Part shown: positions 1 to 64,000 of the stretch, piece by piece
How the letters are laid out: the number at the start of each line of letters is the position of its first letter
How positions within the stretch are numbered: position 1 is the stretch's first letter
Position numbers and translations under genes: made by a program
Assembly: GCF_014698235.1 (NCBI RefSeq)
Contig: NZ_JACJSP010000002.1
Coordinates: 62,001-126,000 of the forward strand
Length of the DNA: 64,000 nucleotides
Direction of reading: 5' to 3'
Source: Limnothrix sp. FACHB-406
GTDB lineage: Bacteria > Cyanobacteriota > Cyanobacteriia > CACIAM-69d
The notes under the pieces: model-generated
The model's database searches: none
Seen by the model: the letters and a program-made list of their open reading frames with translations, nothing else
What the model was told of the DNA's origin: nothing

Positions 1-253
1 CAAAATCCCGATCGCCTAGTCATTTCGCCATGTTGCTGGTTGGCCCTGTCCTTGATTGGCCAAGTGGCTGGGGCTGAAGTCCAAGGGTGTGAATGAGTTT
101 TGAATGGCTCTGTGAAATTGCTAGAACTGCTGAATTGCTGAGCTGGTGTTGAAATCTCTGCCCCAGTCCTACGGGGGATTTTGAGGACGATTGAAATGTG
201 GATTGTTCATATCCCCCAGACAGCAGCATTGAAGTCCGTGATGAGGCTCCCCC

Positions 254-1156
254 ATGGAAGTTAGCGAATTGCTCGAACGCTACGCAGCCGGAGAGCGAGA
301 TTTTGACCGCGTTGATTTGTCATCGGCGGATCTCAGTGGGGCCCTGTTGCCCGGTATTTCGCTCCAGGGGGCGGATTTATCAGGGGCCAAGTTGTCCGGC
401 TCCAACTTGGAAGAAGGAAACCTGCGGGAAGCGCGTTTACTGAGCGTGGAGGCGAATCATGTGCAATGGCGTGGGATTAATCTCCGCGAGGTGAAATTGC
501 GGGATGCGTCGTTGCGGGGAGCCAATTTGGTGAATGCGAACTGCATTGGGGCGGACTTGAGCGGCGTGGATTTGGGCGATCAGGCGAATTTGTCCGGTTG
601 CTCGATGCGGGCCACCAAGTTGGTCGGGGCGAATTTGCGGGAAGCGGTGTTGATCGAGTCCAATCTCAGTGAAGCGGATTTGCATCAGGCCAACTTGGAA
701 GGGGCCAACATGCGAGAGGCCACGTTGCACCACGCCAAGCTCACGGAAGCCAATTTGACCAAGGCGAACCTCACGCGGGCCAATTTGACCAAGGCCAATT
801 TTTCAGATTCGGTGTTGGTGGGGGCGATGTTGCTGGAGGTTTATGCCAGTAGCACGGTGTTTTTGGCGGCGGACTTGTCCAGTTGCGACCTGCGGCGAGC
901 CAAGGCGATCGGGGCGGATTTCACGGCGGCCAAACTGCTGAAGGGAAATTTGCGGGAAACCAATCTCAGTTGGTCAACGTTGCGCCAAGCGGATTTGAGC
1001 GATGCCAATTTGTTTCAGGCTCGCTTGCAATGGACGAATTTCAGCAGTGCTGTGCTGCGGGGGGCGGTGTTGATTGATGCGGATTTGTCCCAGGCCAACA
1101 CCCGGGCGGTGGTTTGGACGGGGGCGATCGGCCCGGATGGCCAAGCCCATTACTAA
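254..1156 (+). CDS. Pentapeptide-repeat protein
   Basis: The 300-residue protein is built almost entirely of A(D/N)LXX five-residue units, seen from about residue 20 to 290 (for example ADLSGA, ANLTKA, ANLREA). This family folds as a right-handed quadrilateral beta-helix. No catalytic motif, signal peptide or membrane segment is visible. Such proteins are abundant in cyanobacteria and mostly of unknown role; some bind DNA gyrase by mimicking DNA, but nothing here shows that. Repeats start about 20 residues after the ATG at 254, which fits a full-length protein. The repeats also keep antisense frames open; these are not genes. Confidence 0.93.
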   Translation: MEVSELLERYAAGERDFDRVDLSSADLSGALLPGISLQGADLSGAKLSGSNLEEGNLREARLLSVEANHVQWRGINLREVKLRDASLRGANLVNANCIGADLSGVDLGDQANLSGCSMRATKLVGANLREAVLIESNLSEADLHQANLEGANMREATLHHAKLTEANLTKANLTRANLTKANFSDSVLVGAMLLEVYASSTVFLAADLSSCDLRRAKAIGADFTAAKLLKGNLRETNLSWSTLRQADLSDANLFQARLQWTNFSSAVLRGAVLIDADLSQANTRAVVWTGAIGPDGQAHY

Positions 1157-1303
1157 CAAGCTGTGGATTACCCCATTCAGCCGATCGATCAGGGGAATTG
1201 GCCCGCCAGTGCTGGGCTGCGCCGGTTGTTTAGCCTCCCGTCCCTGAACTCCAGAGCCTAAAGGCCCGGGGTCTTTTGCTCATTTGCTCAGTGGGTGCTG
1301 CGT

Positions 1304-2209
<906 letters not shown>

Positions 2210-2253
2210 AAACCAGTAGGGTCGATCGCCCGAATTGGGCTGGTCATTTCAGC

Positions 2254-3384
2254 CTAAGCCGCCTGTCGCTGACTCATGCTCAAGATTCCGTAGTAATAGT
2301 CCTTTAGTTGGCGGGTAGCGGCGGCCCAGCCCCAGCGTTCGGCCTCGGCTCGGGCAGCCGATCGCAGGTTGGCCCGCTGACTCGGATCGGCGAACAGGCG
2401 TTGGGTGGCGGTGATTGCGCCCTGGTCATCGGTGGGGTCAAACAGGAAGCCGTTTACGCCGTCGGTGACGATATCGGGGATGCCGCCCGCGTTGGCCGCC
2501 ACCACGGGACAGCCGGCCGCCATTGCTTCCAACAGCACCAGACCGAGGGTTTCCGTGCGCGAGGGGAAGATGAACGCATCGGCGCTGGCATAGGCGGCGG
2601 CTAGCTCCAGACCGCGCAGGTAGCCGACGAAATGGGTGGTGGTTCCCGCGAAAAATTCCTCTAGCTCGGCGCGGTAGGGGCCGTCACCGACGAGGGCGAG
2701 CCTTGCGCCGGGAATCGATTCGAGCACGGGCCGGATGCGATCGACCTCCTTTTCGGCGGACAGGCGACCGATGTAGATCAGCAGGGGCGCGTCCGGGTGG
2801 CCTTGGCTGAGGAAGTCGCGCATTTCGGTGGTGGCGCGATCGGGCGTGAAGCTGTCTGTATCTACGCCGCGCTGCCAAAGGGCGGTGCGCTCAATGCCAT
2901 GGTCGCTCAGTTGCTGCACCATGGCGGTGGAGGTACAAAGGTTAATTTCTGCGAGATTGTGGGCGGTTTTTAGCAATTCCCAGAGCAAGCCTTCTAGCAT
3001 TCCCAATCCGTAATGTTGTAGGTATTGGGGCAGGTGCGTGTGATAGGAAGCAACGAGGGGTAATTGACGAGTTTTGGCGTAATAGATGCCGCCTAAACCG
3101 ACGACAGCCGGGTTAACCACATGAATTAAATCGGGGTGAAAATGATCCAATTCGCGACCAATTGCCGGGCGTGGTAGGGCAATTTTTAGCTCAGGATATT
3201 GCGGCAGTGGAAACCCCGAAACCCCAAAAACTTTTGAGCCGTTGTAGTCCTTTAACCCCAAATCGGGCGTGACAATCAGCACCTCATCGCCCATTTTTTG
3301 CAGGTGATCGATCGTGTGGCGCAGACGGGTCACGATCCCATCGATTTTGGGCAAAAAGGTTTCGGTAAACAGCGCAATTCGCAT
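2254..3384 (-). CDS. sqdX: GT4 glycosyltransferase, sulfoquinovosyldiacylglycerol synthase SqdX
   Basis: Predicted to transfer sulfoquinovose from UDP-sulfoquinovose to diacylglycerol, forming the thylakoid sulfolipid SQDG. The N-terminus MRIALFTETFLPK followed by DGIVTRLRHT, the segment VASYHTHLPQYLQHYG and the C-terminal retaining-glycosyltransferase EX7E region (SRTETLGLVLLEAMAAG) match the SqdX branch of GT4. I chose the ATG at 3384 because it gives the conserved N-terminus; an upstream in-frame ATG at 3420 adds only 12 unlikely residues. Length is 376. The partner gene sqdB is not in the window. The closest alternative is a related GT4 mannosyl/glucosyltransferase. Confidence 0.88.
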   Translation of the reverse strand: MRIALFTETFLPKIDGIVTRLRHTIDHLQKMGDEVLIVTPDLGLKDYNGSKVFGVSGFPLPQYPELKIALPRPAIGRELDHFHPDLIHVVNPAVVGLGGIYYAKTRQLPLVASYHTHLPQYLQHYGLGMLEGLLWELLKTAHNLAEINLCTSTAMVQQLSDHGIERTALWQRGVDTDSFTPDRATTEMRDFLSQGHPDAPLLIYIGRLSAEKEVDRIRPVLESIPGARLALVGDGPYRAELEEFFAGTTTHFVGYLRGLELAAAYASADAFIFPSRTETLGLVLLEAMAAGCPVVAANAGGIPDIVTDGVNGFLFDPTDDQGAITATQRLFADPSQRANLRSAARAEAERWGWAAATRQLKDYYYGILSMSQRQAA

Positions 3385-3567
3385 AGGTTCCGTGCGGGGC
3401 AACAGGGACAAAAGGAGCAAGAGGGCAGCGGCGCAAGACGGGCGATCGCCCGATGTAGATTAAGGCTCGGTTAATGCCAAGCCTAGACTAGGCGATGGTT
3501 TCAGCCTATTCCCGCCGATATTTGCCTCAGGATACCGCTTGGGGGGGATCGATCGGCCCCGGCGGCA

Positions 3568-4230
3568 TTATTCGCGCCCCGCCAAGCGCGCCAACCGATG
3601 GCTATACCAAGTAGCCCCGATGATCAGCAGCCCGATCGCCCCCAGGGTCAAACTCAGGGGCAAAAACTGACCCCGACTAATGGCATCGGTGCCGGAACTG
3701 CCCAATTGCACAAATAAAAATACGCCGGGGCCCGTGCCCGCCACGGTGGCAATTAAATAATCCCGAAAGCGCACGGAGGTTAAACCCGCCGTGTAGTTGG
3801 CTAAACCGTAGGGCAAAATCGGCAACAGACGCACGGCAAACATATAGGCAAAGCCGTGGCGACGAATTTCTTGATCCATTTCTTGCCAGCGATCGGCGAG
3901 GCGGCGCTCAAAGGCAGGTCGAGCCAGCCAACGACTGAGATAAAAGGAGGCGATCGCGGCCAAAATGGCGGCTAAACTCGTCCAAATCGTGCCCCAAATT
4001 GAGCCGAATAATGCGCCACCCAAAAGGTTTAAAGCCGTTGAGGGTAACATCAGCATGGTGACAGCAAGATAGACCACCATATAAACCAATGGCGCGAGCC
4101 AACCCGTACCCCCAATTTGCGTGCGCAGCCGTTCCACGTCAATCATCCCCAAGCTGTAAAACATTGCCCCGATCGCCCCGAGGCAAAAGAACAGTAGCAG
4201 CACAATCCAACGTTTTTTAGGGGGCTTCAT
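3568..4230 (-). CDS. TVP38/TMEM64 family (DedA-like) membrane protein
   Basis: A 220-residue multi-spanning membrane protein. Hydrophobic segments occur at about residues 8-30, 45-70, 75-100, 140-165 and 185-210. The family core is visible in the LGGALFGSIWGT glycine-rich loop and the RLLPILPYGLANYTAGLT segment, which is the SNARE-associated/VTT domain. DedA/TVP38 proteins are implicated in lipid translocation and membrane homeostasis; the substrate here is unknown. The ATG at 4230 is favoured: an upstream extension to 4326 would run into the end of the preceding gene and adds a non-hydrophobic tail. It follows the GT2-GtrA gene by about 30 bp on the same strand, so co-transcription is likely. 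Confidence 0.85.
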   Translation of the reverse strand: MKPPKKRWIVLLLFFCLGAIGAMFYSLGMIDVERLRTQIGGTGWLAPLVYMVVYLAVTMLMLPSTALNLLGGALFGSIWGTIWTSLAAILAAIASFYLSRWLARPAFERRLADRWQEMDQEIRRHGFAYMFAVRLLPILPYGLANYTAGLTSVRFRDYLIATVAGTGPGVFLFVQLGSSGTDAISRGQFLPLSLTLGAIGLLIIGATWYSHRLARLAGRE

Positions 4231-4259
4231 GGGGTGCTTGGGGGGAGCGGCTGGGTGAT

Positions 4260-5654
4260 CTAGGAATTGGGGAGTTCGGCGCGATCGCGATCGGTCACCC
4301 GCCAACTGAGTTTGGTATTCAGCCAAAAGTTCCAGAAGGTGACTAAGCCGATCGCGATTAGGTTCGCTAAATAACGATATTGACCCGCAAAAATCACATT
4401 AAAAAAGAGATTCAAAATCAAGACATTCAGAATCAGCCCCATTAAGCAAATTAAATTGAATTTCAGGAACCGTTCGAGGCGGCGACGAAAGCCGGTTTGG
4501 CGTTGGGATAAGTCCCGAAATGTCCAGCGATCGTTCCACCAAAAATTATTCAAAATTGCCACTTCCGCTGCGATGATTTTGCTGCGGGTGAGACCCCAAG
4601 CCAAGGTACTGGGATCGCTAAGGGCGTAGAGCACCGCCATATCTACGATTACTCCACTCAAGCCGACAATACCAAACCGGATGAAGCGCTGCACCGGGAA
4701 GCGATCGAGCCGCAGCCGCAGCAAATGGGCGAAATAGTCGATCGCGTGATACCAAGTGACTTTGGTTTCGCCCGATTGCCGTTCGCGAAATTCGTAGGGG
4801 AGGGTTTTGACGCGCCCAAAATCACCTTTTGCTAATACTTCAATCAGGATTTTATAGCCCAAGGGATTGAGGATTTTTTGGGCGATCGCGCTACGTTTCA
4901 ACACAAAATAACCGCTCAAGGGATCGGACAAACGCCCCACCACGTCGGGCAACAGAGTCAACCCCAAAATCTGCGCGCCCCGAGAGGTGAGCCGCCGCCA
5001 CAGGCTCCAATCACTGATGCCGCCGCCGGGATCATTGCGACTGGCGGCCACCAAATCAGCCCCGGCCAAAATTTGCGCCACCATCTCCGGCAACAGTTGC
5101 TCATCGTGCTGGCCGTCGCCATCAATTACGCCCAAAATTTCGCCCTTGGCCACCTGCCAACCGCGAATTACAGCGGTGGCTAATCCCCGTTCATAGTGAC
5201 GACAAAGCACCCGCAATTGGGGAAATTCGGTGGTTAATTCCTGGGCAATTTTCCAGGTGCGATCGGTACTGTTGTCATCCACCACAATAATTTCATAATC
5301 ATGGGGCAGCACGGGATCTAAAACCGCCACGAGCGATCGCACCAAGGCTTCAATATTTTCGGCTTCTTCGTAGGTGGGAATTACTAAGGAAAACCGCAGC
5401 GATCGCGCCATCACCGTCAGCTTGCCACCCCGGGGCGAGAGGTCAGCAAACTGGGCGATCGCCTGATCTAAATTTAGGGGTTGCTGAAGATGATCCGCAT
5501 GGCGAATTTCGATCTGAAACTCCGCCGTGGTTGGTTCCCCCCAGGTGGATTGATGTAACAGCAAATCCGGTAGCGGATCGATGCACAATTCACCCGTGGG
5601 AACTGCTTCCATGGATCGCAAAGTGGGTCGCACAGTCGGCGTAAACCCCATCAT
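4260..5654 (-). CDS. GT2 polyprenyl-phosphate glycosyltransferase fused to GtrA-like domain
   Basis: A 464-residue fusion. From about residue 85 to 320 is a DPM1-like GT2 domain (SLVIPTYEEAENI, IVVDDNSTDRT, and the acidic IDGDGQHDEQLLPE segment for metal and nucleotide-sugar binding). From about 340 to the end is a GtrA-like four-helix membrane domain (FIRFGIVGLSGVIVD). It probably charges a polyprenyl phosphate with a sugar and helps present it to GT-C enzymes. The start at 5654 overlaps the stop of the upstream peptidase in a TAATG arrangement, suggesting translational coupling. Residues 1-80 are unlike the family, and M82 is a possible alternative start. Confidence 0.9.
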   Translation of the reverse strand: MMGFTPTVRPTLRSMEAVPTGELCIDPLPDLLLHQSTWGEPTTAEFQIEIRHADHLQQPLNLDQAIAQFADLSPRGGKLTVMARSLRFSLVIPTYEEAENIEALVRSLVAVLDPVLPHDYEIIVVDDNSTDRTWKIAQELTTEFPQLRVLCRHYERGLATAVIRGWQVAKGEILGVIDGDGQHDEQLLPEMVAQILAGADLVAASRNDPGGGISDWSLWRRLTSRGAQILGLTLLPDVVGRLSDPLSGYFVLKRSAIAQKILNPLGYKILIEVLAKGDFGRVKTLPYEFRERQSGETKVTWYHAIDYFAHLLRLRLDRFPVQRFIRFGIVGLSGVIVDMAVLYALSDPSTLAWGLTRSKIIAAEVAILNNFWWNDRWTFRDLSQRQTGFRRRLERFLKFNLICLMGLILNVLILNLFFNVIFAGQYRYLANLIAIGLVTFWNFWLNTKLSWRVTDRDRAELPNS

Positions 5655-7771
5655 TAGGACTCAGCAACCTTGGCGACGAGCCGAGGCTGAAAATCGAGAG
5701 TTTTGACCAAGAATGCCAACTTATCGCTAGCTTCTTCCACGATTTTGGTGGTGGGTTTTCCAGCTCCATGACCCGCTTTCGTTTCAATCCGAATCAGGGT
5801 CGGTGCATCACCACCTTGGGTCGCTTGCAGGGCCGCCGTGAACTTGAAACTATGGGCTGGTACCACGCGATCGTCCCGATCGGCTGTGGTGATGAGGGTG
5901 GCGGGATAGGCTGTGCCCGATCGCAAATTATGTAGCGGTGAATAGGCATAGAGAGCCTGAAATTCCGCTTCGTCTTCCGGCGATCCATAGTCAGAACACC
6001 AGGCCCAACCGATCGTAAATTGGGGGAAGCGCAGCATATCCATCACCCCCACTGCTGGCAGGGCTGCCCCAAATAAATCCGGTCGCTGAATCAGGCAAGC
6101 GCCCACCAACAAACCGCCATTACTGCCACCGGAAATCGCTAGCCGTTGGGGCTTGGTGTATTGATTCGCAATCAACCACTCAGCGGCAGCAATAAAGTCA
6201 TCAAAGACATTTTGCTTTTGCAGTTTTGTGCCCGCTTCATGCCAAGCTTCGCCATATTCGCCACCGCCCCGCAGATTAGCCACGGCGTAGATACCACCCA
6301 TTTCCATCCACACCAAATTGGAAACGGAAAACACAGGAGTGAGGGACACATTGAACCCGCCATAACCATACAGAATCGTGGGGTGATCGCCGGTTAATTC
6401 CAGCCCTTTCTTATGGCTAATAAATAGCGGGATTTGTGTGCCATCTTTGCTGCGATAAAAAACTTGGCGCGTTTCGTAATCGTCCGGGTTAAATGCAACC
6501 GTTGGCTTGCGGAAAAGCTGACTGGTTTGGCTAGCAAAGTCGTAGCGATAAATGCGCGTGGGGGTGGTGTAGCTGGTGAAGCTATAGAAGGCTTCCCGAT
6601 CGCCCCGTTTGCCTTGAAATCCCCCGATCGAACCGAGGCCCGGCAACTCGATCTCAAACTGGAATTGCCCTTGCAAATTAAAAAACTGCACCGCCGATCG
6701 CGCGTCCTGCAAATATTCCACCACAAACCCATCATTCAGGGTGGACACCGCATCTAGCTTGTGGGTTGCTTCGGGAATCACTTCTTGGATCGTCGATTGC
6801 CAATCGGTGCTGGTCGCGTCGAGGTCGATCGCCACCACCCGACCCATGGGCGCTTGCCAGTTGGTTTCAAACCAACCGATCGCCCCGTCATTATCAATAA
6901 AGCCAAAGCCGCCGACCCAATCGCCCACCAGTTCCCGCACGGGCGAATCCGGTTGCCGCAGATCTTTTACAAACAACAAATTTTTGGATTCAGTTCCCTT
7001 CCAAACGGAAATCAACAGATAGGAACCGTCATCGCTGACCGTGCCGCCAAAGCCCCATTCTGGCTGATCAGGTCGCTCATAGATTAGTCGATCGGCAGCT
7101 TGCTCAGTGCCCAGTTCGTGATAATAAAGCTTCTGGAAATAGTTGATTTCTTGGAACTGGTTTTCGGCGTTGGGTTCATCGTAGCGACTATAGAAAAAGC
7201 CGCGATTATCCGGTGTCCAAGAGGCTCCCGAAAACTTCACCCAATCTAGGCGATCGGGCAGATCTTCCCCGGTTGCCACCGATCGCACGCGCCAGGTTTG
7301 CCAATCGGAACCTGCCGCGGACAAGCCATAGGCCATCAGCGAGCCATCTTGGGTGAAAGCAATCCCCGACAGAGCCACCGTGCCATCATCCGACAGCCGA
7401 TTTGGGTCGAGCAAAACGCGCGGTTCCCCATCGAGGCGATCGAGCGTATAGAGCACGCTTTGATTTTGCAGACCGTCGTTTTTGTAATAAAAATAGCGAT
7501 CGCCCCGCTTCCAGGGCACGCTCAATTTTTCATAGTCCCAAAGTTGCAGCATCCGGTCATAAATGGGCGATCGCGCCGGAATTTGCGCCAAATAATCAAA
7601 GGTCAATTGATTTTGGGCGGCAATCCAATCGGCCGTTTCGGTCGCGTTGGCATCTTCTAACCAGCGGTAGGGATCTGGCACGGAAACGCCGTGGTAGATG
7701 TCCACTTGGTCAACGGTGCGGCTGGTGGGATAGGCAAAACGATCGGCCATGGGATGCTGCAAAAAATTCAT
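5654..7771 (-). CDS. Prolyl oligopeptidase (S9A family)
   Basis: A 705-residue cytosolic serine peptidase that cuts short peptides after proline. The N-terminal segment (YPTSRTVDQVDIYHGVSVPDPYRWLED) and a seven-bladed propeller occupy roughly residues 1-430. The alpha/beta-hydrolase domain follows, with nucleophile Ser550 in GGSNGG and the catalytic histidine (H668) in the GHG near the C-terminus. Length is normal for the family and no signal peptide is seen. The ATG at 7771 lies 16 nt after a purine-poor leader. The alternative start MADRFAYP is seven codons in. It heads the minus-strand cluster with GT2-GtrA and TVP38. Confidence 0.94.
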   Translation of the reverse strand: MNFLQHPMADRFAYPTSRTVDQVDIYHGVSVPDPYRWLEDANATETADWIAAQNQLTFDYLAQIPARSPIYDRMLQLWDYEKLSVPWKRGDRYFYYKNDGLQNQSVLYTLDRLDGEPRVLLDPNRLSDDGTVALSGIAFTQDGSLMAYGLSAAGSDWQTWRVRSVATGEDLPDRLDWVKFSGASWTPDNRGFFYSRYDEPNAENQFQEINYFQKLYYHELGTEQAADRLIYERPDQPEWGFGGTVSDDGSYLLISVWKGTESKNLLFVKDLRQPDSPVRELVGDWVGGFGFIDNDGAIGWFETNWQAPMGRVVAIDLDATSTDWQSTIQEVIPEATHKLDAVSTLNDGFVVEYLQDARSAVQFFNLQGQFQFEIELPGLGSIGGFQGKRGDREAFYSFTSYTTPTRIYRYDFASQTSQLFRKPTVAFNPDDYETRQVFYRSKDGTQIPLFISHKKGLELTGDHPTILYGYGGFNVSLTPVFSVSNLVWMEMGGIYAVANLRGGGEYGEAWHEAGTKLQKQNVFDDFIAAAEWLIANQYTKPQRLAISGGSNGGLLVGACLIQRPDLFGAALPAVGVMDMLRFPQFTIGWAWCSDYGSPEDEAEFQALYAYSPLHNLRSGTAYPATLITTADRDDRVVPAHSFKFTAALQATQGGDAPTLIRIETKAGHGAGKPTTKIVEEASDKLAFLVKTLDFQPRLVAKVAES

Positions 7772-7899
7772 GTCCGGGGTCTATTGTACGGGCGCGGGCC
7801 CGACTGTAGCGCTATTCTGAGGAAGCTTTGGGGCCCCCTTGCCAAACATCAACCGATTTTTTGCCCCTTTTAGACGCTGCATCCACGTTGATCGCCCCT

Positions 7900-8697
7900 A
7901 TGAAAATCGCCACTTGGAACGTTAATTCTGTTCGATCACGCCTCGATCATGTCACCGGTTGGTTGCAGGAAAATCCCGTGGATTTTCTGTGTTTACAAGA
8001 AACTAAGGTGATTGATAGCGACTTTCCCCGATCGGCTTTTACGGATTTGGGCTATCACCTGGAAATTTCGGGACAAAAGAGCTACAACGGCGTGGCGATC
8101 GCCAGTCGGCAACCGGTGGATCACTGCGCGATCGGGTTTGGCGCAGTTTTGGATGCGGAATTGGTCGGCGATTTAGACGATCAAAAACGGGTGATTATGG
8201 TTCGATCGGGCGACTTGGTTTTAGTCGATCTCTACGTGCCCAATGGTTCCGAAATTGGCAGTGAAAAATATGTCTACAAACTGCGTTGGCTCGCGTTGCT
8301 AAAAACCTACCTAGCAGAATTGTTAAGCCAGTATCCTCAGGTTTGTGTTTGCGGTGATTTTAATATTGCCTATGAAGATCGCGATATTCATAATCCCAAG
8401 AATCGCGAAACCCACATCATGGCCTCCGATGATGAGCGGGCAGCCCTGAAAACTAGCGTTTTAGACTTGGGATTTCAGGATGCTTTTCGGTTGTTTTATG
8501 ATGAAGGCGATCGCTTCAGTTGGTGGGACTATCGATCGGGTGGTTTCCAACGCAATCGCGGCTGGCGCATTGACCATCTTTATTTATCACCAGCCTTGAT
8601 TCCCGCTGCCCGCAGTTGCGAGATTGATATTGAGCCGCGCAAACTCGAAAAGCCCAGCGACCATACCCCCGTGGTGTTGGATTTAGCGATCGATTAG
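7900..8697 (+). CDS. xth: Exodeoxyribonuclease III (AP endonuclease)
   Basis: A 265-residue Mg-dependent endonuclease/exonuclease/phosphatase-fold enzyme of base-excision repair. It incises at abasic sites and removes 3' blocking groups. Seen are MKIATWNVNSVRSR at the N-terminus, the LQETK glutamate, the CGDFNIAYEDRD active-site segment, RIDHLY, and the SDHTPV C-terminal aspartate-histidine. The ATG at 7900 gives the canonical N-terminus; upstream in-frame codons do not resemble the family. The stop codon at 8695-8697 overlaps the left terminal inverted repeat of a MITE-like element. It is divergent from the prolyl oligopeptidase, sharing a roughly 130-bp promoter region. Confidence 0.95.
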   Translation: MKIATWNVNSVRSRLDHVTGWLQENPVDFLCLQETKVIDSDFPRSAFTDLGYHLEISGQKSYNGVAIASRQPVDHCAIGFGAVLDAELVGDLDDQKRVIMVRSGDLVLVDLYVPNGSEIGSEKYVYKLRWLALLKTYLAELLSQYPQVCVCGDFNIAYEDRDIHNPKNRETHIMASDDERAALKTSVLDLGFQDAFRLFYDEGDRFSWWDYRSGGFQRNRGWRIDHLYLSPALIPAARSCEIDIEPRKLEKPSDHTPVVLDLAID

Positions 8698-8868
8698 ACC
8701 TCTTGCGCGAATCGGCTAACAGCCCTCATCCCCCAACCCCTTCTCCCAAGGTGGGCGAAGGGGAGCCAGAAATCAGGAATAACGGCGATTTCGTTGTTGA
8801 TTTTCAAGTCCCTCTCCCGACTTGGGAGAGGGATTTAGGGTGAGGGTTTTGATTGATGCAAGAGGTCT
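8696..8868. mobile_element. MITE-like element with 11-bp terminal inverted repeats and nested hairpins
   Basis: A 173-bp segment begins AGACCTCTTGC (8696-8706) and ends with its exact complement GCAAGAGGTCT (8858-8868). Inside is an outer stem (CCCTCA... at about 8729 pairing with ...TGAGGG at about 8846) and two internal hairpins (CTTCTCCCA... near 8749, CCCTCTCCC...GGGAGAGGG near 8810-8832). The internal part is related to the repeats inside the methylase gene at 45328-46203. No transposase is encoded, so mobilisation in trans is inferred. No clear target-site duplication is seen. The left terminal repeat contributes two bases of the xth stop codon. Confidence 0.75.
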
Positions 8869-9047
8869 CTTAACCGATCCTTGGGTCGATCGCGCTGTGC
8901 GGTCATGCTAACCGATCGTCCAACCGTCCCCCATTGCCCAGAGAACCGCCAAGCCCGGACTCAACCGGCCGTCAGCGTTGCGCGTTAGTATTTTGGAAGT
9001 ATGACTGCTGTTTGCGCAGCAGCGCCCTGAATTTTCTGAATCTGCCG
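8869..9047. other. clpR upstream region
   Basis: About 180 bp between the MITE-like element and clpR. It contains several CGATCG cores but no convincing coding frame; it presumably holds the clpR promoter. An in-frame extension of clpR back to 8934 has no resemblance to the Clp family and was not used. Confidence 0.4.
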
Positions 9048-9692
9048 ATGACTCCCAAGATCGAGGCCGTTCAAGCGCCCTACTACGGCGATACCGCGTA
9101 CCGGACTCCCCCGCCAGACCTTCCCTCCCTGTTGCTCAAGGAGCGGATCGTTTACTTGGGAATGCCCCTCGTACCTGCCGTCACCGAGCTGATTATTGCC
9201 GAGCTGTTGTATTTGCAATACGACGATCCCGAAAAGCCAATTCGGATCTATATCAACTCCTTCGGTAATCTCGGGTTCGAGACGGATGCCTTTGCCATCT
9301 GCGACACGATGCGCTACATCAAGCCGCCGGTTCATACGATTTGCCTGGGCTTGGCGGCGGGCACATCGGCCATGTTGTTGGCAGCAGGCACGAAGGGCTG
9401 TCGGGCCAGTTTGCCCAACTCCAAGATTGTGCTGCAACAACCCCAAGGCGGCGCACGCGGTCAGGCCACGGACATTCAAATCCAGGCGGAAGAGGTGCTG
9501 CGCAACAAGCGGGTGATGCTGGATATTTTGTCGGAATGCACCGGGCAAACCACTGACAAGCTCACCAAAGACATGAATCGCCGGTTCTATATGACTCCGG
9601 CCGAAGCGAAGGAATACGGGATCATTGACACGATCCTAGAATCATCGGAGGGGCTGCCTAAGCCGGTGGTGAATTCGGTGGGGTTGGGCTAG
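9048..9692 (+). CDS. clpR: ClpR, catalytically inactive ClpP-type subunit
   Basis: A 214-residue ClpP-fold subunit of the cyanobacterial ClpP3/R core, the essential protease that works with ClpC. The nucleophile serine of the usual GLAASMGA is replaced (GLAAGTSAM), and the active-site histidine motif IMIHQP reads IVLQQP, so serine and histidine are both missing. This is the diagnostic state of ClpR. It also carries the KNRK-like insertion region and an LEERI-type start (LLLKERIVYLG). The start MTPKIEAVQAPYYGD was chosen by similarity to ClpR N-termini. clpP follows 80 bp downstream on the same strand, the conserved cyanobacterial operon order. Confidence 0.95.
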   Translation: MTPKIEAVQAPYYGDTAYRTPPPDLPSLLLKERIVYLGMPLVPAVTELIIAELLYLQYDDPEKPIRIYINSFGNLGFETDAFAICDTMRYIKPPVHTICLGLAAGTSAMLLAAGTKGCRASLPNSKIVLQQPQGGARGQATDIQIQAEEVLRNKRVMLDILSECTGQTTDKLTKDMNRRFYMTPAEAKEYGIIDTILESSEGLPKPVVNSVGLG

Positions 9693-9772
9693 GTTGCCCG
9701 ATCGCCCTGATGACGCTCCCAATCCATCCAACCACCCACTAGTCAGCCATTTGAAGAAGGAGTCTCGATCCT

Positions 9773-10369
9773 ATGCCGATTGGCATTCCCCAAGTTCCCT
9801 ATCGTCTGCCGGGTAGCCAATACACCCAGTGGATCAGCATCTATAACCGCCTGTACCAGGAGCGGATCATCTTCTTGGGCAAAGAGGTGGACGACGAAAT
9901 CGCCAACGAAATTGTGGCGGTGATGCTCTACCTCGACTCGGAAGACAACAGCAAGGACATCGTGCTGTACATCAACTCGCCGGGTGGTTCGGTAACGGCG
10001 GGGATGGCGATTTATGACACGATGCAACACATCAAGTCCGACGTGGTGACGGTCTGTGTGGGCTTGGCGGCCTCGATGGGGGCCTTCCTGCTGGCGGCCG
10101 GGGCCAAGGGCAAGCGGTTGGCCCTGCCCCACGCCCGGATCATGATTCACCAGCCGAGTATGGGCGGGTTCCGCGGCCAAGCCACGGATATCGACATTGA
10201 GGCCAAGGAAATCCTGAAAACCCGCAGCCAGTTGGATGAAATCCTGGCGCTGCGGACGGGCCAAAGCCTGGAGAAGGTGAAGAAGGATACGGAGCGGGAT
10301 TATTGGCTGTCGGCGGAGGAGTCGAAGGAGTACGGCCTGATCGATCGGGTGATTGAATCCCGCGATTAG
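9773..10369 (+). CDS. clpP: ATP-dependent Clp protease proteolytic subunit (ClpP3-type)
   Basis: A 198-residue serine protease subunit that assembles with ClpR into the mixed tetradecameric core. The catalytic triad is complete: Ser101 in GLAASMGA, His126 in IMIHQPS and Asp172 in KKDTERDYW. The substrate-groove motif YINSPGGSV is at 67-74. A Shine-Dalgarno-like GAAGGAG precedes the ATG at 9773. Placement directly downstream of clpR identifies it as the ClpP3-type paralogue rather than ClpP1 or ClpP2. Downstream lies a dispersed hairpin repeat. Confidence 0.96.
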
Positions 10370-10425
10370 GATTGGTCGTTGCTTCAATTGCAATACTTCA
10401 GTTGCGATAGATAACGGGCCGAAGA

Positions 10426-10445
10426 CAAGGGGCTTCAGCCCCTTG
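10426..10445. repeat. Dispersed GGGGCTTxAGCCCC hairpin, copy 1
   Basis: A perfect-arm palindrome CAAGGGGCT-TC-AGCCCCTTG after clpP. Close copies lie at 23161-23180, 23645-23664 and 49612-49631, always between genes. It could terminate transcription of clpR-clpP, but no U-rich tract follows, so it is more safely called a dispersed repeat. Confidence 0.8.
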
Positions 10446-10618
10446 CTCTATTCCTTGCCCTGACTCCATCACGTCAGGCTGAACCACGGGGCGATCGATT
10501 CTGAAAGGGGTCGATCGCCCTTAATCTTTGGGGGGTAGCATGGCGTGACAAGCAAGGGCGATCGGTTATTTTGAAAAGGGTTTGGGGCAATCTTGAGGAT
10601 TTCGGGTGAGGAACTGAG

Positions 10619-11431
10619 GTGGCTATGGCCTTGACGGTGCGGGACTGCTATCGACTGCTGGAACTGCCGCCGGGTGCTCCGGTGGCAGACATCAAGCGGG
10701 CTTATCGGCGGCTGGCCCGGCGCTACCATCCCGATTCGGGCCATCGATCGGCCTCGGCAGAAACCTTTGCGGCTTTGGCCCAGGCCTACCGGGCCCTGAT
10801 GGAGCGATCGGGGCGGCCCAGTGCGACGGTTCCTTGGTCTGGGTCGTCGGCTGCGGTTGCTGCACCGTCCCCGCCGCCGCCCGCTGCCCGATCGCCCCAG
10901 TCACCACCCCCACCGGCCGCGGCCGCGCCGCCGCCTCAGGAACCCGCCCCAGCGCCGAACTCAGCAACTCGCCCAGCAACGAATCAAGCGCCTGGCCCCG
11001 CGCCGAATCCAGCGACTAACCCAGGGCCCAGCCCAGCAGCGGCGCAGTCTAATCGCTACCAATCAACCGCGCGATCGACCGCGCGATCGACCGCGAAACC
11101 TCAGGTGCAGGTGAATCCCTCCCTGTCGCCCTTTGAGCAAGAGTTGAAGGAAAATGCGTTCCGTCGGCTCCAGGAGCTGTTCCAGGGGGGCCGATTCCCC
11201 AGCGCGATCGCCCTGGCGGAGGGGTTGGCCCAACGGCTCGATCGGGATGAAGAGGTGAAACAGTGGTTGGCGATCGCCTATCACCGTTGGGGCCGGGAAC
11301 TCATTAATCGAGGCCAGGGCAGCCGCGCCGAAACCTATCTGAAAAAAGCCCTCAACACCGACCCCCGCAATCGTCAGTTGTGGCTATTGGTCGATCACGA
11401 GTTGCAGCGGCTGAGTTTGCGATCGGGCTGA
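10619..11431 (+). CDS. J-domain protein with proline-rich linker and TPR-like C-terminus
   Basis: A 270-residue protein. Residues 7-65 are a J domain with the Hsp70-stimulating HPD at 37-39. Residues about 70-165 are a low-complexity Ala/Pro-rich linker (runs of PPPPAA, PAPNPATNP and repeated ARSTARST). The last 100 residues are helical and TPR-like (AETYLKKALNTDPRN resembles one TPR helix pair). It presumably recruits DnaK to a specific partner via the C-terminal domain. The first codon is GTG at 10619, and an in-frame ATG is two codons later (10625). GC content in the linker is very high. No zinc finger or client-binding CTD is present, so it is not a classical DnaJ. Confidence 0.85.
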   Translation: MAMALTVRDCYRLLELPPGAPVADIKRAYRRLARRYHPDSGHRSASAETFAALAQAYRALMERSGRPSATVPWSGSSAAVAAPSPPPPAARSPQSPPPPAAAAPPPQEPAPAPNSATRPATNQAPGPAPNPATNPGPSPAAAQSNRYQSTARSTARSTAKPQVQVNPSLSPFEQELKENAFRRLQELFQGGRFPSAIALAEGLAQRLDRDEEVKQWLAIAYHRWGRELINRGQGSRAETYLKKALNTDPRNRQLWLLVDHELQRLSLRSG

Positions 11432-11478
11432 GGGGCCAAAAAATCTTAATCAGGCTTCATCGTTGGGCGATCGGCCAG

Positions 11479-11504
11479 CTTTTATCATGGGTCAATCATA
11501 AAAG
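11479..11504. promoter_or_regulatory. Imperfect palindrome upstream of the aminotransferase
   Basis: The 26-bp sequence has arms CTTTTATcAT and ATcATAAAAG with one mismatch and a six-base centre. It sits 20 bp upstream of the aminotransferase ATG and 50 bp after the J-protein stop, followed by a T-run (TTTTTT at about 11510). It may be an operator or a terminator for the J-protein gene; the sequence alone cannot decide. Confidence 0.4.
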
Positions 11505-11523
11505 ACCTGTTTTTTAGAGCCTT

Positions 11524-12696
11524 ATGATTGCCGCAGTTCCCAACCCCACCGCCTCCGCGCCCACCGTTAGCGATCGCCACCGCCTGCAAACCAGCCAACT
11601 GAACGTGCCGCCGCGCCTGCTGTTGGGGCCCGGCCCCTCGAATGCTCACCCCCGAGTGCTCCAGGCGATCGGGATGCGGCAAGTGGGCCACCTCGACCCG
11701 TGCTTCATTGAGCTGATGAACGAGGTGCAAGAACTGCTGCGCTACGCTTGGCAAACGGATAACAGCCTGACGATTCCGGTCAGTGGCACGGGCAGCGCCG
11801 CCATGGAAGCCACCCTGGCCAACTTGGTTGAGCCGGGCAATGTGGTGTTGGTGGGGGTAAATGGCTATTTTGGCCATCGGATGAGCGACATGGCCAACCG
11901 CTACGGTGCGGAAGTGCGGCAAATTCACCGACCCTGGGGCGAGGCATTCTCGTTACCGGAGTTGCGCACTGCCTTGGAAGCCCACCGGCCGGCAATCCTT
12001 GGCTTAGTCCATGCGGAAACCTCCACCGGGGCCCGCCAACCCCTCGAAGGTGTGAGCGATCTCTGCCGGGAATTTGACTGCCTGCTGTTGGTGGATACGG
12101 TCACCAGCTTGGGCGGTGTGCCGCTATTTTTGGATGCTTGGGGTGTGGATGCGGCCTACAGCGGTAGCCAAAAGTGTCTGAGCTGCCCGCCGGGGATTTC
12201 GCCCTTTACCCTGGGCGATCGGGCCTTGGCCAAGCTGCGGGCCCGCAAAACCCCTGTGGCTAACTGGTATTTGGATATGGCGCTGGTGGGCAAATATTGG
12301 GGGAGCGATCGCACCTACCACCACACCGCCCCGATCAACATGAACTACGCCATCCGGGAAGCCCTGCGCCTGGTGGCCGAAGAGGGACTCGAAGCTCGCT
12401 GGCAACGCCATGCGGACAATGCGCGGTTGTTGTGGGATGGGCTGGCAACCATGGGCCTGAAATGCCAGGTAGCCGAAGAGATTCGCTTGCCGTCGCTCAC
12501 CACCGTTTGCGTACCCGAGGGGGTGGATGCCAAGGCCGTGGCTCGCCGCCTGCTAGAGGACTACAACATCGAAATCGGTGGCGGCCTGGGTGAGTTGGCC
12601 GGCAAGGTTTGGCGAGTGGGGCTGATGGGCTTTAACAGTCGGCCCGAAACGGTGCTGACCCTGCTGAAGGCCCTAGAGCAAGTGCTGAATCGCTAG
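11524..12696 (+). CDS. Class V aminotransferase (alanine-glyoxylate/serine-pyruvate type)
   Basis: A 390-residue PLP enzyme expected to transaminate glyoxylate to glycine using alanine or serine, a photorespiratory step. Visible family elements are LLLGPGPSNAHPRVL at 32-46, the cofactor-binding SGTGSAAMEA at 87-96, the PLP-contacting LLVDTVTSLGG at 188-198 and the Schiff-base Lys217 in SGSQKCLSCPPG. The C-terminal GGGLGELAGKVWRVGLMG is also typical. Length is normal. The substrate preference (alanine versus serine versus aspartate) cannot be read from sequence. It converges with mgtE, separated by only seven bases. Confidence 0.92.
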   Translation: MIAAVPNPTASAPTVSDRHRLQTSQLNVPPRLLLGPGPSNAHPRVLQAIGMRQVGHLDPCFIELMNEVQELLRYAWQTDNSLTIPVSGTGSAAMEATLANLVEPGNVVLVGVNGYFGHRMSDMANRYGAEVRQIHRPWGEAFSLPELRTALEAHRPAILGLVHAETSTGARQPLEGVSDLCREFDCLLLVDTVTSLGGVPLFLDAWGVDAAYSGSQKCLSCPPGISPFTLGDRALAKLRARKTPVANWYLDMALVGKYWGSDRTYHHTAPINMNYAIREALRLVAEEGLEARWQRHADNARLLWDGLATMGLKCQVAEEIRLPSLTTVCVPEGVDAKAVARRLLEDYNIEIGGGLGELAGKVWRVGLMGFNSRPETVLTLLKALEQVLNR

Positions 12697-12703
12697 TTCC
12701 GCT

Positions 12704-14113
12704 TCAGCCCCCGTGGAAGCGGGCCAACATGAACCGCGCCACGGTGAAATAGGTCAAAACCCCCAACATGTCTACTGCTGTGGTGATGAAGGGCGCTGAC
12801 ATCAGGGCCGGGTCAAAACCCACGCTCTGGAACAAAAAGGGCAAGACCGATCCCGCCGTGGCCGCCAAGGTGGAAATGGCCATCAGGCTCACGCCCACGG
12901 AGATGGCGACGGCGGGCGGATATTGAAACAGCATGGCCCCCACGCAAACCATTGTTCCGAGCATCATCCCCAGCAGGGCCCCGGCTACGGCTTCCCGGCG
13001 AATGACCCGCAGGGGCCCCGATCGAATCTGGTCAATGTTCAGTCCCCGAATCACCACGGTGGAAGACTGGGCCCCCACGTTCCCGCCCGTCCCAATCAAC
13101 AGCGGGATGAAGGAAGCCAAGGACACCACCTGTTTCAGGATGTCGTCCTGGCCGCGAATGATGGCCCCGGTGACCGCATTGGTGACCAACAACACCAACA
13201 ACCAAACCACCCGCCGCTGGGCCACGGTTACCAGGTTGGTTTGGAAATAGTCATCATCACCGGCTTGCACACCGCCCAAGGCATAGATGTCTTTGGTGGC
13301 TTCTTCTTCCAAAATGTCGATCACGTCGTCCACGGTGACGATGCCCACCAAACGCTTTTCCCGATCGACCACGGGCACGGCCAAAAAGTCGTAGCGCTGG
13401 ATAATGCGGGCCACTTCCTCTTGGTCTTCATCGGTTGTGACGCTGACCACATCCCGGGTCACCAGCTCGCTCACCAACTGTTGTGGATGGGAGGTGACGA
13501 TATCCCGCAGGGAAACAATGCCCGTCAGGCAGCGGGTGTTATCGGTTACATAAAGGTAATAGATGGTTTCTGTGGTGTCCGCGAGGCGGCGAATCCGAGC
13601 CAGGGCATCATCAACGGTCATTTCCTCTTTCAGGGAAATGTATTTGGGGGTCATGATCCGGCCGGCGGTGCTGGCTTCATAACCCAACAGCAGGGCGGTG
13701 GCTTCCCGTTCCGCATGGCTCAGTTGGTCTACGATCCGCCGCGCCAGTTTGGCGGGCAACTCATCAAAGAGCTTGGCCCGATCGTCCGGCGACATTTTAT
13801 CGACAATATCCAAGACTTCTTGGCGCTTGAAGTCTTCAATCAACAGTTGTTGAACGTTGGATTCTAGGTGTTCATAAACTTCCGCCGCATCGTCCTTGGG
13901 CAAGAGCCGAAAGGCTAGGGCCTGCATGGTTTCGGGTAACCCCTCGATCGCCTCGGCAATGTCAGGGGCCTTGACGGGAACCAACAGCGCCTTGGCACCG
14001 GTCAGGTTGTTTTGATCCAAGAGGACTCGCAATTGTTCACGCACGAGGTCGCGGAGTTCCCGCCGAGAAATCCCCTGAGCCGAATTCATGTCTAGCTCTT
14101 GCTCAGTGGCCAT
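12704..14113 (-). CDS. mgtE: Magnesium transporter MgtE
   Basis: A 469-residue Mg2+-gated channel of the inner membrane. In order it has a cytosolic N-domain of short helical repeats (LPETMQALAFRLLPKDDAAEVYEHLE), a tandem CBS pair at about residues 140-270 (GRIMTPKYISLKEEMTVDDAL, VPVVDREKRLVGIVTVDDVID), a plug helix, and a five-helix membrane domain from about 300. The pore signature GTGGNVGAQSSTVVIRGL is present. High intracellular Mg2+ is known to close this family through the CBS domains. About 40 nt of leader separates the start from no obvious upstream partner, so it appears monocistronic. Confidence 0.96.
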   Translation of the reverse strand: MATEQELDMNSAQGISRRELRDLVREQLRVLLDQNNLTGAKALLVPVKAPDIAEAIEGLPETMQALAFRLLPKDDAAEVYEHLESNVQQLLIEDFKRQEVLDIVDKMSPDDRAKLFDELPAKLARRIVDQLSHAEREATALLLGYEASTAGRIMTPKYISLKEEMTVDDALARIRRLADTTETIYYLYVTDNTRCLTGIVSLRDIVTSHPQQLVSELVTRDVVSVTTDEDQEEVARIIQRYDFLAVPVVDREKRLVGIVTVDDVIDILEEEATKDIYALGGVQAGDDDYFQTNLVTVAQRRVVWLLVLLVTNAVTGAIIRGQDDILKQVVSLASFIPLLIGTGGNVGAQSSTVVIRGLNIDQIRSGPLRVIRREAVAGALLGMMLGTMVCVGAMLFQYPPAVAISVGVSLMAISTLAATAGSVLPFLFQSVGFDPALMSAPFITTAVDMLGVLTYFTVARFMLARFHGG

Positions 14114-14394
14114 GCTCGATCCTCCTCATCGGTCGTCTTGCTTGGAATTAAGTTGCGTTACGGCATGGTGGGGCGATAACGATGATCGACGGCCCGGGCT
14201 GGGCCTGCCAAACTAGCCATTAGTTTAAGGGGTTTGGCAACGGAAGTTGCTGAAAGTCCCGTTTTGCAGATGATCGGTGAATTGGGGCGTGGCCCTCCGG
14301 ATCTCGGGCATTGGTCAAGATCACCGCCTGCTGAATGGGCTGGCGGTTGTTGGACTGAGTTTGGCCTTGAGCTGGCCTTAGGTGGGTTGCCAAA
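14114..14394. other. Intergenic region, no feature recognised
   Basis: A 281-bp spacer between the divergently arranged ends of mgtE (start) and the WD40 kinase (stop), both on the minus strand. A short minus-strand open frame overlaps the kinase end but lacks any recognisable feature. The mgtE promoter should lie near 14114-14220. Confidence 0.4.
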
Positions 14395-16320
14395 TTAGGT
14401 AGGTTGCCAAATTTGGATGGTGTGATCGCCACTGCCGCTGGCCAAGGTCAACCCATCGGGGGCGATCGCCACCGCATTGACCCACCAATCATGGCCCTTC
14501 ATCACCTGTAATAGTTCCTGGTCGGCCAGGTTCCAGCAATAGACCTTGCGATCTTCCCCGCCCGCAATCAGCAGGCCCGTATGGGGCGCAACGGCCAGGG
14601 CAAAGACGGCTTCGGTGCTGTCGCGGAAAATGTGCTGGGGCTTGTCGTTGCTGGGTTGACCGGCTTGCAGGGGCCAGAGCTTGATGGTTTTGTCTTCGCC
14701 AGCGCTGATTAGCCATTGGCCGTCGGAGGTGGCTTGCAGGGCGCAAATGCGACCCAGGTGTTGTTGCAGGCTGTGGAGCCGATCGCCCGATCGGGCATCC
14801 CAAAAGCCAATTAGCCCATCGCTGCACCCGCCAATGAGCACCTGGCCATCGTGGCTCCAGGCCAGGGCGGGAATCGGTCGGCTGTGGGCACGCCAACTGT
14901 GGAGTAGTTCGCCACTGCGCCAGTTCCACAACACCAAGCGCCCATCGTCGCCACTGCTGGCCAGGGTTTGACCATCGGGTGAGAGGGCGATCGCGCTGAC
15001 CCAATCCTGGTGATGTTTGAGGCAATGGCGTGCAGGGCCGCCGGTGATCGGCCAAACCCGCACGGTGCGATCGCTGCTGGCAGAAATTAGGCTGTCCCCA
15101 TCGGGGCTAAAGAGCAGGGCCGTGATCCGCCCATCATGGCCATCCCAGGCGGCTTGCAAGCTGGCCGTGGCCCACTGCCAAAGGCGAATTTGGCGATCGC
15201 CCCCGGCGCTGGCCAGCCACTGCCCATTGGGACTAAAGGCCAGGGCACAGATCCGATCTCTGTGGGCCGCGATCGTGACGGTGGGTCGCCACTTGTAGTG
15301 CCCGAGATCCCGGGTGACCGGGGGGCTGGGTGCGGCCGCGGGGGCTGCGTCGCCTTCCGTCAGGGCGGTGATCACGGCTTCGGCGCTGGGGTAACGCTCG
15401 CTGACGCGATCGCTCAGCAGTCGATCGAGCACTTGCCCCAGGCGCGGATCAACCGATCGCCCCTGTTCCTGCAAGCGATCGCTCCATACCCACCGACCCG
15501 CCAAAGGATCAAACAACTCCTCCGGTGCATGGCCCGTGAGCGCAAACAAACTCGTCGCCGCCAAGCTGTAAAGATCGCTGGCCGGGTAGGCATGGCCACT
15601 CCGCAATTGTTCCAAGGGCGCATAGCCCTCCGTGCCCACCCGGGTTCCCCCCCGGGTCACCGTTTCGCCCGTCAGTTGCTTGGCCACGCCAAAGTCAATC
15701 AAGACCGGCTTTTCGCCCGCCTCCGGCAGCACAATGTTGTCTGGCTTAATGTCCCGGTGAATCACATTGCGTCCATGGACAAACTGCAACACCGGCAGCA
15801 AGTCCAACAGGAGCGATCGCACCGCCGCCTCGCTCCAGGGGCCCACGCGGGCCACCCGCTGGGCCAACGTGTCCCCCGCAATAAACTGCTGCACCAAGTA
15901 GAGCCGGCCCCCTTCCGCAAAATAGGCGTAGAGGGCGGGAATTTGGGGATGTTCGCCCAATTCCGCTAACCGTTGGGCCTCTTCGGCAAAGAGCTGCTCG
16001 TATTTGTCGTAGCTGCTGTCTTGGGCGATCGTGCCGGTGAGGGAGTCCGTCGCCAACAGACCGCGACTAATGGAACCCCCGGCGATCGAGTGAATTGGGT
16101 TGCCGCCTTGGGGCGAAAACTGTTTGATGATGCAAGGTTGCTGGAGTCGATCGAGGTCAATGGCCAAATAACTGCGGCCAAACCCTCCTTGCCCCACCGG
16201 CCGCACCGGTTGATAGCGATTGCGCAACTGTGCCACCAAGGCTGCCCCGCAGGATTGGCAAAATTGGGCATCATCCCGATTCATCGGTTGATGACAGTGC
16301 GGATTTAAGCAGCAAACCAT
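14395..16320 (-). CDS. Ser/Thr protein kinase with zinc-ribbon and seven WD40 repeats
   Basis: A 641-residue PKN2-type kinase. It begins MVCCLNPHC with a second CQSC pair at 21-24, a short zinc-ribbon common in cyanobacterial kinases. The kinase domain (about 36-305) has the glycine loop GQGGFGRSY, Lys66, HRDIKPDN, DFG and the activation segment GTEGYAPLEQ. Seven WD40 repeats fill about 345-641, each ending in a (I/V)xxW motif, and would form one full propeller for partner binding. I chose the ATG at 16320 because it places the Cys motif at the N-terminus. The histidine kinase gene lies about 120 bp upstream on the same strand, so the two signalling genes may be co-expressed. Confidence 0.94.
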   Translation of the reverse strand: MVCCLNPHCHQPMNRDDAQFCQSCGAALVAQLRNRYQPVRPVGQGGFGRSYLAIDLDRLQQPCIIKQFSPQGGNPIHSIAGGSISRGLLATDSLTGTIAQDSSYDKYEQLFAEEAQRLAELGEHPQIPALYAYFAEGGRLYLVQQFIAGDTLAQRVARVGPWSEAAVRSLLLDLLPVLQFVHGRNVIHRDIKPDNIVLPEAGEKPVLIDFGVAKQLTGETVTRGGTRVGTEGYAPLEQLRSGHAYPASDLYSLAATSLFALTGHAPEELFDPLAGRWVWSDRLQEQGRSVDPRLGQVLDRLLSDRVSERYPSAEAVITALTEGDAAPAAAPSPPVTRDLGHYKWRPTVTIAAHRDRICALAFSPNGQWLASAGGDRQIRLWQWATASLQAAWDGHDGRITALLFSPDGDSLISASSDRTVRVWPITGGPARHCLKHHQDWVSAIALSPDGQTLASSGDDGRLVLWNWRSGELLHSWRAHSRPIPALAWSHDGQVLIGGCSDGLIGFWDARSGDRLHSLQQHLGRICALQATSDGQWLISAGEDKTIKLWPLQAGQPSNDKPQHIFRDSTEAVFALAVAPHTGLLIAGGEDRKVYCWNLADQELLQVMKGHDWWVNAVAIAPDGLTLASGSGDHTIQIWQPT

Positions 16321-16441
16321 ACCGCACAGGGCAGCAATCACCCTTTGATTGAGTTGCTTCCATGTTAAGCCAAGGATCCAAGCCTAAACAGCCTAAATGG
16401 GGACAATTGGCGCAGTTGCGGCCCACGGCCACCGCCACTCC

Positions 16442-17785
16442 CTAGGCCAAAGGCAACCGAATCACCACTTCCAGACCCCCACTGGGGCGATCGAGCAAAT
16501 CCAACTGCCCCCCATGGCGAGAAGTGATGATGTGATGGGTCGCCGTGAGGCCCGTTTCCTTGACCCGGTGGCGATCGAGCTGGAAATTTTCCAAAATTTG
16601 CTGGCGCTGAATGGCCGTCAAACCGGGGCCATTATCCGCGATCGACACCACCGCCCAGGAATGAGCCGCCGCATCCTGTTCCACCCAAGTGTTGATTTCG
16701 ATGTAGGGCTGTTCCGCCGCGCTCAGGGTCACCGCCTTGAGTTGGGCCCGCGTTCCCCGCTCCAACAGCACATCCACCGCATTCACCAACACCGCCATCA
16801 ATGCTCGATCGATCTGACTGCCATAGCAACAAACCGGCGGCAACGAACCGTAATTGCGCACAAACTCAATCTGTACCGACAACCGACTTTGCAGCAGCAG
16901 CACAATGCTATTCAGCCGTTGGTGCAAATCCGTTGGATGCGGATACACATCATCGAGATGGCAAAAATTTTGCAAACTGCTGACAATCGCCTTCAGCCGT
17001 TCCGCCCCATTGCGCAAACTACTAAGCAACAGCGGCAAATCATCCCGCAAAAAGTCAAAATCCACCGACTCTTCCAAGTTGGTAATCGTCCAGGGGATTG
17101 GTTGCTTAGACTGTTCTGCCCAATCTCGGTAGGCATCCACCAACTGCACCAACTGTTCCCCGTAAGATCCCAAATGGCTCAGGTTGCCCCAAATGAACCC
17201 CACCGGATCCAAAATTTGGTGTGCCACCCCATCCACCAACCGCCCCAGGCTGGCCAGCTTGTCGTTTTGAATCGCCTGAAGCTGCATTCGCTCATAGCGA
17301 GCCTGGGTTTCAATGCCGCGAATTTGCCAATCCGCCACAATCAAAGCGCGCGTGTCCAGCAGCCGAGGGCCTTCGGCACATTGCACCACGATCGGATCCG
17401 TCAACAGCCCGATCGTGCGGCTCACGGCCCGTTTCATGGCCTGGACGATCGGTAACTCCACCGGCAAAGTTAGGCAATCTCGCTCCAAATAGCCCCACAG
17501 GGCCTGTAGCGGCTGCTCCAAAATGGCTGCCCCCGAAGGCCGAATGGCAAATTCCAATAATTGCTGGCGGGTAATCACCCCCTCCAGCCGGCCGCGATCG
17601 ATCACAATCGCCCCAGGAACCCGGGGATAACGGGCCAGCCAGCTCGCCAGCGCGAATCCCGAAACCGCCACATCCACCAGGCAGTCATAGCTTGGTAAAT
17701 CCGCCAGGGTTGCCTCCAGCCCCAAGGACGAACTGGCCGGCTCATGCAACACCGGGGGGCATAGGCTCTTGTCACTCATCAGCAA
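16442..17785 (-). CDS. Sensor histidine kinase with degenerate N-terminal CBS-like region
   Basis: A 447-residue cytosolic histidine kinase without membrane segments. Residues about 25-155 resemble a CBS pair (AIVIDRGRLEGVITRQQLLEFA), suggesting ligand sensing. The H-box is LASLGRLVDGVAHQILDPVGF with phospho-acceptor His189; the usual EINNP following the histidine is QILDP. The ATPase domain carries an N-box-like LVNAVDVLL, G1 box IADNGPGL and a G2-like KETGLTATHH. No receiver domain is attached and no response regulator is adjacent. Immediately downstream is the WD40 Ser/Thr kinase. Signal and partner are unknown. Confidence 0.88.
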   Translation of the reverse strand: MLMSDKSLCPPVLHEPASSSLGLEATLADLPSYDCLVDVAVSGFALASWLARYPRVPGAIVIDRGRLEGVITRQQLLEFAIRPSGAAILEQPLQALWGYLERDCLTLPVELPIVQAMKRAVSRTIGLLTDPIVVQCAEGPRLLDTRALIVADWQIRGIETQARYERMQLQAIQNDKLASLGRLVDGVAHQILDPVGFIWGNLSHLGSYGEQLVQLVDAYRDWAEQSKQPIPWTITNLEESVDFDFLRDDLPLLLSSLRNGAERLKAIVSSLQNFCHLDDVYPHPTDLHQRLNSIVLLLQSRLSVQIEFVRNYGSLPPVCCYGSQIDRALMAVLVNAVDVLLERGTRAQLKAVTLSAAEQPYIEINTWVEQDAAAHSWAVVSIADNGPGLTAIQRQQILENFQLDRHRVKETGLTATHHIITSRHGGQLDLLDRPSGGLEVVIRLPLA

Positions 17786-18032
17786 AAACGGGTCTCAAGC
17801 TCCGTCCTGTGGGGCCGGCTGTTGTGGGGCCTGCGTTAATGGTTGTTCGGGCTAAGCCAGGATTCCCGTTGATGGTTGATGAACCCCACTGGGGGCGTTT
17901 CAACCGGGAATACCAGGTTTCAGCTTATCCCGAACTTTAGTTTCCAAACAGTCCCAGGCCGGTACAGTCCTCGTCTGGTGCTGTCCCAGTCCCGTCCCGT
18001 CCCAGCCCGGCACAACTCCAGCCCGGCCGAGC

Positions 18033-18425
18033 CTAAACGACCGTCAACTTAGCATTGGGGTGGCAACCACAGGGATCGTCGCTATCGACCCATTTCAAAC
18101 CCAACTGCGCCATCGCCTGCATCACCGGTTCCACCTCCTGACCCTTGGCCGTCAAAGCATATTCCACGTGGGGCGGCACCTCGGGATAAACCCGCCGCAC
18201 AATTAAGCCGTGGCGTTCCAGACCCCGCAGCCGTTGAGTGAGCGTTTTGCTGCTAATGCCGGGTAACAGCATCATCAGCTCACTGGGCCGCCGTGGTTGA
18301 TCGCGCAGCAGCCGCAAAATCAAGATCGACCATTTATGACCGATCGCCTCCAAAACGACCTGGATTGGGCAAGCACTATCGGTGCAGGTTTGCTCAGCCG
18401 TCATCAACCCCTGTTGTTTACCCAT
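18033..18425 (-). CDS. HxlR-family winged-helix transcriptional regulator
   Basis: A 130-residue regulator. The HxlR core is CPIQVVLEAIGHKWSILILRLL, followed by the DNA-binding helix region RRPSELMMLLPGISSKTLTQRLRGLERHGLI and the wing YPEVPPHVEYALTAKG. Family members respond to aldehydes, diamide or redox stress, often through the N-terminal cysteine seen here (C before PIQ). Additional cysteines are near both ends (TCTDSAC, DPCGCH). The ATG at 18423-18425 was preferred over an upstream in-frame ATG at 18497 because a GGAGG-like motif (AGGAGGCACAACC) precedes it. The target gene is not evident; upstream is a long non-coding stretch. Confidence 0.88.
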   Translation of the reverse strand: MGKQQGLMTAEQTCTDSACPIQVVLEAIGHKWSILILRLLRDQPRRPSELMMLLPGISSKTLTQRLRGLERHGLIVRRVYPEVPPHVEYALTAKGQEVEPVMQAMAQLGLKWVDSDDPCGCHPNAKLTVV

Positions 18426-19852
18426 GGTTGTGCCTCCTAAAACACACTGGGAATGATTGATTTCCCCCTCCCAGTTCCACCCTTTGTGGATCCTCAAACA
18501 TGAGGAATTGAGAAATGAATGAGAGTTTTGAGATCGCCGGTCTAGACGTTGACTGGGTGCTGTGACTGCCCATTGATGGGCAGTGCCAGATGCGCAGGGC
18601 GATCGCCCCTTGGGCCTGTTCCAAGCCAGCCCTATAACCGGTCATTCCCACCGGTTGCAGCGCGCGGGCCTGAGCCAGCGGGGCAACTAGTGAGTCAGCG
18701 GCGTACTAGCCGTAACACCGCCCATGACCTGGCCGTAGACACATCATCGTTAACGCACGATCGTTCAAGGCACGATAGCCCATGCTTAATCCATCGTCGG
18801 CAGTGGTTGCTATTACCACCATGACGATTGGATAAGATAACCATCTACTCATCATACGCACTGAATTACGTCATCCCAAGCCAAAAATTGCGATAACACA
18901 GCTCCTGTGCATGGTTTTGGGAATTGGGGGCTGATGGTGTCCACAGTGAAGGCTGACCAGAAGCAGCAACCCAAGAACTGACTGACTGGATTGAAATCAC
19001 CGCCGAGTTAAGGGATTTCAGCGGTTAAAAATTGATAGAAATCCAATCGACAGTCATGGAAACTTAAAGTCTCTGAACTAAAAGTCAGGAAACTTCAAAC
19101 TTTCTCAGGGAGTTCTCAAGGACTCAAAGACGTTTCGGATATTTTTATTTTCCTTTAGATTGCCCTCAATCGTCAAATCAGATTGAATTCTTTACTTTCG
19201 GATTCCAAGAATCAACTTGGAAATGACCTTGCCTAAATCATGTCCTTTGAGGAACGATTGAAGTATCTCCTCCTATAAAGGTCAAGTTCAGCAAATTCCA
19301 AAATAGTCGGCAAATGATCGGACTATTTTGTCAATGGGTTCACAAACTCTCTTAACACGATCATTCGATCGAGTCATCCGGTGGATCCCTGTGGCGGCTC
19401 CTCAGATTTTGATCGATTCCCTCATTTCATTCAAGATTACGAACTGTTAAGGTCTGAGATCCCCATTATTGTTGCATGGGCTTGACCAAGATTGACTTCA
19501 AAAGATTGATTTCAACGGAGTGCCATCGTTTCGCATCATCTGACCGTTTCTGACCATGAATGTCGGGTTTTGATCGTTAACTTGCCTTAAACCGTGAATT
19601 TCGATAAGCGGTGATGCGGATTTTTTGCTGCAATGCTGCTGAAGGATGAGAGTCATTGGGCTGGCTCTGCGAGCGGTCAGAGGGCAAATTAACCGAATTT
19701 TAGCGAGGGTTGGATGGCAACCATCGCCTCTGGTCGTTGTTGGCTAAAGAGGGAATCAATCAAGGGATTCCTGACAATAATTGCCGATTGCAGATGCCGT
19801 TCTTGAAGGTTGTTCAAGAAGGTTGTTCAAGGTTGTTCTGAGGTCTTTGGTT
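18426..19852. other. Long non-coding interval upstream of ppsA
   Basis: About 1.4 kb with no convincing coding frame on either strand. It is more AT-rich than its surroundings from about 18820 onward and nearly free of HIP1 octamers. It contains the HxlR promoter at its left end, probably on the minus strand near 18430-18540, and the ppsA promoter at its right end. Triple AAGGTTGTTC repeats occur just before ppsA. I see no tRNA, and no riboswitch I recognise. A long 5' leader, an unrecognised small RNA or a decayed gene are all possible. Confidence 0.5.
19806..19838 (+). repeat. Three AAGGTTGTTC repeats before ppsA
   Basis: Copies at 19806-19815, 19819-19828 and 19829-19838, the last two directly abutting, 15 bp before the preferred ppsA ATG at 19853. 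They could be a regulator-binding array or slippage product. If translation began at the upstream in-frame ATG at 19781 the repeats would be coding. Confidence 0.7.
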
Positions 19853-22315
19853 ATGACACATGCCACGTCAGTGCCTCATGCCCGCCCTGCGGCCGATCGC
19901 GATCAGGCGTTAGTGCTTTGGTTCGATCAAGTGGGCATTGCCGATTTGCCCTTGGTTGGCGGTAAGAATGCCTCTTTGGGGGAAATGATTCGTCAGTTGA
20001 CCGCGAAGGGCGTGCGCGTTCCGAACGGATTTGCCACCACGGCGTTTGCCTACCGGTCGTTTATTCAAGAATCGGGGTTAGAAGCCAAGCTGCGGGACAT
20101 TTTTGCCACCTTGGATGTGGATAATGGCGAAAGTTTGCGGCGGTGTGGTCAAAAGGCTCGGAATTTGATTTTGCACGCGGAATTTCCGATGAATTTGCAA
20201 GAGGAAATCACCCGGGCTTACCAGGCGCTCTGTTCGCAATACGGGGCGGATGTGGATGTGGCGGTGCGATCGAGCGCCACGGCGGAAGATTTGCCCGATG
20301 CCAGCTTTGCGGGGCAACAGGAAACCTATCTGAACGTCCATGGCATGGCGGCGGTGTTGGAAGCCTGTAAGCGCTGTTTTGCGTCGATTTTCACCGATCG
20401 CGCCATTTCCTACCGCCAAATTAAGGGCTTTGACCACTTTGAAGTGGCCCTGTCCGTGGGGGTGCAAAAGATGGTGCGCTCCGACATGGACAGTTCGGGC
20501 GTGATTTTCACCCTGGACACGGAAACCGGCTTCCGGGATGTGGTGCTGGTGACGGCGGCCTATGGTTTGGGCGAAAACGTGGTGCAAGGGGCGGTGAACC
20601 CCGATGAATACGTGGTCTTTAAGCCCACCTTGGCCCAGGGCAAGCGGCCCATTCTGAGTAAGCGGCTGGGCACGAAAGAGATCAAGATGATCTATGCGCC
20701 GGGCAGCACTAAACCCACCAAGAATGTGCCAGTGGCCGTGGCCGATCGCAACCGCTATGCGATCGGGGACGATGACATTGTGCAACTGGCCCGCTGGGCG
20801 GTGATCATTGAGGATCACTATTCCGAAGTGCGTGGCGTGCCGACTCCGATGGACATCGAGTGGGCCAAAGATGGGCAAACGGGCGATTTGTTTATTGTGC
20901 AAGCCCGCCCGGAAACGGTGCAGTCCCAACGCAGCGGGAATGTGCTGCAAAACTACGTGATTACGCTGCCGCCCGAACAACGGCCACCGGTGGTGATTAC
21001 CGGTCGCAGCGTCGGTGAAAAGGTGGGCCGCGGTCGAGCAAGGGTAATTTTGGACGTGCATCGCATTGACGAGTTCGAGGCGGGTGAAGTGCTGGTGACC
21101 AACCGCACGGATCCGGACTGGGAACCGATCATGAAGAAGGCCAGCGCGATCGTCACCAACCAAGGCGGGCGCACCTGTCACGCGGCGATCATTGCCCGCG
21201 AAATGGGCATCCCGGCGATCGTGGGGGCCGGCAACGCCACCAGTGCCGTGGAAACGGGCCAAATGCTCACGGTGTCCTGTTGTGAAGGAGACGAAGGCAA
21301 GGTCTATGCCGGAGAAGTGCCCTTTGAGATTAAGGAAACTCGCCTGGATAATTTGCCCCGACCCAAGACCCAGATCTTGATGAATGTGGGCAACCCGGAA
21401 GAGGCGTTCAGTCTGGCCTCGTTGCCCTGTGATGGGGTGGGTTTGGCCCGGTTGGAGTTCATTATTGCCAACCACATCCAAGTACACCCGATGGCTCTGA
21501 TCCAGTACGACAAGCTGGAGGATAAGTCGGTGCGTAAGCAGGTGGGCGAGTTGACGCACCTGTATAAGACCAATCGTCCGCAATACTATGTGGAGAAGCT
21601 GGCCCAAGGGGTGGGCACGATCGCGGCGGCCTTCTATCCCAAGCCGGTGATTGTGCGGATGTCGGATTTCAAGACCAATGAATATGCCAACCTGCTGGGT
21701 GGGCGGCAATTCGAGCCGATCGAAGAAAACCCGATGATTGGCTGGCGCGGCGCATCTCGCTACTACGATCCGAAATTCCGGGCCGCCTTCGCGTTGGAAT
21801 GCCAGGCCCTGAAGCGGGTGCGGGACGACATGGGCTTAACCAATGTGATTCCGATGATTCCGTTCTGCCGCACACCGGAAGAGGGAATGCGGGTGTTGGA
21901 GGTGATGGCGGAAAACGGCCTGAAACGGGGCGAAAACGGCTTGCAGGTCTATGTGATGTGCGAGCTGCCGAGCAACGTGATCGCGGGCGATGCCTTCAGC
22001 GAGGTGTTTGATGGGTTCTCGATCGGCTCCAATGACCTGACGCAACTCACGTTGGGTCTCGATCGCGATTCCGCCTTGGTGGCGCACCTGTTCGATGAAC
22101 GCTGCCCGGCGGTGAAACGGATGGTTAGCATGGCGATTAAGACCGCCAAGGCCAACGGCCGCAAAATTGGGATTTGTGGTCAAGCGCCCAGTGATTACCC
22201 CGAATTTGCCCAATTCCTGGTGCAGGAGGGGATTGACTCCATCAGCTTGAACCCGGATTCGGTCTTGAAGACGCTGCTGGCGATCGCGGACATTGAAACG
22301 GAGACCGTGCCATAG
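19853..22315 (+). CDS. ppsA: Phosphoenolpyruvate synthase
   Basis: An 820-residue enzyme converting pyruvate and ATP to phosphoenolpyruvate, AMP and phosphate, for gluconeogenesis. The N-terminal ATP-grasp domain shows VGGKNASLGEMIRQL and RSSATAEDLPDASFAGQQETYLN. The central phosphohistidine swivel domain has GGRTCHAAIIARE, and the C-terminal PEP-binding TIM barrel has GSNDLTQLTLGLDRDS and the catalytic cysteine in GICGQAPSD. The ATG at 19853 was chosen over 19781 because the extra 24 residues do not belong to the family. It converges with the ABC ATPase gene, leaving 11 bp between stops. A 543-codon antisense open frame is a shadow. Confidence 0.96.
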   Translation: MTHATSVPHARPAADRDQALVLWFDQVGIADLPLVGGKNASLGEMIRQLTAKGVRVPNGFATTAFAYRSFIQESGLEAKLRDIFATLDVDNGESLRRCGQKARNLILHAEFPMNLQEEITRAYQALCSQYGADVDVAVRSSATAEDLPDASFAGQQETYLNVHGMAAVLEACKRCFASIFTDRAISYRQIKGFDHFEVALSVGVQKMVRSDMDSSGVIFTLDTETGFRDVVLVTAAYGLGENVVQGAVNPDEYVVFKPTLAQGKRPILSKRLGTKEIKMIYAPGSTKPTKNVPVAVADRNRYAIGDDDIVQLARWAVIIEDHYSEVRGVPTPMDIEWAKDGQTGDLFIVQARPETVQSQRSGNVLQNYVITLPPEQRPPVVITGRSVGEKVGRGRARVILDVHRIDEFEAGEVLVTNRTDPDWEPIMKKASAIVTNQGGRTCHAAIIAREMGIPAIVGAGNATSAVETGQMLTVSCCEGDEGKVYAGEVPFEIKETRLDNLPRPKTQILMNVGNPEEAFSLASLPCDGVGLARLEFIIANHIQVHPMALIQYDKLEDKSVRKQVGELTHLYKTNRPQYYVEKLAQGVGTIAAAFYPKPVIVRMSDFKTNEYANLLGGRQFEPIEENPMIGWRGASRYYDPKFRAAFALECQALKRVRDDMGLTNVIPMIPFCRTPEEGMRVLEVMAENGLKRGENGLQVYVMCELPSNVIAGDAFSEVFDGFSIGSNDLTQLTLGLDRDSALVAHLFDERCPAVKRMVSMAIKTAKANGRKIGICGQAPSDYPEFAQFLVQEGIDSISLNPDSVLKTLLAIADIETETVP

Positions 22316-22326
22316 CCCCTGAGCGC

Positions 22327-23106
22327 TTACGGGGTCAGGAGTCGATCGCGCATGGCCGCTGGTTTGCCGGCGGCCACAACCTGCCCGTTTTCCAGCAAAA
22401 AGGCCCCATCGCAATAGTCCAGTTCTTCGAGGCGATGGGTCACCCAAAGGGCCGTGATTCCCCGATCGTCCACTAACTGACGCACGCAGCGCACCAAGTC
22501 CAATTGACTGTCGGGGTCGAGCAGGGCGGTGGGTTCATCGAGCAACAAGACTTCGCAACGGGTGGCGATCGCTCCGGCAATGGCCACCCGTTGCTTTTGG
22601 CCGCCACTGAGGGCGTAGATCGGGCGGCGCTCCAAGTCCAAAATATTGAGTTCAGCCAGGGCGCTGCGGATTCGATCGCGCGTTTCGATCGCCGACAAAT
22701 TCTCTTCAGCTAACCCAAAGGCCACATCTGCCCCCACCGTAGGCATCACCAATTGGCGATCGGGATTTTGGAACACAAAGCCCACGGGCCGCCGCAACAA
22801 CACCTGGCCGCTGCTCGGTTGGTTTAACCCCGCCAAGAGCTGCATCAGGGTTGATTTGCCGCTGCCATTGGTTCCCAGCAGCATCCAAAATTCCCCGGCG
22901 GGCACGCTCAGGGAACAGTTTTTCAGGACGGGTTTATCAGTTGCCCACTGGAACGAGACCTGCCGCACTGCGATCGCTGGTTCCGTCACCCGATCGTTTG
23001 GGAACAATCCCCGCTCATCCGGTTTGGGCTGGCCTTGCATGGGGGCGATCGTCCTTAACAGTGCGCGATAGAGATGTTGAACCGTCCGCAAGACCGATCC
23101 AATCAC
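22327..23106 (-). CDS. ECF/CbiO-type ABC transporter ATP-binding protein
   Basis: A 259-residue ATPase. Walker A is GTNGSGKST at 78-86, the Q-loop is VFQNPDRQ, the signature LSGGQKQR, Walker B VLLLDEPTALLDPDSQ, and the H-loop histidine lies in VTHRLEEL. QNPDRQL and the A-component-like end (LLENGQVVAAGKP) place it in the energy-coupling-factor group that powers uptake of cobalt, nickel or vitamins. No S or T component lies next to it, so the substrate is unknown; it probably works with membrane subunits encoded elsewhere. An alternative start MQGQPKPD is at 23040, which would remove a poorly conserved tail. Confidence 0.85.
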   Translation of the reverse strand: MIGSVLRTVQHLYRALLRTIAPMQGQPKPDERGLFPNDRVTEPAIAVRQVSFQWATDKPVLKNCSLSVPAGEFWMLLGTNGSGKSTLMQLLAGLNQPSSGQVLLRRPVGFVFQNPDRQLVMPTVGADVAFGLAEENLSAIETRDRIRSALAELNILDLERRPIYALSGGQKQRVAIAGAIATRCEVLLLDEPTALLDPDSQLDLVRCVRQLVDDRGITALWVTHRLEELDYCDGAFLLENGQVVAAGKPAAMRDRLLTP

Positions 23107-23160
23107 AGGGCAACCTCAACCCAACGAACCAGCATGATGGTGATCAAATCCGTTGAGGAG

Positions 23161-23180
23161 CAAGGGGCTTAAGTCCCTTG
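23161..23180. repeat. Dispersed GGGGCTTxAGCCCC hairpin, copy 2
   Basis: CAAGGGGCTTAAGTCCCTTG with one mismatch in the arms, between the ABC ATPase start and the following small gene. Same family as 10426, 23645 and 49612. Confidence 0.75.
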
Positions 23181-23216
23181 TCTGGTTGAGTGGTGATTGG
23201 ATCGATCACGGCAGAT

Positions 23217-23498
23217 TTAGTTGGTTGCGCCCGTGGCGGCGGCCAAGAAACCGGCCGTCCGGCCACCCGCTTGGGCTGCGCCAGACTTATCGCTGATTTG
23301 CACAGCCACCACTTCGCTGGTCAGGATAGAAATTTTCTTGCCCACCATTTTTTCACAGGTCAAATCAAGCCATTGGGCCTGACCCGATTGCACAAAACCC
23401 AAAATTTCCGCATAGAGCGCTTCCGCATCTTCCGCATTCTTGCGCTGCACCGAAAACGTGGCGGGCGAACTCTTGAGAGCAACTTCGATCGTGAACAT
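23217..23498 (-). CDS. Conserved small cyanobacterial protein of unknown function
   Basis: A 93-residue soluble protein without signal peptide or membrane segment. The sequence MFTIEVALKSSPATFSVQRKNAEDAEALYAEIL is a plausible beta-alpha start, followed by a Trp-containing strand (AQWLDLTCEKMVGKKISILTSEVVAVQI) and a flexible Gly/Ala-rich tail. I recognise it as a typical cyanobacterial hypothetical protein, but assign no function. The codon use matches its neighbours. It stands alone between two hairpin repeats. Confidence 0.7.
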   Translation of the reverse strand: MFTIEVALKSSPATFSVQRKNAEDAEALYAEILGFVQSGQAQWLDLTCEKMVGKKISILTSEVVAVQISDKSGAAQAGGRTAGFLAAATGATN

Positions 23499-23644
23499 AG
23501 CACTGGAAACCAGAAACAGCTTGGGAGTTGGCCGATTCAGCCTTCATCGAGTGGGGCGCAGCCGGGATCATCTTAGCGCGGTGGCCAAGGCGCGATCGCC
23601 CAGAAAACCGATCACACCCCCACCGCGATCGCACCGTGAGGGGG

Positions 23645-23664
23645 CAAGGGGCTGAAGCCCCTTG
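23645..23664. repeat. Dispersed GGGGCTTxAGCCCC hairpin, copy 3
   Basis: CAAGGGGCTGAAGCCCCTTG, arms nearly perfect, positioned 36 bp after the asd stop. It could act as a terminator-like structure for asd (minus strand), but the recurrence elsewhere suggests a repeat family. Confidence 0.8.
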
Positions 23665-23700
23665 TCTGCACCTGACCGGCCCCTTGATTTACCTGTTGCT

Positions 23701-24732
23701 TTAACGGGCGGATTTGCGCTTCACCCAGCCTTTTTCCACCAGCAGTTCCGCGATTTGCACCGCATTCAGGGCCGCACCCTTGCGAATTTGGTCGCCACAG
23801 AGCCACAGGTCGATCGCATTGGGGTTGGAAATATCTTGGCGAATCCGACCCACCAACACGTCGTCTTTGCCGCTGGCATCGATCGGCATCGGGAAATAGT
23901 TGCGCTCCCAATCTTCCAGCAGCGTCACACCGGCCGCCGATTTCAGGATCTCGCGGGCGCGATCGACCGGGAACGGCTCCGCAAATTCCAAATTCAGCGC
24001 CTCCGAGTGGGCCCGCAACACCGGCACGCGCACGCAAGTGGCCGTCACCCGTAGGGCTTCGGTGCCAAAGATTTTGCGGGTTTCGTTCACCATTTTCATT
24101 TCTTCTTCGCAGTAGCCATTGGCTCCCAGGGGCGAATTGTGTGGGAACAGGTTAAAGGCCAAGGGATAGGGCAAAATTTCCGCCACCGGCTCCCCCCCAT
24201 CCAAAATCGCCCGTGATTGCACCTTTACCTCTTCCATGGCCCGAGCGCCCGCGCCGCTGGCCGATTGGTAGGTGGCGGCCACAATCCGCTGGATCGGTTG
24301 CACCAAATGCAAGGGCCAAGTGGCCACCGCCATCAGGATCGTAGTGCAGTTGGGGTTGGCGATGATCCCTTCGTGGTCGGCCGCTGCGTCGGGGTTCACT
24401 TCGGGCACCACCAGGGGCACATCGGGCCGCATCCGAAAGGCGCTGGAATTATCGATCGTCACGGCTCCAGCAGCCACGATCGTGTCAATCCAAGCCTTGG
24501 AGGTGCTGCCGCCGGCCGAGGCCAGGACAATATCCACGTCCTTGAACGCCTCGGCGGTGGTGGCTTCTACGGTCAGGGTTTCGCCGCCAAAGGTACAGGT
24601 CTGGCCGGCCGATCGCGCCGAAGCCAGCAACTTCAGTTCTGCGATCGGGAACTGCCGTTCTTCCAGCAATTGCAGCAGCTCCGTACCCACAGCGCCCGTA
24701 GCGCCCAAAATGGCGACGCGATATCCAGCCAA
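23701..24732 (-). CDS. asd: Aspartate-semialdehyde dehydrogenase
   Basis: A 343-residue NADPH enzyme reducing aspartyl phosphate to aspartate semialdehyde, the branch point to lysine, methionine, threonine and diaminopimelate. Seen are the N-terminal GATGAVGTEL loop, the catalytic cysteine in NPNCTTI, the conserved YQSASGAGA, and the RVPVLRAHSEAL segment with catalytic histidine. The canonical N-terminus begins at a TTG codon (24730-24732) with GGGGAGAG upstream as a Shine-Dalgarno. An in-frame ATG at 24795 adds 21 residues lacking family similarity, so TTG is my preference. It is divergent from tig. Confidence 0.93.
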   Translation of the reverse strand: MAGYRVAILGATGAVGTELLQLLEERQFPIAELKLLASARSAGQTCTFGGETLTVEATTAEAFKDVDIVLASAGGSTSKAWIDTIVAAGAVTIDNSSAFRMRPDVPLVVPEVNPDAAADHEGIIANPNCTTILMAVATWPLHLVQPIQRIVAATYQSASGAGARAMEEVKVQSRAILDGGEPVAEILPYPLAFNLFPHNSPLGANGYCEEEMKMVNETRKIFGTEALRVTATCVRVPVLRAHSEALNLEFAEPFPVDRAREILKSAAGVTLLEDWERNYFPMPIDASGKDDVLVGRIRQDISNPNAIDLWLCGDQIRKGAALNAVQIAELLVEKGWVKRKSAR

Positions 24733-24981
24733 GGTCTTCTCTCCCCAGGAACGCCAAAAACTAGCCAACTCGATCGCCCATGCAGAGGGGCGCATTTCAG
24801 CTAGGATAGTCTATTGCGGTTCATCTGGCGTAGCTTGCCCGTCAACGTCGCACCTCGCTTCAGCACGATGCCGCAGCACTATGCCAGCGCCGCACGTCGC
24901 TCGGTTATAGGTCTGGCTATGGCCAGCTTGTGTTGCAAGTTTCGTTGAGTCCGTTTCGTTTTGTCAGTTGTTGGATCATCC

Positions 24982-26469
24982 ATGAAAGTCACCCAGGAAA
25001 AACTGTCCGCCAGTCAGGTTAGCCTCACGATCGAAGTGCCCGCTGAACTGTCGGCCAAGGTCTACGAAGACACCCTCAGTAAGTACGCCAAAGCCGTCAA
25101 ACTTCCTGGGTTCCGCAAGGGCAAAGTGCCCCGCGCCGTGTTGATTCAGCAAATTGGCCCCGCCGCCCTCAAGGCCGCCAGTCTGGATGAGTTGGTGGAA
25201 GCGGGCGTGAAAGCCGCCATCAAGCAAGAAAAAATCGAACCCGCCGGCCAGGCCCAAATCACCTCCTCCGAAGAGGAATTGTTCTCGAAGTTTGAGCCGG
25301 GCCAAACCCTGACCTTTGCGGTCAAGCTGGATGTGGTTCCCGACATTGACCTGCCCCCCTACAGCGGCTTGACCGTTCAGGCCGAGCGCGTTGATCCCGA
25401 TCCCAGCCGGGTCGATCGGATCCTGGAACAGCAACGGGAATCCTCCGCCGACTTGATTCCCGTGGAAGGTCGCCCGGCCCAGTTGGGCGATGCTGTGGTG
25501 ATTGACTACAAAGGAACCCTTACCCCCGAAGAAGGCAAAACCGATCCGGAAGATCTCTCCGGTCTGGAAGCGACGGATTTCCAAGTGGATTTGGATCAGA
25601 AGAAATTCATCCCCGGCTTTGTGGATGGGATCGTGGGCATGAATGCCGGTGAGAGCAAGTCAATCACCGTGCGCTTCCCGGCGGATTACGGCCGCGAAGA
25701 CCTGCAAGATCGCGAAGTCACCTTTGAGATCACCCTGCATGACATCAAAGAGCGCGAACTGCCCGAGCTGACCGACGAATTCATCAAGTCGATCAGCAAA
25801 TACGAAACCCTGGCGGATCTGCGGGCTGAGTTTGAGTCCCAGTACCAACAGGAAGCCGACGAGCAAACCGAGCAGAACAAGGAAGCAGCCCTGATTGCCG
25901 CCTTGATTGACAATGTGGATGTGGATTTGCCCGAAAGCCTGGTGCAGCAAGAGGTGCGCGGGATTGTGAACCAGTCCATGTATCAACTGCAAAGCCAGGG
26001 CATTGATGTGCGCAAGTTCATGAACGATGAACTGATGGCCAACATGCAGCAAACGGCGCGCCCAGATGCCATTCGGCAAGTGAAGACGGATTTGGTGCTG
26101 CGGGCTGTGGGTCGCAAAGAGTCGATCGAGGTCAGCGATGAGGAAGTGCAAACCCGCGCGAAGGAGCTGAAGGCGGCCCTTTCTGGCCAAAAGGTCGATC
26201 GCGCTCGGTTGGAATCCGTGGTTTACGAAGACCTGTACCGGGGCAAGGTGCTGACTTGGTTGAAGGAAAACAACAGCTTTGAGCTGCTGGAACCCGGTTC
26301 CCTGAGCCAGGCGGAAGAGTCAGAAGCAACCGAAGCGGAGGAAACCCCCGCCGCTGAAGCCACGGTCGATGTGACCGCTGAGAGCGCCGCCGACACTGAC
26401 ACCGACGACACCGACGCAGCCGGTAAAAAGGGCGCGGCCAAGAAGGGCAAGGGCAAGAAGGCCGACTAA
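24982..26469 (+). CDS. tig: Trigger factor (ribosome-associated chaperone)
   Basis: A 495-residue chaperone and peptidyl-prolyl isomerase at the ribosome exit tunnel. The N-domain shows the ribosome-binding signature PGFRKGKVPR. The FKBP-type isomerase domain (about 155-245) and a helical C-domain (about 265-430) follow. The tail beyond 435 is unusual low-complexity: an acidic, Ala/Thr-rich stretch (EATEAEETPAAEATVD) then Lys-rich (KKGAAKKGKGKK). The ATG at 24982 gives the conserved MKVTQEKL start; TTG at 24961 is in frame but unlikely. In many cyanobacteria tig precedes clpP and clpX; here it does not. Confidence 0.95.
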   Translation: MKVTQEKLSASQVSLTIEVPAELSAKVYEDTLSKYAKAVKLPGFRKGKVPRAVLIQQIGPAALKAASLDELVEAGVKAAIKQEKIEPAGQAQITSSEEELFSKFEPGQTLTFAVKLDVVPDIDLPPYSGLTVQAERVDPDPSRVDRILEQQRESSADLIPVEGRPAQLGDAVVIDYKGTLTPEEGKTDPEDLSGLEATDFQVDLDQKKFIPGFVDGIVGMNAGESKSITVRFPADYGREDLQDREVTFEITLHDIKERELPELTDEFIKSISKYETLADLRAEFESQYQQEADEQTEQNKEAALIAALIDNVDVDLPESLVQQEVRGIVNQSMYQLQSQGIDVRKFMNDELMANMQQTARPDAIRQVKTDLVLRAVGRKESIEVSDEEVQTRAKELKAALSGQKVDRARLESVVYEDLYRGKVLTWLKENNSFELLEPGSLSQAEESEATEAEETPAAEATVDVTAESAADTDTDDTDAAGKKGAAKKGKGKKAD

Positions 26470-26978
26470 CCCAAGGCCGGCTAGCGGTTGGTCTCGCTGT
26501 GGTGTCTCATGCAGGTAGCTAATGCAGGTGGCTGATATGGGCCATAGGCAAAACTAGTGAGCCAACAACAAGGCTGATCGCCCGATCGGGATCGGAGCAA
26601 TCCCTAGGTTCTCCGACCCGATCGCGCCCTAACTGAGCCACCGCCAGCGATCGCCCCAGCGCAACCCCGAAACAGCCCGGATCCCCGGTGGTTTCGCTGT
26701 GATTTCCCTTGATCCGCCGCGATCTCGTACCCGATCTCGTAAAGTTTCTGAGCGATCGGTCAAATCGTCAGAGCTGGAGTTTTGCTTGTGGTAATCTGGA
26801 TTTGCCTCGTATCAAGCATGGCGTGCCAAATCCCTCAAGGACTTGTCTAGGCAGGGGAACGGCGGTTCAGGAACTAACCTTGGCTTTGGGAAATTTTCCA
26901 TGTTTTGGCCGAGGAAAGATGTCAAGATTGGTCTGAGTCAAAAGACTGATTTAGTAACGGTTTAGAGGATAGGTCAGC
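26470..26978. other. Intergenic region between tig and trxA
   Basis: A 509-bp spacer. Near its left end ATGCAGGT(A/G)GCT occurs twice (26509-26533). A strong hairpin at 26583-26624 follows. The rest, becoming AT-richer toward 26900, probably carries the trxA promoter. No coding frame is convincing. Confidence 0.5.
26583..26624 (+). terminator. Strong hairpin downstream of tig
   Basis: Arms CGATCGGGaTCGGAG (26583-26597) and CTCCGACCCGATCG (26611-26624) pair along 14 bp with one bulged A and a 13-nt loop. It lies about 115 bp after the tig stop. No T-tract follows, so termination would not be of the classical intrinsic type; a role in mRNA 3' stability is as likely. Confidence 0.55.
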
Positions 26979-27305
26979 ATGGCGGCAGCAACGGCAGTTA
27001 CCGACGCAAACTTCGAGGCAGAAGTGCTCCAAAGCACAGTCCCAGTATTGGTAGATTTCTGGGCACCCTGGTGCGGGCCTTGTCGGATGGTAGCGCCGGT
27101 GGTTGATGAAATCGCCCAAGAATTTGACAAAAAAGTGAAGGTTGTGAAGCTGAACACCGATGAAAATCCTGGCATTGCAAGCCAGTACGGTATCCGCAGC
27201 ATTCCTACCCTCATGATTTTCAAGGGTGGCGATCGCGTGGATATGGTTGTGGGCGCAGTGCCGAAGACCACGTTGGCCGGCACACTTGCCAAGTACGTTG
27301 ATTAG
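26979..27305 (+). CDS. trxA: Thioredoxin (m/y-type TrxA)
   Basis: A 108-residue thioredoxin that reduces target disulfides using electrons from ferredoxin- or NADPH-thioredoxin reductase. The active site WCGPC is at 31-35, preceded by VLVDFWAP, with the cis-proline at SIPTL and the C-terminal glycine-rich GAVPKTTL. Length and sequence are those of the essential cyanobacterial TrxA (m-type) rather than minor paralogues. A GAGGATAGGTCAGC leader may supply the ribosome site. An intrinsic terminator follows at 27390. Confidence 0.96.
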
Positions 27306-27389
27306 AGCAAAGCCAAGGGGCGAGTTCTGGCTCAGGTCAGCAGACGTTTTTAAAGTCCCTGAAACTGAACTGAAATTCATCGGTTTGAA

Positions 27390-27420
27390 GAGCCTGGCCT
27401 TGCCAGGTTCTTTTGTTTTG
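27390..27420 (+). terminator. Intrinsic terminator of trxA
   Basis: Stem GAGCCTGG / CCAGGTTC (27390-27397 and 27403-27410, one G-U pair) with loop CCTTG, then TTTTGTTTTG. It is a good Rho-independent structure about 85 bp past the trxA stop. The bases up to 27609 hold more T-rich runs and the promoter of the next gene. Confidence 0.8.
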
Positions 27421-27609
27421 GGCTGCTTTGTTCTGTTTTGCCTCGTTTTGCCCTGTTTTCGATTTCTTGGAGGCTGTTTGGGGCGATTGTGACTCCTGGG
27501 CGCGGAAGCAACGTTAACGGCAATTTAAGGGGGGATCGCTGGGGATCGTAAAGTGAGATATTGAAGAAAAGTACAGATTGCGCTGGCCCAAGCAAGCCAG
27601 GGAGGGACT

Positions 27610-28689
27610 GTGGCCTTTTCGTCATTATCCGTAGACCGTCGAAACAGTGGAGAACGGTTACGCCATCAGATGGTGGATTTGCTCGATCGCCTGGAAACCC
27701 TTCCCAACAGCGGCCTGGTGCAATTAGCCCTTGAAACTGTTTTGGAATTGGCCGACAGCCACGCCGATCGCCTGGATTGGAAAATTCTGAACGGTGCGCT
27801 GATCGACATGCAACGGGCGATCGAGGTGTTCTATCCCTATCGCCATGTGCGGAAGGTGGCCATCTTTGGCTCGGCCCGCACACCCGAACAAGAGCCGGAA
27901 TATGAGGCGGCCTTGACTTTTGCCCGTTGCATCACGGCTCGGGGCTTCATGGCCATCACGGGAGCCGGCCCAGGCATTATGCAGGCGGCCAACGAGGGGG
28001 CCGGCCGGGAAAAATCCTTTGGCCTCAATATCCAATTGCCCTTTGAGCAAACCTCTAATCCCCACATTGACGGGGATCCCAAGCTGGTGAACTTCAAGTA
28101 TTTCTTTACGCGCAAACTGTTCTTCTTGCGCGAAAGCGATGCGGTGGCGCTGTTTCCCGGGGGCTTTGGCACACAGGATGAGGCGTTTGAGTGCCTCACG
28201 CTGTCGCAAACGGGTAAGTTTGGCCCGGCTCCCATTGTGCTGCTCGATCGCCCCGGTGGAGACTATTGGCAAACCTGGGAAGCCTACCACCGTGACCACC
28301 TGCTGCACCGTGGCCTGATCAGCCCCGAAGATTTGAATTTGTATTTCATGACCGATCGCCCGGCCGCCGCCTGTGACTATATCGCCGACTTCTATCGGAT
28401 TTATCATTCCAGTCGCTATGTGGGCGATCGGCTGGTGTTGCGATTGCGAACGGAACTGTCGGATGAATGGTTGGCAAAACTGAACGAAACCTTCAGTGAC
28501 ATTTTGGTCAGTGGGGCGATCGAAAAGTCCGCCGCTCTGCCCGCAGAACGCAACAGCCCTACGGTGGGGTTGCCGCGCTTGGTGATGACGTTTAACCAAC
28601 GGGATTTGGGTCGGTTGCACCAGTTAATTCACCAAATCAATCAATTTCAGCCTGCCACGACGCTGTTTCCGCATCCGGAGGTGAAATAG
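27610..28689 (+). CDS. LOG-family protein (putative nucleotide phosphoribohydrolase)
   Basis: A 359-residue member of the TIGR00730/LOG superfamily. The Rossmann-type core includes VAIFGSARTPEQEP at 83-96, ITGAGPGIMQAANEGA at 116-131 and the diagnostic PGGFGTQDE at 183-191. LOG proteins cleave nucleoside monophosphates (cytokinin riboside 5'-monophosphate in plants); many were historically called lysine decarboxylases. N-terminal 75 and C-terminal 90 residues extend beyond the core and are typical of the longer cyanobacterial variant. Translation starts at GTG (27610), preceded by AGGGAGG. Physiological substrate here is unknown. Confidence 0.88.
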   Translation: MAFSSLSVDRRNSGERLRHQMVDLLDRLETLPNSGLVQLALETVLELADSHADRLDWKILNGALIDMQRAIEVFYPYRHVRKVAIFGSARTPEQEPEYEAALTFARCITARGFMAITGAGPGIMQAANEGAGREKSFGLNIQLPFEQTSNPHIDGDPKLVNFKYFFTRKLFFLRESDAVALFPGGFGTQDEAFECLTLSQTGKFGPAPIVLLDRPGGDYWQTWEAYHRDHLLHRGLISPEDLNLYFMTDRPAAACDYIADFYRIYHSSRYVGDRLVLRLRTELSDEWLAKLNETFSDILVSGAIEKSAALPAERNSPTVGLPRLVMTFNQRDLGRLHQLIHQINQFQPATTLFPHPEVK

Positions 28690-28790
28690 TTGCCGACGGG
28701 TGCTCCCGGCTGTGAATTCGCCCTTGGCTTGAGCAAGGCCAACCCTCAATGCCAAGATGACGATCGCCCTTTGGATTGTGGTGGTGGTTC

Positions 28791-29912
28791 ATGAAAATTG
28801 CTGGTGTTGCGACCCGAACCATTCGGTTTGATCCCGATCGCCCGGAAGCGGTGGCGGTGATTGACCAACGGCAATTGCCCCATCAACTGGTTTGGCAACC
28901 GCTGCCGGATTTGGAAACGGCGGCTTGGGCCATTGAGGAGATGGTGGTGCGCGGTGCGCCGCTGATTGGAGCCACGGCGGCGGTGGGGATGGCCCTGGCG
29001 GGCATGGCGGTGCGATCGACTGCGGACTTTCAGGGGGCGATCGCGGAGGCGGCCCAACGGCTACTGAAAACGCGGCCCACGGCCGTCAATCTCCATTGGG
29101 CGATCGCTCAGCAGTTGGCAGCAGTGGCCGATTGTCAGTCTGGGGCGGCCGCGTTCGATCGGCTGCGGCTGCGGGCCGCCGAAATCATCGAGGCCGATGT
29201 GCAGCAATGCGCCCAAATTGGTCACCACGGCCAACGCCTGATTGCAGACATCTATGCCCGCACCGGCCGCCCTGTGAATGTGCTGACGCACTGCAATGCG
29301 GGCTGGCTGGCCTGCGTGGACTGGGGAACCGCCACCGCTCCCATCTATCAAGCCTTTGATCAGGGAATTCCGCTCCATGTGTGGGTGGATGAAACTCGCC
29401 CACGCAACCAGGGTGCAAAGCTGACCGCTTGGGAGTTGGGCCAACATGGCGTGCCCCATACCCTGATTGCGGACAACACGGGCGGCCACCTGATGCAGCA
29501 TGGTTTGGTGGATTTGGTGATTGTGGGGAGCGATCGCACCACACGCTGTGGCGATGTGGCCAACAAAATCGGCACTTACCTGAAGGCCTTGGCCGCCAAA
29601 GATAATGATCTGCCATTCTATGTGGCGCTGCCGTCTTCCACGATCGACTGGACATTGCGGGACGGGGTGCGGGAAATTCCGATCGAACAGCGGAGCGATC
29701 GGGAAGTGAAATATATGGATGGCCGCACGGAATCGGGAGCGATCGCCTCTGTGCTGATTTGCCCAGAAGCCTCTCCGGCTGCGAACTATGGGTTTGATGT
29801 GACCCCGGCCCGGCTGGTCACGGGGTTGATTACCGAGCGCGGCCTTTGCGCGGCCTCCGAAGCGGGCTTGCTGGGTCTGTTTCCCGAACAGGGGGCCCAA
29901 AACCATGGATGA
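28791..29912 (+). CDS. mtnA: Methylthioribose-1-phosphate isomerase
   Basis: A 373-residue isomerase converting 5-methylthioribose-1-phosphate to methylthioribulose-1-phosphate in MTA salvage. It belongs to the eIF2B-like fold family. Seen are the active-site VRGAPLIGATAAVGMAL, the catalytic cysteine in LTHCNAGWLA and the aspartate in VGSDRTTR. The C-terminus PARLVTGLITERG is also conserved. The ATG at 28791 was preferred over 28776, which would add MWWWF. The stop overlaps the mtnB start by eight bases (ATGGATGA), a coupled operon. Confidence 0.95.
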   Translation: MKIAGVATRTIRFDPDRPEAVAVIDQRQLPHQLVWQPLPDLETAAWAIEEMVVRGAPLIGATAAVGMALAGMAVRSTADFQGAIAEAAQRLLKTRPTAVNLHWAIAQQLAAVADCQSGAAAFDRLRLRAAEIIEADVQQCAQIGHHGQRLIADIYARTGRPVNVLTHCNAGWLACVDWGTATAPIYQAFDQGIPLHVWVDETRPRNQGAKLTAWELGQHGVPHTLIADNTGGHLMQHGLVDLVIVGSDRTTRCGDVANKIGTYLKALAAKDNDLPFYVALPSSTIDWTLRDGVREIPIEQRSDREVKYMDGRTESGAIASVLICPEASPAANYGFDVTPARLVTGLITERGLCAASEAGLLGLFPEQGAQNHG

Positions 29913-30516
29913 GGGCGTAATTAAATTTGCCTGCGATTGGCAGCAGGCTCCCCCGATCGCCCTTGATCCGATGGCGTTGCAGGCACTGATCACCTGGCGT
30001 GATCGACTGTTTCAGTGTGGGGCGATCGGGGTGTATCCCAACGGCATTGGCTACGGCAACCTCAGCATTCGTCTGGGGATTGATCGATTTTTGATCTCCG
30101 GTACGCAGACGGGCCACCTCACCCGCACCGGCCCCGAGCATTACACCCTGGTCGATCGCTGGGAGATCGATCGCAACTGGCTTCACTGCTGGGGGCCGAT
30201 CTGCGCCTCTTCGGAATCCCTGACCCATGCGGCCATTTACCAACTGGATCCAAACATTCGGGCGATTATTCACGGTCACTGTCCCGCCCTTTGGAATCAA
30301 GAGCGCGATCGCCTGCCCACCACTCGGGCAACGGTTCCCTACGGCACACCGGCCATGGCGCGGGAAATGGCGCGGCTGTTTACCGCAAGCCCCTTACCGG
30401 AATGCCGCATTTTGGTAATGGCGGGTCATGAGGATGGGGTGTTGTCCTTTGGTCAGGATCTGGAAACGGCGGCCCAACCGTTGCTCGATCGCCTCGCGGC
30501 CCTGGGGGCGATCTGA
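29905..30516 (+). CDS. mtnB: Methylthioribulose-1-phosphate dehydratase
   Basis: A 203-residue class II aldolase/adducin-fold enzyme catalysing the step after MtnA, dehydration to 2,3-diketo-5-methylthiopentyl-1-phosphate. GNLSIR, SGTQTGHL and the zinc-ligand pair in IIHGHCPALW are visible; a third histidine lies in MAGHEDGV. Position directly overlapping mtnA supports the assignment over other class II aldolases. Genes for later steps (mtnC, mtnD or mtnW/X) are not in this window, so the fate of the product is unresolved here. Confidence 0.9.
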   Translation: MDEGVIKFACDWQQAPPIALDPMALQALITWRDRLFQCGAIGVYPNGIGYGNLSIRLGIDRFLISGTQTGHLTRTGPEHYTLVDRWEIDRNWLHCWGPICASSESLTHAAIYQLDPNIRAIIHGHCPALWNQERDRLPTTRATVPYGTPAMAREMARLFTASPLPECRILVMAGHEDGVLSFGQDLETAAQPLLDRLAALGAI

Positions 30517-30555
30517 ACAAAGCCGATCGGGCTGCGGCCCCAGCTCTCGATCCGG

Positions 30556-30607
30556 GTTAATCAACGGCGTTAATCAACAGCGTTAATCAACAGCGTTAAT
30601 CAACAGC
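30556..30607. repeat. 13-bp tandem repeat, four copies
   Basis: GTTAATCAAC(G/A)GC repeated without gaps at 30556, 30569, 30582 and 30595; only the first copy has G at the variable site. It lies between the convergent ends of mtnB and the M23 peptidase gene, stopping one base before the latter's stop codon. Confidence 0.9.
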
Positions 30608-30608
30608 T

Positions 30609-31964
30609 CTATCGCAGGTAGGGGACTGGATCCACCGGGTCGCCATTTTCCCGCACTTCAAAATGCAAGTGGGGCCCCGTGGACAGCCCCGTGGAACCAA
30701 CGGCGGCGATCGCCTCGCCCTTCTGCACCGTTTGCCCAACCCGCACATATAGTTCGCTGTTGTGACCATAGAGGGTGGATAGGCCATCGCCCCGATCGAT
30801 CACCACCGTGTTGCCATAGCCCCCAAACGAGCCGGCCACCACCACGGTTCCGCCATGGGCCGATCGCACCGTGGTTCCATGGGCTGCCCCAAAATCAATC
30901 CCATTGTGCTGTCGGCCGTAGCCCAAAATGGGATGCACCCGCCAGCCAAACCCACTGGTGATCAGTGCGTCCACGGGCGTGGCCAAAATGCCGCCCGGTA
31001 ACTTCAAAATTTTGGGTTCACCGGCATTCAGACTCCCAAACTGGCCCGGCACTCGAAAGGCGGCCATGCGATTTAAACGGGCGATCGCCTCGGCCTGTTG
31101 CTGTTCGGTAATGCGCTGCTGAATCAAGCGCGTGAGGTTGGCCGAGTCCCGATCGAGCTGGGCCTGTTCCGTTTGCAAACGGGCTTGGTCGGCCCGCAAG
31201 GCGGCCGCCCGGGCCTGCTCCGCTTGGGTGCGGCGGCGCAATTCCAACTCCTCCAGGCTCAGATCTTGGCTGAGGCTGGCTAATTCCCGGCGGCGTTCTT
31301 GCCACTGACTGCGCTGCAAACTGAGCTGATCCGCCGCCCGATCGAGTTCCTTCAGTTGTCGGCGATCGGCTCCATAGACCGCTTGCAGCCGGTGTTGATG
31401 ATCAAAAAACTGCTCGATCGACTTGCTTTGCAACAGCGCTGCCAATCCCCACTGAGGCGATTGTTGTTGCAAAAACCGCAGCCGCGCCACGATCGCCAAC
31501 CGCTTGCGCTGGTAGTTCTGTTCCGCAAGGGCTAAATCGCGCTCCAAAATCGCCAACTGATCCACCGCCCCGTCCAAACGGCTTTGGGTGCGATCCGACT
31601 TCGCCTCGGTGCGATCGAGCGACTGCTCCAGGGTTTTCATCTGTTCCTGGGTCGCCTGTTGCTGTTGCTGGACGGTTTGCCGCTGTTCCTTGACGGTTTG
31701 CCGTTGCTGCTCCAATTGCTGTTGCTGTTGGCGCAACTCCGGCAACGACTGCGATCGGGCTAGGTCAATTGACCCCAACAGCCAACCCAATCCCAACAGG
31801 CATCCCAACAACCAACTCAACCCGATCGCCACCCACCGAGGGCGCGATCGAGTGAACCATTGGATTATCCATCCCATTAACCGTTGGGTGGGCGATCGAA
31901 ATGGATTGCCCAACAACGGCGCTGCATGAGTTGATCGGGGGGCGCGCTCAGGGGCGATCGCCAT
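30609..31964 (-). CDS. Murein hydrolase activator-like M23 peptidase with coiled coil
   Basis: A 451-residue envelope protein. Residues about 44-70 are a hydrophobic signal/anchor (WVAIGLSWLLGCLLGLGWLLG). About 75-290 is a long glutamine-rich coiled coil (QQQQLEQQRQTVKEQRQTV). The C-terminal LytM/M23 domain has HNGIDFG and the HxH of GPHLHFEVREN (His432, His434), so the zinc site appears intact. Architecture is EnvC/NlpD-like, which activates or performs peptidoglycan cleavage during cell division. The first ATG at 31964 lies just inside the end of the next small gene upstream; a later in-frame start could precede the signal. Confidence 0.9.
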   Translation of the reverse strand: MAIAPERAPRSTHAAPLLGNPFRSPTQRLMGWIIQWFTRSRPRWVAIGLSWLLGCLLGLGWLLGSIDLARSQSLPELRQQQQQLEQQRQTVKEQRQTVQQQQQATQEQMKTLEQSLDRTEAKSDRTQSRLDGAVDQLAILERDLALAEQNYQRKRLAIVARLRFLQQQSPQWGLAALLQSKSIEQFFDHQHRLQAVYGADRRQLKELDRAADQLSLQRSQWQERRRELASLSQDLSLEELELRRRTQAEQARAAALRADQARLQTEQAQLDRDSANLTRLIQQRITEQQQAEAIARLNRMAAFRVPGQFGSLNAGEPKILKLPGGILATPVDALITSGFGWRVHPILGYGRQHNGIDFGAAHGTTVRSAHGGTVVVAGSFGGYGNTVVIDRGDGLSTLYGHNSELYVRVGQTVQKGEAIAAVGSTGLSTGPHLHFEVRENGDPVDPVPYLR

Positions 31965-32154
31965 AACGGAGCCATCCTCGCCAAACCGAATGGAAAATTC
32001 GATTCAACGCCTGTTGCTCATGCTCCGTCAAGTCACTGTCCACCAGCGCCTCATGGAGCCGCTCGCATTGATCCTCTGTAATGACCCCTGAAGTCATCGC
32101 ATCTGCGTAAATTTCCATCAGGGTTGCATCCGATAAATTCACAGCATTAGCCAT
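31948..32154 (-). CDS. Small conserved cyanobacterial protein of unknown function
   Basis: A 68-residue acidic, helical protein starting MANAVNLSDATLMEIYADAM. It contains YADAMTSGVITEDQCERLHEAL and ends with an IFHSVWRGWLRYGDRP motif rich in Trp. It resembles small proteins widespread in cyanobacteria that have no known role. The ATG at 32152-32154 is followed by codon use like that of the neighbours; an extension to 32247 is unsupported. It overlaps the 5' end of the M23 gene by about 17 bp, suggesting co-expression. Confidence 0.65.
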   Translation of the reverse strand: MANAVNLSDATLMEIYADAMTSGVITEDQCERLHEALVDSDLTEHEQQALNRIFHSVWRGWLRYGDRP

Positions 32155-32884
32155 GGTCTTTATGACTTTTTTTAAGAAAATTAACCATCCCAAATGCCCC
32201 ATACACAACGATGGCTCAACCCCAAACTCGACATCTGCACAACCCAAAACCCATGGATTTCATCATGAACAAACCCATGATCTGGACTAGGAGTCACAGT
32301 GCTGCATCTGAGGCTGATCCTCAAGGGGCGATCGGTGCGGGAGCGCGGGGATCAAATCATAACCATTCGCTCAAGGATCTGAGGAACAGCCTTTGAAACC
32401 AGGCTCCTGATGCAACCGAGGCAAACGGTCATTAACCGTACCACCCGCCCTGATTACTGCAAAATTCAGCGAAGTTCAGGACTGATCTCGGGGATCAAGG
32501 AACTGTGGGCTTTTGAGGATACTCTAAATATCGCGATTAAAATGACCGATCCCACAGCGCGATCGGGAAATCTTAATAACTATTGAAAAAGCAGTTTTGG
32601 AGGTCAAAAAAATTACCCAGCTTCATCACCAGAAAATTAGTGCTCAACCAAGGTTTACTGAGTCCCTTTCACTGGTTAAAAAAAATACGCAACTGACAAC
32701 GCTAGGCTCAGGAGAACGTAAACAACTGTGTTAATTCATACCTGGTCTTCCGTAAGCAAAATGGGAGCAAACCATCGTGGCGGCCACTTGGCTTGCTCCC
32801 ATCTGCCGTGATTTTCAGTGGTGCGCTCGCTCTGGGGTCGCTAACCGTCCCCGAGCGATGGAACTGCTCAGCGTCGTCCGCTAC
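32155..32884. other. Intergenic region with a wecB terminator
   Basis: A 730-bp spacer, AT-richer in the middle (32520-32740). No convincing coding frame is seen. The left end is the promoter of the small minus-strand gene (a run of T at about 32168). Two hairpins lie near the right end: CGCTC(T)GGGG...CCCCGAGCG at 32828-32857 and the terminator at 32759-32802. Confidence 0.5.
32759..32802 (-). terminator. Intrinsic terminator of wecB
   Basis: Reading the minus strand, ATGGGAGCAAGCC pairs with GGTTTGCTCCCAT, enclosing a small GTGG/CCAC inner hairpin, and is followed by TTTTGCTT. The 10-bp outer arms (32761-32770, 32793-32802) match perfectly. It lies about 85 bp beyond the wecB stop. Confidence 0.7.
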
Positions 32885-34024
32885 CTAACTCGATCGTTGC
32901 GCCAACCAGGCGGCCACCGCTTGGACAATTCGTGCCGCCGCCTGACCGTCCCCAAAGGGATTAGCCGCGTGGGCCATGGCCTCGTAGGCAGCCCGATCGC
33001 TCAGTAAAAGGCTCGCTTCTCGCACAATGTCCGCCGTGGCCGTGCCGATCAGTTTGGCCGTGCCCGCCGCGATCGCCTCGGGCCGTTCCGTCGTGTCGCG
33101 CAACACCAGCACCGGCTTGCCCAAACTCGGGGCTTCCTCTTGCAACCCGCCGGAGTCCGTGAGGATCAGGGTCGATCGCTGCATGGCCCCAATCAGCGCC
33201 GAATAGTCCAGCGGTTCGGTCAAAAACACGCGATCGCGGGGCCCCAGCTTGCCGATCAGCGGTTCGCGCACGGTCGGGTTGCGGTGCAGCGGTAACACCA
33301 ACGACAAATCCGGGAAGCGATCGAGCAGCCCCAGGAACCCATCGGCAATCTCAGTCAACGGATCACCCCAATTTTCCCGGCGATGCACCGTCGCCAAAAT
33401 TACCGGCCCCGCCGACCAATCGAGCGATCGCTCGGCCGTCGCGGTTCCAGCCAACGGGGCGATCGGGCAAGGCGGATTTTTCGCCGCCACCGCCAACAGC
33501 GCATCAATCACCGTGTTGCCCGTTTGGTGAATTTCGCCCATCACCCCCGACTTTTGCAAATTCGCCACCGCCAAATCCGTCGGCGCAAAGTGCAACTGCG
33601 TCACCTGGGAAATCAGCCGCCGATTCGCCTCCTCAGGAAACGGACTGTAGAGATTGTCCGTCCGCAAACCCGCCTCCACATGCCCCACGGGAATTTGCTG
33701 ATAAAACGCCGCCAGGGCCGCCGCAAAGGCCGTCGTCGTGTCGCCCTGCACCAACACCAAGTGGGGCTGAATTTCCGCGAACAGCTCCCCCAACCCGGTC
33801 AAGCTGCGACAGGTAATATCCGTCAGGGTCTGGCCGGGCTGCATAATCGCCAAGTCGCGATCGCCCTGCAACTCAAACAGCCGCATCACCTGCTCGACCA
33901 TTTCCTTGTGTTGGCCCGTCAGCAGAATTTGGGTCTCGAAGCGATCGTCCTGCAAAAACGCCCGCGCCACCGGAGCCATCTTGATCGCTTCCGGTCGAGT
34001 CCCGATCGTCACACAAATCCGCAT
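32885..34024 (-). CDS. wecB: UDP-N-acetylglucosamine 2-epimerase (non-hydrolysing)
   Basis: A 379-residue enzyme interconverting UDP-GlcNAc and UDP-ManNAc for surface polysaccharide synthesis. The N-terminus MRICVTIGTRPEAIKMAPV, the segment VQGDTTTAFAAALAAFYQ, VGHVEAGLRT, TVHRRENWGDPL and the SGGLQEEAPSLGKPVLVLRD motif are all characteristic. An upstream in-frame ATG at 34036 adds only MADR. It stands alone, with no other polysaccharide genes adjacent, so the product's destination is unclear. Confidence 0.95.
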   Translation of the reverse strand: MRICVTIGTRPEAIKMAPVARAFLQDDRFETQILLTGQHKEMVEQVMRLFELQGDRDLAIMQPGQTLTDITCRSLTGLGELFAEIQPHLVLVQGDTTTAFAAALAAFYQQIPVGHVEAGLRTDNLYSPFPEEANRRLISQVTQLHFAPTDLAVANLQKSGVMGEIHQTGNTVIDALLAVAAKNPPCPIAPLAGTATAERSLDWSAGPVILATVHRRENWGDPLTEIADGFLGLLDRFPDLSLVLPLHRNPTVREPLIGKLGPRDRVFLTEPLDYSALIGAMQRSTLILTDSGGLQEEAPSLGKPVLVLRDTTERPEAIAAGTAKLIGTATADIVREASLLLSDRAAYEAMAHAANPFGDGQAAARIVQAVAAWLAQRSS

Positions 34025-34109
34025 CCGGTCAGCCACAGCGCCAATCCATCCTGTGAATCAATTGGTTGAATCAATTTTGGGGTGCAAGCCCGCCCTACAG
34101 ATTACCGGC

Positions 34110-34787
34110 TCATAAGTCGTAGAGTGTCTTTAGCCAGTCCACAAAGGCATGAACTTGGGGATGATCAAAATTAAAAACAGCCCGCTCTCCAGTTTTGAGC
34201 CATGCACCGGGTTTATGATGCCAAGCCAACCATGTGTAGATGTGTGCTTTATCTAGGTGCTTATCGTCGAATGTTGCACCTAATGGTTTTGCCTGACTAA
34301 CAGAGTTTTGTAGATGAGTCCATAAATCTTCGCGATCATTAGGAATGAGCTGAGATAGCAAAGTTTCCAGCATTCCAGGCGATCGGTTGTCTGGCATCAT
34401 CCAGATACCAAATTTTTGATCATCGCTAACTGAGCAAATAAATCCATTTTCAGGAATTTGGTTAGGGAATGAAATAGAACGCAATTGCTCAACAGATTGG
34501 CAAGTTTGACAAATTTCTTGCCACTGATCTGAAGCACTACTATCAGCATCAATTACAATTCCCAAAGCAGGCACATTAGGATCAGCTAGCTGGTTAAATA
34601 TTTTGTCTGGCGTTATATTTTTAATTCCTTGAAGATCTTGAATATCAATTTGTGGCTGTGATGATCCTGATCGTTTTCTAGTGATTTTCCAGTGCGGTAA
34701 GTAAATATTGAGAATTTCCTTGATAATTGTTTTATCGCTACTGCCTTCAACGAACAGAACTCGCGATCGATGACTCGTTGAACTCAT
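34110..34787 (-). CDS. DUF3226-like TOPRIM protein paired with an AAA ATPase
   Basis: A 225-residue protein with a TOPRIM-like core: VLFVEGSSDK supplies the glutamate (E14) and IVIDADSS the DxD pair (D80, D82). The C-terminal part has WMMPDNRSPGMLE and the KAHIYTWLAWHHKPG segment seen in DUF3226 proteins. It begins two bases after the stop of the ATPase gene, so the two form an operon. In OLD-family nucleases and in AriB of PARIS, a TOPRIM domain is the effector controlled by an ABC-type ATPase, and I infer a similar effector role. Codon use is AT-rich relative to flanking genes, suggesting transfer. No named system is assigned. Confidence 0.78.
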   Translation of the reverse strand: MSSTSHRSRVLFVEGSSDKTIIKEILNIYLPHWKITRKRSGSSQPQIDIQDLQGIKNITPDKIFNQLADPNVPALGIVIDADSSASDQWQEICQTCQSVEQLRSISFPNQIPENGFICSVSDDQKFGIWMMPDNRSPGMLETLLSQLIPNDREDLWTHLQNSVSQAKPLGATFDDKHLDKAHIYTWLAWHHKPGAWLKTGERAVFNFDHPQVHAFVDWLKTLYDL

Positions 34788-34789
34788 CT

Positions 34790-35908
34790 TTATCGAACCT
34801 CAACCTTATCTTCAGCAGCGATGACAATTTTATCTGTGTCGTAGCTGGTGCTATGATCGCGCTTCGCATCAATTCGATGAATCATGATTTCATCATCGTA
34901 AATTTCTTCAGCTTCGATCAGTTCTCCCAGAGCTTCCCAGCAATCGCGGCTATGGGTTGTTGCAAAAACTTGGATATCTAGCTTTTTGGCACTTTTCCAG
35001 ATAAATTTCCAGAGATCAACCATGACACTGTAGTGAAAGCCAGTGTCAATTTCATCAATTAATAGAACTTGCCCTTTTGCATTAACCATCGTTAACGCAA
35101 TGCCAAGTAGTCGCCAAATTCCGTCTCCCATACTTCCCATAGGATTTCTGTTGTTTTCATCACGAAACTGAATTAGAAATCCTTGCCTAGAACTCAGATT
35201 AACTCTTTCAAATTTACCGTGATCAGGTGCGATTCTTCTGATTCTTGGCTCAATAATCTGAATTGCCTCTATAACCAGATCTTCTTCTGGTGTTAGAACA
35301 ATTTCATCAAAAAGTTTTGCAACTTTTTCAGAATTCAAATCAGTTGATACTAAAAATTCAAGATCCTGATCATATGGAGAAGAATCTTGAGAATAGAGAG
35401 ATCGATCAAAAGGAATTTTGAAGTCTGGAGATATATCAACTGAATATGACAGCGAACCGAAGTTTTGATCTTGTTTTTCTAGAAGAAGTTTTGGCCAAGT
35501 TTCTTTGCGAATGTCGGAAAGACTATGAAGTTTTAAGCCTCCCTTTTGACTTGTATCAATTTGAATAGAAATGCTTTCTTTCGTTCCTTCTTGGTGTAAA
35601 CCCAAAATTCTTACAACTTCTCCATTATTCACATTTCGATTATTGAATAGATGAGTGATCTCTGCAATGTATTCTCTAGAATTTACATATTCTCCAGAGT
35701 TACCAAGAGGAGAAACTTCGCCACGATTGATGTGTAAGTTAACGATGGACTGGGCGGGATGCTCCTGGGTCATGAGCAAGTAAATGGCTTCTAGGATTGA
35801 GGTTTTGCCGCTGTTGTTTTTGCCGGTGAGCAGGTTGATGCGGCCCAGTTTCGGGATGGTGAAGTGGGAAAACTGGCGGAAGTTTTCGATTTCGAGACTT
35901 TGGAGCAT
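34790..35908 (-). CDS. OLD/AriA-like AAA ATPase
   Basis: A 372-residue ABC/SMC-type ATPase. LEIENFRQFSHF is followed by Walker A GKNNSGKT (29-36), a signature-like GSMGDGIWRLLGIAL, Walker B VLLIDEIDTG and an H-loop in TTHSRDCW. The insert between Walker A and the signature is only about 200 residues, too short for an SMC coiled coil. Its partner TOPRIM gene is encoded separately, as in two-gene immune modules. The start at 35908 (MLQSLEIENF) was chosen by family resemblance. The first 55 codons are GC-rich like the host, the rest AT-rich, a sharp internal composition break near 35740. Confidence 0.85.
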   Translation of the reverse strand: MLQSLEIENFRQFSHFTIPKLGRINLLTGKNNSGKTSILEAIYLLMTQEHPAQSIVNLHINRGEVSPLGNSGEYVNSREYIAEITHLFNNRNVNNGEVVRILGLHQEGTKESISIQIDTSQKGGLKLHSLSDIRKETWPKLLLEKQDQNFGSLSYSVDISPDFKIPFDRSLYSQDSSPYDQDLEFLVSTDLNSEKVAKLFDEIVLTPEEDLVIEAIQIIEPRIRRIAPDHGKFERVNLSSRQGFLIQFRDENNRNPMGSMGDGIWRLLGIALTMVNAKGQVLLIDEIDTGFHYSVMVDLWKFIWKSAKKLDIQVFATTHSRDCWEALGELIEAEEIYDDEIMIHRIDAKRDHSTSYDTDKIVIAAEDKVEVR

Positions 35909-35980
35909 GGTGGGGATCTCCGGAGGGACAGAGAAGGGGCGATCGCCCTGGTGGGCCAAGGTGGATTAGTTCAAAACTAA

Positions 35981-36025
35981 CGCGAAAAACCCTGATCCAG
36001 TGCTGGCAGGATCGGGGTTCTCGCG
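35981..36025 (-). terminator. Hairpin terminator after dps
   Basis: On the minus strand CGCGAgAACCCcGATCC pairs with GGATCaGGGTTttTCGCG over a 10-nt loop (36009-36025 with 35981-35998), followed by TTAGTTTTG. It separates dps from the ATPase-TOPRIM module and should end dps transcription. Confidence 0.65.
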
Positions 36026-36073
36026 TGATGGTCGAGCGCCCTCAGCGCGATCGGGAGGGGCGAAAGGCTGAAC

Positions 36074-36556
36074 CTATTGCAACAAACTCCGCAACATCCA
36101 AGCGTTCTTTTCGTGAATTTGCAAGCGCTGGGTCAACAGATCGGCCGTGGGTTCATCGTTCGCCGCATCGGCCAGGGGGAACACCGCCCGTGCCGTGCGC
36201 ACGACGGCCTCTTGGCCTTCCACCAACTGGGCAATCATCACCTCGGCGCTGGGAACGCCCTCAGCCTCGGGAATGGAGGTTAGCTTGGCATATTCGCTGT
36301 AGCTGCCGGGAGCCGGGAAGCCGAGCGATCGAATCCGTTCCGCAATCAAATCCACCGCGAGAGCCAGTTCGGTGTACTGCGCCTCGAACATCAGGTGCAG
36401 CGTGTTGAACATGGGGCCCGTGACATTCCAGTGGAAGTTGTGGGTTTTCAGATAAAGGGTGTAGGTGTCGGCCAGGACGCGGGAGAGGCCGGCGGCGATG
36501 TTGGCGCGATCGGCTTCGGGAATGCCGATATTAATGATGGGAGCAGAAACAGCCAT
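36074..36556 (-). CDS. dps: Dps-family DNA-binding/ferritin-like protein
   Basis: A 160-residue miniferritin that oxidises Fe2+ with H2O2 and stores iron in a dodecamer, protecting DNA. The inter-subunit ferroxidase ligands sit in [12 protein letters not shown] (His pair) and the following FEAQYTEL...AVDLIAER (Asp/Glu). The C-terminal half ([17 protein letters not shown]) completes the four-helix bundle. The N-terminus is short, lacking a Lys-rich DNA-binding tail. The ATG at 36556 is unambiguous. Confidence 0.93.
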
Positions 36557-36749
36557 GGTGAATTACCCAACTTGATGAAACGACTTTAAGACAGGGGCTG
36601 GGGAAACGGAGGGGCGCGATCGGGTTGTCTTTATCATAGTCATATTGATTTCGAGTTGCAATACGTCAAATTATCCTGACTGCAGGGGGTGGGTACAGCC
36701 TGCTGATCCCTTGACCTGTGGCAAATGGAGATCAGTAAAATCACTTAGT

Positions 36750-38342
36750 ATGGGTTCGTTTTTGAGGGGAACAATGCGGCAAGTTTTTTGGGTGGGAGCG
36801 CTGCTGTGGGTGATGGCTCCGGAAGCGATCGCGGCGACCAATCCGGTGCTGCAAATTGGGATTGTGCAGCGGTTTGGGGAACAGCCGGGAACCTTGGAGT
36901 TGAAGGCGCAGCCGGGCGATCGCCTAACAGTAAAGGTGGATTCGCTCGATCGCACCCAAACCTTGACGGGCGATCGCTTGGTGTTGCAGCCGATCGCCCA
37001 ACCCTTGCCGGAACCCGTTGTGGATGAGCGGGTGGTGCTGGGTACTTACCGCAGCTTTGAAACGGCGGAGGCGGCCGCGAACCAATGGCGATCGCGCGGG
37101 ATTCAGGTGGAGTTGGCCCAACCGTCGGAGCGCTGGCAGGTGTGGGCCAAGCGGGAAATTTATCACCAGCCCCTGTTGCGGCGGTTGTTGCTGGATAGTG
37201 TTCGCGCCAACCCGCCCGCCACAACCGGTGGCCAGCCCAGTTTGTTTAGTCAGCGGCGCGATCGCAACCTGTTGGTGAGCGGGGTGATCGGGGGGCAATC
37301 CTTTGCCAGTGAGCGTTTAGAGATTTCGGCGGGCAAAGGGGCGATCGAGGTGGGGCGCGATCGATTTGCCGGTTCCCTGAAGCTCCAGCGCAACGCCTAT
37401 GGCAGCTACACAATCGTTAATGCCGTACCCACGGAAACCTATCTGCGCGGCGTGGTTCCCTACGAAATTGGGGCCGGCGCACCGGAATCCGCCCTGCAAG
37501 CCCAGGCGATTTTGGCGCGCACCTATGCCCTGCGGAATTTGCGGCGGTTTGCGATCGATGGCTACCAACTCTGTGCTGATACCCATTGCCAGGTCTATCG
37601 CGGCCTGAAAGCGGCCACGGCCCGGGTCGATCGGGCGATCGCCGCCACCAATGGTCAGGTGCTCACCTATCAAAACGAGCTGATCGACGCGCTCTACTTT
37701 TCTACCTCCGGCGGCGTAACAGCCCACTTCACGGATGTGTGGGACGGGCCCGATCGCCCCTACCTGCGGCCCGTAGTCGATGCCCATCAACCGATTTGGG
37801 ACTTGGCGGCGCGGCCCCTGTCCGATGAGCGCAACCTGCGGCAATTCCTAGCGATCGCCCAGGGCTGGAACGAGCTGGGCTGGCGCGACTTCCGCTGGCG
37901 ACGCAGCAGCACCCTGCCGGAAATTGCCCAAGGCTTGCAGCGCTATTGTCGGGCCCAAAACAGTGATTGCGCCAACCTGAAAACCGTCCAAAGCCTGACC
38001 GTCACAGAGCGATCGCCCGGCGGCCGAGTACGCAAGCTGACCGTCGCAACCGATCGCGGCTCCCTGGTGCTCGAAAAAGACGCGGTTCGCAGCGCCTTCA
38101 TGGCTCCGCGCAGCACGTTGTTTTACCTGGAGCCGATCGGGGGTGGCACGCAACCGTTGCGGGGCTATGCCTTTGTGGGTGGCGGCTGGGGTCACGGTGC
38201 GGGCCTGAGCCAAGCGGGATCGCAAAAGCTGGCTCAGCTCGGGTGGAATGCCAGCCGAATTTTGCAGTTCTATTACCCCGGCACGCAGTTACAACCCATG
38301 AGCGATCGGCTAATTCTCTGGCGCGATCCGCAACCGCAATAG
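36750..38342 (+). CDS. SpoIID/LytB-domain secreted protein
   Basis: A 530-residue exported protein. A signal peptide occupies about residues 1-30 (MRQVFWVGALLWVMAPEAIAA, cleaved after AIA). A SPOR-like segment (GTYRSFETAEAAANQWRSRGIQVELA) is near 100-125. The SpoIID domain spans about 220-500, with the conserved LRGVVPYEIGAGAPESALQAQAILARTYAL and the terminal GWGHGAGLSQAG. SpoIID is a lytic transglycosylase of naked glycan strands in spore formers; in cyanobacteria the role is unclear but cell-wall turnover is likely. The ATG at 36750 places the signal correctly; upstream in-frame ATG at 36645 would bury it. Confidence 0.9.
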   Translation: MGSFLRGTMRQVFWVGALLWVMAPEAIAATNPVLQIGIVQRFGEQPGTLELKAQPGDRLTVKVDSLDRTQTLTGDRLVLQPIAQPLPEPVVDERVVLGTYRSFETAEAAANQWRSRGIQVELAQPSERWQVWAKREIYHQPLLRRLLLDSVRANPPATTGGQPSLFSQRRDRNLLVSGVIGGQSFASERLEISAGKGAIEVGRDRFAGSLKLQRNAYGSYTIVNAVPTETYLRGVVPYEIGAGAPESALQAQAILARTYALRNLRRFAIDGYQLCADTHCQVYRGLKAATARVDRAIAATNGQVLTYQNELIDALYFSTSGGVTAHFTDVWDGPDRPYLRPVVDAHQPIWDLAARPLSDERNLRQFLAIAQGWNELGWRDFRWRRSSTLPEIAQGLQRYCRAQNSDCANLKTVQSLTVTERSPGGRVRKLTVATDRGSLVLEKDAVRSAFMAPRSTLFYLEPIGGGTQPLRGYAFVGGGWGHGAGLSQAGSQKLAQLGWNASRILQFYYPGTQLQPMSDRLILWRDPQPQ

Positions 38343-38768
38343 CGATCGTTCCCATCCCAGCCAGGGGGTCTCAACCCCTTGTTAACCCTCGATTTTGGGT
38401 ATGAAGGGATCGTTAAGCGATCACCCCAGACCAAATTTCTAGAGTTAAAAATAATGACAGCAGGCCGTTTGTAGGACGCACCTGCTCCTAACTGCGGTCA
38501 CAAAATCGCCTCAATTAAGGTTAGTCAACCGAGTTGCTCAGAAGCAGATTGAAAAACTGAACTGAGCACCTCTGAGGTGATTCCTTTCCATCAGCCGATC
38601 AAGGCGATCGTTGAGCGTGATGTTCAGTATTTTGTGGCGAGGAACGATAGCTAGAATCGCTGTAAGAAACCAGAAAAAGCAGCGAAGAAGATAGGGGCTA
38701 TTTGGCACGATTGGCTAGGGGCGATCGGCTCCATCATGCTCATGCTTGAAATCCTTAAGAGGTGATCT
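38343..38768. other. Intergenic region upstream of the CAP-domain gene
   Basis: A 426-bp spacer without a convincing coding frame. Near its left end CAGGGGGTCTCAACCCCTTG (38362-38381) is a distant relative of the CAAGGGGCTTxAGCCCCTTG hairpin. CACCTCTGAGGTG at 38567-38579 is a short palindrome. AGAGGTGATCT before the next ATG is a strong Shine-Dalgarno. Confidence 0.5.
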
Positions 38769-39365
38769 ATGTTCAAGTCAGTGTTGGGTAAGTTTGGGGG
38801 GAGCCGATCGCCTTGGGTACTGGGTTCCGTTGTGCTGGCTGGGGCGATCGCGGCTAGTGGTCTGCCGGATCTCGCTGTTGCCAAGACTCGCGATATTGGC
38901 CGCGCGATTGCTTCTGGCCAAGCCAAGCAAGCCAAGGCCTTGGAGCAAGAAATTCTGGCAGCCCACAACAAATATCGAAAGGAAGTTGGCGTGCCCGACC
39001 TCACTTGGTCGCCCACATTGGCGGCCCATGCCCAAGCCTGGGCTAACCAGTTAGCCAGCACTGGCCAATTCGATCACTCAACCGATCCCCACGGGGAAGG
39101 CGAGAACCTCGCCAAGGGCACGGTGGGAGCCGATAGCGCTGCGAAATTGGTTGATCTTTGGGGTAGCGAAAAGCAATATTTTCAGCCCGGAATTTTCCCG
39201 GATGTCAGTACCACGGGCAACTGGGCCGATGTGGGGCACTATACCCAAGTGGTTTGGCGGAACACGACGCAAGTGGGCTGTGGTGTCGCGATCGGGGGCG
39301 GTAGTGCAGTTTTGGTTTGTCGCTATAGTCCGCCGGGTAATTATGAGGAAGAACCCGTTTATTAG
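38769..39365 (+). CDS. Secreted CAP (SCP/PR-1) domain protein
   Basis: A 198-residue exported protein. The signal peptide (WVLGSVVLAGAIAASGLPDLAVA) is cleaved after about residue 38. The CAP domain follows: ILAAHNKYRKEVGVPDLTWSPTLAAHAQAWA, the second His-containing HYTQVVWRNTTQVGCGVA and the CRYSPPGNY end. The CAP cavity residues (His, Glu, Glu, His) appear conserved, including GENLA. The molecular activity of bacterial CAP proteins is unsettled; proposed roles include lipid binding and protease-like activity. It stands alone. Confidence 0.93.
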   Translation: MFKSVLGKFGGSRSPWVLGSVVLAGAIAASGLPDLAVAKTRDIGRAIASGQAKQAKALEQEILAAHNKYRKEVGVPDLTWSPTLAAHAQAWANQLASTGQFDHSTDPHGEGENLAKGTVGADSAAKLVDLWGSEKQYFQPGIFPDVSTTGNWADVGHYTQVVWRNTTQVGCGVAIGGGSAVLVCRYSPPGNYEEEPVY

Positions 39366-39555
39366 TGGGAGTGAGGCTTAGTTGATACGGGCTTGAAATC
39401 CTGTATTTGGGAGTGCTTAGGTTGCGATCGGTTGATGGTGTGTTAGGGCGATCGACAACCATAATAGTCACGATCAACACCTTGGAAAATCGGTGGCGGC
39501 TGGTGAATGAAATGATGAGTCATAATGAAGCATCATCAAAACGTCATCAGCCGCC

Positions 39556-39939
39556 ATGAATTCAGCGATCAAAACCGAAATTTGTGAGTGTGAAGCGCGA
39601 CTGCGTGCCGCGATGAGCACGTCTAATCTGTCTGAATTGGACGCGCTCATTGCTGATGATTTGCTCTTTTCTGGCCCAACTGGGGAGCTAGCGACTAAGG
39701 CGATGGATTTGGAGTTACATCGCACAGGAGGCACTCAGTTTCATGAGTTGGTGTCTAAGGCGCTAGAAATCCGAGTTTTGAGCGAAAATGTTGCGCTTGC
39801 ATCGGCGCATATTTTCTTGAGTGGATCGTATTTAGGAAATGCTTTTGCGGGAGATTTCCGCTATATGCGGGTGTGGCGCAGGGGCGAAACAGGCTGGCAA
39901 GTGGCTGGGGGCAGTGTGACTCCTTATAATTTCTCTTAG
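39556..39939 (+). CDS. NTF2-like (DUF4440/SnoaL-like) protein
   Basis: A 127-residue protein with an NTF2-like cone fold. It starts IKTEICECEARLRAAMSTSNLSELDALIADDLLFSGPTGE, the typical helix-helix-strand opening, and ends MRVWRRGETGWQVAGGS, the standard last two strands. This family includes steroid isomerase-like enzymes and ligand-binding proteins; no catalytic dyad can be named. A 14-bp sequence around 39516-39535 resembling repeated (A/T)CATCA precedes it. It is the last ordinary gene before the restriction-like region. Confidence 0.85.
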   Translation: MNSAIKTEICECEARLRAAMSTSNLSELDALIADDLLFSGPTGELATKAMDLELHRTGGTQFHELVSKALEIRVLSENVALASAHIFLSGSYLGNAFAGDFRYMRVWRRGETGWQVAGGSVTPYNFS

Positions 39940-40115
39940 GTAGGGTTTAAGGAACGCCATGTCAGTTATGGTGGCTAAAGCGTATACCGGGCTTCGAAAT
40001 GATGTCTACTAATCGGTTCAGCCAACCAACAGCGGACAGAATGAGCTTTGTAGTTTGATCATCTGTTGCGTAATTTCAATCCTAGCAATCTAATAGACTG
40101 CTTTGTATAAAATCG

Positions 40116-43100
40116 ATGTCTAGTATTTATGACAATATCGAGCAACCGATCCTACCTGAGTTGCAGCATTATCTGAAGCAAGCCTACCGTGCTGATTTTT
40201 GTGTGGGTTATTTCAACTTGCGGGGATGGCAACAAATTGATTCTGATATTGAGCAATTTGAGGGAGGGGAAGGGAAAACTTGTCGATTGCTGGTGGGGAT
40301 GTACCGTTTGCCGAAAGAAGAGCTACGGCGAGCATTAGCGATCGGAGTAGAGCCAGAGCGAATTGACCAAGGGCAGACAATTCGACTACAAACCTTTATG
40401 GCGCAAGAGTTTCGGCAGCAGTTGACCTACGGTGCGCCCAGTGCGGCTGATGAGGAGGGTTTACAGCGATTACGGCGACAGTTATTAACTGGAAAACTAC
40501 AGGTCAAGCTATTTTTACGAAATGCTCTCCATGCCAAACTGTATTTAATTTATCGCCACGATCGCGCCACGCCCATTATCAGCTACGTGGGCAGTAGCAA
40601 CCTGACTTTATCGGGGCTGAGATCTCAGGGTGAGCTAAATGTGGAAGTGGTTGATCGCGATGATACGAGTAAGTTGGAGCGGTGGTTTGTTGATCGTTGG
40701 GATGATCGCTTTTGTGTCGATATTACGAAGCAGTTAGCGGAAATTATCGACGAAAGTTGGGCGGGACGATCGCTCAAACCCTATTTTGTCTATCTAAAAA
40801 TGGCCTATCACCTGTCCCAAGAGGCGCGGGATGGGTTGAGTCAATACCGCGCTCCGGCCAGTTTTGGACTGCTGCCATTTCAAGAAGCGGCAGTCCAAAT
40901 TGCGGCACACCATGTCAGCAAACGAAATGGGGTGATTATTGGCGATGTGGTCGGGTTGGGCAAAACCTTAGTAGGAACCGCGATCGCCCATCTTTGTGAA
41001 GAAGATTATGGTACGAGTACGCTGATTATCTGCCCGAAGAATCTAGAAAGAATGTGGCAGGGTTATATTGATCGTTATGGCTTGAGGGGCAAGGTAGTTC
41101 CAATTAGCCGTGCGATTCAAGAACTGCCCAATATTCCGGCGCGGTTTCGGTTGGTTTTGATTGATGAAAGCCACAACCTGCGAAATAAGGATGGCAGGCG
41201 GTATCAAGCCATTAAAGACTATATCGAACAGAGTGGTAGTCGCTGTATTTTGCTGACAGCAACGCCCTATAACAAAACCTATCTAGACTTGTCAGCGCAG
41301 TTACAGTTATTCCTACGACCCGATGCGGATTTAGGAATTAAGCCGGAAGCCTATATTCGCAGTATTGGCGGTGAGATGCAGTTTCGCCGCAAACATAGTG
41401 CTAGTCCAGTACGATCGCTGTTGGCCTTTGAGCAGAGTCCAGAACCCGAAGATTGGCAACAGTTGATGAGTCGCTACATGGTGCGGCGGACGCGCAGTTT
41501 CATCAAAAATACCTATGCCAAACAGGATGGCGAACGATTCTATCTGGAATTTGCCGATGGGCGGCGATCGTATTTACCAATCCGTCGTCCTCGGACAGTG
41601 CGATTTACGATCGACCAACCGCAGCGTGATCCCTACGCAAGGTTGTATAGCGATCGCGTGGTGGATGTGATTAATGACCTAAGTTTGCCTCGGTATGGGC
41701 TGGGTATTTATCAAGACCCTAAACCCAAACAACGAGCCACGGACGAAGAACAAAAACTATTGGCGAATCTTTCCCATGCGGGTCAGCGATTAATGGGATT
41801 CTGTCGCACGAATTTGTTTAAGCGATTGGAGAGTAGTGGGGCTGCTTTTATTCAGTCGTTAGAGCGGCATATTTTGCGAAATTATGTGTATCTCCATGCA
41901 ATTAATCACGATCTTCCCCTACCCATTGGTGCTCAGGATGCTGCACTACTGGATGAAGTGGGTGATGATGAAGATTTGCCCTTGAGTCAGGACTGGGAAA
42001 CCGCTGAGGATCTGTCTGACACTTTGGATGAAGAAGATATTGATCCACAGCAGAACTTTACTCAACGAGCCGCAGAGATTTATCGTTTATATCGAGAGCA
42101 ATATTCCCGTCGATTTAAGTGGATTCGTGCTGATCTGTTTCGTCCCCAGTTGCGGCAAAACCTGCAGCAAGATGCCACCGCTTTGATCGGAATTTTGCAA
42201 CTGGCGGGGAATTGGAACCCAGCGTTGGATGGCAAGCTAAAGGCGCTGGTGGCGTTATTACAGCAACAACATCCGACTGAAAAAGTGCTGATTTTCACGC
42301 AGTTTGCGGATACGGCACGATATTTGGCAAGGGCGCTCGCAGATTTGGGCATTCAGCAAGTGGGCTTGGCAACGGGACAATCGGCTGACCCGACGGCTCT
42401 GGCTTGGCGATTTAGTCCGATTAGTAATCAAAAAGAGATTCCAGAAACTGAGCAATTGCGGGTATTGGTAGCAACAGATGTGTTGAGTGAGGGGCAAAAC
42501 CTACAAGATTGCGCCATCATTCTGAATTACGATTTGCCTTGGGCAATTATTCGGCTGATTCAGAGGGCGGGGCGGGTCGATCGGATTGGGCAACAGGCGG
42601 AAGAAATTCTTTGCTATTCGTTTTTGCCTGCGGAGGGCGTGGAGCGGCTGATTAACCTGCGGGGACGGCTGCGCGATCGCCTCAATCAAAACCAAGAAGT
42701 TGTGGGCACGGATGAGGCGTTTTTTGAGGATGAAAAAGCGCAGGAGATGCTGCTCAATCTCTACAATGAGCGATCGGGCGTGTTGGATGAAGTTGATGAA
42801 GGGGAGGTGGATTTAACCTCGGAGGCGTTGCAGATTTGGCAAAGTGCGATCGAGGCAAACCCGGCGCTCAAGGGCATGATTGAAAAACTGCCCGACGTGG
42901 CCTATGCCACCCGTGAGCATGAACCAACGGAAGCCGACCCAGAGGGCGTTTTGCTTTACCTCCGCACCGATAGCGGTACTGATGCGCTGGCGTGGGTGGA
43001 CAAAGACGGCAACAGCGTCACGCAGTCGCAAATGCGAATTTTACGGATGGCTCGGTGCAGCATTGATACGCCGTCTTTGCCTCGTCATCCTCAGCACCAT

Positions 43101-43484
43101 GATTTAGTAACACGCGGATCGGAGCTGATTGCTGAGCAGACCAAGACTGTGGCGGGAACGCTGGGCAATAAGCGCAGCGCGGCATCTCGGACTTACGATC
43201 GCCTGATGGCCTATACCCAGCATGTCCGCGAAACAGCACCCATCCTGGCAACGGGGACAGAATGGGAAAGTCTGGAACGAGCGATCGAGGAAATTAACCA
43301 ATATCCCTTGAAGCAAAATGCGATCGCGCGTCTGAATCGAGAACTCAAGGCGGGAATTAGTGATGAGCAGTTGGCAAAACTGGTGATATTCCTGCGAGAG
43401 CATGACGCGCTCTGTGTGATCAACCTAGATGAACGTCGAGACGGGGCACGGATTATCTGCTCGATGGGATTATTTAGGGGTTAG
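40116..43484 (+). CDS. PLD-like nuclease fused to SNF2-type helicase
   Basis: A 1122-residue fusion. Residues about 20-200 form one PLD-like half with LHAKLYLIY (His139, Lys141) and VGSSNLT (159-165); the HKD aspartate is not in the usual place. A SNF2-type motor follows with motif I GLGKT at 280-284, DESH at 350-353, TATPYN at 381-386, a C-terminal lobe with VLIFTQFADT, and motifs V/VI in DVLSEGQNLQD and QRAGRVDRIGQ. Sharing of PLD, SNF2 helicase and adenine methylase recalls DISARM class 1 (DrmC, DrmD, DrmMI), but drmA and drmB homologues are not seen. It likely translocates on DNA and acts with the downstream methylase in restriction. Confidence 0.85.
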   Translation: MSSIYDNIEQPILPELQHYLKQAYRADFCVGYFNLRGWQQIDSDIEQFEGGEGKTCRLLVGMYRLPKEELRRALAIGVEPERIDQGQTIRLQTFMAQEFRQQLTYGAPSAADEEGLQRLRRQLLTGKLQVKLFLRNALHAKLYLIYRHDRATPIISYVGSSNLTLSGLRSQGELNVEVVDRDDTSKLERWFVDRWDDRFCVDITKQLAEIIDESWAGRSLKPYFVYLKMAYHLSQEARDGLSQYRAPASFGLLPFQEAAVQIAAHHVSKRNGVIIGDVVGLGKTLVGTAIAHLCEEDYGTSTLIICPKNLERMWQGYIDRYGLRGKVVPISRAIQELPNIPARFRLVLIDESHNLRNKDGRRYQAIKDYIEQSGSRCILLTATPYNKTYLDLSAQLQLFLRPDADLGIKPEAYIRSIGGEMQFRRKHSASPVRSLLAFEQSPEPEDWQQLMSRYMVRRTRSFIKNTYAKQDGERFYLEFADGRRSYLPIRRPRTVRFTIDQPQRDPYARLYSDRVVDVINDLSLPRYGLGIYQDPKPKQRATDEEQKLLANLSHAGQRLMGFCRTNLFKRLESSGAAFIQSLERHILRNYVYLHAINHDLPLPIGAQDAALLDEVGDDEDLPLSQDWETAEDLSDTLDEEDIDPQQNFTQRAAEIYRLYREQYSRRFKWIRADLFRPQLRQNLQQDATALIGILQLAGNWNPALDGKLKALVALLQQQHPTEKVLIFTQFADTARYLARALADLGIQQVGLATGQSADPTALAWRFSPISNQKEIPETEQLRVLVATDVLSEGQNLQDCAIILNYDLPWAIIRLIQRAGRVDRIGQQAEEILCYSFLPAEGVERLINLRGRLRDRLNQNQEVVGTDEAFFEDEKAQEMLLNLYNERSGVLDEVDEGEVDLTSEALQIWQSAIEANPALKGMIEKLPDVAYATREHEPTEADPEGVLLYLRTDSGTDALAWVDKDGNSVTQSQMRILRMARCSIDTPSLPRHPQHHDLVTRGSELIAEQTKTVAGTLGNKRSAASRTYDRLMAYTQHVRETAPILATGTEWESLERAIEEINQYPLKQNAIARLNRELKAGISDEQLAKLVIFLREHDALCVINLDERRDGARIICSMGLFRG

Positions 43485-43548
43485 CTGAGAGTAAGACCGG
43501 TAAGCTGAAGAGCATCAAATTGTTGGATATTCTCAAGGAGATTCACCA

Positions 43549-44028
43549 ATGTTTCCAACTCAAAATCTCAACCTTCTCTACGACCAAGATATTTTGCTGT
43601 GGGCAGAAGATACGGTTGCCAAACTGAGGGCGAGGGACTTCGATCACCTCGATCTTGAACATTTGATTGAAGAGGTAGAAGCATTGGGAATTTCGCAAAA
43701 AAAGGAGCTGATTAGCCGCCTGATTGTTTTATTAGAACATCTGTTGAAGCGGTTATATGTCAACTTGCCCCATGACTATAACGGATGGGAGCGAACAATT
43801 CGGACGCAGCGAGGAGAGCTAGAAGTTTTGCTGGATGCTGTTCCTAGCCTCAGTGGTCGATGGGAACTCAGCTTTGATAAGGCTTGGCAAATTGCCCTGA
43901 AAAATACGCGGAAGGAATATCCAAAAACTTCTTTCCCAGCAGAATGGCCCTACGATCGCTCGATCGAGCCAATGTTAAATCATGATATGTGGCTAGAAGC
44001 ACCCGAAGAATCTGAAGAATCCGAATAA
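43549..44028 (+). CDS. DUF29-family protein
   Basis: A 159-residue helical protein. It begins LYDQDILLWAEDTVAKLRARDFDHLDLEHLIEEVEALG, the diagnostic DUF29 opening, followed by LISRLIVLLEHLLKRLY and a Trp-containing ERTIRTQR segment. The function of DUF29 is unknown. Copies are very numerous in cyanobacteria and often associated with mobile or defence regions. It is inserted between the helicase and methylase genes with about 65 bp spacing from the first, on the same strand. A remnant of a second DUF29 gene follows at once. Confidence 0.9.
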   Translation: MFPTQNLNLLYDQDILLWAEDTVAKLRARDFDHLDLEHLIEEVEALGISQKKELISRLIVLLEHLLKRLYVNLPHDYNGWERTIRTQRGELEVLLDAVPSLSGRWELSFDKAWQIALKNTRKEYPKTSFPAEWPYDRSIEPMLNHDMWLEAPEESEESE

Positions 44029-44066
44029 AACAAAGATGCCCTCTAATCTTTTCTGGGTTAGACTTG

Positions 44067-44174
44067 GTGGTTAAGGAAACCCCTTTAGATTACGCAGATT
44101 TACCCGAAAATTGTCCCTACAGCCCCGAGCAATTGTTTGATCCTGACTTTCCAGTTGATTTAAACCCGATCTGA
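44067..44174 (+). pseudogene. 3' remnant of a second DUF29 gene
   Basis: In the spacer before the methylase the frame reads ...ETPLDYADLPENCPYSPEQLFDPDF, stop TGA at 44172-44174. This is the C-terminal signature of DUF29 (LPExCPYxxEQxLDPDF) and matches the position of FPAEWPYDRSIEPMLNHDMW in the intact neighbour. No DUF29 N-terminus precedes it in frame, so it is a truncated relic, most simply from deletion or recombination between two tandem DUF29 genes. Confidence 0.75.
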
Positions 44175-44185
44175 GTTACAAGGCC

Positions 44186-47100
44186 ATGCCGCTCCATCGC
44201 CAACGCGCTCAAAAGTATCTCCAAACGTTTGATTTTGAGTCTCTGTTCATTGAAGAACTGGGCTGGGATACGGTCGATCGCGTCATGCTTCCCTTTGAGG
44301 TGGATGGCGAATATTTTGAGGTGGTTTCCCTTGCCCAAAAGCGCGGCTTTACGGTCTTTAAGTGCATTACGCCAGAAATTCCGGCGCGTCCAATTCGGGT
44401 CAAGCTCGATCGACAATTAACGGACTATAGTAAATCCCACCTGTTGGTGTTTGGGGATGAGAGCAAAACGCAGCAGGAATGGTTGTGGCTGAAGCCAGAA
44501 ATTAAGCAAGGCAAAAGTAAAAAGGGAAAAGGTAAAAGTGCAGAGACGGTGACATCGACAAGGGCAGTGCGATCGCATTCCTATAAGGTGAGCCAAAACC
44601 CGGAAACCTTGCTGCAAAAGCTAGAGGCGCTGATTGTCGATTTCAAGGAAGAAGGCAATCTGACCCATGTGGATGTTGCCCAAAAGGTGAAGCAGGGGTT
44701 TGATGTTGAGCGGGTGACGAAGCAATTCTTTCAGGATTTTGAGGGGTTGCACCAGACGTTTTGTTTAGCGATCGAGGGAATCGATTCGGAGGGCGATCGC
44801 CGTTGGTATGCGTCGGTTTTGCTGAATCGGTTAATGTTCATCTATTTCTTGCAGCGGCGCTACTTCCTAGATAATCAAGATGCGCTGTATTTGCAACATA
44901 AACTGCAACTTTGCCAGCGGGAAGGGAGAAATTTTTATGAGTTTCTCAAGGAGTTGTTTTTTGTTGGGTTTGCGGAGCCAGAATATCTACGTGATCCAGA
45001 GATTCAGAAACGGTTAGGCAAGATTTGTTATCTGAATGGGGGCTTGTTTTTACGCCATACCATTGAGCAGAAATATGCTCAAATTCAGATTGATGATCGT
45101 GCCTTTTCGCAGGTTTTCGATCTGTTTTCTCGCTATTCTTGGCATTTGGACGATCGCCCTGAAAAAGACCCGCTGGAAATTAACCCGGATGTGTTGGGCT
45201 ATATTTTCGAGAAATACATTAACCAAAAAGAATTTGGGGCGTACTACACCCGGCCGGAAATCACCGAGTATCTTTGCGATCGCACGATCAACAAATTGGT
45301 GCTCGATCGCCTTGCCCCAACAGAAAGCCCTCATCCCCTAGCCCCTTCTCCCAAAACGGGAGAAGGGGGACAAGAATCGATTGCCGTCGGCGCTCCGGCT
45401 CCCCTCTCCCACCCTGGGAGAGGGGTTGGGGGAGAGGGCCTTTCATCGCTCCTTGAAACATTAGATGCTACCCAATGCGATCGCCTACTAAATGAAATTT
45501 TGCCAACTCTGACGCTGCTCGATCCGGCCTGTGGATCGGGGGCCTTTTTGGTGGCGGCGATGAAAACGTTGATTGGGATTTATCAACGGGTCGTTACAAG
45601 GGCTAAGTCGTTGTTAGAAGACCCTCATCCCCTGGCCCCTTCTCCCAAGGGGGGAGAAGGGGGACAAGAGGTTCGTGCCGTCGGCGCTCCGGCTCCCCTC
45701 TCCCGTCCTGGGAGAGGGGCTGGGGGTGAGGGTCTCATGGCGGAAACTAACCCTCATCCCCTAGCCCCTTCTCCCAAGGAGGGAGAAGGGGGACAAGAGG
45801 CGGAAATGTACTGGGAAATTTCCTCAGTATTGAGACAACGGATGAGGGAAGTTGCTCGCCAATTTCGTAAAGAACCTACAGCCAGTGAAGCCATCTTATG
45901 GCAGGCATTACGCGGACGTAAATTAGATGGACGTAAGTTTAAACGTCAGCAACCAATAGGCGCTTTTATTGTTGATTTTTTCTGTGCTCAAGAGCGCTTA
46001 GTGGTAGAAGTTGACGGTGGTGTGCATCAAAATCAGCAAGAAGCGGATCAACAGCGTCAACAGTTACTTGAGTCCTTGGGATTACGATTTGTTCGTGTTA
46101 ACAGCAACTCTGTAGAACGAGATTTGCCCACAGTTCTATCACAGATTCGCGCTGAATTCTTACCCCCCTTTCCCTCCCTGGGAGAGGGGCTGGGGGTGAG
46201 GGCAAGCATTACTCAATGGTTGCAGGAAGCTGCCAAGCATCCATCCCTTGACTACTACATCAAAAAACGGATCATTACGGACAATCTCTATGGTGTGGAC
46301 ATCATGGAGGAGGCGACGGAAATTGCGAAGTTGCGGCTATTTTTGGCGTTGGTTTCTTCGGCAAAAACGGTTAATGATTTGGAACCGTTGCCGAATATTG
46401 ATTTCAATATTATGGCGGGCAATTCGCTGATTGGTTTGATTCGAGTCGATGGGGAAGGGTTTGATCGCTTAAGTCAAAAGGAAAAAGGTAAAGGGCAAAG
46501 GGGCAGCGGGTTTGACTCGACGCAAATTAATTTGTTGGGGCCAACGGCGGTGCAGGGCAATTTGCTGCAAGGGTTGGCGGCTTCGGAATATCAGCGAATT
46601 TTGGAGGACAAAAATCGCACCATTGCGCTCTACAAAAAACACGCTTTCCAGCAGGCGGACTCGGAATTGCCCCAGGAAACTCGCCTGTTGCAGTTGCGTG
46701 ACCACATCGACAAGCTCAACCGGGAATCTCAAGCAAAGCTGAATCAATTGTTGTTGGATGAGTTTAGCCAGCGGTTGGGGATTAAGTATGAGCAAGCGCA
46801 ATTGGTGGGCAAACCCCAAAAGCGGCTATTGACCATTGCGGATATCGATGCGCTGGAGCCGTTTCACTGGGGCTACCATTTTGATCGGGTGTTTGCGCGG
46901 GGTGGGTTTGATGCGATTATTGCCAATCCGCCGTGGGAAGTTTTCAAACCCAATGCTAAGGAATTTTTCGCTAATCACAGTGACCTTGTAGCTAAAAAGA
47001 AAATGGATATCAAGGCATTTGAAAAGGAGCAGAAGAGGCTTTTACAAGATCCAGATATTGCCCAGGCTTGGAATGAGTATCAGAGCCAATTCCCCCACGT

Positions 47101-48430
47101 TAGTGCCTATTTTCGATCATCGGAAGATTACATCAACCAAATCTCGATCGTGAATGGGAAAAAAGCTGGAACTGATATAAACCTTTACAAACTATTTTTA
47201 GAACGCTGTCATCATTTATTACGGGATGGTGGTGAGTGTGGCATTGTCATTCCTAGTGGTATCTATACCGATTTGGGAACAAAGCAACTCCGAGAAATGC
47301 TTTTTTCGCAAACAGAAGTAACAGGACTATTTTGCTTCGAGAACCGCAAGGCAATTTTTGAGGGCGTGGATAGTCGCTTTAAGTTTGTAATCTTGAGCTT
47401 CGGGAAAGGTGGAAAAACACAAGCTTTTCCCGTGCGGTTCATGCGTCACGATGTCGCTGAATTAACCAATTTTCCTGCACCTAATGATATCCGTTTAGAT
47501 ATCTCTCTCATCCGAAAGTTATCGCCAGATTATTTGTCAATCACGGAGTTCAAAAATGAGATTGACATTCAAATTGCCAAGAAAATGATGCAATTTCCTC
47601 TTATATATGATTCTGAACTTGGTTGGAATTTAGAGCTTTATGGCGAAGAATTACACATGAATCGTGGAGCTAAATTCTTTCAAACTCAGAAAACTGAATA
47701 TCCTTTGTATGAAGGTGGAATGATTTTACATTTCTCTCATTGCTATGATGAGCCTAGATATTGGATTGAAGAATCTGATTTGAGAAGTGATTTTCTTGAG
47801 AAACGTCGAAAAAGAACTGGATTAAATGAGATTCCAAAAGATCTTAAAAATGATTATGAAGCATATAGAATTGCGATAAGAAAAATTGCTAGAAATACTG
47901 ACTCTAGAACATTAATATCGTGTTTAATCCCTAAAAATTGTCTAGCAGGGAACTCTTTGTCTGTTCATTTCCCATTTGAAAACAATTCCCATAATTACAA
48001 TAGGTTAAGATTTACAAGTGAAGAATTACTTGTATTAGTTTCGTTCTTGAGTAGTTTTCCTGCAGATTATATACTTCGATCTCGAATGACGGCAAATCTT
48101 AATACTTTTTATCTTTATCAAATCCCAGTCCCACGACTCCAAAAAGGAGACACATGGTTTGATGTCATAGTAACCTGTGCCGCCAAACTCATCTGCACCA
48201 CCCCCGAATTTGACGACTTAGCCAAAGAAGTTGGCTTAGGCTCCCACAAAAACGGCATCACAAACGAAATAGAACGGGGTAAACTTCGCGCCGAACTCGA
48301 TGGCATCATTGCCCACCTGTATGACTTAACCGAAGCAGAATTTACCCATATTCTCAGCACCTTCCCGATCGTCCCCGAGCCAGTCAAAGAAGCCGCCCTT
48401 AATGCTTACCGGGAGTTAAGTAAAAAGTAA
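44186..48430 (+). CDS. Eco57I-type adenine DNA methylase with in-frame repeat and DUF559 insertions
   Basis: A 1414-residue N6-adenine methyltransferase of the restriction type. The N-terminus shows YLQTFDFESLFIEELGWD. Motif I is DPACGSGAF (446-454), a linked GVDIMEEATEIAKLRL begins near 700, and motif IV is NPPW (914-917). A C-terminal target-recognition region follows. Two GC-rich hairpin repeats are translated at about 381-418 and 479-516, a third plus a DUF559 domain at about 522-673, and two A-rich heptad arrays at about 109-119 and 763-773. Without these it would be near 1200 residues, usual for the family. All insertions leave the frame open. The segment encoding residues about 925-1325 is AT-rich. 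The stop codon is made by a heptad repeat (AGTAAAAAGTAA). Confidence 0.88.
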   Translation: MPLHRQRAQKYLQTFDFESLFIEELGWDTVDRVMLPFEVDGEYFEVVSLAQKRGFTVFKCITPEIPARPIRVKLDRQLTDYSKSHLLVFGDESKTQQEWLWLKPEIKQGKSKKGKGKSAETVTSTRAVRSHSYKVSQNPETLLQKLEALIVDFKEEGNLTHVDVAQKVKQGFDVERVTKQFFQDFEGLHQTFCLAIEGIDSEGDRRWYASVLLNRLMFIYFLQRRYFLDNQDALYLQHKLQLCQREGRNFYEFLKELFFVGFAEPEYLRDPEIQKRLGKICYLNGGLFLRHTIEQKYAQIQIDDRAFSQVFDLFSRYSWHLDDRPEKDPLEINPDVLGYIFEKYINQKEFGAYYTRPEITEYLCDRTINKLVLDRLAPTESPHPLAPSPKTGEGGQESIAVGAPAPLSHPGRGVGGEGLSSLLETLDATQCDRLLNEILPTLTLLDPACGSGAFLVAAMKTLIGIYQRVVTRAKSLLEDPHPLAPSPKGGEGGQEVRAVGAPAPLSRPGRGAGGEGLMAETNPHPLAPSPKEGEGGQEAEMYWEISSVLRQRMREVARQFRKEPTASEAILWQALRGRKLDGRKFKRQQPIGAFIVDFFCAQERLVVEVDGGVHQNQQEADQQRQQLLESLGLRFVRVNSNSVERDLPTVLSQIRAEFLPPFPSLGEGLGVRASITQWLQEAAKHPSLDYYIKKRIITDNLYGVDIMEEATEIAKLRLFLALVSSAKTVNDLEPLPNIDFNIMAGNSLIGLIRVDGEGFDRLSQKEKGKGQRGSGFDSTQINLLGPTAVQGNLLQGLAASEYQRILEDKNRTIALYKKHAFQQADSELPQETRLLQLRDHIDKLNRESQAKLNQLLLDEFSQRLGIKYEQAQLVGKPQKRLLTIADIDALEPFHWGYHFDRVFARGGFDAIIANPPWEVFKPNAKEFFANHSDLVAKKKMDIKAFEKEQKRLLQDPDIAQAWNEYQSQFPHVSAYFRSSEDYINQISIVNGKKAGTDINLYKLFLERCHHLLRDGGECGIVIPSGIYTDLGTKQLREMLFSQTEVTGLFCFENRKAIFEGVDSRFKFVILSFGKGGKTQAFPVRFMRHDVAELTNFPAPNDIRLDISLIRKLSPDYLSITEFKNEIDIQIAKKMMQFPLIYDSELGWNLELYGEELHMNRGAKFFQTQKTEYPLYEGGMILHFSHCYDEPRYWIEESDLRSDFLEKRRKRTGLNEIPKDLKNDYEAYRIAIRKIARNTDSRTLISCLIPKNCLAGNSLSVHFPFENNSHNYNRLRFTSEELLVLVSFLSSFPADYILRSRMTANLNTFYLYQIPVPRLQKGDTWFDVIVTCAAKLICTTPEFDDLAKEVGLGSHKNGITNEIERGKLRAELDGIIAHLYDLTEAEFTHILSTFPIVPEPVKEAALNAYRELSKK
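44510..44540 (+). repeat. A-rich heptanucleotide array inside the methylase, copy 1
   Basis: Consecutive heptads GGCAAAA GTAAAAA GGGAAAA GGTAAAA, translated as GKSKKGKGKS. The same heptads occur at 46473-46503, 48420-48450 and 48883-48915, and inverted at 48521-48548 and 48948-49005. Similar arrays are known as STRR sequences in cyanobacteria. Confidence 0.8.
45328..45440. repeat. GC-rich double-hairpin repeat inside the methylase, copy 1
   Basis: About 113 bp. Outer stem CCCTCATCCCC...GGGGAGAGGG encloses hairpin 1 (CCCCTTCTCCC aaaac GGGAGAAGGGG), a roughly 30-nt spacer and hairpin 2 (CCCCTCTCCC accct GGGAGAGGGG). Translated as PHPLAPSPKTGEGGQE... and APLSHPGRGVGGEG. It lies just before the segment encoding motif I. 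Confidence 0.9.
45622..45733. repeat. GC-rich double-hairpin repeat inside the methylase, copy 2
   Basis: About 112 bp with the same two hairpins and a spacer nearly identical to copy 1 (GCCGTCGGCGCTCCGGCT in both). It lies after motif I and 17 bp before copy 3. Translation (PHPLAPSPKGGEGGQE) is in the same frame as copy 1. Confidence 0.9.
45751..46203 (+). mobile_element. Double-hairpin repeat carrying a DUF559 nuclease-like domain
   Basis: The left half is hairpin 1 (CCCCTTCTCCC aagga GGGAGAAGGGG at 45766-45792) as in copies 1 and 2, then GACAAGAGG. The usual 30-nt spacer is replaced by about 360 bp encoding a complete DUF559 domain (45807-46160). Hairpin 2 and the outer right arm follow (46164-46203). 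The domain shows TASEAILWQALRGRKLDGRKFKRQQ, IGAFIVDFFC, VVEVDGGVHQNQQ and LRFVRVNSNSV, typical of Vsr-like endonuclease folds, with acidic catalytic residues intact. The unit is 453 bp, exactly 151 codons, and keeps the methylase open. Mobility is inferred from the repeat bounds, not shown. Confidence 0.75.
46473..46503 (+). repeat. A-rich heptanucleotide array inside the methylase, copy 2
   Basis: Heptads GTCAAAA GGAAAAA GGTAAAG GGCAAAG GGG, translated as SQKEKGKGQRG. It lies between the GVDIM region and motif IV, a surface loop by its charge. Confidence 0.75.
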
Positions 48431-48548
48431 AAAGGCAAAAGTAAAAAGTGAAGAGGAGAGAAACGAGAGGGAAACTATGCTTGATGATGTTTAGTTATTA
48501 AGACAAAGCGTCTACTATTACTTTCACCTTTTACTTTTTACCTTTTGC
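48420..48548. repeat. Inverted heptad arrays before the four-helix-bundle gene
   Basis: A-rich arm GTAAAAA GTAAAAA GGCAAAA GTAAAAA (48420-48450) and T-rich arm CTTTCAC CTTTTAC TTTTTAC CTTTTGC (48521-48548) face each other over about 70 bp. The left arm forms the methylase stop codon, and the right arm ends directly at the next ATG (48550), leaving no Shine-Dalgarno. Confidence 0.85.
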
Positions 48549-48549
48549 T

Positions 48550-48894
48550 ATGAAAGATATTCGGGAGAGGGCATTTGAGTTTGCGGTGCGGATTGTGAAA
48601 GTCTGTCAGTTTCTGGATGAAAAGCCAGGAGTAAGTAGGACACTGAGCAAGCAACTGCTTCGCTCTGGAACTTCTATTGGTGCTAATTTGGAAGAAGCGC
48701 AGGCAGGACAGAGTAAGGCGGATTTCATTAGCAAAAACTCGATCGCTCTCAAAGAAGCTCGCGAAACCCACTACTGGCTGAAATTACTCAGCGCCACAGA
48801 CATTCTTCCTGAAAATCGCATCATGACTCTTCAATCTGAAGCAGCAGAAATTATGAAAATCATCGGAGCAATTATTACTTCAAGTAAAAAGTAA
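48550..48894 (+). CDS. Four-helix-bundle protein (23S rRNA IVP-like)
   Basis: A 114-residue member of the TIGR02436 family. FEFAVRIVKVC, SKQLLRSGTSIGANLEEAQ, ADFISKNSIALKEARETHYWLKLL are the conserved helices. Such ORFs were first found in intervening sequences of 23S rRNA and form pentameric bundles; function is unknown. Here the gene is free-standing, next to the methylase, and flanked on each side by inverted A/T heptad arrays. Its last codons SKK-stop come from the same AGTAAAAAGTAA repeat that ends the methylase. The start has no ribosome-binding site. Confidence 0.9.
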   Translation: MKDIRERAFEFAVRIVKVCQFLDEKPGVSRTLSKQLLRSGTSIGANLEEAQAGQSKADFISKNSIALKEARETHYWLKLLSATDILPENRIMTLQSEAAEIMKIIGAIITSSKK

Positions 48895-49005
48895 AAAGTA
48901 AAAGGGCAAAAGTAAGCGATGACACAAGAGCAAATTCATTTTGTGCTCTTTTCCCTTTCGCCTTTTCCCCTTTCGCCTTTTGCCTTTTGCCTTTTGCCCT
49001 TTTTA
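48883..49005. repeat. Inverted heptad arrays after the four-helix-bundle gene
   Basis: A-rich arm AGTAAAA AGTAAAA AGTAAAA GGGCAAA (48883-48915) and a longer T-rich arm of CCTTTTG and CCCTTTCG heptads (48948-49005) over about 32 bp. With 48420-48548 it brackets the IVP gene, giving the same unit on both sides. Confidence 0.85.
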
Positions 49006-49022
49006 AAGCAGGTCGATCGCCC

Positions 49023-49544
49023 ATGGGTCGTGGTCTTATTCGTCGAGCACACAGCTACATTCAACGCGGCAATCGGCGGCGGCTGCGATTGTTGTTGGGC
49101 AAACATCCCGAGCTTTACCAGTCCAACGAAGCCAGGTTGCTGGACTACGCCATTTGGCACAACCGATCGATGGTGACTTGGCTGCTCGATCGGGGCGCGC
49201 CCGTGGATGGCCCGCCCGGTAACTTTGGCTGTACTCCCCTGCTAAACGTCGTTGTTGAAGGGGACTTGCCGATGATCGATTTGCTGTTGCGACGGGGAGC
49301 CGACCCCAACGCCGTCACGGATGATTCAGAAACGCCCCTTGGGTTTGCCGTGGCTTGGCGACAGGCCGGCGCGATCGGCCGCTTGTTGGCCGCCGGAGCC
49401 GACCCCAACCGAATCGGTGACTATGGCCCCGACTTCACCCATCTCGATCAGGCATTGCTGATGGATTGGCCCGAGGGGGCGGAACGCTTGCGGGCGGCTG
49501 GAGCAAAGCGGTTTTCGGAGTTGGCGGCCAGCGTGGAATCCTAG
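49023..49544 (+). CDS. Ankyrin-repeat protein
   Basis: A 173-residue protein with about four ankyrin repeats (ARLLDYAIWHNRSMVTWLLDRGAPVDGPPGNFGCTPL, VVEGDLPMIDLLLRRGADPNAVTDDSETPL, AVAWRQAGAIGRLLAAGADPNRIG). Repeats start near residue 28. Ankyrin proteins bind other proteins; the partner is unknown. The ATG at 49023 lies just past the T-rich heptads; an in-frame start at 48987 would be coded by the repeat and is disfavoured. Codon use is host-like, so it marks the end of the accessory region. Confidence 0.88.
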   Translation: MGRGLIRRAHSYIQRGNRRRLRLLLGKHPELYQSNEARLLDYAIWHNRSMVTWLLDRGAPVDGPPGNFGCTPLLNVVVEGDLPMIDLLLRRGADPNAVTDDSETPLGFAVAWRQAGAIGRLLAAGADPNRIGDYGPDFTHLDQALLMDWPEGAERLRAAGAKRFSELAASVES

Positions 49545-49611
49545 TGGCGCGGCTGCCTTAACGTGATAGGCCAAGTCAACTGACTGTTGTCGCCACCAAA
49601 CCGTTAGGCAG

Positions 49612-49631
49612 CAAGGGGCTTAAGCCCCTTG
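49612..49631. repeat. Dispersed GGGGCTTxAGCCCC hairpin, copy 4
   Basis: CAAGGGGCTTAAGCCCCTTG, a perfect 20-bp palindrome between the ankyrin gene and the lipoprotein gene, which converge. Either gene could use it as a terminator-like structure. Confidence 0.85.
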
Positions 49632-49684
49632 TTACGACGACTGCCTTTGCCGCTTTGACCCAATACATTAAGCCTGTCGCGCGA

Positions 49685-50464
49685 CTAGGGCGAAGCGACC
49701 CACACGGCTTTGATGGCTGCGGTGGGGTGATAACGTTGTGTGCTGTAAAAACTGTCGCTTTGGCCTTGGGTGGTGGGATAGTTGCCATCGAAGTCATTGG
49801 GCTGACCTTGGGTGCGAAAAATCAGACCCACCGGCTGGCTGGCAAATTTGACATATTCCCGCGCTTCATCGTCCCAATTGAAACTGAGGGTGGCTTTGCC
49901 ATAGACCGCTTCGGCTTGGGCGATCGAGCTGCCGGGGCCAATTCCTTCAGCGGTTTTGTAGGCGGCGTTCTCCGTCATCAGCATGGAAATCGGGTCGCGA
50001 TCTCGTGGTGCTCCGCCTGCTGCTTCGTAAATGACATAAAACAGCGTTTGAGATCCCGACTTGGCCGCAATGCCGCCAAAGTCCACCAGCAGATTCGGCA
50101 CATTTTCCCAGCGCACATTGGGCCCCATCAGCCGCTTGGCTTCGGCAAGGGTCATGCCCAGCCGCACCCGCCCCAGGCGACCATTGGCAATTTCGCGATT
50201 GGCATCCACCGCTGCCACCCGATCTACGGTGGGTGACTGGCCTGCTCCCGGAGCCGATGGGGTCTCGCTGTTTAAGGCCACAGGCTGGGTCGCTGGGGCT
50301 GCCGGAGCTTCGGTGGTGACTGCTGCGTCGCTGCGGTTCCCATTGCCACAGCCGATCAGCAAGCAGGCCAAGCACCCCCAGCCCACCACCCCAGAACGAG
50401 CCAGGAGGGACGCGAAGATCCGAGGGCGACGGGAAGCGCGGGGCAGGGCGGGGAAGGGCATCAT
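49685..50464 (-). CDS. Putative lipoprotein
   Basis: A 259-residue exported protein. A lipobox (ACLLIGC, cysteine at about 39) follows a basic N-terminus and hydrophobic stretch, so it should be anchored in a membrane facing the periplasm. After a Pro/Ala-rich linker, a globular part has RVRLGMTLAEAKRLMGPNVRWE and a repeat of the same idea in EGIGPGSSIAQAEAVYGKATLS, suggesting two similar subdomains. I recognise no family with confidence. It is about 20 bp downstream of the GT-C gene on the same strand. Confidence 0.75.
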   Translation of the reverse strand: MMPFPALPRASRRPRIFASLLARSGVVGWGCLACLLIGCGNGNRSDAAVTTEAPAAPATQPVALNSETPSAPGAGQSPTVDRVAAVDANREIANGRLGRVRLGMTLAEAKRLMGPNVRWENVPNLLVDFGGIAAKSGSQTLFYVIYEAAGGAPRDRDPISMLMTENAAYKTAEGIGPGSSIAQAEAVYGKATLSFNWDDEAREYVKFASQPVGLIFRTQGQPNDFDGNYPTTQGQSDSFYSTQRYHPTAAIKAVWVASP

Positions 50465-50481
50465 GATTAAAAGTTGGCGGT

Positions 50482-52230
50482 TTATTCAGTCGATTTATTC
50501 GATCGATAAATTGTGATTTCAGGGTCGATTTTGTCGAAGTTGGAATAAATTTTCATGTCATCCAACAGTCGATAGGTCACCGTGGGGCGATCGAACCAAT
50601 ACCACTTGGGCTTGGTTTGGTATTGCAGCGCCAGTTCGTAGCCCAACTTTCCCGATTGTAACTGCTCAAAAAATTGGTGACCTGGAGAATTTTGCAAAAA
50701 GCGGCGTTGGTCATAGCCACTGCTGACAATAATCCATTGGGGTTTGAGGGCGCTCACCTGGCCCAAGTCCGGTTCTTCGAGCAATTTGGCCTGAAATCCT
50801 GTGGTACGGGGCAAATATTTCTCAATGCCCACTTCCAGAATTAATTGATTGGCGGGAATTTGTGATCGCATCCATTCTTCAACAAAATAGCGCGAATCAT
50901 GGGTCATTAAACTGTTGACTGTCCAGCTATAACCCAGGCTATAACTCAAGGCGAGGGTGGTGATGAAAGCACCGGGAAAAAACCAAGGTTTCAGGCGATC
51001 GCTCAACTGGGCCATGGCAGAACCCGCGAAGAAGGCAAAGAGGGGCATTAAGGGCATTAAATAGCGCACATCGTTATACAAAATAGGCGCGATATAAAAC
51101 AGGTAATAGGAAATACCGGGAACCCAAAGATAGAGCGGCAACCATTGCCGATCGGTGGGATGAAGAGAGGTGCGGTTTGGTTGGGAATGGCCTCGGAGCG
51201 ATCGAACCAATCGCCAGCCATAGAGCGCTATTCCGACCCAAGCCAGCCACCAAAGGGGCCAGCCAAAGGAAAATTGCAAATGACCAAAACTTTGCCCCAG
51301 CATTTCCCACTGCCCTTGCAAACTTTCTTCGTAGCGAGGTCGAATGCTGGCTCCTCCGTACAGAATTAAGTTGAATCGATCGATAAACCCTTGGAAGTTA
51401 AAGAGGGCATTTTGCAGAATTAAAAATGCTCCAACCCCTGCACCAAGGCCATAGCCCACCCGTCGATCGCGCACCGCTTGCCAAAGGGTGAATTGAGGAT
51501 TGCTCAGCCGTTGTTTTTGCCAATAGTGCCAAATCACAAAGAACGGCGTGAGGATGCAAAATCCATAGAACTGATCTTTGGTACAAACGGCGATCGCGGC
51601 TAAAACTGCGCCGATGATGTAGTCGCGAAAGCGGTGATGGTTCAGAATTTCCACATAGACAATTAAAAAGGCGATCGACCAAAACAAAACGGGAATATCT
51701 AAGTTGGCGATTTTGGCGTAGTAGACATAAAGGGGCGTGAGGGCCATGGATAAGGCCGCTAGCCAGCCCGTTTTGCGATCAAAAATCATTTCTCCCAACC
51801 GCACCATCAAGACCATGGTTCCCATGCCCATGATCACGCAAAGCAGCCGATTGAGATAGAACAAAAGGCTATAGGTTTTCAGGTCTTCAAAGGAAACCCA
51901 GCCCAGTTGTTTCAGAACCAACAGGGGCGAATAGAGCAGGGTCAGTAAGTAATAGTGAAAGGGTGGATATTTATAGTGCCAACCGTTAGCAAATTTTTGA
52001 TCGATCGCCTCTAAAACCCGTTCTGGCGTTAGCTCATCGGCGGCCCAACCTTTCCAGTCTGGCAATCCCCAGTTAATGCCATAGAGGGCGATCGCGCCAC
52101 TTAACAAAATCAAACCCAAGAGGGGGAAGGAGATTGTCCAGCGGGGAGCTTGGCGAGGACTTTGGAACCCGGTTTGAAATCCCTTTTGCAAACTGGTCAG
52201 AATTTTTTGGCTAATTGTTTGGTTAATCAT
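50482..52230 (-). CDS. GT39/ArnT-like membrane glycosyltransferase
   Basis: A 582-residue multi-spanning protein. After TM1 (SFPLLGLILLSGAIALYGINWGLPDW) there is an acidic loop (AADELTPERVLEAI) typical of GT-C catalytic positions, then HYKYPPFHYYLLTLLYSPLL, about ten more hydrophobic segments, and a soluble C-terminal domain of about 130 residues. Enzymes of this kind transfer sugars from polyprenyl-phosphate donors; donor and acceptor are unknown. The gene lies upstream of the lipoprotein and downstream of two related GT-C-like genes. Confidence 0.8.
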   Translation of the reverse strand: MINQTISQKILTSLQKGFQTGFQSPRQAPRWTISFPLLGLILLSGAIALYGINWGLPDWKGWAADELTPERVLEAIDQKFANGWHYKYPPFHYYLLTLLYSPLLVLKQLGWVSFEDLKTYSLLFYLNRLLCVIMGMGTMVLMVRLGEMIFDRKTGWLAALSMALTPLYVYYAKIANLDIPVLFWSIAFLIVYVEILNHHRFRDYIIGAVLAAIAVCTKDQFYGFCILTPFFVIWHYWQKQRLSNPQFTLWQAVRDRRVGYGLGAGVGAFLILQNALFNFQGFIDRFNLILYGGASIRPRYEESLQGQWEMLGQSFGHLQFSFGWPLWWLAWVGIALYGWRLVRSLRGHSQPNRTSLHPTDRQWLPLYLWVPGISYYLFYIAPILYNDVRYLMPLMPLFAFFAGSAMAQLSDRLKPWFFPGAFITTLALSYSLGYSWTVNSLMTHDSRYFVEEWMRSQIPANQLILEVGIEKYLPRTTGFQAKLLEEPDLGQVSALKPQWIIVSSGYDQRRFLQNSPGHQFFEQLQSGKLGYELALQYQTKPKWYWFDRPTVTYRLLDDMKIYSNFDKIDPEITIYRSNKSTE

Positions 52231-52329
52231 CTTGATGGAAGTTGATCTGCAATGGAATAAAGGGCGTGAATCAAATTAATGAATGAAATCCATCAGTAAG
52301 CCGTGATCAGACAGGCTGAATGCATGGGA

Positions 52330-54102
52330 TTAAAGGGACGATCTTAAGCAATTGCCATTCAGAACAACCAACGATTGATCGGTGAATTGCTGACAACGAT
52401 CGAGCAGCGTTTGCATCACGGGCACTTCGCCCCGCCGTAATTGTTCGATCGCTTGGCGATGGGCGATCGCTAGGGGTTCTTGGGGGCTGGCGCGGAACCA
52501 ACGAACCCAGCCCATTTTTTGGAGCTGATTGGGGTCAAAATCTGCCCGATCGAGCAACCAAAAATCCACTGAATAGCGGTTCAAAATCTCCCGTAGGCGA
52601 TCGGGGTTCGGGGTATATTGCCCCACAATTAAATCCGTTGCCCGCTGCAATAGCTCCGTGGCATAACGACGATGGTAGCGCATGGTGAACCCGGGGCCGA
52701 CCACAATGGAGCGTTGGGCAAAACTGGGCAAGTTATCCGTTTCACGGGTGGTGGAAGCAATCCGAATGGTAACCGGTTGGTTCTGAAAAAATTCATAGAG
52801 TTGGGGATGGTTGCCAATTTCGTATTGCGTGGCGGGAAAACCAGGAAAGGTGAAGGGATAAATCAGCAAAAAACCGGTGATGAGCAACACTAAGCCTTTG
52901 GCTTTTGAATTGCTCAATTTTGCATTGGGCGGGCGTGATTTTGCCCATTGCCAAGCCTTTTGCACTAGCCAGCTCAGGGCGATCGCACCCAAAATGGCTA
53001 CAATAATGCGCAGGGAATGTTCTGAGTAGCGGTTGGGCAAATGCAACCGAAAGAGCAAGAGATGGGCAACGGTAAACCAAGCCCCGGAGACGATTAATAA
53101 TTGCGGCACAAAGACCAAGCTCGATCGCGTGGCCTGGGCCAGGGGAAACCGATCGCGCTGCCACCACAAAATCGGAAAGAGTAAGGTCAAAATAATTTGC
53201 GGGAAGGCGAAGTCAATTTCCCACCAATCGATCGGAATCAGTCCCGTGCGTCGATGCTTGAACCAATAGGCCCAAGCCGGTTCCACCTGAAAAAATTGGG
53301 CCCAAAAGGTTTTGGCTTCAGCGGCAGTTAGCACTGGGCCATATTGACTTGATTTGCCGAGGAAGGGCAATAGAACTAAGCCTGAAAATATCAACAAACT
53401 GAGTTCTAATCGGCGCTGATTCCATAGGGTTTTCAGTAGTGATCGCACCTGGAACGGTGATCGCTGAGCAATTAGCCAAGTTTGCCAAATTAAATCTAGA
53501 CCAATCAGGGAAGATCCCAATAAAACGCCATGGGGATAGAAGCCGGCCAAAAGCCCAATAGCGCTGAAGAGTTGCCAGGGCGATCGCCCTAACCAACCCT
53601 TTAGAAACAGAAATAAAAGGGGATAAATAAAGGCAACGGGCACACCGGAAACGAGATCGTCAGCAATCCATAAATTTTGATTTAAAAATACGCAGGCGCT
53701 GAAGGCCGCCAAGGGCACGGGCAACAGTTGCCAAACCACTTGAAAACACAGAAATGTGGTCAGGGTTCCTAGGCCGATCGGCAGCAATTTATTGAAAACC
53801 ATCGGATCTAAGCCGAGGATGCTGCCCAACCGATAGAGGCCTTGATATCCCCAGGGAGCCACGGATTGGAAATAGTCCGCCATCAGGTCATTGGGGAAGC
53901 GATCGGGATGGAGCCACCGTTGCATCCAAAACACATGTTGGCGAGCATCGTCTTGCACCACGTAGGGGCCGCTGAAGGCCTGAAAGAGGGCGGGCAGGGC
54001 ACAACCGATCGCCACGGCCAAACTGAGCGCCAAGGCCCAGCGGCCCGCGCGATCGCCCCTAGGGCTGGTTGGGTCTAGGGCGCGGAGCCAGCCATTAAGC
54101 AT
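52330..54102 (-). CDS. GT-C-like multi-spanning membrane protein, paralogue B
   Basis: A 590-residue protein with about twelve membrane segments. GPYVVQDDARQHVFWMQRW, with the DD after TM1, is the probable catalytic loop of a GT-C fold. The C-terminal about 130 residues are soluble (STTRETDNLPSFAQRSIVVGPG, NRYSVDFWLLDRADF). It is a clear tandem paralogue of the following gene, sharing this start, ADYFQSVAP and the same C-terminal pattern. I chose MLNGWLRALD at 54102. It overlaps the end of paralogue A by 28 bp, so the two are coupled. It is AT-richer than paralogue A. Confidence 0.8.
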   Translation of the reverse strand: MLNGWLRALDPTSPRGDRAGRWALALSLAVAIGCALPALFQAFSGPYVVQDDARQHVFWMQRWLHPDRFPNDLMADYFQSVAPWGYQGLYRLGSILGLDPMVFNKLLPIGLGTLTTFLCFQVVWQLLPVPLAAFSACVFLNQNLWIADDLVSGVPVAFIYPLLFLFLKGWLGRSPWQLFSAIGLLAGFYPHGVLLGSSLIGLDLIWQTWLIAQRSPFQVRSLLKTLWNQRRLELSLLIFSGLVLLPFLGKSSQYGPVLTAAEAKTFWAQFFQVEPAWAYWFKHRRTGLIPIDWWEIDFAFPQIILTLLFPILWWQRDRFPLAQATRSSLVFVPQLLIVSGAWFTVAHLLLFRLHLPNRYSEHSLRIIVAILGAIALSWLVQKAWQWAKSRPPNAKLSNSKAKGLVLLITGFLLIYPFTFPGFPATQYEIGNHPQLYEFFQNQPVTIRIASTTRETDNLPSFAQRSIVVGPGFTMRYHRRYATELLQRATDLIVGQYTPNPDRLREILNRYSVDFWLLDRADFDPNQLQKMGWVRWFRASPQEPLAIAHRQAIEQLRRGEVPVMQTLLDRCQQFTDQSLVVLNGNCLRSSL

Positions 54103-55892
54103 TTCGCCTCCAACAGTGCCAAATCGCCCGCTTGCCACTGGGCGCAACGGTCGATCGCGCTAGGTAAAACCGGTTGTTCGCCCCGATCGAGCTGGGCTAA
54201 TGGGGCTGCACCAATGTTGAATTGGCGAAACCGACGACTATCCAAAAAGTCTCGCTGAAAGCTCGATCGCTCCACTAACCAAAAATCCACGCCCGTTTCC
54301 GCCAAAAACCGGCGAATGGGGGCCCAACTGGGGGCAAATTGGGCGCTCACGAGTCGATCGAGCCGCCGCACCAGTTCTTGATAAAACCCCAGATGATAGG
54401 GCAGCAGATAGCCTTGGCCACCCACGTAGATTGATCGCCCCGCAAAGGCGGGCAAATTATCCCCCTCGCGGGCCAAGGAAGCGACCAAGGTATCACGCGG
54501 TTGTTGTTGCAAAAAAGCGTAAAGCCCCGGAGCATTGCCTGGCACGTAGTTGGTGACCGGAAAGGCGTAATTTTGAGCCGTCAGAGCCACTGGATAGGCC
54601 ACAAACCACAGCACCAACAGGCCCGCCCCCAGCCCGGCCCCGATCGCCCGGGATCCACCCCGCCGCAGCCATTGCACCGCCCGCTCCAGCACCGCCGCGA
54701 TCGCCAAACCCGCCACCAGCGCCGCCACCAGCCGCACCGAATGCTCCCCATACCGATTGGGCAGGTGCAATTTAAAGAGCAACCCATGGGCCGCCCCAAA
54801 CCCGATCGCGGAGGACAGCAACAGATCGCCCAACAGGGGCAAGGCTTCTTGGGCCGATCGCACCAGGGGGAAGCGATCACGCTGCCACCACAGCAGGGGC
54901 CACAACAGGCCAAACCAAACGCCCAAAGGCAACACCAGCACCGAATGGAAGGCCATGATCCGACACCATTCGGTGGGCAAAAAGCCACTGCGTTGGCCAC
55001 AGGCCCAATAGTTCCAAGGATCCCGCGTGAAAAAGGCAGACCAACCCTTATCAGCCAAGGTGGGCATCGATCGCGCCACGTCCACGGACAGCACCGGCCC
55101 AAAGGGAGAATCGCGCAGCAGGTAGGGAACCATGGTCACCACCAGCGCCCCCAAACCCGCCAAGGCCACCCGCACCTCCGGGCGTTCCCAGGCCGCCCGC
55201 CAGCGCCAAGCAACCGATCGCCCCGATCGCAGCAATTGCAGTCCTAACGCGCCGCCCAGCACCAGGGCCACTTGCGGATAAAACAAAGCCAGCAGTCCGA
55301 TCGCCCCTACCGTCACCCCCAACCACCGACGGGCGATCGCCCACAACCCCCACAGCAACAGGGGCCCCGCAAAGGCCGCTGGTGTGCCGGAAACCAAATC
55401 ATCCCGCAGCCACAGGGCCTGCACCGCCAGCAGCCCACTCAACCCCGCCGCCAATGGAATCGGCCAGAGGGTCACCGCCAAGCCATAGGCTCCCACCGCC
55501 GCCAGCAGACTTAACCCCAAGGGCACAAATTTGTTAAACAGCAAAGGATCTAGCCCCAGCTTGGCCACCAAGCCATAGAGCCATTGGTAACCCGCCGGGG
55601 CCACGGACTGGAAATAGTCGGCAATCAGATCTTGGGGAAAGGCTTCTGGATCCCAAAAGCGTCGCATCCAAAACACATGCTGTCGGGCATCATCTTGGAT
55701 CACATAGGGGCCCGCCAGGGCCTGTTGCAGGGCCAACCCGCCATAGGCCAGGGCCACGGCTCCGCAGAGGCCGCCCCAAAACCAGAGCCGTCGATCGCGC
55801 CCATGGGCGATCGGCTGAAAAAGAACGCTCCAAACTTGTGCCCAAAATGCCTGAATGGCCTGAGGGGGGTGATGGCCCGGTTCCTGTTGCAC
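54075..55892 (-). CDS. GT-C-like multi-spanning membrane protein, paralogue A
   Basis: A 605-residue membrane protein with about twelve hydrophobic segments starting near residue 38. It shares GPYVIQDDARQHVFWMRRF, LIADYFQSVAPAGYQWLY, the PLLWWQRDRFPL loop and the soluble end (SLAREGDNLPAFAGRSIYVGGQG, FWLVERSSF) with paralogue B. Function is inferred only as lipid-linked sugar transfer. Its GC content is much higher than that of its partner. Three GT-C-type genes and the lipoprotein lie head-to-tail on the minus strand and may form one operon. Confidence 0.8.
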   Translation of the reverse strand: MQQEPGHHPPQAIQAFWAQVWSVLFQPIAHGRDRRLWFWGGLCGAVALAYGGLALQQALAGPYVIQDDARQHVFWMRRFWDPEAFPQDLIADYFQSVAPAGYQWLYGLVAKLGLDPLLFNKFVPLGLSLLAAVGAYGLAVTLWPIPLAAGLSGLLAVQALWLRDDLVSGTPAAFAGPLLLWGLWAIARRWLGVTVGAIGLLALFYPQVALVLGGALGLQLLRSGRSVAWRWRAAWERPEVRVALAGLGALVVTMVPYLLRDSPFGPVLSVDVARSMPTLADKGWSAFFTRDPWNYWACGQRSGFLPTEWCRIMAFHSVLVLPLGVWFGLLWPLLWWQRDRFPLVRSAQEALPLLGDLLLSSAIGFGAAHGLLFKLHLPNRYGEHSVRLVAALVAGLAIAAVLERAVQWLRRGGSRAIGAGLGAGLLVLWFVAYPVALTAQNYAFPVTNYVPGNAPGLYAFLQQQPRDTLVASLAREGDNLPAFAGRSIYVGGQGYLLPYHLGFYQELVRRLDRLVSAQFAPSWAPIRRFLAETGVDFWLVERSSFQRDFLDSRRFRQFNIGAAPLAQLDRGEQPVLPSAIDRCAQWQAGDLALLEAKCLMAGSAP

Positions 55893-56032
55893 GCGCTGTC
55901 CTGCCCTGAAAAACCGTTGCCAAACCGCCGGGGAACCGCTAGCTAGGGGACATTTCCCGATCGGCGGCCCGCAGTTTGCAACAAAGGCACTTTAGCGCAG
56001 GACGATCGCCCCGACAGCCCTAACGCAGGCCG

Positions 56033-57733
56033 CTAGCGCAGGAAGCTATAAATTTGCTGGCTTTCCACATCTTGGCAAATGGTGGATGGTCGATGCCCGC
56101 TTGACAGCTTGTAGGTCAGGCGATCGAGCTTCACCTGTAGCCCGGCCATGGGGTCGCCCCCTTCACTGACCAAAAATTCCAGCCGCTGCACCGCTTGCCA
56201 GTCTGCCAACTGATCCAGGAGTTGGGCGATCGCCTCCAGGTAAGGATGGCCCGGTTCGCGATACCAACCGGCCATGGCCAAATTGGATTGGTCAAAGCCC
56301 AAATGCACAATCAGCGCCGGATTGCCAAACAGGGCCACCGCCACCGGCCGCGCCTCTTCCCGCAATCGCAAATCCCGATCGCTCACCAATTGTCGCAACT
56401 GGGCTAACCGTTCGTAGGCTTCGCTAGTGGTGGGGTGATCCGTCCAATGGAGGGCGATCGTCACCAGATAGGTTTGCAGCAGCAGATGCCCCAGCTTGGC
56501 CGCCTTGGTGGTCAGATAGCGCGTGTTGAAGGAGTTGGCCTCAATCAACAAGGGCACGCGATCGACCACTTCCAACCCATAGCCACGAACACCGGCAATT
56601 TTGCGCGGGTTATTGGTAATCAGCCGCACTTGGTTAATGCCCAAATCGTTCAAAATTTGTGCGCCCACACCGTAATCGCGCAAATCCGCTGGAAAACCGA
56701 GCTTTTCGTTGGCTTCCACCGTGTCAAAGCCCAAATCTTGCAAGGAATAGGCCTTGAGCTTATTAATCAGGCCAATGCCGCGACCTTCCTGGCGCAGGTA
56801 AACCACCACCCCTTCATCGGCCTGCTCAATCATTTTCAGGGCCGCGATCAGTTGCGCTCGACAGTCACAGCGCAAGGATCCCAGCGCATCCCCTGTCAGA
56901 CATTCCGAATGCACCCGCACCAACACCGGGCGATCGTGGAAGGTGGCCGGGTCGCCCTTGACGATCGCCACATGGTCGGAACCGTCAATTTCGTTGCGAT
57001 AGCCATAGATCTCAAACAGGCCAAACTCCGTGGGCAGTTTGGTGACCGTTTCCCGGATCACAAACCGCTCATGTTGCAGCCGATAGCTAATTAAGTCCGC
57101 GATTGTGGCGATTTTCAGGTCGTAGTGCTGGGCATAGTCAATCAGTTGCGGTAACCGGGCCATGGAACCATCGGGATTTTGAATTTCGCAAATCACGCCC
57201 GCTGGATAAAGCCCCGCCAGGCGAGCCAAGTCCACGGCCGCCTCCGTGTGCCCTGCCCGCTTCAGCACCCCCCCTTCACGCGATCGCAGGGGGAAAATGT
57301 GCCCCGGTCGCCGCAGATCTTCCGGCCGGGTTCGTGGGTCGATCGCCACTTGGATTGTTTTGGCGCGGTCTTCCGCTGAAATGCCCGTGCTCACCCCCAA
57401 GGCCGGCGAGGCATCAATGCTGACGGTGAAGGCCGTTTGGTTGCTGTCCGTGTTGTTGGTCACCATCAAGGGCAACTCCAATGCATCGAGCCGATCGCCC
57501 GTCATGGCCAAACAAATTAGCCCCCGCGCTTCCGTGGCCATGAAGTTCACCGCGTCCGCCGTCACCTTTTCAGCGGCGTAGATGATGTCCCCTTCGTTTT
57601 CGCGGTTTTCGTCATCCACAATCACCACAGGCCGCCCGGCCTTCAGGTCTGCCAGGATGGCGGGAATCGTGTCAAACACAAACGCGGGAACAGACTGGGG
57701 GACAGTGTGGTGGGTCATTGCGGCAGCAACCAA
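56033..57733 (-). CDS. ribBA: Bifunctional DHBP synthase / GTP cyclohydrolase II
   Basis: A 566-residue riboflavin biosynthesis enzyme. The N-terminal half (about 20-220) is 3,4-dihydroxy-2-butanone-4-phosphate synthase, with [10 protein letters not shown] and [12 protein letters not shown]. The second half (about 225-425) is GTP cyclohydrolase II, with zinc cysteines in [18 protein letters not shown] and RQEGRGIGL. About 140 extra C-terminal residues are typical of cyanobacterial RibBA and of unknown role. The alternative start MTHHTVP is at 57718. No FMN riboswitch was found upstream. Confidence 0.95.
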
Positions 57734-58050
57734 AGGCGAACAGCGCGTCTGTCGGCTAGAGGCTAGGACGGACGCTAATAAACAGTTACAGTTCTTAACT
57801 TATGGTCTCCATTGTATCTCCTGTAGCAGTTTCACCCGGCGGTGAATTGCGGCTTTTCTGATCCTGTGCGATCGCCCTGTATCCCCTAGGGGTGAGACCC
57901 CCTGCAACCGAACGCAGGAACACCGGCAAACGGTACTAGAATGCATGGCAACAAGCCGCGCGCACCCGCCGGCTGGCCCGCACCCAGCAGCACCGCGCCC
58001 GTCCACAGACACAGGCACCCACACAAGCAAAGGGAATCAGAAGCCGGATT
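57734..58050. other. Divergent promoter region, ribBA and argC
   Basis: A 317-bp spacer between divergent genes. It holds TCACCCGGCGGTGA and CCCCTAGGGG as short palindromes but no complete FMN element (GGGGC...ACCGGCGGT order is not met). Promoters for both genes should lie here. Confidence 0.45.
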
Positions 58051-59109
58051 ATGAGTAATACAGACAAGATTCCAGTTGGCATCGTTGGCGCATCGGGCTA
58101 CGGCGGCGTGCAACTGGTCAGAATTCTGTTAGATCATCCCCATGTGGAACTGACCTATTTGGGCGGCGAAAGCAGTGCCGGCCAAAGCTATGGGCAAGTT
58201 TATCCTCACCTGGCCCACCGCATTTCCCTGAAGGTGGAGTCGATCGACCTGGATGAGATTGCCCGGCGCTGTCGGGTGGTGTTTTTGGGGCTGCCCAACG
58301 GGATTGCCTGTGACTTGGCCCCTCAACTGGTCGATCGGGGCTGCAAGGTGCTGGATCTGTCGGCGGATTACCGGTTCCGGGATCTGAACACCTATGAAGA
58401 CTGGTATGGCAAGAGTCGCAGCGATCAGGAAGTGGCGGCCATGGCGGTCTATGGGCTGCCGGAACTGAATCGCGAGGCGATCGCGGAGGCGAACCTGATT
58501 GGTTGTCCCGGCTGCTATCCCACGGCCAGCCTGTTGGCCCTGCTGCCCCTGCTGAAACAGGGGATTATCATTCCGGAAACGGCGATCATTGATGCCAAGT
58601 CCGGCACGTCCGGCGGCGGCCGCCAGGCCAAAACCAACATGCTGTTGGCAGAAGCGGGCGGTTCCTTTTCTGCCTATGGGGTCGGTCGCCATCGCCACAC
58701 GCCGGAAATTGAACAAATTTGCACGGATTTGGCGGGCCATGAAGTGCGGATTCAATTCACGCCCCACCTGATACCGATGCCGCGCGGCATTTTGTCCACC
58801 GTCTATGCCACCCTCCGCGATCCGGGCCTGGTGCGCGAAGACCTGCTGACCATCTACAACGCCTTCTATCGCAACAGTCCTTGGGTGAAGGTGTTGCCCA
58901 GTGGGGTCTATCCCCAAACCAAGTGGGCCCTAGGAACCAACCTTTGCTATTTGGGTGTGGAGGTGGATCCACGCACCGATCGGGTGATTGTGTTGTCGGC
59001 GATCGATAACCTGATGAAGGGCCAATCGGGTCAGGCGGTGCAGTGCATGAACCTGATGTTGGGCTTGGATGAAACGATCGGGTTGCCCCAGTTGGCGTTC
59101 TATCCCTAG
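58051..59109 (+). CDS. argC: N-acetyl-gamma-glutamyl-phosphate reductase
   Basis: A 352-residue NADPH enzyme of arginine biosynthesis, reducing N-acetylglutamyl phosphate to the semialdehyde. [16 protein letters not shown] is the cofactor loop, Cys155 in GCPGCYPT is the nucleophile, and HRHTPEIEQ and [10 protein letters not shown] complete the active site. The C-terminal [16 protein letters not shown] is conserved. The ATG at 58051 is well placed after GGATT. Other arg genes are absent nearby, as is usual in cyanobacteria. Confidence 0.96.
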
Positions 59110-59187
59110 GCTTGCTCCCGAAGCTTGCTCCCGAAATGGTCGATCAATCTTGGTTTTCCCAACCCCTTTCCCATGGCCGGAAAGGGG
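59110..59187 (+). terminator. Tandem 13-bp repeat and hairpin after argC
   Basis: GCTTGCTCCCGAA is repeated exactly at 59110-59122 and 59123-59135, straddling the argC stop. A hairpin follows with arms CCCCTTTCC (59163-59171) and GGAAAGGGG (59179-59187). No T-tract is present, so the terminator role is tentative. Confidence 0.5.
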
Positions 59188-59346
59188 GCGGAAACCGCTG
59201 AGGATCAGGATCCAGGTGACAGCCAAAATCTGGTTAGGTTCGGGAATTGCACCAATCAGCGCGATCGCACCCGATCTCCAGCCAGCGCTAGACTTCGTTA
59301 GGCTAAATCCATCCCGATCGACCGCAGCAAAATAAGGTGATAGCGC

Positions 59347-60387
59347 ATGGCCGCGACAGATTTTAAGGATTACTATGCGGTGCTGGGTCTGACCAAAACC
59401 GCCAGTGCCGAGGAAATCAAGAAAACCTATCGACGGTTGGCGCGCAAATACCACCCGGACTTGAACCCAGGCGACAAACAGGCGGAGGCGCGGTTCAAGG
59501 AAGTGAACGAGGCCTATGAAGTCCTGTCCGATGCGGACAAGCGCCAAAAGTACGATCGCTTTGGTCAATATTGGCAACAGGCCGATCGCGCCGGTCAAGC
59601 CTGGGGAGGAACCGGGGCCGGGGGAGCCGGGTTTGATGATTTTGAGTTTGGCCGCTACGGCAGCTTTGATGAATTTATTAATGAGCTGCTGGGACGGTTT
59701 GGCGGGCCAGGGGCCGCCGGGACGCGATCGAGCAGCTACAACTATCGCAGCGGCACAGGCAGCAACTACAGCGGCAATTACAACAGCAGCAATTTTGGGG
59801 GTGGCTTCTCCGGCTTTGGGGATGTGGGCGGCTTTGGCCCCCAATCGGCCGCGGGCGATCGGGAAGCCACTTTGGCCCTGTCCTTTGGGGAAGCGTTTAA
59901 TGGCACGCAAAAGCGCCTGAGCCTGGGAGCCGAAACCATCACCGTGCGCATTCCTCCCGGGGCCAAACCGGGCAGCAAAATTCGCCTCAAGGGCAAGGGG
60001 CAATACGACCCCTACAGCCGTCAACGGGGAGATCTGTACCTGAAGGTCAGCCTCAATAGCCACAACTTTTTTCAATTTGAGGGCGACACCTTGGTTTGCG
60101 AAATCCCGATCGCCCCAGATGAGGCGGTGTTGGGAACCAAGGCTGATGTGCCCACCCCCGATGGGTTGGTGACCATGAATGTGCCAGCGGGCATCAAGTC
60201 GGGTCAAACCCTGCGGTTGCGGGGCAAGGGTTGGGTTGAACCCAGCGGCAAGCGAGGGGATTTGTTGGTGCGGGTGGCGGTGACTTTGCCCAGTTCACCC
60301 ACGGCGGCCGAGCGGGCCGCCTATGAACAGGTGCGGGCGGCGCGATCGACCGATCCCCGATCGCACCTGCGCTCTGTTCAGCTTTAA
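59347..60387 (+). CDS. CbpA-like DnaJ protein (no zinc finger)
   Basis: A 346-residue type II J protein working with DnaK. The J domain occupies 6-72 with HPD at 36-38. A Gly/Ser/Tyr-rich linker (about 85-160; [15 protein letters not shown]) leads to two client-binding beta-domains (about 170-335, with [21 protein letters not shown] and the [17 protein letters not shown] hallmark). No CxxCxGxG zinc finger is present. The ATG at 59347 is preceded by AAGGTGAT. It converges with hisH. Confidence 0.93.
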
Positions 60388-60432
60388 GCGTTTTTAGGCA
60401 TTTTTAAGCGTTGCCAAACCGGTCGATTAACC

Positions 60433-61089
60433 CTAGCAGGGAACCATCGATCGAACCGTGGTGGCAAAGTTCGCCAAAATCCGCAGGCCCGCCGCCGCTG
60501 ACTTTTCCGGGTGAAACTGCACCGCCATCACATTGGGCCGACCGGAACCGAGCGCTTCGCAGTGAATGGCGGCCGTCACCGTTTGGCTGCCGTGGGTGGT
60601 CGTGGCGGCGATCGCCCCTGGATCCGCCGGATCCACATAGTAGGAATGGACAAAATAGGCCCAGGGCAACGGCTCCAGCCCTTGCCACAGAAGGGATGTG
60701 GGTTGGGTGAGGGTCAATTGATTCCAACCCATGTGGGGGATGGTGATTCCTGGTTCTGGCTGAAAAGCCCGCACGGAGCCGGGCACGATGCCCAGACCCG
60801 GTTCCCGGCCCTCGCTGCTGGTTTCAAACAGCATTTGCAAACCCAAACAAATGCCCAAGAAGGGCTTTCCTTGGGCGATCGCCTGGCGAATGGGCGCTTC
60901 CAATCCCCGATCGCGCAGTTGCTGCACCGCCGGATCAAAAGACCCGACTCCCGGCAGGACGATCGCATCGGCGCGATCGATCACCGTTGCCGAGTCAGTC
61001 ACGATCGGCTCAACTCCCGCCTGGGTTAGCCCCTTGCAGGCGGAATGCAAGTTGCCCATATCGTAATCGACCACGGCAATCGTTGTCAT
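60433..61089 (-). CDS. hisH: Imidazole glycerol phosphate synthase subunit HisH
   Basis: A 218-residue class I glutamine amidotransferase that feeds ammonia to HisF for histidine and AICAR synthesis. Cys81 in LGICLGLQ, and His193 with Glu195 in QFHPEKS form the triad. The start TIAVVDYDMGNLHS and the PHMGWNQL segment are standard. hisF is not adjacent, which is normal for cyanobacteria where his genes are scattered. Confidence 0.95.
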   Translation of the reverse strand: MTTIAVVDYDMGNLHSACKGLTQAGVEPIVTDSATVIDRADAIVLPGVGSFDPAVQQLRDRGLEAPIRQAIAQGKPFLGICLGLQMLFETSSEGREPGLGIVPGSVRAFQPEPGITIPHMGWNQLTLTQPTSLLWQGLEPLPWAYFVHSYYVDPADPGAIAATTTHGSQTVTAAIHCEALGSGRPNVMAVQFHPEKSAAAGLRILANFATTVRSMVPC

Positions 61090-61221
61090 AGGACACCAAA
61101 CCCCTGCAATTGCTGCAATTGTATTGACTGAAACTGTGATTTGGATGACGGGCGATCGAAAGCGATCTCAATCATCACAAATCATTCAAAAGATCGAAAC
61201 CACTGAAATTATAGGTTTGAA

Positions 61222-61746
61222 ATGGCGCAATCTCCCTGGCTGATCACCTCCTTTCAAACTTGGTTACCCCATCAGAAATCCAACGCCTCCGATGATTTGC
61301 TGGCTTTGCTGATCGAACAACGGCAACTGCCCCCGCAGGTGATTTGCTTGCGGCAATTACCCGTTGATTTTGATCTGGCTCCTGAGCGGGTGATTGGGGC
61401 GATCGAGCAACATCGTCCTCGGAAAATCCTGTTGTGTGGCGTGGCTGAGGGGCGATCACACCTCTCCCTCGAAGCTCAAGCTAGCCAAGGGGGCAGTCGG
61501 TTAGCAACGGGTTTTCATTTGCCGCAACTGTTGGCGGGCACTGAGTGTTCTGAAATTAGCTTTGATGCGGGAAATTTTGTTTGTAATGCGCTCTATTACC
61601 GAGTCTTGCAATGGCTGTTGCTCCACCGCCAATTAGCCAAGGCTCTGTTTATCCATGTGCCAGTTGTGACCCTTGAAAACCAAGGAAAAATCGCAGCGGA
61701 TTTCCGTCAAATTTTGCACAACCTAGAGCACGATCGCCAAGTTTGA
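61222..61746 (+). CDS. Pyroglutamyl-peptidase I-like (C15) protein
   Basis: A 174-residue C15 cysteine peptidase-like protein. The catalytic triad residues are visible as Glu84 in EGRSHLSLEAQA, Cys121 in GNFVCNALYYRVL and His145 in FIHVP. Family enzymes remove N-terminal pyroglutamate. It is shorter than typical bacterial members (about 200-215) mainly because the substrate-binding N-terminal loops are reduced; the N-terminus LITSFQTW corresponds to TGFEPF. Activity is therefore probable but not certain. It converges with devA, leaving 12 bp. Confidence 0.82.
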   Translation: MAQSPWLITSFQTWLPHQKSNASDDLLALLIEQRQLPPQVICLRQLPVDFDLAPERVIGAIEQHRPRKILLCGVAEGRSHLSLEAQASQGGSRLATGFHLPQLLAGTECSEISFDAGNFVCNALYYRVLQWLLLHRQLAKALFIHVPVVTLENQGKIAADFRQILHNLEHDRQV

Positions 61747-61758
61747 TCCCTTGCGAGT

Positions 61759-62499
61759 TTATTCAGTCTTATCCTTCACCAATCGCCCATCTTCCATATA
61801 CAGCAGTCGATCGGCAATATCCAAAATTCGGTTATCGTGAGTGACCAACAAAATGGTGCAATCTCGCTCCTTGGCCAAGCGTTGCAAAATTTCCACCACA
61901 TCCCGCCCCGACTTGCGATCGAGCGCAGCCGTTGGCTCATCGGCCAACACAATTTTGGGAGAACTCACCAGGGCCCGGGCGATCGCCACCCGCTGTTTTT
62001 GTCCCCCCGAAAGCTGCTCGGGATAATAGTCCAATCGCTCGCCTAAGCCCACCGCCGTCAACATTTCATCCACCAGCTGATCGCACTCCGCATCGGTGTA
62101 ATGGTCATGTAATTCCAAGGACAAGCGGACATTTTGGCGAGCTGTTAGAAAGCTCAAAAGATTGTGGGCCTGGAAAATATAGCCAATGTTGCAGCGAGTT
62201 TTTAAGAGCTGTTCTTTGCTGGCTCCACACATTTCTTGGCCCAAAATTTTCAAGCTTCCTTCATGGGCCGATCGCAACCCTCCCAACAAGGTCAATAGGG
62301 TGGTTTTTCCAGAGCCAGATGGCCCCGTCAGCAGCACAATTTCACCCGCTTGAATGATCAGGTTAATGTCATGAAGCACCTGTTTTTTGAGATCACCATT
62401 GCCAAAATAGTGATTCAAATTCTGAATCGTAATGGCACCGGTTTGGCTAGATGGTTGCCCAAGGACTTGATTCGTAACCTGATCCATGACCTGATCCAT
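61759..62499 (-). CDS. devA: DevA-type ABC exporter ATP-binding protein
   Basis: A 246-residue ATPase. Walker A GPSGSGKTT, Q-loop FQAHNLLSFL, signature LSGGQKQR, Walker B VLADEPTAALD and a His in VTHDN are intact. FQAHNLL and the neighbour DevC identify the DevBCA family, a tripartite exporter coupled to TolC. In heterocyst formers it exports glycolipids; in other cyanobacteria related sets act on other amphiphiles. The first residues (MDQVMDQVTNQV) arise from a short direct repeat, and a start at one of the later methionines is possible. About 48 bp separates it from devC. Confidence 0.92.
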   Translation of the reverse strand: MDQVMDQVTNQVLGQPSSQTGAITIQNLNHYFGNGDLKKQVLHDINLIIQAGEIVLLTGPSGSGKTTLLTLLGGLRSAHEGSLKILGQEMCGASKEQLLKTRCNIGYIFQAHNLLSFLTARQNVRLSLELHDHYTDAECDQLVDEMLTAVGLGERLDYYPEQLSGGQKQRVAIARALVSSPKIVLADEPTAALDRKSGRDVVEILQRLAKERDCTILLVTHDNRILDIADRLLYMEDGRLVKDKTE

Positions 62500-62547
62500 A
62501 ACCTAACCCTCTGCTAGATTGATCTCTCCAAACGTGGGCAAAAATCC

Positions 62548-63705
62548 TTAGAAAATATCCGCTGGATCCGCTTGATAAAGCTTTTGCATGGCAATCACGC
62601 TGGAGGCGCTACACATGGCAATGGTCAACACAAAAACGGTGATGGCGCGATCGAGCCGCATGAAAATTGGCAGGAGGGTGGCGGAATAGGTGATTTGATA
62701 TAAACCCATTGCCAAAACCATGCTGGGCAAAAAGCCAATCACTGCCAAAATCAAGGCTTCAGTGATCAAAACGCGCACCAGGAAGGCGTTGCTGTAGCCC
62801 ATGGCTTTCATGGTGGCAAATTCCGATAGGTGATCGGACACATCGGAATAGAGAATCTGATAAACAATCACGATGCCCACAATGAAGCCCATGATGGCCC
62901 CAAGACCAAAAATGAAACCAATGCCGGTTCCTTCAGCCCAATATTGTTTTTCAACGTTGGCAAATTCTTCAACGGTCAAAACTCGCACATCTTTGGGCAA
63001 AAAGGCAGACAGTTTCTGTTGCATCACCACCGGATCGCTACCCGGTTGCAGTTGAATTAACCCCACTTCAATGTTGCTGGCGGAGCGATCGGGAAACAAA
63101 TGCAAAAAGGTGGAATCACTGACGATCGTGTTGCCATCTGCCGCAAAAGAGGCCCCCAGGGTGAAAGTACCGCTGACGTTCAAGAGCCGATCACTCAACT
63201 CCACTTCTAAACCATGGGGCGATCGGGCTAACCAATCGGCTACCGTGCCATATTCTGGTCGTCCCGCTTGGTCAAACAAAACTGTTTTCAGCAGGGTGAT
63301 TTGATTGAGTTGCTGTTCCACTTCCGGCAGCTTGAAACTGGGCTTTCCCGGTTCCACACCCCAAACCAAAATGGCGCGACTTTCACGGGTTTCTGGATTG
63401 CGCCATTGGCCGGTGTTGATGTAAATAGAACTCACCTCTTTCACCTCGGGCAGTGCGCGAGCTTGATAGAGCCGTTCGCGTTGGAAACTCTTAACAGAAA
63501 AAAGCGTCCGAAACTGAGGATTAATCAGGATTAAATCCGCATCAAGGTTGAGGTGGGGTTTGATGGCTGCGTCGTATAGACCACTTTGGAACCCCAACTG
63601 CATGAACATCAAAATATCTGCAAAAGCAATGCCAGCGGTGGCCACAATTAGGCGGCTTTTCTGGCGCACCAATAATAGCCAAGAAAGGGGAGTTTTTTTG
63701 GGCAT
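62548..63705 (-). CDS. devC: DevC-type ABC exporter permease
   Basis: A 385-residue MacB/FtsX-fold inner-membrane subunit. TM1 is at about 20-40, a periplasmic domain follows (LDADLILINPQFRTLFSVKSFQRERLYQA to about 265), and three TM helices lie in the C-terminal third (IGFIFGLGAIMGFIVGIVIVYQILYSD; ALILAVIGFLPSMVLAMG; AITVFVLTIAMCSASSV). SEFATMKAMGYSN is the coupling segment facing DevA. It follows devB on the same strand after a 15-bp tandem repeat. Confidence 0.93.
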   Translation of the reverse strand: MPKKTPLSWLLLVRQKSRLIVATAGIAFADILMFMQLGFQSGLYDAAIKPHLNLDADLILINPQFRTLFSVKSFQRERLYQARALPEVKEVSSIYINTGQWRNPETRESRAILVWGVEPGKPSFKLPEVEQQLNQITLLKTVLFDQAGRPEYGTVADWLARSPHGLEVELSDRLLNVSGTFTLGASFAADGNTIVSDSTFLHLFPDRSASNIEVGLIQLQPGSDPVVMQQKLSAFLPKDVRVLTVEEFANVEKQYWAEGTGIGFIFGLGAIMGFIVGIVIVYQILYSDVSDHLSEFATMKAMGYSNAFLVRVLITEALILAVIGFLPSMVLAMGLYQITYSATLLPIFMRLDRAITVFVLTIAMCSASSVIAMQKLYQADPADIF

Positions 63706-63758
63706 GGGGTCGGTTGCAACGCTAGCGAGCGTGCTGGCAAAAGAATTGATTCAATAAC

Positions 63759-63818
63759 AATCAAATGACTGCTAATCAAGTGACTATTAATCAAATGACT
63801 ATTAATCAAGTAACCGCC
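63759..63818. repeat. 15-bp tandem repeat, four copies, between devB and devC
   Basis: Copies of AATCAA(A/G)TGACTATT start at 63759, 63774, 63789 and 63804; the last reads AATCAAGTAACCGCC. They lie in the untranslated spacer of the devB-devC message. Confidence 0.88.
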
Positions 63819-63828
63819 AATTAGCGAG

Positions 63829-64000
63829 TTAGCGAGCGTTGCCCGTGTCGGTTTCGATGCTCACTTCCACTTGCAAATTGGTGAGCGATCGCACGCGGGC
63901 CGTGCTGGCCGGATCGAGCAAAATGCGCACTTCCACCACCCGCCGATCGAGGTTTTCGCCCGGCTGATTGCTAAACACGTTTTGTTGCAACACTTGCAGT
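63829..64000 (-). CDS. devB: DevB-type membrane fusion protein, C-terminal end (partial)
   Basis: Only the last 57 codons are inside the window, ending VEVSIETDTGNAR with stop at 63829-63831. The visible sequence (VFSNQPGENLDRRVVEVRILLDP and VRSLTNLQVEV) matches the C-terminus of HlyD-like adaptors of DevBCA. The order devB-devC-devA on one strand is the usual operon. The remainder lies beyond 64000. Confidence 0.88.
   Translation of the reverse strand, partial: LQVLQQNVFSNQPGENLDRRVVEVRILLDPASTARVRSLTNLQVEVSIETDTGNAR

What the first reader, a model, noticed from the sequence alone, without database searches (positions are those of the whole stretch)
45751..46203. A DUF559 nuclease-like domain sits between the two hairpins of a repeat, in frame within a DNA methylase
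Solo copies of the repeat (45328, 45622) have hairpin 1, a roughly 30-nt spacer and hairpin 2. Here the spacer is replaced by about 360 bp encoding an apparently complete Vsr-like DUF559 domain, and the whole unit is exactly 151 codons. This looks like an autonomous/non-autonomous pair: DUF559 plus hairpins could be a mobile cassette, with solo repeats as its deleted derivatives. Homing-endonuclease-like spread into a coding gene without loss of the frame would be a distinctive lifestyle.
Basis: partly seen in the sequence, partly recalled or inferred. Interest (0 to 1): 0.88.

Follow-up and report, generated by a model that had tools for sequence, protein, structure and literature searches.

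The report
Triplex-repeat-bounded DUF559 nuclease cassette
A small DNA-cutting enzyme (DUF559) sits, without breaking the reading frame, between two DNA repeats that could fold into a triple helix; the same pairing recurs across many bacterial phyla, including E. coli, so the enzyme is a strong candidate for the missing partner that spreads these long-known but unexplained repeats.

Summary
Window 45751-46203 is hairpin, DUF559 domain, hairpin, in frame inside a type IIG restriction-modification gene, with two solo repeats beside it. It is not a local oddity: in two separate samples about 80% of DUF559 loci have inverted-repeat flanks (control windows 0-0.5%).

Each hairpin carries a third arm, a mirror copy of its purine arm, usually 3 nt away. 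This is the intrastrand-triplex motif known in E. coli as BoxC/PIT, for which earlier work found no mobility gene. Arm and tail covary across lineages. Genomes with DUF559 carry more of these hairpins in Cyanobacteria, Gammaproteobacteria and within E. coli (YcjD).

Orthologues of three in-frame host genes (type IIG methylase, M14 peptidase, DnaG) show empty sites; at DnaG one genome has the repeat pair without the nuclease.

The predicted fold is closest to NGO0050, then to homing endonuclease I-Bth0305I. The domain is under purifying selection, and one DUF559 sits in an intein. I read this as a REPtron-like cassette whose nuclease acts at triplex repeats. The partnership is well supported; cutting and mobilisation are inferred.

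The parts
44186..48430 (+). Host ORF, type IIG restriction-modification enzyme, 1414 aa, carrying three in-frame repeat units
   Evidence: ORF; PADLOC PDLC03628 510 bits; Pfam Eco57I
45328..45438 (+). Solo triplex-repeat pair 1 (site 1): third arm 45328-45338, hairpin 1 45342-45368, spacer, hairpin 2 45401-45425, third arm 45429-45438
45622..45732 (+). Solo triplex-repeat pair 2: third arm 45622-45632, hairpin 1 45636-45662, hairpin 2 45695-45719, third arm 45723-45732
45751..45791 (+). Left repeat of the cassette: third arm 45751-45761 (CCCTCATCCCC), 3-nt spacer, hairpin 1 45765-45791
   Evidence: mirror match 1.0 (locus L001 left flank)
45806..46159 (+). DUF559 nuclease coding part (domain about 45839-46153)
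   Evidence: PF04480 E 1.3e-32; AF2 pLDDT 91.7; structure matches
46165..46202 (+). Right repeat of the cassette: hairpin 2 46165-46189, CTG, third arm 46193-46202 (GGGGTGAGGG)
   Evidence: mirror match 1.0 (locus L001 right flank)

Best explanation
The unit is a small nuclease cassette: a DUF559 (Vsr/homing-endonuclease-fold) gene bounded by BoxC-type intrastrand-triplex repeats. DUF559 is the dedicated partner nuclease of these repeats, much as a RAYT transposase is the partner of REP repeats. Proposed mechanism: the triplex repeat stalls replication or opens the DNA; DUF559 nicks or cuts at or near it; repair from another copy, or joining into a new break, carries the repeat and sometimes the adjacent nuclease gene to a new place. 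Recombination between directly repeated copies can remove the nuclease and leave a solo repeat pair. In-frame copies survive where the host protein has a tolerant loop and the repeat reads through, here in a type IIG restriction-modification enzyme. SHOWN: anatomy, recurrent association, covarying third arm, copy-number link, empty and repeat-only sites, purifying selection on the nuclease. INFERRED: cutting at the repeat, repair-driven spread, and the direction of solo/full interconversion.
For: Inverted-repeat flanks in 44/56 DUF559 loci versus 1/189 control windows and 23/29 versus 0/87 in an independent gammaproteobacterial sample. Triplex motif in 102/182 flank segments versus 3/288 controls; own arm matches own tail in 63% versus 5% when swapped. 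DUF559 genomes carry more hairpins: Cyanobacteria p 3.4e-5, Gammaproteobacteria 22/29 versus 25/114, p 1e-7, surviving genome-size stratification; within E. coli ycjD+ median 19 versus ycjD- 12. Polymorphic sites: methylase, M14 peptidase, DnaG with none / repeat pair only / repeats plus DUF559. Long direct-repeat flanks in 16/88 loci. dN/dS 0.065-0.16. Structure next to homing endonuclease I-Bth0305I, Z 11.4. Intein-borne DUF559.
Against: No cutting, binding or movement was observed. Orientation and distance of the repeats vary (27 both inward, 13 both outward, 11 mixed), so there is no fixed element end, and no target duplication was resolved. Some genomes have many hairpins without DUF559 (G233, G185, G255) and some DUF559 loci have no repeats (L055, L177). 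Copy-number links are not corrected for phylogeny; in E. coli lineage is a confounder. In the own genome many copies ride in another TIR element.
Confidence: 0.6

Rival explanations
1. Homing version: triplex-repeat pairs are the recognition/landing site and DUF559 is a homing endonuclease that inserts between existing repeats. Solo pairs are then empty sites, and the repeats themselves spread by other means.
For: DnaG L227 has the repeat pair without DUF559 where L229 has repeats plus DUF559; direct repeats flank DUF559 in 16/88 loci; scattered filled sites on the M14 tree; homing-endonuclease fold and an intein case.
Against: At methylase site 2 and in most M14 orthologues the empty site lacks repeats too, so nuclease and repeats usually arrive together; the copy-number link suggests DUF559 affects repeat number.
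Confidence: 0.2
2. Passenger: DUF559 is a Vsr-like repair or genome-maintenance enzyme with no action on the repeats; triplex repeats are fragile sites that collect such genes.
For: DUF559 protein VsrA of Caulobacter is discussed as mismatch repair (PMC12907096); triplex motifs are linked to instability (PMC4666352).
Against: Tight packing (most flank repeats within tens of nt), matching repeats on both sides (own partner best of 89 for 24/66), the same pairing in several phyla, and absence of similar flanking for Y1 transposases (4/26).
Confidence: 0.15
3. The repeats are REPs moved by a RAYT (Y1/HUH transposase), and DUF559 only hitchhikes.
For: Most of the hairpin-rich cyanobacterial genomes also have some Y1 gene; any-Y1 association p 9e-4.
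Against: Strong Y1 hits show no association (p 0.20); D+Y- genomes still have repeats (5, 7, 14) while D-Y+ are mostly low; only 4/26 Y1 loci have inverted flanks and none has hairpins of 9+ on both sides; no GTAG tag.
Confidence: 0.03
4. Functional fusion: DUF559 is an added nuclease domain of the type IIG restriction-modification enzyme.
For: Hosts are often restriction-modification methylases, with insertion after the motif I helix in several families.
Against: Only the window and L095 carry the domain among the eight methylase sequences aligned; the same cassette occurs in DnaG, M14 peptidase and as standalone genes.
Confidence: 0.02

Closest known systems
BoxC / PIT / TM intrastrand-triplex repeats (PMC4666352)
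   Same: Pyrimidine arm, purine arm and a mirror third arm after 3 nt; inverted pairs; abundant in cyanobacteria and enterobacteria
   Different: Known copies in K-12 are intergenic and no mobility gene was found; here a DUF559 gene lies between them and copies sit in frame in genes
REPtrons: RAYT transposase with REP/REPIN repeats (PMC3733652, PMC3116915)
   Same: Palindromic repeats flanking a dedicated DNA-processing gene, with many solo repeats in the same genome
   Different: PD-(D/E)XK-fold DUF559 instead of HUH tyrosine transposase; triplex repeats without the GTAG tag
Vsr-fold homing endonuclease I-Bth0305I (PDB 3R3P)
   Same: Catalytic-domain fold, Z 11.4
   Different: The window cassette has no intein or intron; self-splicing is not involved
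Vsr / VsrA repair endonucleases
   Same: Fold (1CW0, Z 9.3); Caulobacter VsrA contains DUF559 and is responsible for an SOS response in cells lacking a cytosine methylase (PMC12907096)
   Different: TG-mismatch activity untested here; flanking triplex repeats are not part of that description
Rickettsia palindromic elements and other intragenic REPs (PMC3733652)
   Same: Palindromic repeats inserted in frame in coding genes
   Different: Those are described without a nuclease gene; RPE sequences were not compared here

Membership tests
DUF559 (PF04480) | Match above the Pfam gathering score | tested here: met
   112.3 bits against cut-off 20.6
BoxC/PIT/TM triplex repeats | Hairpin with purine arm plus mirror third arm after a short loop | tested here: met
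   Both window repeats match at 1.0, spacer 3
BoxC/PIT/TM triplex repeats | Exact E. coli consensus with 9-nt blocks | tested here: not met
   Window blocks are 10 and 11 nt; same architecture, different sequence variant
BoxC/PIT/TM triplex repeats | Triplex forms in vitro | not testable with these tools
   Needs CD/NMR
REPtron (RAYT-REP) | Dedicated gene flanked by repeats that are also solo in the genome | tested here: met
REPtron (RAYT-REP) | HUH/Y1 transposase as the gene | tested here: not met
   Gene is DUF559; Y1 loci lack these flanks
Vsr-fold homing endonuclease | Fold of the catalytic domain | tested here: met
   3R3P Z 11.4, rmsd 2.2 over 89 residues
Vsr-fold homing endonuclease | Carried in an intein or intron | tested here: not met
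   No intein model hits the window ORF; met for L081 only
Vsr-fold homing endonuclease | Site-specific cutting that drives its own copying | not testable with these tools
   Polymorphic sites are suggestive only
Vsr repair endonuclease | Nicks TG mismatches | not testable with these tools
   Needs enzymology
Rickettsia palindromic elements | Sequence relationship to RPE families | not tested
   No RPE sequence was compared

The most novel reading that the evidence does not exclude
DUF559 nucleases and intrastrand-triplex (BoxC-type) repeats form one ancient, cross-phylum class of mobile element whose ends are recognised by triplex architecture rather than by a fixed sequence, and which can enter genes in frame; E. 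coli YcjD would be the partner enzyme of BoxC.
Probability: 0.45. Interest if true: 0.95.

Novelty: new variant of a known kind. Interest (0 to 1): 0.84.

Why it matters
BoxC-type triplex repeats occur in hundreds of genomes, are linked to genome instability, and had no known mobility gene (PMC4666352). Naming a conserved nuclease as the candidate partner makes their origin testable in E. coli K-12, where ycjD lies beside BoxC-type copies. It also gives a function hypothesis for DUF559 and a possible route by which repeat-coded segments enter proteins in frame.

Tried and rejected
The E. coli ycjD-negative site is not a clean empty site: an MFS efflux operon sits there in the four strains read. 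L153 and L154 gave no good inverted pair; L151 has long direct repeats instead. An exact insertion boundary in the methylase could not be set because the flanking protein diverges, and no target-site duplication was resolved. RAYT idea tested and disfavoured. Domain-fusion idea disfavoured by empty orthologues. The Mantel correlation is confounded by shared ancestry and is weak alone. Ten searches of an open-access library found no paper linking DUF559 to these repeats; work in subscription journals could have been missed.

Full report
OBSERVATION. The described unit is real. 45751-46203 is 151 codons, in frame in a 1414-aa ORF that PADLOC identifies as a type IIG restriction-modification enzyme. 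Two 120-nt solo repeats (45322, 45616; 86% identical) lie just upstream. The hairpin patterns are not expected by chance.

WHAT THE REPEAT IS. Each hairpin has a pyrimidine arm, a purine arm and, usually 3 nt further on, a third arm that is the mirror image of the purine arm (A may be T). In the window, hairpin 1 has 11-nt arms and an 11-nt third arm; hairpin 2 has 10 and 10. Over 167 flank hairpins, 63% match their own mirror at 0.9 or better, against 5% when arms are swapped between loci; the spacer is 3 nt in 88 of 105 good cases; 50 distinct purine arms are involved. This is the architecture of the intrastrand-triplex motif (BoxC/PIT/TM) of PMC4666352. Physical triplex formation is not shown for these sequences.

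ASSOCIATION WITH DUF559. A scan of GTDB contigs with the window domain returned 37 DUF559 loci chosen without regard to flanks; most show such repeats. A family search in cyanobacterial relatives added loci L064-L092. Inverted flanks: 44/56 loci versus 1/189 control windows. Independent gammaproteobacterial sample: 23/29 versus 0/87; Y1-transposase loci 4/26. Triplex motif: 102/182 flank segments versus 3/288 controls.

COPY NUMBER. Genomes with a strong DUF559 carry more hairpins: Cyanobacteria p 3e-5, Gammaproteobacteria 22/29 versus 25/114. This survives genome-size stratification but is not corrected for phylogeny. Twenty-five DUF559 genomes from several phyla mostly carry many hairpins. 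A rare repeat variant occurs in 12/143 genomes, including the two whose DUF559 flanks carry it, though other genomes have it too. Within E. coli, YcjD is a DUF559 protein beside BoxC-type copies. In a spread of 59 chromosomes, ycjD+ genomes have median 19 matches to a K-12 copy and ycjD- 12; lineage is a confounder.

POLYMORPHISM. Methylase site 2: empty in L094 (same genus), L096, L097, L098, L099 and L101; filled in the window and L095. M14 peptidase in a Melainabacteria family: found in 93 of 97 genomes; four in that sample have the long open frame expected of a DUF559 insert; of the 30 loci fetched, three show a roughly 145-aa insert at one loop and nearly all others are empty; the label changes at least four times on the host-gene tree, which also includes two further filled loci. 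DnaG in a betaproteobacterial family: most orthologues have no repeats, L227 has a repeat pair alone, L222, L229 and L235 have repeats plus DUF559. Between L227 and L229 the alignment can be read as loss or gain of DUF559 bounded by directly repeated motifs; L227 may also keep a short stretch resembling the DUF559 N-terminus, which is not proven. Long direct-repeat flanks occur in 16/88 loci.

THE NUCLEASE. The AF2 model has mean pLDDT 91.7. Nearest solved structures are NGO0050 (3HRL, Z 15.0), homing endonuclease I-Bth0305I (3R3P, Z 11.4) and Vsr (1CW0, Z 9.3). Invariant residues across 31 relatives include E28, E68, D70, H74 and D81. dN/dS in pairs where it could be computed is 0.065-0.16; for window versus L095 synonymous sites are saturated, with 78.6% amino-acid identity. 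In L081 a DUF559 lies between intein-like blocks inside an N6/N4 methylase, with an intein C-terminal model above its cut-off.

LAYOUT. Of 51 loci with both motifs oriented, 27 have both third arms inward, 13 both outward, 11 mixed (inverted pairs 40/51, p 6e-5). In-frame cassettes are more often outward, standalone genes mostly inward. The ends of a mobile unit are therefore not fixed.

MECHANISM. I favour a nuclease-plus-triplex-repeat partnership spread by break and repair, with gene loss by recombination between repeats. Cutting, repair-driven spread and direction are inferred. A homing version, in which repeat pairs are landing sites, remains a live rival. Consistent outside reports: DUF559 protein VsrA is responsible for SOS induction in a Caulobacter methylase mutant (PMC12907096), and transposase/DUF559 segments are recombination hotspots in evolved Legionella (PMC12308824).

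NOVELTY. The repeats, the domain family and the fold are known, and REPtrons supply the nearest design (PMC3733652). I found no report of the DUF559-triplex pairing in the open-access library searched.

Noticed in passing
window about 8711-8860 (L019); also L007-L009, L012, L013, L015-L018, L020, L023, L024: Many intergenic repeat pairs of this genome lie inside a larger element with ends TAGACCTCTTGC...GCAAGAGGTCTA, so they may have been multiplied by an unrelated transposase.
   Followed up: partly
L081 (genome G028): A DUF559 inside an intein in motif I of an N6/N4 methylase, with repeat-like coded stretches (PPRTGG...PARGEG) near its N-terminal block.
   Followed up: partly
window 44508, 46471, 48418: A second, A-rich repeat (AAGGCAAAAGTAAAAAG-like) occurs twice in frame in the same host gene and again at its end.
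   Followed up: no
window 40116-43484: A HKD+Snf2 helicase (PADLOC C3a139, DrmD-like) lies just upstream of the type IIG gene, so the cassette is in a likely defence locus.
   Followed up: no
L082, L091, L092, L182, L189: Other DUF559 subfamilies go with other repeats (CCCCCTT...AAGGGGG with GGGGGAT or GGGGGATT third arms) that obey the same mirror rule.
   Followed up: partly
L151 (Neisseria, NGO0050-like): The DUF559 gene with a close solved relative (3HRL) is flanked by about 113-nt direct repeats.
   Followed up: partly
L155 (Pseudanabaena plasmid pPg_02): DUF559 with repeat pairs sits in frame in a large gene next to brxC, annotated only as a DUF559 protein; probably a BREX methylase.
   Followed up: no
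L157-L160 (E. coli, between sapF and fabI): ycjD-negative E. coli strains carry an MFS efflux operon at the ycjD position.
   Followed up: no
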